41,821 nucleotides of DNA from Lachnospiraceae bacterium (lineage in GTDB: Bacteria; Bacillota; Clostridia; Lachnospirales; Lachnospiraceae), in assembly GCA_024699045.1 (NCBI GenBank), contig JAILQK010000057.1, positions 1 to 41,821 of the forward strand, written 5' to 3'. A program made the position numbers and the translations under genes. The notes beneath the pieces are model-generated. The model was not told the DNA's origin. It worked only from the letters and a program-made list of their open reading frames with translations, and ran no database searches. This document shows positions 1-41,821 of this stretch, piece by piece (position 1 is the stretch's first letter; each line of letters opens with the position of its first letter).

Positions 1-182
1 GCGGTGACAAGGACCAGCTTGCCGTCAGGTCTGTCCTGTATGCTCCTTATAAAGCTGTCGGTGAGCTTTGCCTTATATTTTCCGTACAGCTCCAGATCGT
101 CCTCTTCTATCCCCAGAGGAGCCGCCACATCTTTAATGAGCTTAAGCTCGGCGCTCTGAGCTATTTCAATATCGGATCTCAT
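1..182 (-). CDS. fhs: Formate-tetrahydrofolate ligase, N-terminal part (cut by window edge)
   Basis: Only the first 60 codons lie in the window, read leftward from an ATG at 182. The peptide begins [20 protein letters not shown] and continues with [10 protein letters not shown], the well-known opening of formyltetrahydrofolate synthetase. The enzyme makes 10-formyl-THF from formate, THF and ATP in the cytoplasm; in acetogens and other clostridia it feeds one-carbon and purine metabolism. The start overlaps the ftsK stop by 4 bp (ATGA), so the gene is very probably translationally coupled to ftsK. A ribosome site (GGAGGAG) lies about 6 bases upstream, inside the end of ftsK. The catalytic P-loop lies outside the window, so intactness cannot be judged. 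Confidence 0.9.
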
Positions 183-2878
183 AGATGCTCCTCCTTAAAT
201 GTCTCAAACTGCTCGGGAGTCATGATTATCGATCTCCCCTTCGTCCCGTTCTCATCTCCGACCACGCCCTCTTCGGTCAGCTGGTCCATGATACGGGCCG
301 CCCTGTTAAACCCTATCTTAAACCTTCTTTGCAGAAGGCCTATGGAAATGACCTGTTTATCCAGATTTACCGCAAATTCCGCAGCCTGCATGAATATTTC
401 ATCTTCGCCGTCTCCGGGCGCGGAAGCTCCGGCATTCCCGCTCTTCGCTCCGTTGCCGGAAGGAGAAGCGGCGGCGTTGATCTCACTCTCTATGTCACGT
501 GTCTTTTCTTCTTCGTTTTTCTGGGCCCTTACAAACGAAGCCACCTTTTCGACTTCCTCATCCGAGACAAAAGCTCCCTGCACTCTGGAAGGCTTTGAGG
601 CTCCCACCGGATAAAACAGCATGTCTCCTTTACCCAGAAGCTTCTCCGCTCCGACCATATCAAGGATCGTTCTCGAATCGGTCCCGCTTGTAACGGTAAA
701 AGCAACCCGGCTTGGCATGTTTGCCTTAATAAGTCCGGTAATGACATCGACCGAAGGTCTCTGAGTCGCAATGATCAGGTGCATACCTGCGGCTCTTGCC
801 TTTTGCGCGAGCCTTACGATCGCGGTTTCAACATCACCCTTTGCGGTCATCATGAGATCAGCAAGCTCATCTACGATAATAACGACCTGCGGGAGCGGAT
901 CCATCCCCTCTCTTGCGGCCATGGCATTGTAGCCTTTGAGGTCCCTGACCCCATGCCCGGCAAACGCCTCATATCTTTGATCCATCTCCGCAACACACCA
1001 GTTAAGGGCATTTGCGGCCTTCTGCGGGTCGGTCACGACCGGAGTGAAAAGATGAGGGATCCCGTTATAGATCGAAAGCTCGACTATCTTGGGATCGATC
1101 ATTATCAGCTTAACATCACGCGGATCCGCCTTGTAAAGGATGCTCATTATGATGGTATTTATACATACCGACTTTCCGGCACCGGTGGCACCCGCTATCA
1201 GCACATGGGGCATCTTTGCTATATCAAAGATCACCGGTTTGCCTGAGATATCCTTTCCTACCGCAAAGGAGATCTTTGACTTGGAATTCTTAAATTCAGC
1301 CGATTCGATCAGATCTCTGAGCATTACCGGCGTCGTTTCGGTATTCGGGACCTCTATCCCTATAGCGCTCTTTCCGGGGATCGGCGCTTCTATCCTTATG
1401 CTCTCGGCTGCAAGCGCCAGCTTGATGTCATCGGTAAGTCCGAGTATCCTTGAGACCTTGATCCCTGCTTCCGGAAGCATCTCATATCTTGTTACCGCAG
1501 GTCCGCGGCTTACATCCGTCATGGTCACATTGATCCCGAAGCTGGCCAGAGCGCTTCGAAGCCTCTCCGAGACCTCTCTGTGCTCCTTGTCATAGTTTAT
1601 ATTGGCCTTTTTCCCCTTGTTGAGAAGATCCGCAGGGGGCAGCCGGTATCCGGTGATCTTTTCGTCTCTGACGGTCATGCCGTCAGGGATTGAAGAAGAC
1701 GCTACCTTTCGCTTTGCCCTTCCTTCAGAAGCAGGCTTTCTCTCAGGTCTTACCGGCTCAAAAAAAGGTTCGGGCTCCGGCATCGGCTCGGGTTCGGGCT
1801 CGGGTTCCGGTTCAGGTTCCGGCTCAGGCTCGGGTCTCAGCTCATGGATGTCTTCCGGCGCTGCCGGATAGGCTATCTCCTTCATGACCGCGGCCTTCGG
1901 TCCGGGATCGGAAAGATCGTCGGATGTATTATCCGGACCGAGGATCCTCTCTGCGATGACCTTTTCTCTCTCATCAAGCTCTTCGACCTCTTCTGCCGTA
2001 AGCTCCTTCATCTCATCCGAGACTTCCTCATCATCTTCGAGCTTAAGCCGGGATATGGTATCTCCCGTCGGCGCAGGTCTGCCGTAGTGTACATTTTCTT
2101 TATGCTGCCTGTTCCGTCTTTCCCTTCTCGCTTCCTCCTGACGTACCTCAATGCCGTCAACGATGCTTTCCGCCGCTTCCGAAGAGCTTTCCTTGATGAA
2201 CCTCAGCACGGATCTTCCGGTCAGCACCCCTATACATATGATCAGGAGCGCTATCATTATTATGACCGCGCCAAACTGTCCCAGCGCCTTTGACATGAAA
2301 GCAAAAAGATGTCCCGGGATAAAACCCCCGCCTCTCCGGTACTCAACTCCGTATCTGTAAAAAGCATCCCCGTTAAAGCTGCTGCGTCTGGTCTCGAAAT
2401 CCTCTCCCCAGGCCAGCGCAAAAAACATGGCTATTATAAGGTAGGTGATCCAGATCATGATACTCTTGATCACCGCCTCTTTATTTGCATGATTTGCTAC
2501 GATCATAACTACGGTAAAAAACAGGGCAAAGGGGAAGATATAAGCGGCAGATCCGAACACGCCGAAAAGAAAGGCGGCCACGGCATTACCGACCGCGCCT
2601 ATTATCCCGAAATTGGAAAGGAATAAAAGCACGCAGATCGCAAAAAGAATGATTATCCCCGCTTCTGCCGCCGGGCTGTAAGAGTCATCTCCGGAGCCGG
2701 AAGGTCTTCTCTCCGGAAGCTTAACCTCCTGATCCTTTTGAGAAGCTTTGCGTTTGGACGCGGATGACGCTTTTTTGCCGGTTCCCTTTGCAGAGGAGCC
2801 GGCTGTCGTTTTTTTCTTTGTTGTTGTATTTCCGGTTTTTTTGCCGTTGTTTACTGCTTTTTTCTTTGTTTCTGCCAT
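179..2878 (-). CDS. ftsK: DNA translocase FtsK/SpoIIIE
   Basis: An 899-residue membrane-anchored DNA pump that moves chromosome ends across the division or sporulation septum. A Lys/Thr/Ser-rich cytoplasmic tail (1-65) is followed by about four membrane segments (about 70-225). A charged linker follows, with a Pro-Glu run at about 348-370, then the RecA-like motor. Walker A GATGAGKS is at 563-570 and Walker B is in the stretch [21 protein letters not shown] is typical of the family. The C-terminal winged-helix gamma domain (about 825-895; [20 protein letters not shown]) reads KOPS/SRS-type orienting sequences. The length is normal for SpoIIIE/FtsK (750-900). The start follows the uppP stop by 19 bp with only a weak ribosome site (GTGAAG). 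Whether it serves division, sporulation or both cannot be told from sequence. Confidence 0.96.
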
Positions 2879-2897
2879 CTATGACTTCACACTGCCG

Positions 2898-3743
2898 TTA
2901 TTTTGTAAGAAAATGAGCTATTATCGCAATAAGGCCGACCACTAAGCAGTAGATCGAGAAGAAAATGTATCTCTTCCTCCTGACCACATTTATCATAAAC
3001 CTTATCGCAAAATATCCGACCACGGCCGCAACTATCATTCCTATGATATAGGCTACGATCGTCAGTCCGGTAAGCGATGCCTCGCCGGCATCCTTTAATT
3101 CCAGGATCGCCGCGCCGATTACTGCGGGGATCGACATGATAAATGAATACTTGACCGCCGTTTCCTTCTTTACCCCAAGCATCAGGCAGGCTGCGATCGT
3201 CGAGCCGCTCCTCGATATTCCGGGCATCGTCGCTATCCCCTGTGCCATGCCTATCTCGAACGCATTAAGATATGATATCTTTTTTATTCCCTTCCTTCCG
3301 TCCCCTATCCTGTCGCAGATAAATAAAAGCAAGGCATTGATGAGAAGACCTATTCCCGGCAGGAGCAGTGTGGTAGAAGCATATTCGACAAACCCTTTAC
3401 CGACATAACCCAGGATGGCTGTAGGGATCGTGCTTACGATGATGAGAAGGACAAATCTCCGGTAAGCCGAGCTTAAAACTATGACATCGGGATCCCTGAA
3501 TCTCCTTATGAAGTCGGATATGATCCCGAAAAACTCGATCACAAGCTTGACGATATCCTTCCAAAAGACCACGAATATCGCAATGAGCGTACCGATGTGC
3601 AAAAGCACATCAAAAAGCAGGCTGGTGTCGCTCTCAAAATGAAAAAGATTCTGCAGTATGGCAAGGTGTCCCGAAGATGACACGGGGAGAAACTCCGCGA
3701 TCCCCTGAACTATACCCAATAATATTGCCTGAAAGATGATCAT
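2898..3743 (-). CDS. uppP: Undecaprenyl-diphosphatase (UppP/BacA)
   Basis: A 281-residue polytopic membrane enzyme that dephosphorylates undecaprenyl pyrophosphate, recycling the lipid carrier for peptidoglycan and teichoic acid synthesis. Its bacitracin-resistance effect is a known family property. Both signature segments are present: [18 protein letters not shown] at about 10-27, with the catalytic Glu pair and Ser/His, and PGISRSGST at about 173-181, with the active-site Arg. Hydrophobic stretches alternate through the whole protein, as expected for 7-8 membrane helices. The start overlaps the end of leuD by 4 bp, so it is co-transcribed with leuCD despite the unrelated function. Length is typical (265-285). 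Confidence 0.96.
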
Positions 3744-4243
3744 CTGATGCTCCCGTTATCCTCTTCGTTAATATAGTTCACAAGACCGCCGGCATTGATT
3801 ATGCGCTGCATGAAAGCAGGAAAAGGGGTTCCCTTATAGCTGACCCCGGTCGTGATATCCTTTATCTCTCCGAGATCGAAATCGATCATCACTTCATCTC
3901 CGGGCTTTATGCCCTCCGAAGCTTCCCTGCTCTCTATGATCGGAAGTCCTATGTTTATCGCATTTCTGAAAAATATCCTCGCAAAGGTCTCCGCTATGAC
4001 GCATGATACCCCTGCCTCCTTGATGACCATGGGCGCATGCTCCCTTGAAGAGCCGCAGCCGAAGTTCTTGCCTGCTACCATGATATCCCCGGACGCGACG
4101 TTCTTTACGAACTCCTTGTCTATATCCTCCATGCAGTGGGAGGCCAGTTCCTTTTTATCCTGGATCGCAAGATAACGGGCCGGTATGATCACATCCGTAT
4201 CAACATTGTCTCCGTACTTAAATACTCTTCCTCTGGCTTCCAT
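3740..4243 (-). CDS. leuD: 3-isopropylmalate dehydratase small subunit
   Basis: A 167-residue swivel-domain subunit that pairs with LeuC to isomerise 2-isopropylmalate to 3-isopropylmalate in leucine synthesis. Diagnostic segments are [15 protein letters not shown] near the N-terminus and [12 protein letters not shown], the substrate-binding loop shared with aconitase domain 4. The length fits the short (about 165 residue) clostridial/archaeal form rather than the 200-residue enterobacterial form, matching the short LeuC next door. It starts 2 bp after the leuC stop and overlaps uppP. The close homologue homoaconitase/citraconate hydratase cannot be excluded by sequence alone, but the ilv/leu context supports leucine synthesis. 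Confidence 0.94.
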
Positions 4244-4245
4244 CC

Positions 4246-5511
4246 TTACACCTCCCCGGGATCGGCGATAAACCCTGTTACAGCCGAAGCCGCCGCTACC
4301 GCCGGGCTCGCAAGATATATCTCCGAATCGACATGCCCCATGCGTCCGACAAAGTTACGGTTTGTAGTGGATATGCATCTTTCCTTTGCGGCAAGGATCC
4401 CCATGTACCCGCCAAGGCAGGGCCCGCAGGTAGGCGTCGAAACGATCGCTCCCGCCTCTATGAAGTCCCTGATAAGTCCTTCCTCCAGAGCCTTCAGATA
4501 TATCTTCTGTGTCCCGGGGATGACGATGCATCTCACGTTTGCGGCAACACTCTTTCCCCTCATTATAGCGGCCGCCGCTCTAAGATCGGATATCCTTCCG
4601 TTGGTACAGCTGCCGATTACAGCCTGATCTATCCTGATATGATCCTTCACGGCCTCGTCTATCGTTCTGGTATTTGATGGAAGATGCGGATACGCCACTA
4701 CCGGGCGGAGCTTTGAAAGATCTATCGTATACTCCTCCGCGTATTCCGCATCGGGATCCGCCTCATACTTCTTAAAGGGTCTGTTCCCGTGCGCCTTCAT
4801 ATATTCCTCGGCGATCTCATCCACGGGGAAGATCCCGTTCTTACCGCCCGCTTCTATCGCCATATTGGCGATCGTCAGGCGATCGTCTATATTAAGCTCG
4901 CTTATTCCCTCGCCCGTAAACTCCATCGATCTGTACAACGCTCCGTCGACACCGATAAGCCCGATGATATGGAGAATAAGATCCTTTCCGGAAACATTCG
5001 GCTGTTTTTTTCCTATGATATTGAACCTGACCGCTTCCGGTACCTTAAACCATGCCTTGCCCGTAGCCATTCCGGCCGCCATGTCCGTTGATCCGACTCC
5101 GGTCGAAAATGCCCCCAGAGCTCCGTAGGTACAGGTGTGTGAATCAGCCCCGATGATGAGATCCCCCGCCACCGTCAGTCCGGCTTCGGGAAGCAGTGCA
5201 TGCTCGATCCCCATCTTACCGACATCGAAATAGTTGGTAAGCTCGTGCGCCGCGGCAAAATCCCTGCAGCATTTGCAGTTTTCGGCTGATTTGATATCCT
5301 TGTTCGGGATAAAATGATCCATTACCAGAGCGATCTTATCCTTATCGAATACCTTATCGCTCTTAAACCCCTTCATCACGTTTATAGCTACAGGGGTCGT
5401 GATATCGTTGCCGAGCACCAGATCCAAAGAGGCCTCGATAAGCTGACCGGCCTTAACTTCAGGCAGTCCGGCATGCGCGGCAAGTATTTTCTGTGACATC
5501 GTCATTCCCAT
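4246..5511 (-). CDS. leuC: 3-isopropylmalate dehydratase large subunit
   Basis: A 421-residue aconitase-superfamily subunit carrying the [4Fe-4S] cluster of isopropylmalate isomerase. Cluster cysteines are visible in VIGSCTNGR and [22 protein letters not shown] and the N-terminal region up to DHFIPNKD are also typical. The length matches the compact clostridial type. The chosen ATG has GGGAGAG nine bases upstream; two further Met codons (residues 3 and 5) are possible starts. It is the first gene of leuC-leuD-uppP-ftsK-fhs and is preceded by a leader of more than 100 bp with two hairpins. No leucine-rich leader peptide is seen. Confidence 0.95.
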
Positions 5512-5550
5512 GATCTGTATCTCTCCCTTTTACGTCATGATCCATGCAAT

Positions 5551-5599
5551 GGACAAAAGCTTTGTCCGGTCATTTCTCCGGCATATTTATTATCCGGAG
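5551..5599 (-). other. Two hairpins in the leuC leader
   Basis: Two stem-loops lie 40-90 bp ahead of the leuC start. The first (5576-5599) has a CTCCGG/CCGGAG stem with a 12-nt loop. The second (5551-5567) is a perfect 7-bp GGACAAA/TTTGTCC stem with a 3-nt loop. Neither is followed by a T-run, so neither looks like a terminator. No T-box motif or leucine-rich leader ORF accompanies them. They may stabilise the message or bind a regulator; function is unknown. Confidence 0.4.
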
Positions 5600-5671
5600 A
5601 CGGCCTGATTTGCCGAATGACATAATATCCTACTTTAACCTATGAATGATACCATATCCGCCGCACTATGA

Positions 5672-5711
5672 CAAATAAAAAGATACCGGACGGTCTTTTC
5701 AGACTGTCCGG
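5672..5711 (-). terminator. Rho-independent terminator of ilvC
   Basis: On the minus strand, 23 bp past the ilvC stop, an 11-bp stem (CCGGACAGTCT/AGACCGTCCGG, one A-C mismatch, loop GAAA) is followed by TATCTTTTTATTT. This separates the ilv transcript from the leuC transcript. The plus strand lacks a T-run, so the terminator works in one direction. Confidence 0.85.
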
Positions 5712-5734
5712 CATCCGAATGATCAATGATCGTA

Positions 5735-6784
<1,050 letters not shown>

Positions 6785-6862
6785 TCATAAATCATTTTAG
6801 TTTATAAAGCCTATATCCTACAGGCCCTGGAGAGATCTCCCCCGGGTCTTAAGTATCCTGTT

Positions 6863-7366
6863 CTAAGGAAGATAAACGACACTGTCCTTGCCTCTTGAGA
6901 GGCCTGCGATACCCGTGCGCGCGATCTCGAGGATGTTATACCCCTGCATCATCCGTATAAACGCATCGACCTTCTGTGTGTTTCCCACGATCTCGATCAT
7001 GAGGGATTCGTCCGCGACATCGATGATCTTTGCCCTGAACATATCAACTATCGATGCGATCTGGACGCGCTGGTCGGCATTTACCGTCTCTACCTTTATC
7101 ATGGCAAGCTCCCGGTAAACCGAATTCTCCGGCACGAGCTCTTTTATGTTGCGTACATCCGTGAGCTTTCTGAGCTGCTTTTCGATCTGCTCGAGGATCT
7201 CGTCATTGCCGGTCGCGACGATCGTGATCCTTGTGTATTTCGGATCGGCGGTCGTCCCCGCGGTGATGCTCTCTATGTTGTATCCGCGCCTTGAAAAGAG
7301 TCCGGATATCCTTGAAAGCACGCCTGATGTATTATCCACTATAAGCTGAAAAACCTTGCTCTGCAT
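6863..7366 (-). CDS. ilvH: Acetolactate synthase small (regulatory) subunit, copy 1
   Basis: A 167-residue regulatory subunit. The N-terminal ACT domain (about 1-80) has the family opening VDNTSGVLSRISGLFSRRGY and NIESITAG; the C-terminal ALS_ss_C domain ends with ILEIARTGIAGLSRG. Such subunits bind branched-chain amino acids and both activate the IlvB catalytic subunit and make it feedback-sensitive. It is preceded by its own promoter-like sequence and a strong GGGAGGAG ribosome site, and followed 93 bp later by ilvC. It is clearly paralogous to the gene at 7432-7908 just upstream, which is unusual. Confidence 0.93.
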   Translation of the reverse strand: MQSKVFQLIVDNTSGVLSRISGLFSRRGYNIESITAGTTADPKYTRITIVATGNDEILEQIEKQLRKLTDVRNIKELVPENSVYRELAMIKVETVNADQRVQIASIVDMFRAKIIDVADESLMIEIVGNTQKVDAFIRMMQGYNILEIARTGIAGLSRGKDSVVYLP

Positions 7367-7392
7367 ATCTCCTCCCGAAAAATCAATAATCT

Positions 7393-7421
7393 ATACTACT
7401 TTTTTCAACTGCAAAAGTCAA
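7393..7421 (-). promoter_or_regulatory. Promoter for ilvH-ilvC
   Basis: Minus-strand -35 TTGACT (7416-7421), 17-bp spacer, -10 TAGTAT (7393-7398), in an A/T-rich 65-bp gap between the two small-subunit genes. It would give ilvH-ilvC an expression level independent of the metH-ilvB transcript. Confidence 0.55.
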
Positions 7422-7431
7422 TCGTCATATG

Positions 7432-7908
7432 TTATTCGCATTTGGGCAGCGCCAGCGTTCCCGTGCGGGCGATCTCCGTGATCGACACCTGGTTTAAGAG
7501 CCTTATGAGCATCGCGGTGCGGTCGGGTCTGTCGCAGATCTGAATAAGCATCAGGTGCTCCGACATGTCCACGATATCGGCCTTCATCGCGTCTACGATC
7601 TCCATGATATCCTTGCGGTTCGTTTTATTGTACTTAACCTTTACAAGCATGAGTTCCCTCGAGACCGCCTCAGACTCTTCGTAGGTCTTTATCTTTATCA
7701 CATCCAGCTTCTTATTAAGCTGCTTCTCTATCTGCTCCAGAGTCCTCTCATCTCCGGATGAGACTATGGTCATTACCGATATGTCGGGGTCATCGGTGGT
7801 TCCCACGGCCAGAGAGTCGATATTGAAGCTCCTCCTTGCGAATAAGCCCGAAACCTTCGCCAGGACTCCGGATCTGTTTTCCACCAAAACGGTATATATC
7901 TTTTTCAT
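7432..7908 (-). CDS. Acetolactate synthase small subunit, copy 2
   Basis: A 158-residue protein with the same layout as ilvH: an ACT domain (VENRSGVLAKVSGLFARRSF, then NIDSLAVG) and a C-terminal domain ending VSITEIARTGTLALPKCE. It is immediately downstream of ilvB (12 bp), so it is probably the partner translated with the catalytic subunit. It differs from the 167-residue copy throughout and has extra lysines (ELMLVKVKYNKTNRKD), so this is an old paralogue, not a recent duplication. The two could confer different feedback specificity (for example valine versus leucine) or form a mixed regulatory dimer; that is inference. Confidence 0.9.
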   Translation of the reverse strand: MKKIYTVLVENRSGVLAKVSGLFARRSFNIDSLAVGTTDDPDISVMTIVSSGDERTLEQIEKQLNKKLDVIKIKTYEESEAVSRELMLVKVKYNKTNRKDIMEIVDAMKADIVDMSEHLMLIQICDRPDRTAMLIRLLNQVSITEIARTGTLALPKCE

Positions 7909-7920
7909 AAGCCTGTTCTC

Positions 7921-9537
7921 CTATTTTACGGTATCCGCCGGATCCACTATCACTTCCATGAGCGCCGGTCCGTCATTTCCGAGGAACTCTTCCACCTTCT
8001 TATCGATGCCGTCCATATTTTCGGCCCTGAAATACGCGATATCATAAGCACGCGCAAGATCGTCGAGTTTGGGGTAGGATCCCAGCCGTACCATCTCATA
8101 TCTGTCGTTCAGACTGTAATGCTGATATTCCCTGACAAGCCCGAGATAGTTGTTGCGGAGCACCACGATCTTGATATCGACCTTCTCTTCCTTCATGGTG
8201 GCAAGCTCCATCATCGACATCTGGAATCCGCCGTCCCCGCAGAGCGCGACGACCTGACGGCTCCCGTCTGCCATTTTTGATCCGATGGCTGCCGGAACGG
8301 AATATCCCATCGTTCCCATGCCTCCGGATGTAAAGAACCTTCCTCCGTCCCTTACGTTCACATTCGCGCAGGACCAGATCTGATTCTGTCCCACATCGGC
8401 GACATACACGGCTCTGTCCTGCATCGAATGAGAGAGGAGTCCTATAAAGACCGCCGGATTGACGCATTTGTCGGAAAAGCTCAGCGCCGGCGGGATCTTA
8501 CGGTATTCGCGAAGAAGCTCTCTCCAGGAAGCGGTATCAAGCTGCAGCGGCTGCTGGACCAGATCCTCGAATATCGTCTTCGCATCTCCGACAATGGGTA
8601 TCGTGGGACCCACATTCTTTCCGATCTCCGCCGGATCCACATCGATATGGATAAGTATCTTGTTTTCAAGTATTATGTTAGGATTCGCGACCGCTCTGTC
8701 TGCGACACGGGCTCCGACCATCATGAGGACATCGCACTCCTGCATCGCCTTATTGGCCGATATCGATCCGTTATTCCCGACCATGCCGTAGTTGAGCTCG
8801 TGATCCGTAGGCAGGACGCCTATACCCATCATCGTATGAACCACGGGAATGCTGTATTGCTCGGCAAAAGCGCGGAGCTCCTTCTTGGCTCCGGAAAGAA
8901 ATACTCCTCCTCCGGCGCAGATCAGCGGATGCTTCGCTTTTTTAAGTTCTGATACCGCTCTCTTTATCTGCTGTATATGACCCTTCACCGTGGGTTTATA
9001 TGTCCTTAGACTTACCTCCTCCGGATAATCGAATTCCTTAAGCTCGGCGCGCTGCACATCGATCGGAACGTCGATGAGCACGGGCCCCCTGCGTCCGGTA
9101 TTTGCGATATAAAAAGCCTCTTTGAAGACCCGGGGGATATCCTTTACGTCCTTTATCAGATAGCTGTATTTGACTATGCTCTCCGTAGCTCCCGTAACAT
9201 CGGCCTCCTGGAAGCCGTCCGATCCGATAAGATCCGAGTCCACCTGACCCGATATGCATACGAGGGGGATCGAATCCGCATAAGCCGTAGCTATCCCCGT
9301 GATGAGATTAAGCGCACCGGGACCCGAAGTCACCGCGCACACTCCTACCTTTCCCAGAGTCCTCGCATATCCCGACGCCATATGTCCTGCGTTCTGCTCG
9401 GTGCGGACCAGCACCTGTCTGATCCCGGTAGCTCCGAGGCTGTCAAAAAAGTTCGCTATCGCGACTCCCGGATAGCCGTAGACCACCTCGACATTCTCCA
9501 ATTCGAGACATTTTGCCATAGCTTCTGAACCTGTCAT
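7921..9537 (-). CDS. ilvB: Acetolactate synthase catalytic subunit
   Basis: A 538-residue ThDP-, FAD- and Mg-dependent enzyme that condenses two pyruvates (or pyruvate and 2-oxobutyrate) in branched-chain amino acid synthesis. The ThDP-activating glutamate is E47 in LVRTEQNAGHMASGYAR. The Mg/ThDP motif GDGGFQMSMMELAT with RNNYLGLVREYQ, and GGMGTMGYSVPAAIG, are intact. The loop usually read as FGYPGGA is here YGYPGVA, a mild deviation. It lacks any long C-terminal tail, giving a length at the short end for IlvB (540-590). It follows metH by 9 bp and precedes a small-subunit gene by 12 bp. Confidence 0.93.
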   Translation of the reverse strand: MTGSEAMAKCLELENVEVVYGYPGVAIANFFDSLGATGIRQVLVRTEQNAGHMASGYARTLGKVGVCAVTSGPGALNLITGIATAYADSIPLVCISGQVDSDLIGSDGFQEADVTGATESIVKYSYLIKDVKDIPRVFKEAFYIANTGRRGPVLIDVPIDVQRAELKEFDYPEEVSLRTYKPTVKGHIQQIKRAVSELKKAKHPLICAGGGVFLSGAKKELRAFAEQYSIPVVHTMMGIGVLPTDHELNYGMVGNNGSISANKAMQECDVLMMVGARVADRAVANPNIILENKILIHIDVDPAEIGKNVGPTIPIVGDAKTIFEDLVQQPLQLDTASWRELLREYRKIPPALSFSDKCVNPAVFIGLLSHSMQDRAVYVADVGQNQIWSCANVNVRDGGRFFTSGGMGTMGYSVPAAIGSKMADGSRQVVALCGDGGFQMSMMELATMKEEKVDIKIVVLRNNYLGLVREYQHYSLNDRYEMVRLGSYPKLDDLARAYDIAYFRAENMDGIDKKVEEFLGNDGPALMEVIVDPADTVK

Positions 9538-9546
9538 AATCCCTCC

Positions 9547-12117
9547 CTATGAACCGATCAGTTTTCTTGCGACCTTCACTGCCTCGGAGGCATCGGCCGA
9601 ATAACCGTCCGCTCCTATCTCTTTGCAGTATTCCTCTGTGACGACCGCTCCGCCTACCATGAATTTTCCCCGGTAACCCTGCTCTTTTCCATAGTTCACC
9701 ACATTTCTCATCTCATTCATCGTTGTGGTCATGAGCGCGGACAAGCCGATGATATCGGCCTTTTCCCTGACAGCGGTCTCTATTATCGTCTCCTTTGGCA
9801 CGTTCTTGCCAAGATCGATCACTCTGAACCCATAGTTTTTGAGCATCAAAACCACGAGATTTTTGCCTATGTCATGGATATCTCCCTCCACGGTCGCCAT
9901 GACGATGACCGGGGCATCATCCGCAGATCCGCCGGTCGCAAGATGCGGTTCAAGTATCCGTATCGACTGCTCCATGGTCCTGGCCGAGGCTATGAGCTGC
10001 GGAAGAAAATACCTGCCCTTGTCAAAAAGGACACCCACTTCGTTGATTGCGGGGATCAGTGCCTCATCAAGGATGCTTTTTGCTTTGATCCCCTTTGATA
10101 AGGCATCTTCCGTCATTTCAAGGATCGCTTCCTTGCGGCCTTTTACAACGGCATTCCTGATCGTTATGATCTCTTCAGCTTCGGCCTCTCCGGCTTTCAA
10201 AGCTGACACTCCGTCCTGCGCTTTACCGCCCGTTTTTTCATCCGATGCATTTGAAGAGGATGCTCCGTCCGCGCTTTTATTCTGCCTTGCTTTTGATGCA
10301 AGCTGCGCCTCCGCCGCGATCTCATCCGCATGCTCATTCATATGCTCGATATACCGGGTATCCGAATCCGGATGCGCCATCAGGAGATCTGAAGCGAGCG
10401 CCATCCTGATCATCGCATTCTGATTGGGATTCATGATGGCCGAGGTCAGATGCGATCTTATCGCCATCGCAAGGAATGCAGTGTTCACATTGATCCGCTC
10501 CGGAAGCCCGAAGGAAATATTGGAAAGCCCGCAGGTCGTCGCAAGTCCCATGGAGTGGCAATACTCAATGGTCTCAAGCGTGTCAAGAGCGGCTGTCGGT
10601 ATCGCCCCGACCGTCCCTACAAGCCCGTCCACTATAATGTCCTCTTTGGAAAAGCCCATTGCAAATGCTTTTTGAAGGACAAGCTCTATGTTTGCTCTTT
10701 TCTCCTTCTGATCTTTTGGAAGCCCCGAATCTCCGATCGGAAGAAGTATGAACATTGCTCCGTATTTCTTTGCGATCCCGAGCATCCTGTCGCATCTGTC
10801 GGACTCTGCCGAGATCGAATTAATAAGTGCTCTCCCGGGATATCTTCTCAATGCGGCTTCCATGACTTCGGGGTAGCTGGTATCGATGCAAAGAGGCAGG
10901 GACGAAGCCTGTGTCACGGTGTCTACGGCCTTTAGCATGAGGGCTTTTTCATCGACTCCGCTCATCCCCATGTTTACATCCAGGATATCCGCGCCGCGTT
11001 CCTCCTGCTCTTCGGCAAAGGACACTGCCATATCAAAGTTCCCGTCCTTAAGCTCTGCCTGAAGCTTCTTTTTACCGGTGGGATTGATCCTCTCTCCGAT
11101 AACGATAAATCTCCCGTCGAGTTTGAAGATCAGATGACTTCTCTCGGAGGACAGCATCCTGCTTCCACCCGTGGCGTCGATATCTCCGTCCCCGTTATCG
11201 TTGTCTCCGCCGCGGGAAATATCAATATCGGTGGGGATCGCTCTGATATACGAAGGATCCGTGCCGCAGCATCCTCCGACTATCGATGCCCCCGCCCCGA
11301 TTATCTTACCCATGCCCGCTCCGAAACCTGAAGGTTCCAGATCATAGACGGTCTCACCTTTTTCATTCATTGCAGGAAGCCCCGCGTTCGGCTTGCAGAT
11401 AAGAGGGATCTTTGAGATCCTATGTAGCTTTCTGATAATGGGAAGCATCTTCTCAGGCCCCGTGGAGCAGTTGGCCCCGAAGGCATCCACTCCCAAAGAC
11501 TGCAGCGTAATGAGCGCCGTTACCGGATCCGTGCCGTACAGCGTCCTTCCGTCGGCCTCGAAGGTAAGCGTAGTCATTATGGGAAGATCACAGATCTCCC
11601 TGCAGGCTATGACCGCAGCCCGGGTTTCCTGAAGGCTCATCATGGTCTCCACGACGATAAGATCCGCGCCGCCCTCGGCCAGGGCTTTGATCTGTTCCTT
11701 GTAGATCTCTACAAGCTCTTCAAATCCCATGGGGCCTACCGGCTCAAGCTGGACCCCCGTCATCGAAACATCCCCGGCCACATAGCATTCGGGGCTTTCG
11801 GGATGGTCTCTCCTGAATTCCTCAACGGTCTTTTTTGACAGTCCGACAAGAGTCCTGTTCATCTCCCCCAGTCTGTCATAAAGCCCGTATTCCTCTAATT
11901 TAATACGATTGCATGAAAAAGTAGGGGAATAAAGTATCCGGCTTCCGGCTTCCAGATAGGCTCTCTGAAGGCTGCATATGATCTCCGGATTCTCCATGAT
12001 CCAAAGATCCGGACAGACTCCCCCCGTAAGTCCCTGCTTCTGGAGATTGGTCCCGGTAGCTCCGTCCAGGAGCAGAAGCCCCTGTGATGTGAGTTTCCTG
12101 AACTCATCCCTTGTCAT
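9547..12117 (-). CDS. metH: Cobalamin-dependent methionine synthase without reactivation domain
   Basis: An 856-residue enzyme transferring the methyl group of 5-methyl-THF to homocysteine through cobalamin. The order is a homocysteine-binding barrel (1-300; zinc ligands C217 in GANCSTG and C283/C284 in GGCCGTDP), a pterin-binding barrel (about 330-600; FIVIGERINPTGKKKLQ), a Ser/Ala/Lys-rich low-complexity linker (about 610-650), a four-helix cap, and a B12 Rossmann domain with DIHDIGKN (cobalt-ligand H748). The roughly 330-residue AdoMet-binding reactivation domain of E. coli MetH is absent, which is common in anaerobic Firmicutes; a separate reactivator would be needed. The start overlaps the previous stop (TGATG). 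Confidence 0.95.
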   Translation of the reverse strand: MTRDEFRKLTSQGLLLLDGATGTNLQKQGLTGGVCPDLWIMENPEIICSLQRAYLEAGSRILYSPTFSCNRIKLEEYGLYDRLGEMNRTLVGLSKKTVEEFRRDHPESPECYVAGDVSMTGVQLEPVGPMGFEELVEIYKEQIKALAEGGADLIVVETMMSLQETRAAVIACREICDLPIMTTLTFEADGRTLYGTDPVTALITLQSLGVDAFGANCSTGPEKMLPIIRKLHRISKIPLICKPNAGLPAMNEKGETVYDLEPSGFGAGMGKIIGAGASIVGGCCGTDPSYIRAIPTDIDISRGGDNDNGDGDIDATGGSRMLSSERSHLIFKLDGRFIVIGERINPTGKKKLQAELKDGNFDMAVSFAEEQEERGADILDVNMGMSGVDEKALMLKAVDTVTQASSLPLCIDTSYPEVMEAALRRYPGRALINSISAESDRCDRMLGIAKKYGAMFILLPIGDSGLPKDQKEKRANIELVLQKAFAMGFSKEDIIVDGLVGTVGAIPTAALDTLETIEYCHSMGLATTCGLSNISFGLPERINVNTAFLAMAIRSHLTSAIMNPNQNAMIRMALASDLLMAHPDSDTRYIEHMNEHADEIAAEAQLASKARQNKSADGASSSNASDEKTGGKAQDGVSALKAGEAEAEEIITIRNAVVKGRKEAILEMTEDALSKGIKAKSILDEALIPAINEVGVLFDKGRYFLPQLIASARTMEQSIRILEPHLATGGSADDAPVIVMATVEGDIHDIGKNLVVLMLKNYGFRVIDLGKNVPKETIIETAVREKADIIGLSALMTTTMNEMRNVVNYGKEQGYRGKFMVGGAVVTEEYCKEIGADGYSADASEAVKVARKLIGS

Positions 12118-12656
12118 CAGAAATCTCCGTGCATATCGTCATCCGGATCGCCGAATCCTTCAACGTCCATATCATGCCCTTCTGTATTTCCGATGCTCTC
12201 TCTGGTGTAGACTCTGTTTTCTCTTCTCTGCTGCTCTATCCTCTCCGAAAAAAGCTCCTTGACTTTTTCAGAATCCCTGATATTGATGATACTGAAATCT
12301 CCAAGGCTTTTATCCGAGGAATCCACACGCAGGGTCCCTATCCCGAAGATCTTCTGTAAAAGCGTCCTGGTGAGGACCACATCCGTCATGCGGTAAAGCC
12401 TGACCTCATCATACCTGGTGTTTAAGAGACCCTTTTCCAGATAGAACCTCTTGCCATCAAGAGCATATTTGGTAAAGCTCCATGGCATGCCAAAAAAAGT
12501 TCTCTTCCGGTCCTCCCATATGGAACCCTCCTTACGCTTCTTTCCGCTCGCCTTCCGGCTGTTCTCATAGATGACCGTGAGCACTATCGCAATGATAAAA
12601 ACCACTACGATCCCTATCACTATGGATAAAGCAATAGTTAAAACCTGATCTTTCAT
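12117..12656 (-). CDS. Membrane-anchored bacterial PH-domain protein, function unknown
   Basis: A 179-residue protein with one N-terminal membrane helix (IALSIVIGIVVVFIIAIVLT) and a cytoplasmic part that fits the bacterial PH-like (YdbS/bPH2) fold: YALDGKRFYLEKGLLNTRYDEVRLYRMTDVVLTR, a turn at KIFGIGTLRVDSSD, then FSIINIRDSEKVKELF. Stretches like 'R...V.L.RI.DV....S' recur in that family. The tail is acidic and Gly/Asp-rich. I start at the second ATG (12656) because GGAGG lies 8 bases before it and overlaps the codons of the upstream ATG at 12671. It is the first gene of the metH-ilvB transcript; a functional link is not evident. Confidence 0.7.
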   Translation of the reverse strand: MKDQVLTIALSIVIGIVVVFIIAIVLTVIYENSRKASGKKRKEGSIWEDRKRTFFGMPWSFTKYALDGKRFYLEKGLLNTRYDEVRLYRMTDVVLTRTLLQKIFGIGTLRVDSSDKSLGDFSIINIRDSEKVKELFSERIEQQRRENRVYTRESIGNTEGHDMDVEGFGDPDDDMHGDF

Positions 12657-12691
12657 ATTCAAAACCTCCATTTTGACCCGACAGCTTTTCT

Positions 12692-12700
12692 ATTGTATCA
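12692..12700 (-). promoter_or_regulatory. Extended -10 promoter for the PH-domain gene and metH-ilvB
   Basis: Minus-strand TGATACAAT (TG at the extended position, hexamer TACAAT at 12692-12697), 36 bp before the chosen start. No well-spaced -35 is obvious. This lies in the 123-138-bp gap between divergent transcripts (aroC on the other side). Confidence 0.4.
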
Positions 12701-12794
12701 TACTTTATGGTACAAATGCTAAAAGTCGACGCCAAGATATGCGTTGTTTTATATCAGTCATAAGTCCGGCTTTTTTTGAGAATACATAAAGATT

Positions 12795-13862
12795 ATGGCA
12801 GCAGGTTCCACTTTCGGTAAAAACTTCAGAGTGACCACTTTCGGAGAATCACATGGTCCGGCGCTGGGATGCGTTATCGACGGATGTCCCGCGGGGATCT
12901 TACTCTCCGTCGAAGATCTGCTCCCCTACATGGACCGCCGCAAGCCCGGACAGTCAAAATTCACGACCGCAAGAAATGAGGACGATGCCCCGGAGATCCT
13001 TTCCGGAGTGTTTGATGGAAAGACTACGGGAACTCCGATAGCGATACTTATACGCAATAAAGACCAGAGATCAAAAGATTACAGTGACATTGCAGAGGTC
13101 TACCGTCCCGGTCACGCCGATTATACGTTTGACCGTAAATTCGGGATCAGAGACTACCGGGGAGGCGGACGTTCCTCCGGCAGAGAGACTGCAGCCAGAG
13201 TGGCCGCTGGCGCCGTAGCCGCAAGATTTCTGGAGCATTACGGGATCAGGGCACATGCCTATACAAAGTCGATCGGACCAGTATCCATGAATTCCTTCGA
13301 TCCCGACGAGGCAAACGACCTGTATCTTCCCGATCACAAAGCCTATCTCGACGCTTCCGCCTATCTTGAAAAGCTTATATCCGGCGGCAACTCGGCAGGA
13401 GGCGTCATCGAATGCATCATAAGCGGTGTCCCCGCAGGACTAGGGGATCCGGTTTTTGACAAGCTTTCGGCTTCACTCGCGCATGCCGTAATGTCGATAG
13501 GGGCGGTAAAAGGTTTTGAGCTTGGCGACGGATTTTCGGTCTGCAACTCTACCGGAACCGAAAACAACGACCCGTTCATTCCTGACGGAAACGGAAATAT
13601 AACAAAAAGCTCCAACCACGCAGGGGGCATACTCGGCGGGATCTCGGACGGTTCGGATATCATATTCCGATGCGCCGTTAAACCGACCGCCTCCATCTCC
13701 TGTCCTCAGCAGACTACGGACAGGAACGGCAACACAAAGGAGCTTCGGATCAAAGGACGGCATGATCCCGTGATCGTCCCTCGGGCAGTGGTGGTCGTAG
13801 AGGCGATGGCAAATCTCACGATAGCGGATGCCCTGATCACTTCAAGAGGCGACAGACTTTGA
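12795..13862 (+). CDS. aroC: Chorismate synthase
   Basis: A 355-residue FMN-dependent enzyme that makes chorismate from EPSP, the last shared step of aromatic amino acid synthesis. The opening FGKNFRVTTFGESHGPALG, RRKPGQSKFTTARNE, GRSSGRETAARVAAGAVA and the C-terminal CRHDP-type segment (IKGRHDPVIVPRAV) are all present. Conserved FMN and EPSP histidines are visible at GESHG and GRHDP. It is monocistronic here, divergent from the PH-domain gene. The ribosome site is weak (GAGA about 14 bases upstream). A 34-bp tandem repeat starts right at its stop codon. Confidence 0.96.
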   Translation: MAAGSTFGKNFRVTTFGESHGPALGCVIDGCPAGILLSVEDLLPYMDRRKPGQSKFTTARNEDDAPEILSGVFDGKTTGTPIAILIRNKDQRSKDYSDIAEVYRPGHADYTFDRKFGIRDYRGGGRSSGRETAARVAAGAVAARFLEHYGIRAHAYTKSIGPVSMNSFDPDEANDLYLPDHKAYLDASAYLEKLISGGNSAGGVIECIISGVPAGLGDPVFDKLSASLAHAVMSIGAVKGFELGDGFSVCNSTGTENNDPFIPDGNGNITKSSNHAGGILGGISDGSDIIFRCAVKPTASISCPQQTTDRNGNTKELRIKGRHDPVIVPRAVVVVEAMANLTIADALITSRGDRL

Positions 13863-13962
13863 TCGCACCCGCACCGTCAGGGCCGGCAGGCACTGATCGC
13901 ACCTGCGACGTCAGGGCCGGCAGGCACTGATCGCACCTGCGACGGCAGGGCCGGCAGGCTCT
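13861..13962. repeat. 34-bp direct tandem repeat, three copies
   Basis: Units at 13861-13894, 13895-13928 and 13929-13962 (consensus begins GATCGCACCTGCGACGTCAG and ends with GGCCGGCAGGCACT) differ by 1-3 bases. The array starts within the aroC stop codon. Each unit holds the palindrome GCCGGC and a potential CTGC/GCAG mini-hairpin. It is followed by a direct repeat of ATGCCGGG (13972 onward). No T-run follows, so this is not a standard terminator. Confidence 0.95.
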
Positions 13963-14030
13963 GAAAAAAAGATGCCGGGCGAAATGCCGGGTCAGGAAAA
14001 CACATAAATCTCAAGGAGAGGAACAAATCT

Positions 14031-15095
14031 ATGACAGCAGCAAAAAAGGCCAGATACGTAGTTTACGCCGCAGGATATACAAGGGACAACAAACACGGTA
14101 TCCGCATCTACGATTTTGATTCCGGGACCGGCCGGATGGAATACCGTAACGAGATCGAGATCTCAAATCCCTCCTACATCTCTATCTCCCATTCGGGCAA
14201 GCTGCTGTACTCCATCACCGATCAGGGAGTGCATGCATACAAGATAGAGTCCGACGGTTCCCTTTCTTTCCTGAACCGTTCCGGCATAAACGGGATGCGC
14301 GGATGCTATATCTCTACAGACTATGAGGATCGTTTCCTTTTTGTCGCCGGCTATCACGACGGCAAGGTCACGGTGCTCTCCCTTAATAAAGACGGCTCGA
14401 TCAAGAAGATCTGCGAGGAGATCTATCACAAAGGTTTCGGATCCGTAGGTGAAAGAAATTTCATGCCTCATATCGACTGTGTAAAGATGACAAGAGACAA
14501 TAAATATCTGTGCGCGACCGACGTGGGAATGGATCATGTAAGGGTCTACCGCCTCGATCATTCCACCGGAAGGCTCGCTCTTGCCGACATCATAAGATCT
14601 GAGATCCAGTCCGCCCCGCATCAGATCAAGTTCTCACTTGACGGCAGATTTGCTTATGTCATACACGAAATGAAAAACATCATCGATGTTTACTCATACA
14701 GTGAAAAGGATAATTCCCCCAACTTTGAAAAGATCCAGACCGTAAGCACCGTGAACGATTACCATGCGGGAAACACCGCAGCATACGCGATACAGCTCTC
14801 TCATGACGGGAAGCATATGTACTGCTCAAATGCCGGAGACAATTCCGTTTCGGCCTTTGACAGAAACGAAAAGACCGGTAAGCTCACCAAGCTTTTCACC
14901 CTTCCGATCTCAGGCGACTTCCCCAAGGATATCGCAATATCTGAAGACGACAGATATCTGCTGTCGATAAATAACGAATCAAGCACCATATCCTTCTTTA
15001 AGATGGATCTGAAAAAAAAGACCATAATGATGAACGGGCCTATGATGAAATTTCATTCAGGAAACTGTATCATCATACACAAGCTTCCTGATTAG
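14031..15095 (+). CDS. Lactonase-family seven-bladed beta-propeller protein (6-phosphogluconolactonase-like)
   Basis: A 354-residue protein with repeated propeller strands of the YbhE/Pgl lactonase family (PF10282): SNPSYISISHSGKLLYSITD, DCVKMTRDNKYLCATDVGMD, HQIKFSLDGRFAYVIHEM, YAIQLSHDGKHMYCSNAGDN and KDIAISEDDRYLLSINNES. The family hydrolyses 6-phosphogluconolactone or related lactones in the cytoplasm, but many members are uncharacterised. The Arg/His pair usually cited for catalysis may be in the PHIDCV and HQIKF blades; this was not checked against a structure. The start has AGGAGAGG about 10 bases upstream. No signal peptide. Its last 39 bp overlap the convergent hypA gene. Confidence 0.8.
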   Translation: MTAAKKARYVVYAAGYTRDNKHGIRIYDFDSGTGRMEYRNEIEISNPSYISISHSGKLLYSITDQGVHAYKIESDGSLSFLNRSGINGMRGCYISTDYEDRFLFVAGYHDGKVTVLSLNKDGSIKKICEEIYHKGFGSVGERNFMPHIDCVKMTRDNKYLCATDVGMDHVRVYRLDHSTGRLALADIIRSEIQSAPHQIKFSLDGRFAYVIHEMKNIIDVYSYSEKDNSPNFEKIQTVSTVNDYHAGNTAAYAIQLSHDGKHMYCSNAGDNSVSAFDRNEKTGKLTKLFTLPISGDFPKDIAISEDDRYLLSINNESSTISFFKMDLKKKTIMMNGPMMKFHSGNCIIIHKLPD

Positions 15096-15410
15096 GAATT
15101 CCTTTCCCGTTCCTTTGATGAGTCTGCCCTCACCCTTACATAAAGGGCAGACAAAATCAACGCCATGATCAAATTCATGGCCGCAATCCCTGCATTTAAA
15201 TCTGGCTTTCGTATGGGTAAAATAAAGCTTTGCATTCTCACAGGAATGCCCTTCCGACAGAATGTCGAAATACATCTGGACGCACTCCCCGACATAGGAT
15301 GAAAGCTCTCCTATGACAAGATGTACCTCTTTGATCTTTGATATCCCCCTGCTCTCACTCTCCTCATCAAGAGCCCGGATCATATCCTCTACCGCGGGCA
15401 GTTCATGCAT
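15057..15410 (-). CDS. hypA: Hydrogenase/urease nickel-insertion protein HypA
   Basis: A 117-residue nickel metallochaperone. It begins with the invariant Met-His-Glu nickel-binding motif and carries the zinc-ribbon cysteines C73/C76 (CRDC) and C88/C91 (CPLC). HypA delivers nickel to [NiFe]-hydrogenase with HypB. No hydrogenase, hypB or urease gene is in the window, so this is an orphan copy at the end of an operon with the RsbW-like gene (36 bp upstream). The 3' end runs 39 bp into the convergent lactonase gene. The ribosome site is weak. It could serve an unlinked hydrogenase or another nickel enzyme. Confidence 0.9.
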   Translation of the reverse strand: MHELPAVEDMIRALDEESESRGISKIKEVHLVIGELSSYVGECVQMYFDILSEGHSCENAKLYFTHTKARFKCRDCGHEFDHGVDFVCPLCKGEGRLIKGTGKEFLIRKLVYDDTVS

Positions 15411-15446
15411 CGGTCAACCCCGATATCATAAGATGCTTAAAGATTA

Positions 15447-15857
15447 TCAGAGCAGATTCTTACGGATGGTGAAGACATTCTGACCATCCTTATGCTCATA
15501 GCTCACATGATCCATGCTCTTCTTGACCATGTATATGCCCAAACCGCCTATCTGTCTTTGTTCTGCGGAAAGTGTGACATCCGGATCTTCCTTCGCCAAA
15601 GGATCATACGGTATCCCGGAATCCGTAAAGCTTATGGTCACCTCAAGCGGATCTCCGCCGACCGCTACGCATACGGTAACGGATCCGACATCCGGAGTGT
15701 ACGCATAACTTGCCACGTTAACGAATATCTCCTCCACCGCGACATCGATCTGTATCTGGGTCTTGACCGGACAATCGTTTGCTTCAAGCCTTTCGTTTAC
15801 AAAGTCCAAAACCTGATTGAGGTTATCGATCCTGGCTTCCAAGGTAATATTATCCAT
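15447..15857 (-). CDS. RsbW/SpoIIAB-like ATP-binding protein
   Basis: A 136-residue stand-alone GHKL ATPase domain (HATPase_c_2). The N-box reads DVAVEEIFVNVASYAY, the G1 box FTDSGIPYDPLAKEDPD, and the G2 box IGGLGIYMVKKSMD. Such proteins are anti-sigma-factor serine kinases (RsbW, SpoIIAB) or relatives that work with STAS-domain antagonists and PP2C phosphatases. No sigma factor, STAS or PP2C gene is adjacent, so the partner is unknown. It overlaps the upstream DUF5662 gene by 8 bp; AAAGG lies 10 bases before the start. Confidence 0.82.
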   Translation of the reverse strand: MDNITLEARIDNLNQVLDFVNERLEANDCPVKTQIQIDVAVEEIFVNVASYAYTPDVGSVTVCVAVGGDPLEVTISFTDSGIPYDPLAKEDPDVTLSAEQRQIGGLGIYMVKKSMDHVSYEHKDGQNVFTIRKNLL

Positions 15858-16401
15858 TTCTCAAATACCTTTCCTTTATAAATCTGAATGTCTTTTCCTC
15901 TCCGAAGACAGCTATCATTTTCAAGAAAGCGTGCAGCTCCCGCTTGGTATTCTCATTCATCAGTATCTTATCCATCGATCTCTCGAAATACTTCAGCGGC
16001 ATATCATCCGTGTAACGGCCTTTATTGTATACCTTCGAAGCCGCCACCCTGTCGCAGATCATCTCTACAAGATACTTTCTGGGCATCTCAACGGGTCTCA
16101 TCCCTCCATTGGATGCGGAAGCCAGCGTTACCTCCGAGCAATAGTCGACCCAGTATTCATAATGATGCCTGTTTCTGCCTTTATGATGAAGCCATGCCTC
16201 CGAATAACCCTTGTCCTCACGCTCGGCATTGTTCGGACTTCTGAATCCCTGGTAGTACTTCGCCCCGTTAACGAACTCCGTAAGCGAGTACTTGGAAAGA
16301 TCATGGGTCAGCCCCTGGTAATAAAGCCCGCATCTGAAACAATACTTCATAACCTCAATGCGATGCTCGGTAATAGTCAAAAAATGCTTTATCACGTGCA
16401 T
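15850..16401 (-). CDS. DUF5662 family protein
   Basis: A 183-residue protein that I place in DUF5662 from its order of motifs: an N-terminal KHFLTITEHRIEVMKYCFRCGL, then THDLSKYSLTEF, then WLHHKGRNRHHYEYWVDY, and MPRKYLVEMICDR. The clustered His/Asp residues (HDLSK, HHKGRNRHH) suggest a metal-binding helical enzyme, perhaps HD-like, but no activity is known to me. The start overlaps the end of the TraX-family gene by 10 bp and the end overlaps the RsbW-like gene, so it is locked in this operon. Confidence 0.72.
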   Translation of the reverse strand: MHVIKHFLTITEHRIEVMKYCFRCGLYYQGLTHDLSKYSLTEFVNGAKYYQGFRSPNNAEREDKGYSEAWLHHKGRNRHHYEYWVDYCSEVTLASASNGGMRPVEMPRKYLVEMICDRVAASKVYNKGRYTDDMPLKYFERSMDKILMNENTKRELHAFLKMIAVFGEEKTFRFIKERYLRNG

Positions 16402-17060
16402 ATATGATCTCTGATCAGCACCATTATCGCAAGGTGCGCCGGATATACCACATATAACAGCCAGCCTGATCTCCGGTTTATGATCCCTCTCTCCCCATTA
16501 TAAAAGTGAATCGGTATAAATGACAATATCCCATAATACTCAATATGATTCGTAAACACCGGCATCATCAGAAAAGCCGCAGCCGCATCTCTTAAAAGCT
16601 CCATATCATGGAAAATATACATTGCTGTCATCATCGCCACACCGATCCATCTGTAATCGGTATGCAAAAGCTGGGCCGTTATCCCGAACGGAACCGCGAT
16701 CAGCATCCGTATCAGGCTTCTGACATATATATTATCATATTCTACCATACTCATGAAGGATATCGCTATAAGTCCCAGAAGCAAAGTCCACATGACATTC
16801 TGGTGATTCCATGCGAATATCTCTCCATAAAAAGCCAGATCAAAAGGTATCTCGGAGATCAGTCCAAATACAAGGAGCCTCATCATATACCTTTGAAGAT
16901 TGCGGGTATACAAAAATCCTTCCACAAGAAGGAAACAAAAGATAGGAAATGACAATCTTCCTATGCATCTGATCCAGATCTGATCCGGAAAAAATATATC
17001 CCCGGTATGATCCATGATCATGGTGACAACTGCTATGAGCTTTAAGGCCGATCCGCTCAT
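16392..17060 (-). CDS. TraX-family membrane protein
   Basis: A 222-residue protein with about seven to eight hydrophobic segments. It opens SGSALKLIAVVTMIMDHTGD and continues with IRCIGRLSFPIFCFLLVEGF, the hallmark of the TraX family (PF05857), whose founder is linked to N-acetylation of F-pilin. Chromosomal firmicute members have no known role. There are no conjugation genes here, so a transfer function is unlikely; acyl transfer to a surface glycan or protein is one guess. It overlaps the debranching-enzyme homologue by 4 bp (ATGA). Confidence 0.8.
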   Translation of the reverse strand: MSGSALKLIAVVTMIMDHTGDIFFPDQIWIRCIGRLSFPIFCFLLVEGFLYTRNLQRYMMRLLVFGLISEIPFDLAFYGEIFAWNHQNVMWTLLLGLIAISFMSMVEYDNIYVRSLIRMLIAVPFGITAQLLHTDYRWIGVAMMTAMYIFHDMELLRDAAAAFLMMPVFTNHIEYYGILSFIPIHFYNGERGIINRRSGWLLYVVYPAHLAIMVLIRDHICT

Positions 17061-18844
17061 TTCGCTCTGAGCACGACTATACTCCTTGCAAATACCGCCA
17101 GCTCATTCTTAGCCGCATCATAACTTGCGATCTCGCGTCCGCTCCCGGATGTCATGCACATCTCCCACTTCTTTCCTCTGGGAGGCTTGGGAGGATGAAA
17201 ACGATGTCCCGTCCAATGCATATTATAGGCGATATAAAAGTCATCATCACATTTGCCGGATCCCATCTTTTCATAAGCCCCGGCGTACATCAACGCAAAA
17301 TGTCTGTTGTAATTGACAAAATTCTGATTCCATGCCTGATCGCCGTGGAACGATGCATCCGGGGCTCCGCATGAAATATAATCGTACATCTTCTTGGCAT
17401 ATCTCCCGTGAAATACCGGATGCGCCCGCCTCAAAGCTATAAGCTCCTTTACGAAATCAAGGAATTCACTGTTTTTTTCCGCATCCTTCCAGTTCAGATA
17501 CGAAATGCTGTTATCCTGACACCATGCGTTGTTATTACCTCTCTGGGAATTTCCGAACTCGTCGCCTGATCGGATGAGCGGAACCCCCTGCGACAAAAGA
17601 AGGAGCATCATAGCATTCTTCATCTGTCTGAGCCTTAAAGAATTCACCGCTTTCTTTCTGCTCGGGCCTTCTTCTCCGCAGTTCCACGAATAATTGTAAT
17701 CAGAACCGTCAGCTCCGCCTTCTCCGTTTTTTTCGTTATGCTTTCTTTCGTAGCTGACAAGGTCTTTGAGCGTAAACCCGTGATAAGTCGTGATACGGTT
17801 TATCGCAGCGGTCCTGTCGGGATTCAGAAGGATGTTCCTGGATATGGAATTAAGCATATCCTCATCACCCTTCAGGAATTTTCTCATATCATACATGAAC
17901 GGATCATTGATCCCGCCCACATTTATCTCCACCGGCGCCGATCTGCCATAGATAAGGTCGGGATCCGCATTGGCAAAGATCAGCTTGGTATCGGAAAGAT
18001 ACGGCTCCCTTGCGATCTCCCTTACCGGAAGGTCGGCTCCCATCACCTCAAAACCGTCTATCCCATATGTCATCACCCAGAATCTGAGAACCTCTATTAT
18101 GAAACAGAGACTGTCATCCGGCAAAAAATAAAACTGCAGGATAAGCTCCATGCCGTTCTTGTGAAGCTCATCGACAAGTCCCGCAAATTCCTCTGCCGGA
18201 TCTCCCGCCGCATAGGATGGCTTGGGGACAAAATAATTCCCCGGTACATAGCCCCACAGATTGAGCTTTTGCACAATGCCACGCTCGGATGTCTGTTCGG
18301 TTATCTCTTCAAAATCATAAGCCGGCTGCAAAAGCACTGAGGTGACTCCAAGCTTTTTCAGATAGGGGATCTTCTCTCTCATCCCGTCGAATGTACCGGG
18401 ATTAGATACTCCGGATGAATTATCCTTCGTAAACGCTCTGACGTTGGTCAGGTAGATGATCATATCTTCCCAGTCAAGTCCCGGACGCTTATGCCTGACC
18501 ACCGGAGACGGTGTCTCAAAGCTTCCCAGACCGTCTCTTTTGCCGAATCTGCGATTACCGTCTATCATCTTGACATAAGGATCCATACGATCCTGTTTGC
18601 CGGATCTTATCCTGTAGAGATACTGCTCCGGGTCAAACCCTTTGATCGCAAGCGAACAGACCGACCCCAAACGGTAGTCTTTTGGGAAAGGTATCGAATG
18701 TATACGCTTTTTTGTCGTTTTGGAAAAAAGCTCAAGAGATATATTCTTATTCAGATCCGATACCACGGAAACGGTAGTCGTGTCTCCGTCTGTGCACGGA
18801 CCTAGTTTCATAAAATCGCCTTTTAAGGTATCGTACTTTTTCAT
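17057..18844 (-). CDS. Glycogen-debranching-enzyme homologue with degenerate active site (predicted pseudoenzyme)
   Basis: A 595-residue GH13 protein of GlgX/isoamylase build. An N-terminal CBM48-like domain (about 10-95) precedes a barrel with clear GlgX-type text (GFTLKDLVSYERKHNEKNGE, SWNCGEEG, LSQGVPLIRSGDEFGNSQRG) and a C-terminal beta domain. All four GH13 catalytic regions are altered: region I is LQFYFLP (about 236-242), region II DGFEVMGAD (263-271) where DGFRFD-type text with the nucleophile is expected, region III IFANADPD, and region IV TTYHGFTL where AHDGFTL carries the third acid. The stretch between regions I and II is very short. Binding of glucan without hydrolysis is likely. 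Start chosen at 18844 (AAGGA 7 bases upstream) rather than 18886. Confidence 0.78.
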   Translation of the reverse strand: MKKYDTLKGDFMKLGPCTDGDTTTVSVVSDLNKNISLELFSKTTKKRIHSIPFPKDYRLGSVCSLAIKGFDPEQYLYRIRSGKQDRMDPYVKMIDGNRRFGKRDGLGSFETPSPVVRHKRPGLDWEDMIIYLTNVRAFTKDNSSGVSNPGTFDGMREKIPYLKKLGVTSVLLQPAYDFEEITEQTSERGIVQKLNLWGYVPGNYFVPKPSYAAGDPAEEFAGLVDELHKNGMELILQFYFLPDDSLCFIIEVLRFWVMTYGIDGFEVMGADLPVREIAREPYLSDTKLIFANADPDLIYGRSAPVEINVGGINDPFMYDMRKFLKGDEDMLNSISRNILLNPDRTAAINRITTYHGFTLKDLVSYERKHNEKNGEGGADGSDYNYSWNCGEEGPSRKKAVNSLRLRQMKNAMMLLLLSQGVPLIRSGDEFGNSQRGNNNAWCQDNSISYLNWKDAEKNSEFLDFVKELIALRRAHPVFHGRYAKKMYDYISCGAPDASFHGDQAWNQNFVNYNRHFALMYAGAYEKMGSGKCDDDFYIAYNMHWTGHRFHPPKPPRGKKWEMCMTSGSGREIASYDAAKNELAVFARSIVVLRAK

Positions 18845-18917
18845 CGCACCATCCTTGCCGAAAGCCCCGGCATGTCTTTGATGCATCCATTACGCAATGC
18901 GCGATCAGACACATCGA

Positions 18918-18946
18918 ATAATATAATATCACAGATTAAAGCTAAA
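18918..18946 (-). promoter_or_regulatory. Promoter for the debranching-homologue operon
   Basis: Minus-strand -35 TTTAGC (18941-18946), 17-bp spacer, -10 TATTAT (18918-18923), about 74 bp before the chosen start. It would drive the five genes down to hypA. A G7 run on the plus strand (18954-18960) lies just upstream of the -35. Confidence 0.5.
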
Positions 18947-18998
18947 TGCATCCGGGGGGGCAATACAGAAGGCTGTAAGAAAGCTGTAGGTTATCAGG

Positions 18999-19043
18999 GG
19001 CGCTTCATATCAAGGCGCTTCATATCAAGGCGCTTCATATCAA
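18999..19043. repeat. 15-bp direct tandem repeat, three copies, spanning a stop codon
   Basis: Three perfect copies of GGCGCTTCATATCAA (18999-19013, 19014-19028, 19029-19043). On the minus strand each unit reads GCC-TTG-ATA-TGA-AGC in the frame of the activase gene, so its final Ala-Leu-Ile-stop is present three times in a row. Only the first stop is used. Confidence 0.95.
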
Positions 19044-19763
19044 GGCGCATCCGATCGCTGCCAGGAACGGACCCTTTTCGACTGTGCGGCATTCACGTTC
19101 TAACGTCTTTGACGCGAACTCCCCTATCCCGGGTATCCTGCTGAGTCCTCCGCTTAAGAGGACAGTCCCGCTCCCGGCTTTGCCAAGAAGCGCCGATGCC
19201 TTCACATAGATCTGATTGATGACTGCTCTTATTATCTCATCCTCGGTATGATTGTCCGAGATAAGCTCAACTATCTCACTCTGGGCAAAGACCGCACACC
19301 CCGAAGACAGCCTTAACGGCTCGATCTCCTCCTCCGAAAGGTCTATATCCTCAAAGCTTTTATTCAAAAGCTCGAGCGTATTCGTAAGAAACATTCCGCT
19401 TCCCGCCGCGCACTTATCGTTAAGAAAAAACTCCTTGAGTTTCCCTTCTTCCTGAACGATCAGCTTTGTATCCTGTCCTCCCACATCAAGGACCGTGCCG
19501 TCACAATTAAGGACGTGATAGCATCCTTTGGCAAGCGCCGTAAGTTCATTTATGTTCCTGAGACCGGCCGCGTTTTTTCTCCCGTACCCGCAGGATACGA
19601 CCTCAGCCCCCGGATACTCCTCATTAAGCGCCGACAGCTTTGCGTCGAAATAATCCCTTTGACGTACCGGTGTCTTTTCGGAAAAGAGCGCCTTGATACT
19701 GCCATCCTCAAGGACGCAGTATTTTGTATAAGTCGATCCGACATCGATCCCTATCCGGTACAT
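19035..19763 (-). CDS. 2-hydroxyacyl-CoA dehydratase activase (HgdC/BadF family ATPase)
   Basis: A 242-residue ASKHA-fold ATPase that, in known systems, uses ATP hydrolysis to push a low-potential electron from a bridging [4Fe-4S] cluster into a dehydratase or benzoyl-CoA-type reductase. Phosphate motifs IGIDVGSTYTKYCVLEDG and LDVGGQDTK are present, and the cluster cysteines are C118 (NDKCAAGSG) and C156 (SSGCAVFAQSEIVELI), one pair per homodimer. Length is at the short end of the family (about 255). It overlaps the upstream dehydratase gene by 13 bp and is the last gene of the six-gene operon. Substrate cannot be inferred from this subunit. Confidence 0.92.
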   Translation of the reverse strand: MYRIGIDVGSTYTKYCVLEDGSIKALFSEKTPVRQRDYFDAKLSALNEEYPGAEVVSCGYGRKNAAGLRNINELTALAKGCYHVLNCDGTVLDVGGQDTKLIVQEEGKLKEFFLNDKCAAGSGMFLTNTLELLNKSFEDIDLSEEEIEPLRLSSGCAVFAQSEIVELISDNHTEDEIIRAVINQIYVKASALLGKAGSGTVLLSGGLSRIPGIGEFASKTLERECRTVEKGPFLAAIGCALI

Positions 19764-20899
19764 ACCGTCTCCTTCAGGAGGGCTATCCTCTCCTTGGCCC
19801 TTTCAACATCCAGATATCTCCTGTCGATCATGTCGATATCAAGCTCGACCTGGGGAAGCGCGACATTCCTTGCGGAAACAAAATCGCACTTGCAGCTTTT
19901 GTTATGGAGAACAACAGCTCCTGCGGCCCCGGAAGCTTTTATGAGCTCCGACAGTCTGCGGTCGCGGCTTGACTGCTTAAGGTTCAGGAAGGTGCGGTCA
20001 TAAGCGTTATATAAACGTTCAAACACATCGTCCCCGCTGTAATCAAGGCTCCACCAGGTTATATAATTCGCTCCCGCGATCCGAAAATCCGACAGGCATT
20101 CCGAGAGATATCTGTCATTGTGATACCACAACGGGTATCCCAGCCAGAAAAGAGGGATCTTCTCTTTATCGGCAGCATCAAGCTTTTCGGTCTCTTCAGC
20201 CATCATTTCATAAAGCTCTGCAGTTTCGGGCCTGCATCTTGCCGTGATCAGGAAATTGATATCATCGAAAAGAGTCGTGGCCTTGATATCTTTGACGGGA
20301 AGATATGAAATGACCTTATTCCAGGCTTCCACACTCCTTCTGCTGTTTTCCGTAAGCTCTTCAAGCTTTGAGAGATCAAGCCGGTTGCCCGAAAGCTCCT
20401 CCATCCGGGAAATAAGCTCCTTATGCTGTAAAGTCACATATTCAAGCGAGGCTTTCGTATCGGATGCTTCTCCGGGATAATCCAGCACGATAAGCGGAAC
20501 CTTATATCTTGACGCGAGTACGTTCCACCAGACCGGAAGCGTATTGCATTGATTGTTCGTCGCTATGAGCACATCGGGCTTTGGCGGGACGCCTCTTGGC
20601 CCCTCCTCGAGATCAAGACAGCCGTTAAAGCATCCGGAATAAGAGCAGCAGTCCGAACAAAGACCGTTCCGGTCACTTTCCTCCAGCAGTTCCTGCTCCT
20701 TTTCACTTGCGGCAATGACCGCCGCGTAGCTTTCCGGATAGTAATACGATATTCCCAAAGCCTCGAGGATCTCAACCGGCGTAAAAGCCGTGACCCAGGC
20801 GACCTTCTTCTCGGGAAGCCTTCCCTTTGCATACTTGGAAAAGTCCCTGTAGTATTCCTTCATCAATCCGGTCTTTATTCTGATGATAGTCTGTGCCAT
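19751..20899 (-). CDS. 2-hydroxyacyl-CoA dehydratase/reductase family subunit, cysteine-rich
   Basis: A 382-residue member of PF06050 (HgdA/B, BcrB/C, DCCP). The fold is marked by PVEILEALGISYYYPESYAA, KPDVLIATNNQCN (C118), VPLIVLDYPGEA, and HNKSCKCDF (C336, C338) followed by LPQVELDIDMIDRRY. Classical subunits hold one [4Fe-4S] cluster on three cysteines. Here the first position is a cluster of five (C81, C84, C85, C90, C94), more than I expect for that family. A second cluster or a double-cubane [8Fe-9S] centre is possible but unproven. AAGGGGAG lies before the start. It is encoded with a partner subunit (37 bp upstream) and the activase (overlapping). The substrate may not be a hydroxyacyl-CoA. 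Confidence 0.85.
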   Translation of the reverse strand: MAQTIIRIKTGLMKEYYRDFSKYAKGRLPEKKVAWVTAFTPVEILEALGISYYYPESYAAVIAASEKEQELLEESDRNGLCSDCCSYSGCFNGCLDLEEGPRGVPPKPDVLIATNNQCNTLPVWWNVLASRYKVPLIVLDYPGEASDTKASLEYVTLQHKELISRMEELSGNRLDLSKLEELTENSRRSVEAWNKVISYLPVKDIKATTLFDDINFLITARCRPETAELYEMMAEETEKLDAADKEKIPLFWLGYPLWYHNDRYLSECLSDFRIAGANYITWWSLDYSGDDVFERLYNAYDRTFLNLKQSSRDRRLSELIKASGAAGAVVLHNKSCKCDFVSARNVALPQVELDIDMIDRRYLDVERAKERIALLKETVCTG

Positions 20900-20936
20900 C
20901 CTTATGTCTCCCCTTTCATCCGGATCCCGTTAAGCA

Positions 20937-21884
20937 TCAAAGCGTATCCGCAAAAGCTTCAAGCGCAAGCGATACCTTTCTGTCATCCTCCGTGTCGTTA
21001 AGCTGAAGCCTGAGCACGGGAACTCCGAGCGCCGCAGCCGCATCTTTATATATACTGTACAGATAATCGTACGGCTCACAGTACTTCTGAGTGATGTAGA
21101 TCACTCCTTTGGCCGAACTGCGTCCGATCTCTTCCATATCCGTTTCCATGATCTGCCGGAAGGAATCCTGTGTGGGCGAAAGCCTCATTGAAAGCATGCT
21201 GCGGGCAATATCAAGAAAAATATCCCCTGAAGGCTTAACCGGTCTGACAGATGCAAGTCTCCCCGACTCCGGAAGCGAATCCCCCACGACCGTAAGTCCC
21301 GCCTCATCGATATGCCCGGCGATCTTTATGTTTGAAAGGAAGGACCCGATAACAAAAACCTTCCTGTCCGAAGCATCGCACTTTCTGATCACGGGTAAGA
21401 CCTCCCGGTCGGACAAAGGCTTTTCCAGCAGTCCGTGGATCGCGCCGAGGTGATCCGCAAAGGAATGACTCTCCCGCTCCTCACAGAGCTTCCTGATACA
21501 GGCATTTCTCCGGTCGATCTTTTCTGCCCTGTCTCTGATGACATCATCCCCGATGCTTATATCAAAATGTTTTTCCAGTGCTTCTTTGTATTCCCTGAAA
21601 GAGGAGGCGAGAAAAGCATCGGCTCCCACAGCCCCTGCGGGCGGGATGCTTATGCCGAAATGAAATTTCCCGCTATCCGAAAGATAACTCGATATGATCC
21701 GGGTGCTGTCACAGGTTCTTGGATAAACCGCGCCGTCGATGCTGTCGTCCTTTAATACCCTCGAAATAAAATCCGAGGCGTAGCCGCAGTAGTGGCTGAT
21801 GTTACGGTCTCCCGTGTACTGTGTAAACCTTACGGTATCGCATATCTGCTCGGGAACAAACCCCGAAAACGATAATATCTTCAT
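20937..21884 (-). CDS. 2-hydroxyacyl-CoA dehydratase/reductase family partner subunit
   Basis: A 315-residue PF06050 protein with the three expected [4Fe-4S] cysteines: C33 in HYCGYASDF, C58 in VYPRTCDSTR, and C269 in TQKYCEPYDY. It is shorter than typical HgdB (about 370), with the N-terminal region trimmed (it starts directly at MKILSFSGFVPEQICDTVRF). With the 382-residue gene it should form a heterodimer served by the activase. It overlaps lplA by 4 bp. Typical substrates of the family are 2-hydroxyglutaryl-, lactoyl- or aryl-lactoyl-CoA; no CoA-transferase gene is present here, unlike most such dehydratase clusters. Confidence 0.82.
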   Translation of the reverse strand: MKILSFSGFVPEQICDTVRFTQYTGDRNISHYCGYASDFISRVLKDDSIDGAVYPRTCDSTRIISSYLSDSGKFHFGISIPPAGAVGADAFLASSFREYKEALEKHFDISIGDDVIRDRAEKIDRRNACIRKLCEERESHSFADHLGAIHGLLEKPLSDREVLPVIRKCDASDRKVFVIGSFLSNIKIAGHIDEAGLTVVGDSLPESGRLASVRPVKPSGDIFLDIARSMLSMRLSPTQDSFRQIMETDMEEIGRSSAKGVIYITQKYCEPYDYLYSIYKDAAAALGVPVLRLQLNDTEDDRKVSLALEAFADTL

Positions 21885-22588
21885 CTCCTGCCCTCATATA
21901 TCCAGATATCGCTTTTATAAAACTCTTCAAGCGCATCCTGTCTTTCTTTATCGATCCTCGCATCAAGCCTGTCGGCTCCGGTCACTTCGATAAATGCCTG
22001 CCTTACCCTGTCAACCGTTATATCATATCCCAGCGAGGACAGGTTTGTCACTCTTGAGGCTATGCTTTTTATATGATTTCTTTCAAGCTTGCTCCTATCG
22101 GGGGTGAGATATTCCGATATCTTTGCAGCATCCGTATCGATAAGGATCGTGCCATGCTGACAGATGTTTTCATTCTCATGATATGTCGCATTTCCCGAGA
22201 TCTTTTTGCCGCTTATCAAAATATCGTTACGCCCGTTGTAATCCGCCTTCAGGCCAAGCCGTTCCATCACCCCTAAGATCAGGGATGTGTAGCTGCAGCA
22301 CTCCCTGTCCTGCTGCTTTGATAAGATTGAGAAATTAAGATTTCCCAGGTCATGATAGACTGCTCCTCCTCCGGAACGTCTTCTTGCGATCCTGCCTCCG
22401 CTCCTGACAAAATCCTCAGCTCTGCACTCGCTGTAGACATTCTGATTCCGGCCTACCACGATCGTATTGTCATTCTGCCACAAAAAAATAACAGCAAGAC
22501 CGGAGGCGGTATATTCCATAAGCTCCTGTTCCGCTGCGAGATTATGATACGGATCCGTGCTGTCCGAGATCACATAACTAAAGCGCAT
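21881..22588 (-). CDS. lplA: Lipoate-protein ligase, single-domain form
   Basis: A 235-residue LplA/LipB/BirA-fold ligase. The lipoate-binding loop RRRSGGGAVYHDLGNLNFS and the catalytic lysine loop NDILISGKKISGNATY are intact. E. coli LplA has about 337 residues; the C-terminal accessory domain required for lipoyl-AMP formation there is missing. It may therefore transfer preformed lipoyl-AMP, work with a separate accessory protein, or act as an octanoyl/lipoyl transferase. It is co-encoded with gcvH and lpd, so the GcvH-like protein is its obvious target. It overlaps lpd by 11 bp and the dehydratase subunit by 4 bp. Confidence 0.88.
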   Translation of the reverse strand: MRFSYVISDSTDPYHNLAAEQELMEYTASGLAVIFLWQNDNTIVVGRNQNVYSECRAEDFVRSGGRIARRRSGGGAVYHDLGNLNFSILSKQQDRECCSYTSLILGVMERLGLKADYNGRNDILISGKKISGNATYHENENICQHGTILIDTDAAKISEYLTPDRSKLERNHIKSIASRVTNLSSLGYDITVDRVRQAFIEVTGADRLDARIDKERQDALEEFYKSDIWIYEGRR

Positions 22589-23867
22589 CGATCTTTTCCG
22601 ACAGATTGCGTAGCGCCCCGGTCACGGCCTCCGAATAACTGGGATGCGGTCTTACGGAATAAAGCATCTCATCAACCGTAAGCCCCCGGTCTATAGCCAG
22701 TGCAAGTTCGGGAACCATATCCCCGGCGCGTTCACACATAAGCTGCGCCCCTATGACCCTGTGAGTTTTGGGATCTGCAACGATCTTGACGAATCCTCTT
22801 TCCCCGGATGAGATAACGGTCCTTGCATTGGAGAGCATGCTCTGCTTTGCGGAAACCGCATTGTCGGCCTCTGCCTCAGTGCAGCCGACGGAAGCCGCCT
22901 CCTGTCCGGCATAGATGCATCTGACCGGAACCGCTTCCGGTCCGACGTTCTCTCCCGCGATATGACGTATTGCCCGTCTTCCCTGCTCCATAGATGTATG
23001 CGCCAGCTTCAGGCTTCCGGACAGCACATCTCCGGCCGCATAGATCCCGGGAGTCGACGTGCATCCGTTCTCATCCGCGACGATCCCTCCGTCCTCGGAG
23101 ATCTCTACAAGCCCCCCGGCAATATCCGGAAGGACCGGAAGTCTTCCGGCCGCAGAAAGAACCGTCTCATCATCCCCGCACTTAATTGCGGTAAGATCGC
23201 AGCCGGTGTTGATCCTGACCCCTTTTGACTTAAGGCTCCGGCTCAGACTTACGGCTATCTCCTTATCCCAACCGCGTAATATCCTTTCTCCGCGGACCGA
23301 TATCGTGACACTGCTTCCAAGCATGCTGAAGATCTCCGCGAATTCCACGGCAACTGTCCCGCCGCCGAGTATATGGAGTTTTTTGGGGATGGTTTTAAGT
23401 TTCAGAAGTTCATCACTGGTTATCGCTCCGGATATCAGCGGCTTTGAGGACCCGGATCCGGTAGCTATAAGGATCCCTGAAGCTTCGAAGCTTTCTCCCC
23501 CGCATCCTACAAGTCCTGCCCCCAAAACCGACGCTTCGCCCTTTATAACAGTGATCCCTTTTCCGGACAGCTCTCCCGTAAGCCCTTCCCGTAATGAGCC
23601 TACGATCTCATTCATCCTTGAAACCATCCTGTTGTGATCGAGCTTAACCCCGTCAAAAGAGATCCCGTCCTGTCCGCAAGTTACCGCATCATGGTATCTT
23701 CCTGCCGCATGAGCCAGGTATTTTGTAGGCACACAGCCTCTGTTAAGGCAGGTTCCTCCAAGCTCTCCATACTCAAACAGTACGACCGACATTCCCCTTG
23801 CCGCCGCCTCGAACGCTGCGGAATAACCGGCCGGGCCGCCTCCTATGACGGCAATATCATATCTCAA
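22578..23867 (-). CDS. Dihydrolipoamide dehydrogenase homologue with NADP-type signature
   Basis: A 429-residue flavoprotein disulfide reductase. It has an FAD motif VIGGGPAGYSAAFEA, redox disulfide C40/C45 in GGTCLNRGCVPTK, a second Rossmann motif, the FAD segment TPGIYAAGDV, and the catalytic His-Glu pair H408/E413 (HPSYSEA). The pyridine-nucleotide motif reads GGGTVAVE, with Ala at the third glycine position, and the next strand ends ISVRGERILRGWD, with R192 and R198 replacing the acidic residue of NAD enzymes. This is the pattern of NADPH-dependent glutathione reductase. It is shorter than usual Lpd (about 460). It is encoded next to its likely substrate, a lipoyl H-protein. Confidence 0.88.
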   Translation of the reverse strand: MRYDIAVIGGGPAGYSAAFEAAARGMSVVLFEYGELGGTCLNRGCVPTKYLAHAAGRYHDAVTCGQDGISFDGVKLDHNRMVSRMNEIVGSLREGLTGELSGKGITVIKGEASVLGAGLVGCGGESFEASGILIATGSGSSKPLISGAITSDELLKLKTIPKKLHILGGGTVAVEFAEIFSMLGSSVTISVRGERILRGWDKEIAVSLSRSLKSKGVRINTGCDLTAIKCGDDETVLSAAGRLPVLPDIAGGLVEISEDGGIVADENGCTSTPGIYAAGDVLSGSLKLAHTSMEQGRRAIRHIAGENVGPEAVPVRCIYAGQEAASVGCTEAEADNAVSAKQSMLSNARTVISSGERGFVKIVADPKTHRVIGAQLMCERAGDMVPELALAIDRGLTVDEMLYSVRPHPSYSEAVTGALRNLSEKIDAL

Positions 23868-24229
23868 AGCTCATCCTTTCGCGAGAGATATTCCTCTTCA
23901 CTCATAAGTCCTCCGGGAAGACCATCGGCTTTTATCCGGATCAGCCAGTTTGAATAAGGATCCTCATTCAAAAGCTCCGGCTCGTCTTCAAGGGCGGTGT
24001 TCACCTCGGTCACCTCTCCCGATGCGGGTGCGATAAGATCGGAAACGGTCTTTATGCTCTCTATGTCTCCGAACCTTTTTCCGGCCTCGACCGTATCCCC
24101 GGCATCCGGGAGATTTACAAACATAACATCTCCCAGCTTCTCCTGCGCATGATCAGTGATCCCGAATGTCAGGATCCCTTCTTCGCCGTTTACCCAGATA
24201 TGAGCCTCGGAATAATATCTTTCACTCAT
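23864..24229 (-). CDS. GcvH-like lipoyl carrier protein
   Basis: A 121-residue lipoyl-domain protein of the glycine-cleavage H type. The lipoylation site is K60 in GDIESIKTVSDL; ITDHAQEKLGDVMFVNLPDAG and the tail segment LLNEDPYSNWLIRIK are conserved. In the glycine cleavage system H shuttles the aminomethyl group among P, T and L proteins, but no gcvP or gcvT is in this operon. A non-canonical role, like the lipoate-binding proteins (LbpA) of the sHdr sulfur-oxidation system, is a real alternative. It is the first gene of the six-gene operon, overlaps lpd by 4 bp, and is preceded by a 36-bp repeat array. Confidence 0.87.
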   Translation of the reverse strand: MSERYYSEAHIWVNGEEGILTFGITDHAQEKLGDVMFVNLPDAGDTVEAGKRFGDIESIKTVSDLIAPASGEVTEVNTALEDEPELLNEDPYSNWLIRIKADGLPGGLMSEEEYLSRKDEL

Positions 24230-24260
24230 GACTTGACCTCATTTTCATTATTTTTCATGT

Positions 24261-24350
24261 TCACCGCGGATCTCACCTGTTGTTTTCTTTCATTCCTCAC
24301 CGCGGATCTCACCTGTTGTTTGCTTTCATTCCTCACCGCGGATCAGATTT
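24261..24350. repeat. 36-bp tandem repeat (about 2.5 copies) upstream of the lipoyl operon
   Basis: Units at 24261-24296 and 24297-24332 are identical but for one base; a third, diverging copy starts at 24333. Each unit contains the palindrome CCGCGG and, on the minus strand, two GGTGA boxes about 12 bp apart (GGTGAGATCCGCGGTGA). The array fills the gap between the diguanylate cyclase stop and gcvH, so it lies in the only region where the operon promoter can be. I see no clear -10 box beside it. Confidence 0.9.
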
Positions 24351-24359
24351 GTTGCTCTC

Positions 24360-25913
24360 TTACGTGTTTTTTGCGGATTTCATTTCTTTTTTTCTTTCAT
24401 ACATGGCTTCGTCCGCTCTCTTGAACACATCTTCTATATTGGCATCTGCCCCTGCCTCATAGACGGCATACCCCAGGGCAGCCGAAACCTGTTCCCAGGG
24501 TTGGAGGCTATTATCCTCCATGAGTTTTTCGATCCTTTCATTGAACTCTTCTATAAGGACCTTGCGGTTGTTGTAATCCCTTCCTTTCAGGATAACTACG
24601 AACTCATCTCCGCCTATCCTGAAAACGGGAGAATGATCGAATACATCGCAGATAAGACGGCTCAGATTCTTTATCGACACATTCCCTCTCTCATGTCCGT
24701 AAGTATCATTTATCTGCTTCAGATAATTGATATCTATCATTACCAGACCTATCGCGGTTTCTCCTCCGTCGATCAGCTCCTGAAGGTTCTTTAACTCTTT
24801 ATTGTATGAAAGCCGGTTCTTCACCCCCGTCAGTGCATCCCGATTTGCGGCCTCCTTGGTAGTCTCAAGCTCTTTCTCGGTTATACTGAGACTCTTCATG
24901 TATTTATCAAGGTTTCTCATCATCCCGGCGATCTCATGCCCTACAACCGAGATCTCATCCTTTCCGACAAGATCCGCCTCGAGCCTGTCCGCAGAAGCCA
25001 CATTTTTATCTCTCGAATAATCACCGACTGCGGCAGAGATCTTTGACAGCTTTGACACATAAAACCGGTTAAACAGGAAGGTGAGCAGCAACAATCCGAT
25101 AACAAGGGCAGCAGAACTCAGTATGACAAGCTTAAACACATTGTTAAGGATATTGCTCTCGACGTCATTTATATCCATGTCTATGCATACCAGTCCCTTT
25201 TTTACATCGTTGATATAAACCGGGACATAATATGAATAGTTACGTCCGTATTCATTGTCCAAACTGTCCATTTTATCGAGCATCTTTCCTGCTTCCCAGG
25301 TCTTAAACAGATACGATAATTCCTCATAGTCCTCTTCATAGTCATCAAAAAGATGCAGTCTGTTATCCGCCTCATCCCCCTCGTAAAGGCGTTCGGTATC
25401 CATGATATAGACCACATGAGTGCCGATCCCGTTCGGATACACATAATAAACATACGGGAACCCGAGCAAGTCCCTTAGGTCCTCAAAGTAAAGGAACCAT
25501 TTAGCGTGATAGAATGTACAGAAAAGATTTTTCATCTCCTCCGAAAGCTCTTCAAAAGAGACATCAGTACCGAATATCATTCCGGGATACTCTTTCAAAA
25601 ATGCTCTAAGGAAATTTTCCTCTGCCTGATCGACAAACTCATGTCCGAAGTCGTATGGGATCTCGATCTCAAGGCTGTTTTCGAGCATGTAATCCTGATA
25701 TTGTGAAAATGTCTCTCCCTCACTCTCGATGTCATCCTTGAGGATCAAACCGACACTCCTCATCTGAGAGATGCACCTCTCCTCAAATTCGGCCCGTTGA
25801 ATTGAATAGACCCCGACTCCGCAAATAGCTATAACGATAATGGCAATAGAAAAAAACATTGCGATTATCTTTACGACTATACTGTTATACCAATTGTAGC
25901 TCTTCTGATCCAT
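24360..25913 (-). CDS. Membrane diguanylate cyclase with extracellular sensor domain
   Basis: A 517-residue protein. One membrane helix (12-36), a roughly 220-residue external region with many aromatic and acidic residues (40-258; likely Cache-like), a second helix (261-282), a HAMP-like linker and coiled coil (about 283-355), then a GGDEF domain (356-515). The active motif RIGGDEF (432-438) is intact, so it should make cyclic-di-GMP from GTP. The inhibitory RxxD site five residues before the motif is absent (FDHS there), so product feedback is probably lost. It has its own promoter inside the end of the upstream kinase gene. The ligand of the sensor region is unknown. Confidence 0.9.
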   Translation of the reverse strand: MDQKSYNWYNSIVVKIIAMFFSIAIIVIAICGVGVYSIQRAEFEERCISQMRSVGLILKDDIESEGETFSQYQDYMLENSLEIEIPYDFGHEFVDQAEENFLRAFLKEYPGMIFGTDVSFEELSEEMKNLFCTFYHAKWFLYFEDLRDLLGFPYVYYVYPNGIGTHVVYIMDTERLYEGDEADNRLHLFDDYEEDYEELSYLFKTWEAGKMLDKMDSLDNEYGRNYSYYVPVYINDVKKGLVCIDMDINDVESNILNNVFKLVILSSAALVIGLLLLTFLFNRFYVSKLSKISAAVGDYSRDKNVASADRLEADLVGKDEISVVGHEIAGMMRNLDKYMKSLSITEKELETTKEAANRDALTGVKNRLSYNKELKNLQELIDGGETAIGLVMIDINYLKQINDTYGHERGNVSIKNLSRLICDVFDHSPVFRIGGDEFVVILKGRDYNNRKVLIEEFNERIEKLMEDNSLQPWEQVSAALGYAVYEAGADANIEDVFKRADEAMYERKKEMKSAKNT

Positions 25914-25992
25914 TCAACCACTCTTCCCGATAAAACGAAGACAAGGATCCGACACACAGCCCGGATAATAAAAACTCCCCGGATGTATATAT

Positions 25993-26020
25993 ATTATACT
26001 CTATGGGCGCTTGCACTCAA
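25993..26020 (-). promoter_or_regulatory. Promoter of the diguanylate cyclase gene
   Basis: Minus-strand -35 TTGAGT (26015-26020), 16-bp spacer, perfect -10 TATAAT (25993-25998), 80 bp before the start codon. The -35 box contains the TGA stop codon of the upstream kinase gene (26017-26019). Confidence 0.65.
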
Positions 26021-28764
26021 CCCCGTAAAGTATCATCCGCACCATTCCGTCCTACGGATGCCTGACCTGAACCGACACTCTTTCCGGGAAGTCTCCAGAA
26101 CAATAGCCCAAAGGTGCCGGGCCCGGTTGTCGTTGCTATGGACGGTGACGCTTTCTGATAATATACCTCATCAAACACAACCCGGCTTTCAACCTCATCC
26201 CTGATCTGCTTAAGCTCTTTTCTTGTCAAACCTACATGTGTTATGAAAAGGACCCGGCGATCTATGGTGTCCGGTTTCCTGAGGACATGCTTTATATAAT
26301 TCGACCTTGCATGCTCTCTTGAACCGACATATATCCGGGAAAGAACGATCTTTCCTTTCCTGAACGAAAGTACAGACCTTATCATAAATGCCTTTGTAAT
26401 GCTGGCTATACCTTTACTGATCTTGTTTGTCCGGGCAAGGAAATCCATATTATCCACGACAAAGCTCGTGACGATCCGGTTCTTTTTTTCCTCGATCTCG
26501 GATATTATCTCGCCGGCATCCATACCCTCCACGGACATGCGTCCTGCCTCCAGAGCGATAAGCCCCTGCCCCGACGAGATCTGGCCGGTGTCAACTATCC
26601 TGACATTATCGAATGACTTCGATGCTTCCACTGCCCTTTGATAACTGCTGGCATTCACTTTTGAAGACACCGAGAAATGAATGATGTTATTCGCAAACTG
26701 AAGCAGGTCCGCAAAGAAGGATTCATAATCTTCAAGTGAGATCTCCTTCATATACGCTCTTTTTTTCTCTTTAAACATATAATCCAGAAGGCTGTCAGTA
26801 TCTATATCTATAGAATCCCGGAAAGATCCCTCCTCAGTCTCTATCAGGATCGGAAGGATCGCGAGCTTATACTTTTGCACCAGACTCTCCGGTATATCGG
26901 CGCTGCTTGACGTGGTTATGACTACCGGAACCCTGTTTCGTCTGCTGGAGATCCATAATGTATCGTCATCTGTCATGTCGCTCTTTGCATAATCAACCGT
27001 GATCAGTTCTTTGGGCAGAAGCCTGTAAAGTTCTTTTTCCAGTGTGCTTCCGGAGACCGGTTTGACAAGATACCCGTCAAAGCCCTCTTTTTCATACAGA
27101 TCTTTGCTTTCACTTCCGGCGTTCGCCGTCAGCGCTACAAATGCAGCCTCCTTGCTCAGGCCTCCAACCTGCTCCCGGATCTTATGCATGCACTCTATCC
27201 CGTCCATCTCGGGCATGTAATGATCCATAAGGATCACATCATATTGATTCTCAAGCGTCATCTTTAATGCCCTGGCTCCGCCGGAGGCTGTGTCCAGCTT
27301 GATCTTTGTATCCCTCAAAAGCTTTTCCACTACCATAAGATTGGTCCTTGTATCATCCACGGCAAGGACCCTGGCTTCCGGAGCCTCGAAGCTCTGATGA
27401 TATCCCCCGATATTAACGGAGCTTCGTCGTTTTTGTGTTTCAAGCTGCCCTATGGGTTCCTCGTTCATGATCATCTGAGGCAGTTCGATTATAAAAGTCG
27501 AGCCCTTCGTATAGACACTGTTTACGGAGATCTTGCCGCCCATCAGATCCGTCAGCTGCTTGACTATCGAAAGGCCAAGCCCGGTCCCCTCAATAAGCCG
27601 GTTCTTTTCTTCGTCCATCCTGCTGAACGCATTAAACAGGCTGTCAATATTTTCGCTTCTGATCCCGATCCCCGAATCACTGACCGTGAATACGAGCGTG
27701 ACCGACTCCCTGCTCCTGCTCCCACATTGGACGGAAAAAGATACAAAGCCTTCTTCGGTATATTTTACCGCATTGTTGATGATGTTTATGAGTATCTGCC
27801 TTATGCGGACTTCATCTCCCTTCAGGACCGAAGGGATATCAGGAGCCACATCTACATTGAACTGGAGTTTCTTTTCATTTGTCTGTACCTGCATCATAGT
27901 CACTACATCAAGGATCAGCTCCCTTGGACTGTAGGACACGCTGGTAAGCTTCATCTGACCGGATTGCAGCTTCGACATATCAAGGATATCATTGACGAGA
28001 TGCAGCAGCATATTGCTGGCAGACTGGATATTAAGAGCATCCTCGGCGATCTCATCGGATTTATTCTCCCTTAAGATCATCTCGTTCAGTCCGATGATAG
28101 TATTTATCGGAGTGCGTATCTCATGGCTCATGCTCGAAAAGAACCGGTTCTGTGCTTTATTCAAGACATCGATCTCATCCTTCTGGGCTTTGACGATCTC
28201 ATTCTCCTTGCGGTAGGTATACATCTGAAAGCTCATAAGTATCGTAAGGATCACGCTTACTATCAAAAGCGATCCCAGAGAATCGGAATAAAACTCTATT
28301 TTACCGTGAGGGATGATAAACTGCGGAAAGTTGAATTCGATATAATAGCATATGCATACCATGATCATCTCCGAAAAAAAGAGTATGATCCGGACCTTTC
28401 CCTTGAGGATCATCCCGATGAACAGGACTCCGAATACAAACCAGATGGGCGCTCCTCCGTAAATCCCTCCGCTCGTGAAAAACACAAGCGGAAAGAATAA
28501 AAATACCAGTATTATCGCAAGTATATTGGCCGCGACCCGGATCTTTCTTTTTTTATATCCGTATATTACCAGAAAGGCGAAGATGAAAAATGCGACCATG
28601 GTGAAGGCCAGGGATGAAATATTCTCTCTTATGACAAGACCCGCTATCACGGCTATGATCATCCCGCACAAAGCAATGCCTGTCAGGAGGATGAAAAGTC
28701 GGTCCTGTGCATCCTCCCGCCAGTCGAGCAGATATTCCTTTATCTCTTTGAGTATTGCCCTCAT
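26017..28764 (-). CDS. Hybrid histidine kinase with receiver and C-terminal DegV (fatty-acid-binding) domain
   Basis: A 915-residue fusion. Residues 22-182 hold about six membrane helices; then a coiled coil and a dimerisation domain with H214 (SMSHEIRTPIN), a GHKL ATPase (N-box INIINNAVKYTEEG, G1 SDSGIGI, G2 GTGLGLSIV), and a receiver at 464-585 with phospho-acceptor D514 and K568. Residues 612-892 are a full DegV-like domain (SSSADIPESLVQKYKLAILP, IHFSVSSKVN, VRIVDTGQISSGQGLIALEA, ATTTGPGTFGLLF). DegV/FakB proteins bind fatty acids. The family's TSQP element is missing (MKEIS instead), so ligand or affinity may differ. Probably senses a lipid. Five bp after the upstream kinase gene; GGGGAG before the start. 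Confidence 0.88.
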   Translation of the reverse strand: MRAILKEIKEYLLDWREDAQDRLFILLTGIALCGMIIAVIAGLVIRENISSLAFTMVAFFIFAFLVIYGYKKRKIRVAANILAIILVFLFFPLVFFTSGGIYGGAPIWFVFGVLFIGMILKGKVRIILFFSEMIMVCICYYIEFNFPQFIIPHGKIEFYSDSLGSLLIVSVILTILMSFQMYTYRKENEIVKAQKDEIDVLNKAQNRFFSSMSHEIRTPINTIIGLNEMILRENKSDEIAEDALNIQSASNMLLHLVNDILDMSKLQSGQMKLTSVSYSPRELILDVVTMMQVQTNEKKLQFNVDVAPDIPSVLKGDEVRIRQILINIINNAVKYTEEGFVSFSVQCGSRSRESVTLVFTVSDSGIGIRSENIDSLFNAFSRMDEEKNRLIEGTGLGLSIVKQLTDLMGGKISVNSVYTKGSTFIIELPQMIMNEEPIGQLETQKRRSSVNIGGYHQSFEAPEARVLAVDDTRTNLMVVEKLLRDTKIKLDTASGGARALKMTLENQYDVILMDHYMPEMDGIECMHKIREQVGGLSKEAAFVALTANAGSESKDLYEKEGFDGYLVKPVSGSTLEKELYRLLPKELITVDYAKSDMTDDDTLWISSRRNRVPVVITTSSSADIPESLVQKYKLAILPILIETEEGSFRDSIDIDTDSLLDYMFKEKKRAYMKEISLEDYESFFADLLQFANNIIHFSVSSKVNASSYQRAVEASKSFDNVRIVDTGQISSGQGLIALEAGRMSVEGMDAGEIISEIEEKKNRIVTSFVVDNMDFLARTNKISKGIASITKAFMIRSVLSFRKGKIVLSRIYVGSREHARSNYIKHVLRKPDTIDRRVLFITHVGLTRKELKQIRDEVESRVVFDEVYYQKASPSIATTTGPGTFGLLFWRLPGKSVGSGQASVGRNGADDTLRG

Positions 28765-28769
28765 TACGC

Positions 28770-31316
28770 TTATCTCCCCGGATCGGTAATGCTTTTCTTA
28801 CCGAATATGTCCGATATGAGCTCTGTCAGTTTTTTATACTCAACGATGAATCCCGGATGAAGCTTCCTGACCTCATCACCGTTTCCTTCCCCGGAAAAAC
28901 CTTCCAGTCTCTGGGCTGTAAGGAAAAGCTCTTCGGCCCCCACTGTCCGTGACGAACTTTTGACCGCATGGACACGGATCTTATAGTTCTCCCAGTCCTC
29001 CTCAGCGAGGAAACGCTCTAGATCAGCCGTCTTTTCCTTCGAATCGGCGGCATATTCAAGAAGGATCTCCTCATAAAGCGATTTATCGTCCATGCAGTAT
29101 TCCAGTCCGGCCTTTGTCGATACCCCGGCCTCCCGCAGCATCTCATATTCATCCTTTTCAGAGGCACCGGCATCCGGCAGACTTTCATTCCCTTCTGCTG
29201 CAGGGACACCTGCCGCCTGCGGACTCTCATTCTCTTCTGCTGCAGGGACCTGATCGGTTTCCCCGTCATCGAATCCGTAAGTGATCGCGGAAGCCGGAAG
29301 CGCGTTCTTCAGAGTCCTTTCGAGTTCTGCCAGAACTATAGGTTTGCTCACAAAGCCGTTAAAGCCTTCGGAGGCGAACAATTCACGCGCGGTGCTTGCT
29401 GCATTTGCCGTCAATGCGATGATAGCCGTGTCCTGTTTGTTAAAATAGGCATCCTGTCTTATCAGCCTTGCCGCTTCTATGCCATCCATCTGCGGCATCA
29501 TATGATCCATAAAGATGATGTCATACCTTTTTGCTTTGCACATATCGATGGCTTCGGGTCCTGAAAGCGCGCTGTCAACCGTCATCTTATATCTGCGGAA
29601 AACAGCCTCGGCTACCGTAAGGTTCATGGGTTCATCGTCAACCACAAGAGCTTTTATCCCCTTAAGATACATTTTTTTATCGCCCTCATAAAGATCAGCC
29701 CTCGGGGTGTTAAGGAGATTTATCACCGGGAAACAATAAAACGGTTTTCTGAGCATTATTGCTTCAGAGCCGTCTTTAAGCTGCATATCTTCATCGCACA
29801 CTACTATGAGCGTAAGTCTTTTCGCGATCTCTTCCATCAATATAATATTATTTCTATATTCATTCTGACCGACTATAAGATGAGTGAACCCCGGATCGTT
29901 CACGATCTCACTAAGTTCCTCCGTGTTCGCTATGCTGTGAACCGTTACTTTCAGTCCGCTCACCAGATTTCTGATCGTCTTGTCATAAAAATCCCTTACG
30001 GCAGGATTTGAAAAGGTCTCGAATTTCAGATATGTCGCCACATGGATCTGATCACCCTGTCTCAAAGCCATGCATGAAGCGCTGTTGGTCACGGTCTGCG
30101 GGATGCTTATATGGACATTTGTCCCTTCATTCTCATTGCTGGATACATTAACGAAGCCGTTAAGGGCTCTGACAAATCCACGTACGATAGGCATTCCGAG
30201 CCCCAGTCCACCGTTCCTTCTTGTACTTCCGGAATCCGACTGATAAAATCTGTTAAAAATATTCTCGATTTCCTCCTCGGACATCCCTATTCCCGTATCT
30301 GTCACGTCGATACAAAGGTTTATGCCATATTCGTGCGAGATCGATGTTATATGGACATATACGCCGCCCTCATAGGTATTTTTCAGACCGTTTTCGATCA
30401 CATGCCAGAGTATCTTTTTTAGCTTCTCCGTATCGGTCCTCATCGTCTCCGGCAAGGATGAATCCACATCGATAACAAGCTCTATCGATGGATCCTTGAC
30501 CGGTTTCAGTTCTGCAACAAGATCATTCAGGATCGATGACAGATCATAGTCGGACATGTTGACGACAAGCTTATCCATTTCGATCTCGGAATAATCGAGC
30601 ATATCGTTTATCTGTCTGGATATGCATACTCCCGCATCCGAAACCGATTTCAGATCCTTTCCAAGCTCCTCATCCTCTGTCTTTTCCAGACAAACCCCCG
30701 TAAGGCCTATGACTGCATTGATCGGCGTTCTTATCTCATGCGATACGTTAGCGAGAAAATCACTTGTCAGCTCATTTTCATCCTCAAGATCCGTGATCCG
30801 TTCTTTTAATGACATTTTCTCGCGCCAGTAGTTGGAAAGCATAATGGTAAGGAGAAGTGTCGTGATAACCGTAAGTATCAGATGTATGACAATATGCTCG
30901 ATGATATCGGGGTTTGGGACGGACGATGCCCCGAAAAACCTGAACACCATTGCAAAACAGGATACTATGCAGCATATCCAGATAAGTTGTTTGTCATGGA
31001 CGACCGCCAGCACTATGAACATGAACATCACAAGAGGTGTGCTGTCAAAAACCGACGAAGCGGTCATTATATAATAAAAAAGTTCAAAAAAAATGATCGC
31101 ACTGTAGATATATATCCTGATCTTTTCTGAAAGCCTGTCCATGATATGGATAATAAGCCCCACGACCGCAAACGCCAAAAAGACCGGGAGCATCCAGCGC
31201 TCGATCTGTGAGCGGGAATTCCTGATCGCAAGCAGTACGGAAAAGCATACCATTACCACGACGAGTACGATCTGCGAAAATGCATTTATCTCACCGTTCT
31301 TGATCTCATTATTCAT
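28770..31316 (-). CDS. Hybrid histidine kinase with pseudo-receiver, receiver and HPt domains
   Basis: An 848-residue membrane kinase. About six helices (12-162), coiled coil, dimerisation domain with H193 (NVSHEIRTPINAV), GHKL ATPase (TDTGIGMSEEEIE, NGGLGLGMPIV), a divergent receiver-like segment lacking the acidic pocket (about 424-530), a true receiver (555-672) with D604 (IFMDHMMPQMDG) and K658, a linker with two 14-residue repeats (VPAAE-ENESPQAAG), and an HPt domain with H783 (RVHAVKSSSRTVGA). It contains a complete internal phosphorelay. No DNA-binding regulator is nearby, so output may go to the neighbouring DegV kinase or to an unlinked regulator. Confidence 0.9.
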   Translation of the reverse strand: MNNEIKNGEINAFSQIVLVVVMVCFSVLLAIRNSRSQIERWMLPVFLAFAVVGLIIHIMDRLSEKIRIYIYSAIIFFELFYYIMTASSVFDSTPLVMFMFIVLAVVHDKQLIWICCIVSCFAMVFRFFGASSVPNPDIIEHIVIHLILTVITTLLLTIMLSNYWREKMSLKERITDLEDENELTSDFLANVSHEIRTPINAVIGLTGVCLEKTEDEELGKDLKSVSDAGVCISRQINDMLDYSEIEMDKLVVNMSDYDLSSILNDLVAELKPVKDPSIELVIDVDSSLPETMRTDTEKLKKILWHVIENGLKNTYEGGVYVHITSISHEYGINLCIDVTDTGIGMSEEEIENIFNRFYQSDSGSTRRNGGLGLGMPIVRGFVRALNGFVNVSSNENEGTNVHISIPQTVTNSASCMALRQGDQIHVATYLKFETFSNPAVRDFYDKTIRNLVSGLKVTVHSIANTEELSEIVNDPGFTHLIVGQNEYRNNIILMEEIAKRLTLIVVCDEDMQLKDGSEAIMLRKPFYCFPVINLLNTPRADLYEGDKKMYLKGIKALVVDDEPMNLTVAEAVFRRYKMTVDSALSGPEAIDMCKAKRYDIIFMDHMMPQMDGIEAARLIRQDAYFNKQDTAIIALTANAASTARELFASEGFNGFVSKPIVLAELERTLKNALPASAITYGFDDGETDQVPAAEENESPQAAGVPAAEGNESLPDAGASEKDEYEMLREAGVSTKAGLEYCMDDKSLYEEILLEYAADSKEKTADLERFLAEEDWENYKIRVHAVKSSSRTVGAEELFLTAQRLEGFSGEGNGDEVRKLHPGFIVEYKKLTELISDIFGKKSITDPGR

Positions 31317-31322
31317 AGACAG

Positions 31323-31330
31323 ATTATATC
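31323..31330 (-). promoter_or_regulatory. Extended -10 promoter very close to the kinase start
   Basis: Minus-strand TGATATAAT (hexamer TATAAT at 31323-31328). Only six bases lie between it and the ATG at 31316, so a transcript from it would be leaderless or nearly so. No good -35 at standard spacing. Confidence 0.4.
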
Positions 31331-31390
31331 ACATACCCTTAAATCATAAATCCAATGTTATCGAACACTTATTGAACTATCACATGAGTC

Positions 31391-31433
31391 CTGATCCCGC
31401 ATGCTCTGATCCCGCATGCTCTGATCCCGCATG
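31391..31433. repeat. 15-bp direct tandem repeat, about 2.9 copies
   Basis: CTGATCCCGCATGCT at 31391-31405 and 31406-31420, then CTGATCCCGCATG at 31421-31433. Degenerate traces of CATGAC.CG continue to about 31475. It lies between the end of the esterase gene and the kinase promoter; no function is visible. Confidence 0.92.
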
Positions 31434-31504
31434 ACCCGTTTCCACATGACACGTTCCAACATGACCTGATCCCGCGGATCTTACACTATCATATCCGGAT
31501 AATT

Positions 31505-33079
31505 TTAAGCCAGGACGAACCTTCTTAAAAAATCTATCCTCTTTTTCATGGCTTTTGCAAGGATGGTACTGTCCTTTGCCATATCGAAAGCATGCACCGT
31601 TCCTCTTGTCTCATTCAGCTCAGCATGGACGCCTTCTTCTTCAAGTCTTTTGAAATAAGCGATGCCGTCGTCGTGCAGACAGTCAAATTCCGCCGTCTCT
31701 ACATATGTCGGAGGCATCCCCTTTAAGGATTCCGCTTCAACCGGCGAGACCATATCTCTGGGCGCTTTATTCTTTTTGGCTGAGCATAGCCTGTAATACG
31801 CCGCCACGGCCTTTGCATTGCAAACAGGCACATCCGTATATTTCTTCATGGATTCACTGGAAAGGCGGGCATCAAGACTGGGATATAATAATGCCTGTCC
31901 CTTCGGCATCATCGATCCTTTGTCCCTCAGCATTAGACAGAGCGCTGCGCACAAAGTCCCTCCCGCGCTGTCTCCAAGGATCCCAACCTGTTCTTTTTCT
32001 ATAAAAAGACTTTCAGAGTTTTCCGTCAGATATTCCCAGACCTCTAATGCCTCATTATGCTGTATTGGAGGCACGTGTCCCGGAGCAAGATCATAATCCG
32101 GCATGAACACCCTGCAGCCGGTCTCATCGGCGATCTTTCTGGCCAGCCGGTAATGATACGGTAGCGCCGGAAATACAAATGCTCCTCCGTGAAGAAACAA
32201 TATCCACGGAAGCCTGCCCCCTGCGTTACGAGGTGAATATACTATGCATTTCAGTTCTTTTCTGGGCGAGGTTTTACAGGGAAGCTTTATTATCTCAGTA
32301 ACAACCTTATCGTCCGATGCCTCCTTCATCATCTGCCTTCCGTACAGAAGCTGGACTATCCTTACCTGTATCCTGCTTGTAGCCACCGGGATCTTTTTTA
32401 ACGCTTCAAACTCGGGATCCATCACAAGGCTCTTTGTTTCTTCCCCGGTCTCCTCAAGGAGTTTTATGATCCTGAGTTCCCTGTGATCAGGCTGTATATA
32501 AAGCCTTATATCATCGGCAAGGTTTGCGATGATCGAGCGGCTTATCTCTATCCATTCTTCCTCCCGGGAGGGATCGTTAAGGGCTCTGTCATAGGCCGTA
32601 AAGCTGTATGACTGCAGCGACCACAGATAGGCTTCCCCCTCAAGTCCGGTATCATCCTCTACATCCTCGGATACAAGCTTACGGATCCCGAATCTTTCCA
32701 GGACCGCCCTGTTGCCGTCATCGGATTCATCATAACGGTAACTCTCTATAACAGCCCTTAGCTTACCTACGATCCCGACATAACTTTCATCATTTTCTAT
32801 GATATCAAGCAGCCCTTTTCTCTCTGCGGAATGCTCCGGAACCTCAAAACGCACCACGATATGAAATTCTCCGGCTTTATATTCGGAGTAAAAAGAAGCT
32901 TCCACCTCATCGGACAGATTCTTTAAAAGCTCCATGGTTTCTTCCGTAAGAAGCCTGAGCCTCTCTGTCTCTTTATCCCCCAGATGATTTTCGCCGGCCA
33001 GAGCAACAGTATCTCCGGTTGCTTTCACGATCATTGATTCCCTGTCATTTTTATCGATCCTTATGATGTCCGTTTTCAT
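31505..33079 (-). CDS. HSL-family alpha/beta-hydrolase (esterase) with GHKL-like N-terminal domain
   Basis: A 524-residue two-part protein. The C-terminal half (about 260-524) is a hormone-sensitive-lipase-type esterase: oxyanion motif HGGA at 297-300, nucleophile S371 in GDSAGG, D466 in ETAEFDCLHDDG, H496 in TVHAFD. It should hydrolyse short acyl esters, in the cytoplasm since there is no signal peptide. Residues about 25-205 resemble a divergent GHKL ATP-binding fold often found alone in Lachnospiraceae (RLRLLTEETMELLKNL, EFHIVVRFEV, then IEISRSIIANLADDIRLY), with no recognisable G1/G2 boxes. I recall no such fusion; this part is inference. Typical HSL esterases have about 310 residues. Confidence 0.82.
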   Translation of the reverse strand: MKTDIIRIDKNDRESMIVKATGDTVALAGENHLGDKETERLRLLTEETMELLKNLSDEVEASFYSEYKAGEFHIVVRFEVPEHSAERKGLLDIIENDESYVGIVGKLRAVIESYRYDESDDGNRAVLERFGIRKLVSEDVEDDTGLEGEAYLWSLQSYSFTAYDRALNDPSREEEWIEISRSIIANLADDIRLYIQPDHRELRIIKLLEETGEETKSLVMDPEFEALKKIPVATSRIQVRIVQLLYGRQMMKEASDDKVVTEIIKLPCKTSPRKELKCIVYSPRNAGGRLPWILFLHGGAFVFPALPYHYRLARKIADETGCRVFMPDYDLAPGHVPPIQHNEALEVWEYLTENSESLFIEKEQVGILGDSAGGTLCAALCLMLRDKGSMMPKGQALLYPSLDARLSSESMKKYTDVPVCNAKAVAAYYRLCSAKKNKAPRDMVSPVEAESLKGMPPTYVETAEFDCLHDDGIAYFKRLEEEGVHAELNETRGTVHAFDMAKDSTILAKAMKKRIDFLRRFVLA

Positions 33080-33157
33080 TATCGCCTGTTTTCCTTTCTG
33101 TTGCCCCGTCAGGAAACCTGATCATTAACGACCTGAGGGTCTGAATGTTTTCTGATC

Positions 33158-34402
33158 TTATGCTTTGCCGGTCCCAAGAGCCACCGCCACCGATAAGCCT
33201 GTCTCCCTGTTATACGGGATAAGGGCAGCCTGAACGGCATGGTAAAGATCAGGTTTTCCGGGCCATACGGTCGTTTTGATCTCGTTATTTTGATCAAGCT
33301 GATGATACCATGATCCCGTTTTGTGATCGATCACTTCTTCGTCTAGATATTTCATAAAGGCCGAATAGTCTTCGGCATACCTTCCCAAGCCTGTGACCCG
33401 GTATAAAACGGCAGAAGTATTGATCGCCTCCGCAAGGGTCCAGTGCATTCTGTCGTGCACAACCGGCTTGCCCTCCCAGTCCGTCGTGTAGCATAATCCG
33501 GGAGCTCCGTCCGCCGTCCATGCATCCCCGACTGCGCGATCATATAATCTTACCGCTGCATCCGTATATTTCCCGGACTCGTTCTTATTGTCCGCAAATG
33601 TCGAGACCGAATACTGGATGATAAGTCTTGCCCATTCTATACCATGTCCGGGAGTTGCCCCGAACGGTTTGAAGGGATCATCCGGCTTATCACGGTTAAG
33701 CATAAGATCCGGCACCCAGTCTTTTGTATAATGCTCGGGGATACGCCAGTCATTCTCTCCTGCCCATAGGATCACGTGATCGATGATCCGTCCGGCCCTT
33801 TGTCTGTACCTGTTTTCATTAAGCACATCTGCCGCGGCAAGAAATGCTTCGACGGTATGCATATTGGAATTTAAACCCCTGTAATCGGAAAGTTCCTCAA
33901 AACCTGTATCCCAGGTATCAACGGACAGACCTTCCTCCTCGTTCCAAAAATAACGGTCATACGTTCTGACCGCTTCTTCAAGAAGAGCCTCTGCGCCGTC
34001 TATATTTGCGAGCTTTGCCGAAGATGCTGCCAGAATGACAAAAGCATGTGCGTAACACTGCTTGTCCGGCAAAAAACTCCCATCCGGAGCGATCCCGGCA
34101 TACCACCCTCCGTACTCATCATCATGCAGTTCGCCGATAAGGCCTTTAACGGCCGCAGCTGCAAGATCCCGGCTCCCTTTGTGTCCGAGCAGCTCACCCA
34201 TGCTGTAAACATGAGCCATGCGACTCGTTATCCATGTCTCGCGCGGGCGATCGGTTAGCGGAGTCCCGTCATCTCCCATATAATATGATCCGCCTCCGGG
34301 GGAAGCAGATCTGTGTCCGAATGAGAGCAGATCCTCACGCATTGAATCTAAGAACATTTTGTTTTCGGTTGTATCAAGCTCGTATTTTTTCAAGGTCTTC
34401 AT
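33158..34402 (-). CDS. AGE-family sugar epimerase/isomerase (mannose isomerase / YihS-like)
   Basis: A 414-residue alpha6/alpha6-barrel protein of the N-acylglucosamine 2-epimerase family. Family marks are TWITSRMAHVYSMGELLG, KQCYAHAFVILAASS, RGLNSNMHTVEAFLAAADV, ATPGHGIEWARLI and HDRMHWTLAEAIN; the histidines there (about 182, 253, 320) match catalytic positions of YihS and related aldose-ketose isomerases. With the fructokinase gene next door (upstream on the same strand) mannose to fructose isomerisation is the best guess; sulfoquinovose isomerase is less likely since no sulfosugar genes are present. Start placed at ATG 34402; the longer frame opens with GTG at 34438. Ribosome sites are poor for both. 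Confidence 0.82.
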   Translation of the reverse strand: MKTLKKYELDTTENKMFLDSMREDLLSFGHRSASPGGGSYYMGDDGTPLTDRPRETWITSRMAHVYSMGELLGHKGSRDLAAAAVKGLIGELHDDEYGGWYAGIAPDGSFLPDKQCYAHAFVILAASSAKLANIDGAEALLEEAVRTYDRYFWNEEEGLSVDTWDTGFEELSDYRGLNSNMHTVEAFLAAADVLNENRYRQRAGRIIDHVILWAGENDWRIPEHYTKDWVPDLMLNRDKPDDPFKPFGATPGHGIEWARLIIQYSVSTFADNKNESGKYTDAAVRLYDRAVGDAWTADGAPGLCYTTDWEGKPVVHDRMHWTLAEAINTSAVLYRVTGLGRYAEDYSAFMKYLDEEVIDHKTGSWYHQLDQNNEIKTTVWPGKPDLYHAVQAALIPYNRETGLSVAVALGTGKA

Positions 34403-34448
34403 GCCTCTTTTATCTCTGTTTTTTCCAGGCCGCCACACCTTTTGATTC

Positions 34449-34552
34449 TTCAGGTTCTCCGGGTACTGTGTCTTTTTATCCTTCGGTTTCTCCGGGTGCC
34501 GCGCCTTTTTATCCTTCGGTTTTCTCCGGGTGCCGCGCCTTTATTGTCATCC
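34449..34552. repeat. 33-bp tandem repeat, three copies, behind the fructokinase gene
   Basis: Units at 34449-34481, 34482-34514 and a 38-bp variant at 34515-34552 (core TTTCTCCGGGTGCCGCGCCTT). The last unit overlaps the final codons and stop of the fructokinase gene (34547). On the minus strand each copy reads CCCGGAGAAACCGAAGGATAAAAAGG, purine-rich and ribosome-site-like (longest run here split: CCCGGAGAAACC then GAAGGATAAAAAGG). Confidence 0.92.
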
Positions 34553-35536
34553 GTTGATCACTGCTTTGATCTCGTCAGGAGTCGGCATCACCCGAAGCGC
34601 TCCCCGCCTTGTGGTGATGATCGATGCCGCCGCATTTGCGAAGGTGAGCATATCCTTAAGATCGGATACCTTAAGATCTTTAAGGCCTTTCTCGAGAACA
34701 AAATGAAGGACACATCCTCCGAACGTATCTCCGGCGCCCGTTGTCTCGATGGTATCCTTACGGATGAATGGCGCTGCCTCAGCTTTCAGATAATCAGAGG
34801 CTCCGGGATCATTCTTATAAAACGCCATGCTCCCGCTTTTACCGAGTGAAACGGTGATCAGGGAGATCGCATAACGCTCAAATATCCACTCTACCCCCTC
34901 CGTATAATCATCCTTACCTGTAAGCCACGTTATCTCGTTATCGGAGATCTTGAGGATATCACAGTTCTCAAGTCCTTTAAGCACCTGCTTGCGCGCCTCC
35001 TCCATGGTATCCCAGAGCGGCTCTCTGATATTGGGATCAAATGATATCAGCGCTCCCGCTTTCTTCGCCTCGGTCACCGCAAAGACCGTCGCCTCTCTTG
35101 CAGGCTCATGCGTCATGGACAGGGTTCCGAAATGAAAGATCTTAGCGCTTCTGACGAGTTCCGTGTCAATCTCGGATCTTTCAATGCGCATATCCGCGCC
35201 CGGGTTACGATAAAAAGAAAAGTCCCTGTCCCCGTCCTCAAAAGTCTTAACAAATGCGAGGGTCGTCCGGACATCGGGATCCATAACGAGTCCCTTCGGA
35301 TCTATCCCGACTTCATCAAGGACGCCCTTAAGCTCGTGACCGAATATATCGTCTCCGACCTTACCTATAAAAGCAACGCGATGTCCGAGGTTTTTGAGCA
35401 TCGCCAGGACATTGCAGGGTGCCCCGCCCGGATTTGCCTCATATAATGCATTTCCCTGCTCCGATGAACCGTTCATGGTCATGTCTATGAGCAATTCCCC
35501 GAGACTGACCACATCCATTGTCTTTTCATTTTTCAT
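34547..35536 (-). CDS. scrK: PfkB-family fructokinase
   Basis: A 329-residue ribokinase-fold sugar kinase. It opens MDVVSLGELLIDMT, carries NPGGAPCNVLAMLKNLG (first PfkB signature), ISFDPNIREPLW, and the catalytic second signature DTIETTGAGDTFGGCVL, with the anion hole and Asp base. This pattern fits clostridial fructokinases (fructose + ATP to fructose 6-phosphate). The downstream AGE isomerase suggests a mannose-fructose route to glycolysis. I start at the ATG at 35536 (MKNEKTMDVV); the frame extends 25 codons upstream, but that text is not family-like, and AGGAAGGGG lies 12 bases before this ATG. 2-keto-3-deoxygluconate kinase is a less likely alternative. Confidence 0.87.
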   Translation of the reverse strand: MKNEKTMDVVSLGELLIDMTMNGSSEQGNALYEANPGGAPCNVLAMLKNLGHRVAFIGKVGDDIFGHELKGVLDEVGIDPKGLVMDPDVRTTLAFVKTFEDGDRDFSFYRNPGADMRIERSEIDTELVRSAKIFHFGTLSMTHEPAREATVFAVTEAKKAGALISFDPNIREPLWDTMEEARKQVLKGLENCDILKISDNEITWLTGKDDYTEGVEWIFERYAISLITVSLGKSGSMAFYKNDPGASDYLKAEAAPFIRKDTIETTGAGDTFGGCVLHFVLEKGLKDLKVSDLKDMLTFANAAASIITTRRGALRVMPTPDEIKAVING

Positions 35537-35601
35537 TGTCGTTGCGTACCCCTTCCTTTTATTTTTATGAATGAAAATCTGAATTTCCGATCCCCGCGTC
35601 C

Positions 35602-35685
35602 GCCCGAACATCCCTGAACAGATTATCCTGTCACCGGCCGCTTAACATACTGCCTTTCCGTGTCTGCCCGAACATCCCTGAACAG
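35602..35685. repeat. Pair of identical 20-bp repeats 64 bp apart
   Basis: GCCCGAACATCCCTGAACAG occurs at 35602-35621 and 35666-35685, each within a slightly longer similar context (GTCYGCCCGAAC..., ..TTA). Both lie between the ABC ATPase stop (35700) and the chosen fructokinase start (35536), so they may belong to the fructokinase promoter region. No clear -10/-35 pair was found. Confidence 0.85.
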
Positions 35686-35699
35686 CTTACGGGACACTG

Positions 35700-36815
35700 T
35701 CATTTATCACCGGTATCTGTTTTATGTGACAGTATCATCATGGAAAGATGGTTCCCGTATTCCTTTTCCTCATCCCGGCTGAACGACCTCTCCGAAACGG
35801 CTGTCTCAAGGACTGCAAGAGATACGATATCGCATTCCGCAAAAAAATCATATCTTTTACCCGGATAATCGATCGTAAACTCCATCGTATCGGTTTCGGA
35901 AGAATAAGAAATACATATATGCATCCTTGGATCCTCCAGATGTTTTATGAGGTTCTGCTGTACCGTTTCCTCAAAAGCAAGCCGGATATGGTTCGTCATC
36001 AGATACGGGACCTGATTCTTAATGCAATAGGCTTCGATGCTGCCCTGTGCCCCCGGATAATCATAATCCCTTCTGTCTATATCAAATTCAAGCACTTTAA
36101 GCCGCCTTATGAAACGTCTGGTCAGTTCCCTTTCCGGTGCGGTGAATATCTTTTCCGGAGTCCCTTCCTCATAGATCCCGCCTTCATCCATATAGAATAC
36201 CCGGTTGGAGATCGCCCTCGCGAAATCCATCTCATGAGTGACTATCATCATAGTCCTTCCGCTTTTTGCCAGCTCCCGGATCACGGCCTGAACTTCACCG
36301 ACCATCGTGGGATCAAGGGCGCTGGTCGGCTCATCCATAAGGATATACTTAGGATCCATGGCCAGTGTCCTCGCGATCGCGATCCTCTGCTTCTGCCCGC
36401 CCGAAAGCTCATCGGGATAGCTCATGGCTTTTTCCGAAAGGCCTACCATCGCCAAAAGCTCCATGGCCTTATCATAGGCTTCCTGTCTGCTCTTCCCGAG
36501 AAGGTCGACGGGAGCGAGCATTATATTGCCGATAACGGTCAGATGCGGAAACAGGTTAAATGACTGGAATACCATCCCCACCTTCCTGCGGATGGTCTCT
36601 ATATCACACGCAGGATCCGTTATCTCGGCTTCATCTATCCAGATACGTCCTTCGGTCGGTTTTTCCAAAAGATTGATGCAGCGGAGCAGCGTGCTCTTCC
36701 CCTCCCCGGACGGTCCTATCACGGAGATCACGTCGCCGTCATTGATCCGTACGCTTACATCCCTCAATGGGGTGACACCGGGATAAACCTTTTTCAGATG
36801 TTCAATCCTGATCAT
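35700..36815 (-). CDS. Polar amino-acid ABC transporter ATPase with extra C-terminal domain
   Basis: A 371-residue protein. Residues 1-240 form a GlnQ/HisP-type ATPase: Walker A GPSGEGKST (34-42), Q-loop VGMVFQSFNLFPHLTV, signature LSGGQKQRIAIARTLA, Walker B YILMDEPTSALDP, and the H-loop IVTHEMDF. GlnQ proteins normally end near residue 245. Here another 125 residues follow, with the look of a divergent GHKL fold (HIRLAFEETVQQNLIKHL, MHICISYSSETDTMEFTIDY, and YGNHLSMMIL near the end) and no similarity to the NIL domain that I can see. It may sense or regulate transport. It overlaps the permease gene by 14 bp. Confidence 0.9.
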   Translation of the reverse strand: MIRIEHLKKVYPGVTPLRDVSVRINDGDVISVIGPSGEGKSTLLRCINLLEKPTEGRIWIDEAEITDPACDIETIRRKVGMVFQSFNLFPHLTVIGNIMLAPVDLLGKSRQEAYDKAMELLAMVGLSEKAMSYPDELSGGQKQRIAIARTLAMDPKYILMDEPTSALDPTMVGEVQAVIRELAKSGRTMMIVTHEMDFARAISNRVFYMDEGGIYEEGTPEKIFTAPERELTRRFIRRLKVLEFDIDRRDYDYPGAQGSIEAYCIKNQVPYLMTNHIRLAFEETVQQNLIKHLEDPRMHICISYSSETDTMEFTIDYPGKRYDFFAECDIVSLAVLETAVSERSFSRDEEKEYGNHLSMMILSHKTDTGDK

Positions 36816-39081
36816 GAAGCTTCACCCCCTTAAGCATGGCTTCCCGGCCTCTCTTTTTAGGATCGATCTTTATATGTATCCTGTTTACCAGAAATCCGAA
36901 CAAACCCTCCAGTGCAAAATATATGATCGCTATGGCTATCAACGGGAAAAATGCTTCATATGTCCGGCTCCTTACGATATCCCCGATCTTTGTAAGGTCC
37001 TGGACCGCTATATAGCCTACGATGGCCGTTGCCTTGATCAGGCTCACTATCTCCCCCCTGTAGGAATCCATCACGTGGGGCAGGGCCTGCGGCAGTATGA
37101 TCCTGAAAAAAGTATGGTTCACGGAATATCCCAGCGCATAGGCAGCTTCATACTGTCCGGGATCGACTGCGCCGACGCCCACCTTTAAGAGACGGAACAC
37201 CGCCGCGCCAAAAGTAAGTGTAAATGCTATGACAGATACGATGACTCCGCTGATATCCAGATTTCCGAAAATGATATAGTACAGGATCATGAGCAGGACG
37301 ACCATAGGCATGCCCAGGATCAGACGGAATGCGTATCTGGTAACGGTATTTGCAAAGGGATTGCCATTCTTGCATATAAGAAACAGGCCGAATCCCAAAG
37401 CCGTCCCGAAGATAATGGAAAACACCGTTATCTCGAGTGTCGTGATTATCCCGCCCAGGAACATCTTCCAGCGATCTTCCCTGATAAAGTTCTTCTCGAA
37501 GCTTGTGATCACCGATCCCAGGAAGCTGCTTTCATTTCCGGTATCACCGGCTGCCCTTACGATAAGAACGAAGGCTGCCGGAAAATATTCAATGAAATCA
37601 ACCGCCTCCTTCCTCTCATCCGTTACTATGATCGAACCGGCGCCTATTTTAGCCTTTCCTGACTCCACATATGAAAGGATCGCCGAAAACTCCATGCCGA
37701 CAAACTCCACATGGACGTCCATATTCTCGGCCATAAGAAGTATGACTTCATTGTCAAAGCCGATGATCTGTCCGTTCTCCCCTGCGTAGCTCATCGGCTC
37801 AAGAGTATCACAGGCCGCCACCGTTATCGTTCCGTTTTTCCCGGGCCAGTCCTGCTTAGGCAGAACCTTTATGCTCTCATCCGAGCCCGTCCATTTTTCC
37901 CATGCGGCCTGAATCTTTTCCTCAGGGATGGCATCAAATGCCTCCTGCCAATCAGCAAGCTCGGGATCTCCCTTTTCGAAAGCAAATCCAAAAACCCCGT
38001 CCTTTAATGCTTCGGGAAATTGAACCATGTCAGCGTTACGGTTTACCGCAAGCTGTGAGATGGCACTGTTTGTAAGGACCGCATCCGTCTTGCCGGATCT
38101 AAGGGCAAGGAGCATATCCGAGGTGTTATTAAAAAATGTAAATTCTCCCACATCAGGAACCTTGCTGCGCACCAGATCCTCAAAGGGAGCCCCGGTAAGC
38201 ATGGAGACCGTCTTGCCCCCAAGTTCCTCAAATGTCATGTATTCCGGCATGACGGCACTCTCATCACGTACCGCTATCCCGACAGGTAATTCAAAAAGAT
38301 CCTCGGTAAACGGCATCGCCTCCGCCCTTTCCGGTGTCACATTAAGCTCCGACATGGCGCAGTCGACATCCCCTGCTTTAGTCGCATCGACAAGCCCCCG
38401 AAAATCATAGACCTTAAACTCAAGATCCGCATCAAGCCACTTGGCAAAGCGATATGCAAGCTCGATATCATAACCGGTAAGCTGCGTATCTTTATAATAA
38501 CTGAACGGCGGCACAAGTCCCGTAGTGCCGACCCTAAGATGATATCTGGGGTTCTCTGAAAGAGTGATGTCCGGAAATGTTTCATCATTTTTGAGGACCC
38601 ATCGCTCATACATATCGTCAAGCGTTCCGTCCGCCTTTGATTCGCGTATGAAGTCATTGAGCCTGTCTTTCAGATCCGGAAGGGAACTCTTGGGCGATAT
38701 TCCGACCGCAATATGCACAGTCTCATCCATGTTCTCATCAAGCAGTCTGATCCCCTGACATCCATTATCGATCGCAAGCTGCATCTGGTCCCGTTCGAAA
38801 ACATAGGCATCTATCTTGCCCTGGGCGAGCGCCGGATATCCGTTGATATGATTCATATAGACGCGTTTGGCTTTGGGAAGCTCCTTCTCCACTATCTGCT
38901 CGGCAACTCCACCTTCGCCCACGCCCACACGGACATCCTCATGGTTCAGGTCCTCCTTAGTGGTAATGGTCTTCCCGTTATCCGCATATACGTCCGAGAC
39001 ACTGAGCAATGCGATAAAAAAACAAATTAATACTCCCGTGATCACCTTTGTCCGGATCATATCTCCAGTCTTAACTGACAT
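36802..39081 (-). CDS. Amino-acid ABC transporter permease fused to substrate-binding domains
   Basis: A 759-residue fusion. A signal-like segment (about 8-33) leads to external SBP_bac_3-type sequence: a second-lobe half domain (41-165), a complete binding domain (180-400; LRVGTTGLVPPFSYYKDTQL, GYDIELAYRFAKW), and a first-lobe half domain (417-512). A BPD permease (540-735) follows, with the EAA loop EAAYALGYSVNHTFFRIILP that docks the ATPase. Fusions of binding domains to permeases (GlnPH type) are known; the half-full-half order is unusual. A second Met (39063) directly precedes the signal-like region and has GGAG close by, so it may be the true start. Substrate: polar amino acids, unspecified. 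Confidence 0.9.
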   Translation of the reverse strand: MSVKTGDMIRTKVITGVLICFFIALLSVSDVYADNGKTITTKEDLNHEDVRVGVGEGGVAEQIVEKELPKAKRVYMNHINGYPALAQGKIDAYVFERDQMQLAIDNGCQGIRLLDENMDETVHIAVGISPKSSLPDLKDRLNDFIRESKADGTLDDMYERWVLKNDETFPDITLSENPRYHLRVGTTGLVPPFSYYKDTQLTGYDIELAYRFAKWLDADLEFKVYDFRGLVDATKAGDVDCAMSELNVTPERAEAMPFTEDLFELPVGIAVRDESAVMPEYMTFEELGGKTVSMLTGAPFEDLVRSKVPDVGEFTFFNNTSDMLLALRSGKTDAVLTNSAISQLAVNRNADMVQFPEALKDGVFGFAFEKGDPELADWQEAFDAIPEEKIQAAWEKWTGSDESIKVLPKQDWPGKNGTITVAACDTLEPMSYAGENGQIIGFDNEVILLMAENMDVHVEFVGMEFSAILSYVESGKAKIGAGSIIVTDERKEAVDFIEYFPAAFVLIVRAAGDTGNESSFLGSVITSFEKNFIREDRWKMFLGGIITTLEITVFSIIFGTALGFGLFLICKNGNPFANTVTRYAFRLILGMPMVVLLMILYYIIFGNLDISGVIVSVIAFTLTFGAAVFRLLKVGVGAVDPGQYEAAYALGYSVNHTFFRIILPQALPHVMDSYRGEIVSLIKATAIVGYIAVQDLTKIGDIVRSRTYEAFFPLIAIAIIYFALEGLFGFLVNRIHIKIDPKKRGREAMLKGVKLHDQD

Positions 39082-39123
39082 ATATTTATCTCTATTGATC
39101 TCCTTCCATAAAATGTAGGTATT

Positions 39124-39131
39124 ATTATACC
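39124..39131 (-). promoter_or_regulatory. Extended -10 promoter of the permease-ATPase operon
   Basis: Minus-strand TGGTATAAT, a perfect TATAAT (39124-39129) with extended TG, 42 bp before the start; a GGAAGGAG stretch follows in the leader. A weak -35 (CTTATA) sits 16 bp upstream. Confidence 0.6.
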
Positions 39132-39175
39132 ATATTGAAAGATTTTATAAGATATATCCGGCAGATAGATATTAT

Positions 39176-39365
39176 CTGATAGATCTGTCTGATAGATCCT
39201 GTCTGACAGGTCTGTCTGACAGGTCTGTCTGATAGATCCTGTCTGACAGGTCTGTCTGATAGATCCTGTCTGATAGATCCTGTCTGATAGATCCTGTCTG
39301 ATAGATCCTGTCTGATAGATCCTGTCTGATAGGTCTGTCTGACAGATATTGTCAAATAGATCTTC
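39176..39365. repeat. 13/14-bp tandem repeat, about 14 copies, in a divergent promoter region
   Basis: Units alternate between CTGATAGATCCTGT (14 bp) and CTGACAGGTCTGT (13 bp); five consecutive 14-bp units lie at 39256-39325. Where units meet they create CCTGTC-T-GACAGG, a near-perfect inverted repeat. The mixed unit length rules out coding. The array fills much of the 476-bp gap (39082-39557) between two divergent ABC transporters, lying between the promoter at 39124 and that at 39498. The rest of the gap (39366-39497) is A/T-rich with no gene. Confidence 0.95.
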
Positions 39366-39497
39366 CTGACAGGCCGCTGACATGCCTGACATGCGACGAT
39401 TTAAAAAAGACGGTTCATGTGATAAAATATAACGAAATCTGTTTTCACGTTTCAGGCATTGTATTTCAGACCGATCCGGACTTTCAGATAAAACCGT

Positions 39498-39527
39498 TTC
39501 ACAATCTTCCGGATCTTATCGTATAAA
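39498..39527 (+). promoter_or_regulatory. Promoter of the peptide/nickel-type transporter
   Basis: -35 TTCACA (39498-39503), 18-bp spacer, -10 TATAAA (39522-39527), followed by an excellent ribosome site AGGAGG (39547-39552) five bases before the ATG at 39558. Confidence 0.55.
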
Positions 39528-39557
39528 TGATCAATATGATCTAATCAGGAGGATGTT

Positions 39558-41216
39558 ATGACTAAAAAAAGGATACTGATATTCACCATGCTGACGGCTC
39601 TGATCTTCACAGGCTGCGGATCGGCTGCGGGCAGCGGAAATCCGGCGGATACAGCTCAGTCGGATGATCTGACAAAGACGGATGCAGGCGCAGCGGACGG
39701 TGAAGCTCTTAAGATAGCCATTAAAACTGACATAGTTACCATGGATGTACAAAGAACCTCCAATGACTATCTGGTCCCGATGAACGTTTTTGATACGTTA
39801 TTCCAGATCATAAAAAAAGACGATGGGTCTACTGAGATCGTAAACAGTCTTGCCGACAAGTATGAGATCTCGGAGGATGGAAAAACCTATCATTTCACTC
39901 TCAGGGACGATGTTGTCTTCTCGGACGGGACACCCCTTACCGCCTCGGATGTCAAATTCACCTTCGAACGCATGCTTACCATTCCCGACGGTGCCCAGAC
40001 GGATTATGCCATGCCCATAGAGGGCGCGCAGGATGTGCTGGATGGAAAAGCAAAAGAACTGAGCGGCATTAAGGTTGAGGATGACCATAATCTTACTATC
40101 ACCCTTTCCGCTCCTTTTGCCGGATTCATAGCGACTCTTGCAACCCCCTCCACCAGCATATTATCCGAAAAGATCGTGACCGAAGCCGGGGATGATTTTG
40201 GAGTTATTCCGGAAAAGACTTTGGGATCCGGACCCTATGTGGTCAAAGAATGGACAAAAGGAAGCGGTCTTTTATTTGAATACAATCCGAAATACTGGGG
40301 AGAAGCGCCTACCGCAAAGCGGATTGAGGTGACCATCATGGAACCCCAGGTCATGAACATGGCTTTCCAGAAAGGTGATCTTGATATCATCGACTGCATG
40401 ATGATCGATTCAGCAATAGTAGATTCAACTTATAAAACAGATGAATACAAGGATCGGATCGTCTCCGTCGACAGACTTGGACTTAATTTCCTGATGCTCA
40501 ATGAAAACATTGAGCCCTTAAACGATGTGAACGTAAGAAAGGCCATCCAGCTGGCCATTGACCGCGAATCCATACTCGCCTCCATCTATGAAGGAGACGG
40601 ACACTTAGAGGACGGTATTTACCCTACGGGCTGTCTGGGGTACAGCGTCAAAAACCAGGGGTGGCTTGATTACAACCCCGAGGCTGCAAAAAATCTTCTT
40701 GAAGATGCCGGCTACAGTGACGGATTTGATATGGAGATATGCATGGATACCTCCACACCGGATGCTTCGCAGAATACAACACAGGTAATAGTCCAAAACC
40801 TTAACGATATAGGCATACGTGCCACCATCCGTTCGGTCGATCACGCGAGCTTTCTGGATCTTAGAAACAGTGGTGAAGCGCCTGCTTATCTCGCTCTTTG
40901 GATACTTGATTACAATGATCCTGACAATATAATCTATACGTTCTTCGGAAGCAAGGATAATACTGTCATCCGCTCTGACAACTATCCCGATGAAACAGTC
41001 ATCGACAGAGTAGCTTCCGCAAAGACCATCGTTGATGATACGGAACGTTATGCTGAGTATGCCGCTCTTGAAAAGAAGCTCGTACAGGAGGATGCGGTCT
41101 GGGTACCGATGTTCTCTCTCAAGCATAACTACGTCGTAAGCGAACGGGTCAGCAGATTTACCCCTCATTGGGCAGGATGGAGTGACATTTACTTCAGTCA
41201 GGTCGTCCTAAAATAA
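39558..41216 (+). CDS. ABC transporter substrate-binding lipoprotein (peptide/nickel family)
   Basis: A 552-residue SBP_bac_5 (OppA/DppA/NikA) protein anchored outside the membrane. The signal peptide MTKKRILIFTMLTALIFTGC ends in a lipobox with lipidated C20. Family segments include YEISEDGKTYHFTLRDDVVF, SDGTPLTASDVKFTFERML, GSGPYVVKEW, NDVNVRKAIQLAIDRE and a C-terminal VWVPMFSLKHNYVVSERVS. Size fits peptide binders. The adjacent permease gene (15 bp later) confirms a transporter operon; peptides, dipeptides, nickel complexes or sugars-oligomers all remain possible cargo. Confidence 0.93.
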   Translation: MTKKRILIFTMLTALIFTGCGSAAGSGNPADTAQSDDLTKTDAGAADGEALKIAIKTDIVTMDVQRTSNDYLVPMNVFDTLFQIIKKDDGSTEIVNSLADKYEISEDGKTYHFTLRDDVVFSDGTPLTASDVKFTFERMLTIPDGAQTDYAMPIEGAQDVLDGKAKELSGIKVEDDHNLTITLSAPFAGFIATLATPSTSILSEKIVTEAGDDFGVIPEKTLGSGPYVVKEWTKGSGLLFEYNPKYWGEAPTAKRIEVTIMEPQVMNMAFQKGDLDIIDCMMIDSAIVDSTYKTDEYKDRIVSVDRLGLNFLMLNENIEPLNDVNVRKAIQLAIDRESILASIYEGDGHLEDGIYPTGCLGYSVKNQGWLDYNPEAAKNLLEDAGYSDGFDMEICMDTSTPDASQNTTQVIVQNLNDIGIRATIRSVDHASFLDLRNSGEAPAYLALWILDYNDPDNIIYTFFGSKDNTVIRSDNYPDETVIDRVASAKTIVDDTERYAEYAALEKKLVQEDAVWVPMFSLKHNYVVSERVSRFTPHWAGWSDIYFSQVVLK

Positions 41217-41231
41217 AGGGAGCGCTGCATC

Positions 41232-41821
41232 TTGAAGGGACTTATTAACAGGTTTGCCGGTGTTATCGTCGTACTGACAGGTGTCATGGCACTGATCTTT
41301 GTTATGCTCAGGATCATACCGGGCGACCCCGTGTCTGTTTTGTTAAATGAGCATGTAAGTCAGGCAACTATCGAAAGACTGACCCGGAGCATGGGGCTTG
41401 ACAAAAGCCTGCCCGAACAGTTCTTCGGTTATCTTCTCGGGGCTTTGCACGGTGACCTCGGAAACAGCTATTATATTCAAAAACCCGTATCCGGACTGAT
41501 CATGGAGGCCTTCCCTTATACGATAAAGCTCACTCTCCTTTCCGTCGCGTTTGCCTGGACTTTCGGAATAATCTCCGGTGTGATCTCCGCAATGTATAAT
41601 GACCGGTTCCTCGACTATCTTTTTCGCGGAACTGCGCTTTTGGGGATCTCTATTCCGATATTTATGGTCGCGCTTTTCCTGCAGTATGTATTTTATTACC
41701 GGCTGTCTCTTCTTCCTCTTACCTTTGATGGCAGTTTTGTTTCGCTGATACTGCCTGCGATCGCGCTTGGATGGAACAGCGCCGGGAGTGTGGCAAGGCT
41801 TATGCGTTCAAATCTTATGGA
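41232..41821 (+). CDS. ABC transporter permease, DppB/OppB type (cut by window edge)
   Basis: The reading frame opens with TTG at 41232 (AAAGGGAG about 9 bases upstream) and stays open to the window end (196 codons). The N-terminal membrane helix is followed by FVMLRIIPGDPVSVLL, the hallmark of DppB-type permeases, then LDKSLPEQFFGYLLGALHGD with LGNSYYIQKPV, and further membrane helices. The motif LPAIALGWNSAGSVARLMRS leads into the EAA loop just at the edge. It pairs with the lipoprotein gene 15 bp upstream; a DppC-type permease and ATPases should follow outside the window. Confidence 0.9.
   Translation, partial: MKGLINRFAGVIVVLTGVMALIFVMLRIIPGDPVSVLLNEHVSQATIERLTRSMGLDKSLPEQFFGYLLGALHGDLGNSYYIQKPVSGLIMEAFPYTIKLTLLSVAFAWTFGIISGVISAMYNDRFLDYLFRGTALLGISIPIFMVALFLQYVFYYRLSLLPLTFDGSFVSLILPAIALGWNSAGSVARLMRSNLM

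Follow-up and report, generated by a model that had tools for sequence, protein, structure and literature searches.

A six-gene clostridial operon that links a lipoyl carrier to a 2-hydroxyacyl-CoA dehydratase-type enzyme, with a proposed role in acyl-carrier-dependent glycan decoration

The PF06050 family includes (R)-2-hydroxyisocaproyl-CoA dehydratase (HadBC), a heterodimer served by a BadF-type activase; HadBC-type genes are linked to the gene for a CoA-transferase. Class I benzoyl-CoA reductase BzdNO and the double-cubane cluster protein DCCP are further systems for comparison; for BzdNO, helices but few residues have been named that contact the adenosine part of CoA. Lipoyl proteins of the GcvH type, best known from the glycine cleavage system, have also been described elsewhere. 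In sHdr-LbpA sulfur oxidation a GcvH homologue and its own lipoylation genes stand beside a redox enzyme (PMC10332631). The SirTM operon of staphylococci and streptococci combines a non-canonical GcvH with a dedicated LplA outside glycine cleavage, and its partners in the portion of the text at hand are a sirtuin, a macrodomain, luciferase-like and OYE-type proteins, with no PF06050 enzyme or activase named there (PMC4518038). In tetronate and methoxymalonate pathways, finally, FkbH-dependent glyceryl-ACP is oxidised or condensed.

The window analysed here is a 41,821-nucleotide stretch (contig JAILQK010000057.1) of a Lachnospiraceae genome assembly. It contains six minus-strand open reading frames at positions 19035–24229, just as an earlier note on this DNA had described, and their coordinates reproduce the tight junctions claimed there (overlaps of 4, 11, 4 and 13 bp and one 37-bp gap). 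Neither promoter-like sites (10 versus 6.2 in shuffles, sd 2.3) nor terminator-like sites (4 versus 5.8, sd 2.1) gave a clear signal, and we found no tRNA in the window. Searches covering open PMC papers returned no description of this six-gene combination.

The arrangement is not peculiar to one strain, a possibility that is ruled out by the 44 related loci that a single scan recovered from other Clostridia genomes, many of them from animal guts; conservation of the neighbourhood, proposed as a check in the earlier note, is thereby established. All six genes are present in 32 of the 44 loci and eight of the remaining 12 are cut by contig ends, so that among the 36 loci without a contig cut near the cassette 32 are complete. 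The set stays together across the 44 loci in four gene orders. The four uncut but incomplete loci lack their own gcvH, lpd and lplA (L025), lpd and lplA (L019), lplA (L023) or lpd (L047). Genome-level counts refer to 42 carrier genomes, L028 and L048 being omitted since their genomes are already represented by L027 and L038, and L010 being entered as G024. Alignment row set A4 comprises the window and 39 of the 44 loci and row set A5 the window and 32; short or split frames were removed by length filters from the protein sets used for conserved positions.

The first gene (24229–23864, minus strand, 121 aa) encodes a GcvH-like H-protein that matches Pfam GCV_H (PF01597) with 126 bits and NCBIfam GcvH (TIGR00527) with 123 bits, above the cut-off, and whose predicted lipoyl attachment lysine, K60 in the motif ESIKTVSD, is kept in at least 95% of 39 rows. 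It is followed by an Lpd-like protein (23867–22578, minus strand, 429 aa, TTG start; Pfam Pyr_redox_2, 187 bits; TIGR01350, 327 bits, under the cut-off of 408.8) with a C40/C45 redox pair and the extra cysteines C317 and C378. The third gene (22588–21881, minus strand, 235 aa) encodes an LplA-like protein (Pfam LplA-B_cat PF21948, 188 bits; TIGR00545, 240.6 bits over model positions 2–240 of 328, under the cut-off of 280), a single-domain lipoate-protein ligase that lacks a counterpart to the C-terminal end of the model. Window-type Lpd carries the glutathione reductase-like, NADPH-type motif R192/R198, whereas Lpd in most reversed-order cassettes has an NAD-type glutamate at position 191, the roles of these residues being presumed to be those known from glutathione reductase. 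NADPH, which the earlier note had named as the electron donor, thus suits the window-type protein but is ruled out as a general donor.

Despite the GcvH and Lpd homologues and the conserved lipoyl lysine, the set differs from the glycine cleavage system in its genomic partners and in the tree placement of its H-protein. GcvP scored above 400 bits in only two of the 42 carriers, and ten had a match of any strength at E ≤ 0.001; LipA passed its cut-off in none of the 42, and E2 proteins of 2-oxoacid dehydrogenases occurred in four. These absences are soft, since the carriers are mostly metagenome-assembled genomes (completeness known for 2 of 42). Such counts nevertheless leave the operon H-protein mostly without its usual partner. 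In the tree, 39 operon H-proteins and 32 reference GcvH sequences (two of them with known gcvP linkage) fall on opposite sides of one branch with support of 91/80, and the split recurs in 92% of 200 bootstrap trees built from few columns. The window protein sits with other operon H-proteins (a set of 20, 100/98). It is the sole full-length H-protein of its own genome, where, in line with the lack of gcvP claimed earlier, there were no GcvP matches (a metagenome-assembled genome, 80.85% complete); the case in which an only H-protein groups with canonical GcvH was therefore not found, as this one stands apart from the 32 references. The scarcity of GcvP together with the tree split rules out a glycine cleavage remnant, and E2 proteins in only 4 of 42 carriers rule out lipoate relay to them as the main role. 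The lipoyl machinery appears to be dedicated to the six-gene set.

As in sHdr-LbpA, a GcvH homologue with a lipoylation gene stands beside a redox enzyme, but no sHdr was found among 16 scanned window proteins and the linked neighbours here are acyl-carrier and glycan genes. It is very improbable that the lipoyl set instead deals with thiol or oxidative stress in the manner of the SirTM GcvH-L/LplA2 operon, a role in which the PF06050 protein would act as a repair reductase: both pair a GcvH-like protein with LplA outside glycine cleavage (PMC4518038), yet there is neither sirtuin nor macrodomain among the 16 scanned window proteins, and the neighbours are biosynthetic acyl-ACP genes.

In 22 of the 44 loci the glycerate-loading protein FkbH and an acyl carrier protein (ACP) are encoded within 7.5 kb of the cassette, always on its strand (22/22 linked loci); FkbH is no more than 262 bp away in 13 of these 22, and ACP no more than 16 bp from the first cassette gene in 12 loci. 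FkbH is found in 37 of the 42 carriers versus 69 of 392 genomes in the taxonomic order (Fisher p ∼ 1e-20, uncorrected for kinship), and the five carriers without it have loci with less than 2 kb of contig upstream. Within the genus of the window FkbH is little informative, being above the cut-off in 46 of 48 genomes, and the genome itself has FkbH, a free ACP and MBOAT on a separate contig (C201), away from the cassette. ACP and MBOAT were also present in 16 of 20 FkbH regions, sampled in 18 of the 37 carriers that have FkbH, with the cassette adjoining in L101 and L102; among 12 FkbH regions picked from genomes that lack the cassette, 10 had an ACP call and eight an MBOAT call. Other genes near the cassette encode a hexapeptide transferase and a DegT aminotransferase (L012, L047), NeuB (L029), a PglD-like transferase (L053) and MaoC with a short-chain dehydrogenase/reductase (SDR; L026/L101); in L101 and L104 a MaoC-like gene (MaoC was scanned in L026 only) and an SDR gene lie between those of ACP and MBOAT.

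This context suggests that the substrate is bound to ACP and not to CoA. Where 7 kb or more of upstream sequence is available (28 loci), FkbH is not adjacent in 10, and no FkbH, ACP or glycan acyltransferase was found among 10 other window proteins scanned, as might be the case if the enzyme used a CoA ester or another substrate and the FkbH-ACP-acyltransferase neighbours merely shared glycan islands with it. We consider that unlikely, given that the genomes of all ten non-adjacent loci still encode FkbH and that FkbH and ACP keep the strand of the cassette wherever they are linked. Still less likely is that the lipoyl arm of the H-protein itself carries the acyl substrate, as E2 and H-proteins do, with Lpd only keeping the arm reduced and loadable. 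H-proteins normally carry intermediates, which counts for it, as does the closeness of ACP to the first cassette gene in 12 loci, but the set has no obvious gene to load or unload the arm and a separate ACP is already present beside the cassette.

The enzyme itself consists of a small HadC/BzdN-like subunit (21884–20937, minus strand, 315 aa) and a large HadB-like, predicted catalytic subunit (20899–19751, minus strand, 382 aa), which match Pfam HGD-D (PF06050) with 89 and 131 bits respectively. The last gene (19763–19035, minus strand, 242 aa) encodes an ATP-driven activase, or archerase (Pfam BcrAD_BadFG, 94 bits; TIGR00241, 153.6 bits, above the cut-off of 125.4), in which C118 and C156, presumably ligands of the bridging cluster, are kept in at least 95% of 42 rows. 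The hallmark of HadBC-type systems, two PF06050 subunits with a BadF-type activase, is present. Among solved structures the best sequence matches are HadC for the small subunit (3o3m_B, E 1.9e-22) and HadB for the large one (3o3m_A, E 6e-42). The models gave Foldseek matches to 8s02_B (1.3e-17) and 3o3m_B (1.3e-16) for the small subunit (pLDDT 92.3) and to 3o3m_A (4.3e-24) for the large subunit (pLDDT 89.3). Compared with HadBC, the small subunit is shorter (315 versus 385 aa), the large one has extra invariant cysteines (C84, C90, C222 and C338, each in 43/43 rows) and the genes are linked to those for a lipoyl carrier, Lpd, LplA and often FkbH and ACP.

The predicted [4Fe-4S] ligands of the large subunit, C85, C118 and C336 (43/43 rows), align with HadB Cys84, Cys117 and Cys346, which we take to be the ligands of its active-site [4Fe-4S] cluster. 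Five BzdO site residues are likewise matched, Cys95, Cys128, Trp46, Glu65 and Tyr97 aligning with C85, C118, W35, E56 and Y87 (the last three also in 43/43 rows) in an alignment that stops before BzdO Cys380, whereas the position of BzdO His131 is occupied by Leu121 in 43/43 rows. The small subunit has predicted cluster ligands C33, C58 and C269 and a conserved C15, all in at least 95% of 41 rows, but BzdN double-cubane residues Cys263 and Cys293 correspond to P205 and S236 in the window, and none of 40 rows has a cysteine at these positions. With two of the six [8Fe-9S] cysteines missing, a double-cubane reductase is ruled out. The PF06050 enzyme has the fold of BzdNO and DCCP and is served by an activase of the type found there, but it resembles HadBC more closely than benzoyl-CoA reductase.

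The missing double-cubane cysteines and the HadBC likeness suit redox-neutral dehydration no less than net reduction. Glyceryl-ACP would then yield 3-hydroxyacryloyl (3-oxopropionyl) ACP with recycling of the electron, the lipoyl line would supply a starter electron only, and SDR and MaoC, where present, would finish the acyl group. The best matches of both subunits to HadBC (by fold as well, to HadB, for the large one), the invariant Leu121 and the MaoC-like and SDR genes of L101 and L104 all speak for this; however, a starter electron leaves unexplained the Lpd and lipoyl carrier linked in 32 of 36 uncut loci, as well as the invariant Cys 84, 90, 222 and 338, and we consider it somewhat unlikely overall.

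Our preferred reading, a tentative one that we hold to be quite possible while short of probable, is that the six genes work together as a unit to make a modified acyl-ACP for glycan acylation. With equal reserve we infer that the HadBC-like enzyme α-dehydroxylates glyceryl-ACP with electrons passed from NAD(P)H through Lpd to the lipoyl H-protein and that the product acylates glycans. FkbH, whose gene may lie close to the cassette or in another part of the genome, would charge a small ACP with D-glycerate from 1,3-bisphosphoglycerate, giving glyceryl-ACP, a 2-hydroxyacyl thioester; this role is taken from the literature, and co-occurrence is what was seen here. The activase-fired heterodimer, its fold and site residues judged by comparison, would strip the α-hydroxyl of this putative substrate via a ketyl radical at the [4Fe-4S] site, so that α-dehydroxylation and sugar transfer are proposed here in place of the fates that glyceryl-ACP has in the tetronate and methoxymalonate pathways. 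The linkage of the genes suggests that electrons may reach the enzyme along a line of its own, from NAD(P)H through Lpd and on to the lipoyl H-protein, whose lipoate would be scavenged and attached by LplA. Classical dehydratases recycle their electron; if every turnover here consumed electrons, 3-hydroxypropionyl-ACP would be expected as the product. Lipoyl groups are modest reductants for an activase, which counts against such a line. MBOAT or hexapeptide acyltransferases, whose genes are linked, would transfer the acyl group to surface sugars; a search of open PMC papers for 3-hydroxypropanoyl sugars gave nothing relevant. That all of these parts hold together, the lipoyl H-protein passing NAD(P)H electrons to the PF06050 enzyme and ACP-bound glycerate being turned into a 3-hydroxypropionyl or related C3 acyl group for glycan decoration in Clostridia living on scavenged lipoate, is possible but doubtful.

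Thus, the tie between a lipoyl system and a PF06050 enzyme with its activase outside glycine cleavage, as put forward in the earlier note, holds at the level of gene linkage; of that interpretation NADPH as the general donor did not stand, and the acyl-carrier context had been missed. The gene set combines a putative electron carrier based on lipoic acid with an ATP-driven radical enzyme, quite possibly to reshape carrier-bound small acids before cell-surface sugars are decorated with them. If true, this would put lipoic acid and archerase-driven radical chemistry to a new use, raising the testable question of whether a dithiol carrier can feed an ATP-driven one-electron activase. Lipoate-dependent systems would then number one more than 2-oxoacid dehydrogenases, glycine cleavage and sHdr, the 2-hydroxyacyl-CoA dehydratase family would move from CoA-based fermentation to ACP-based glycan biosynthesis, and lipoate scavenging by gut bacteria that lack LipA would have a clear explanation.

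The minus-strand operon at 24229–19035 of the window encodes, in this order, a GcvH-like protein, a lipoamide dehydrogenase homologue (Lpd), a lipoate ligase (LplA), the small and large PF06050 subunits (A and B) and an activase (act). Its junctions overlap by 4, 11, 4 and 13 bp, with a single gap of 37 bp. The ORF coordinates bear out the layout described in the earlier note, and its family calls for all six genes were each matched by Pfam and NCBIfam, Lpd and LplA scoring under the NCBIfam equivalog cut-offs. Translations of the flanking genes read as diguanylate cyclase-like (upstream) and glycosidase-like (downstream). The window is a single contig of a 2.63 Mb MAG that is 80.85% complete. 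A tandem repeat with a 36-bp unit (24261–24344; 2.3 copies, 97% matches) separates gcvH from the diguanylate cyclase-like gene, and further short repeat arrays are found at 13860–13964, 18999–19048, 31391–31466, 34438–34542 and 39140–39362. A 759-aa protein encoded at 36802–39081 has an ABC permease domain fused with amino-acid binding domains.

The set is not unique to this strain. A search of a collection of species genomes, using a profile built from the small subunits of the window and one genus relative, retrieved 44 loci in 41 genomes, one of them (L010) being a contig of the very relative used in the profile. The loci are labelled as Lachnospiraceae, Oscillospiraceae, Ruminococcaceae and other Clostridia, with the rumen as a frequent source, and include the isolate Eubacterium plexicaudatum ASF492 (L053), whose lplA frame as called (L053:9474–10004) is 176 aa long vs 235 aa in the window. 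All six genes are present in 32 of the 44 loci, and 8 of the remaining 12 stop at a contig edge within 150 bp of the cassette. The four uncut incomplete loci lack lpd and lplA (L019), lplA (L023), lpd (L047) or all of gcvH, lpd and lplA (L025, a 7.2-kb contig of genome G112 with the PF06050 subunits and activase). Four gene orders were found: gcvH-lpd-lplA-A-B-act (e.g. the window, L010 and L053), A-B-act-gcvH-lplA-lpd (e.g. L030 and L038), A-B-act-gcvH-lpd-lplA (L018) and gcvH-lpd-A-B-act-lplA (L050). That the set stays together through these rearrangements argues for one function. The gene set is real and conserved, and it is rare: among 392 genomes sampled at the order level, 100 had some match to the small-subunit profile, with only two full matches (452 and 488 bits; next best, 68 bits), and within the genus the set occurs in 1 of 47 other genomes. 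Single-linkage clustering of the 43 large subunits gives 26 groups at 85% identity and 21 at 75%.

In a tree of 71 H-proteins resting on only 129 columns, one branch (91/80; 92% of bootstraps) places the 39 operon proteins on their own side, apart from 32 references, which comprise the gcvP-linked H-proteins of genomes G112 and G132 and 30 best-match loci of a phylum search, gcvP linkage being established for the first two. Nineteen H-proteins of reversed-order cassettes (L018 apart) sit closer to the reference side (51-row set, 100/98), and a single origin of all operon H-proteins is therefore not shown. In the large-subunit tree, reversed-order cassettes form two separate clades (L030–L037, L041 and L044 vs L023, L026 and L038–L052), but their H-proteins (L018 apart) make one weak group (91/62) on the reference side, so the lipoyl half of these cassettes may have been exchanged.

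The usual clients of a lipoyl system are scarce in the 42 carrier genomes (the window's own, its genus relative G024 and 40 others; completeness is known for the first two). The earlier note had seen no gcvP in the window, and elsewhere in the carriers GcvP exceeds 400 bits in two genomes only; two more pass the cut-off via short partial matches only, and matches at E up to 0.001 occur in 10. E2 was found in four carriers, in two of them as fragments. LipA reached the 310-bit cut-off in none of the 42 (weak matches in 26, best 36.5 bits) and in 10 of 14 control genomes; we infer that the carriers scavenge lipoate. H-protein matches above 80 bits were found in 40 of 43 genomes, a count that includes G455, apparently the same as G108 (identical coordinates); the loci of the other three (G114, G126 and G134) end at contig edges. 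The sole H-protein of G112 is the gcvP-linked one, and the operon H-protein is the only full-length one in the window's own genome.

The large subunit is best matched by HadB of 2-hydroxyisocaproyl-CoA dehydratase (E 6e-42 by sequence; Foldseek 4.3e-24, model pLDDT 89.3), and the small subunit by HadC in sequence and, as a predicted model, by BzdN of class I benzoyl-CoA reductase in fold. Activases hand single electrons to the dehydratase, paid for by ATP (PMC11574389). Among the BzdO residues compared (PMC11971306), Cys95, Cys128, Trp46, Glu65 and Tyr97 align with C85, C118, W35, E56 and Y87; the BzdO alignment stops short of Cys380, and C336 aligns with HadB Cys346. All six are kept in 43 of 43 rows. 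BzdO His131 is replaced by Leu121, and the small subunit lacks two of the six double-cubane cysteines of BzdN. HadB carries Leu, Thr, Gly and Leu at the positions of C84, C90, C222 and C338, which are equally invariant (43/43); C84, C90 and C338 are close in sequence to predicted cluster ligands, and all four are candidate members of a thiol relay that would lead to the lipoyl arm.

NADPH, proposed in the earlier note as the donor to Lpd, suits the window and the gcvH-first cassettes in the alignment, which share a glutathione-reductase-like R192/R198 pattern, but fails as a general rule, as most reversed-order Lpd proteins (not L018, L023, L026 or L043) have E191; we take these residues to be NADPH-type and NAD-type, respectively. 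Judged by these residues, the constant trait of the sets is the lipoamide dehydrogenase, not its predicted nucleotide. Lpd (22578–23867) also has extra cysteines at 317 and 378 in the dimerisation domain; both nucleotide types share them, and each is kept in at least 95% of 34 rows. Classical dehydratases recycle their electron, so the predicted NAD(P)H line linked to this set suggests that electrons would be consumed in each turnover. The predicted HadBC-like site, which lacks a double cubane, points in the opposite direction, and with hints so opposed we weighted net reduction and redox-neutral dehydration separately. For the earlier idea of a lipoyl protein coupled to the Fe-S enzyme, the gene set and its conservation stand, and the electron direction, like substrate and product, stays predicted.

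Clustering of neighbouring genes revealed FkbH-like, ACP, MBOAT and SGNH-like genes beside the cassettes; Pfam matched FkbH_N (219 bits), PP-binding (32 bits) and MBOAT_2 (26 bits) and gave no match for the SGNH-like neighbour, named from reading. Of the 44 loci, 22 have FkbH and ACP on the cassette strand and no more than 7.5 kb away; these include 18 of the 28 loci whose contig extends 7 kb or more upstream. FkbH is ≤262 bp from the cassette in 13 loci. The other ten long-upstream loci all have FkbH elsewhere in the genome (10/10). FkbH is encoded in 37 of 42 carriers; in the remaining five, the contig reaches only 2 to 1969 bp beyond the locus on its upstream side, so a gap is possible. The background is 69 of 392 order genomes over the cut-off (enrichment in carriers, Fisher p about 1e-20, kinship not corrected, with carriers labelled as members of more than one order) and 50 of 99 relatives, including 46 of 48 in the genus.

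Sixteen of 20 FkbH regions sampled from 18 carriers also contain ACP and MBOAT; the cassette adjoins FkbH in L101 and L102 and otherwise lies outside the region or on another contig. In the window's own genome, contig C201 carries MBOAT, an AlgX-like protein, FkbH and ACP. A second FkbH of this genome and of G024 (L086 and L087) has a seemingly shared neighbourhood, with no adjacent ACP called. The link does not run the other way round: of 12 FkbH regions chosen from set-free genomes, 10 have a called ACP and 8 an MBOAT, and none had cassette genes. FkbH-ACP is therefore a widespread module, to which the cassette is an add-on.

We found no description of the six-gene combination in the open-access literature; the parts come from known families, and their combination and the ACP setting appear to be new. 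MBOAT is near the cassette in 17 of 44 loci, a hexapeptide transferase and DegT aminotransferase in L012 and L047, NeuB in L029 and a PglD-like transferase in L053, and MaoC hydratase and SDR genes stand between ACP and MBOAT in L026/L101 and L104 (by Pfam scans of MaoC in L026 and of SDR in a member of the same cluster). As the genes beyond the predicted acyl-ACP vary by locus, this setting fits one acyl donor that would be common to differing sugar acylations.
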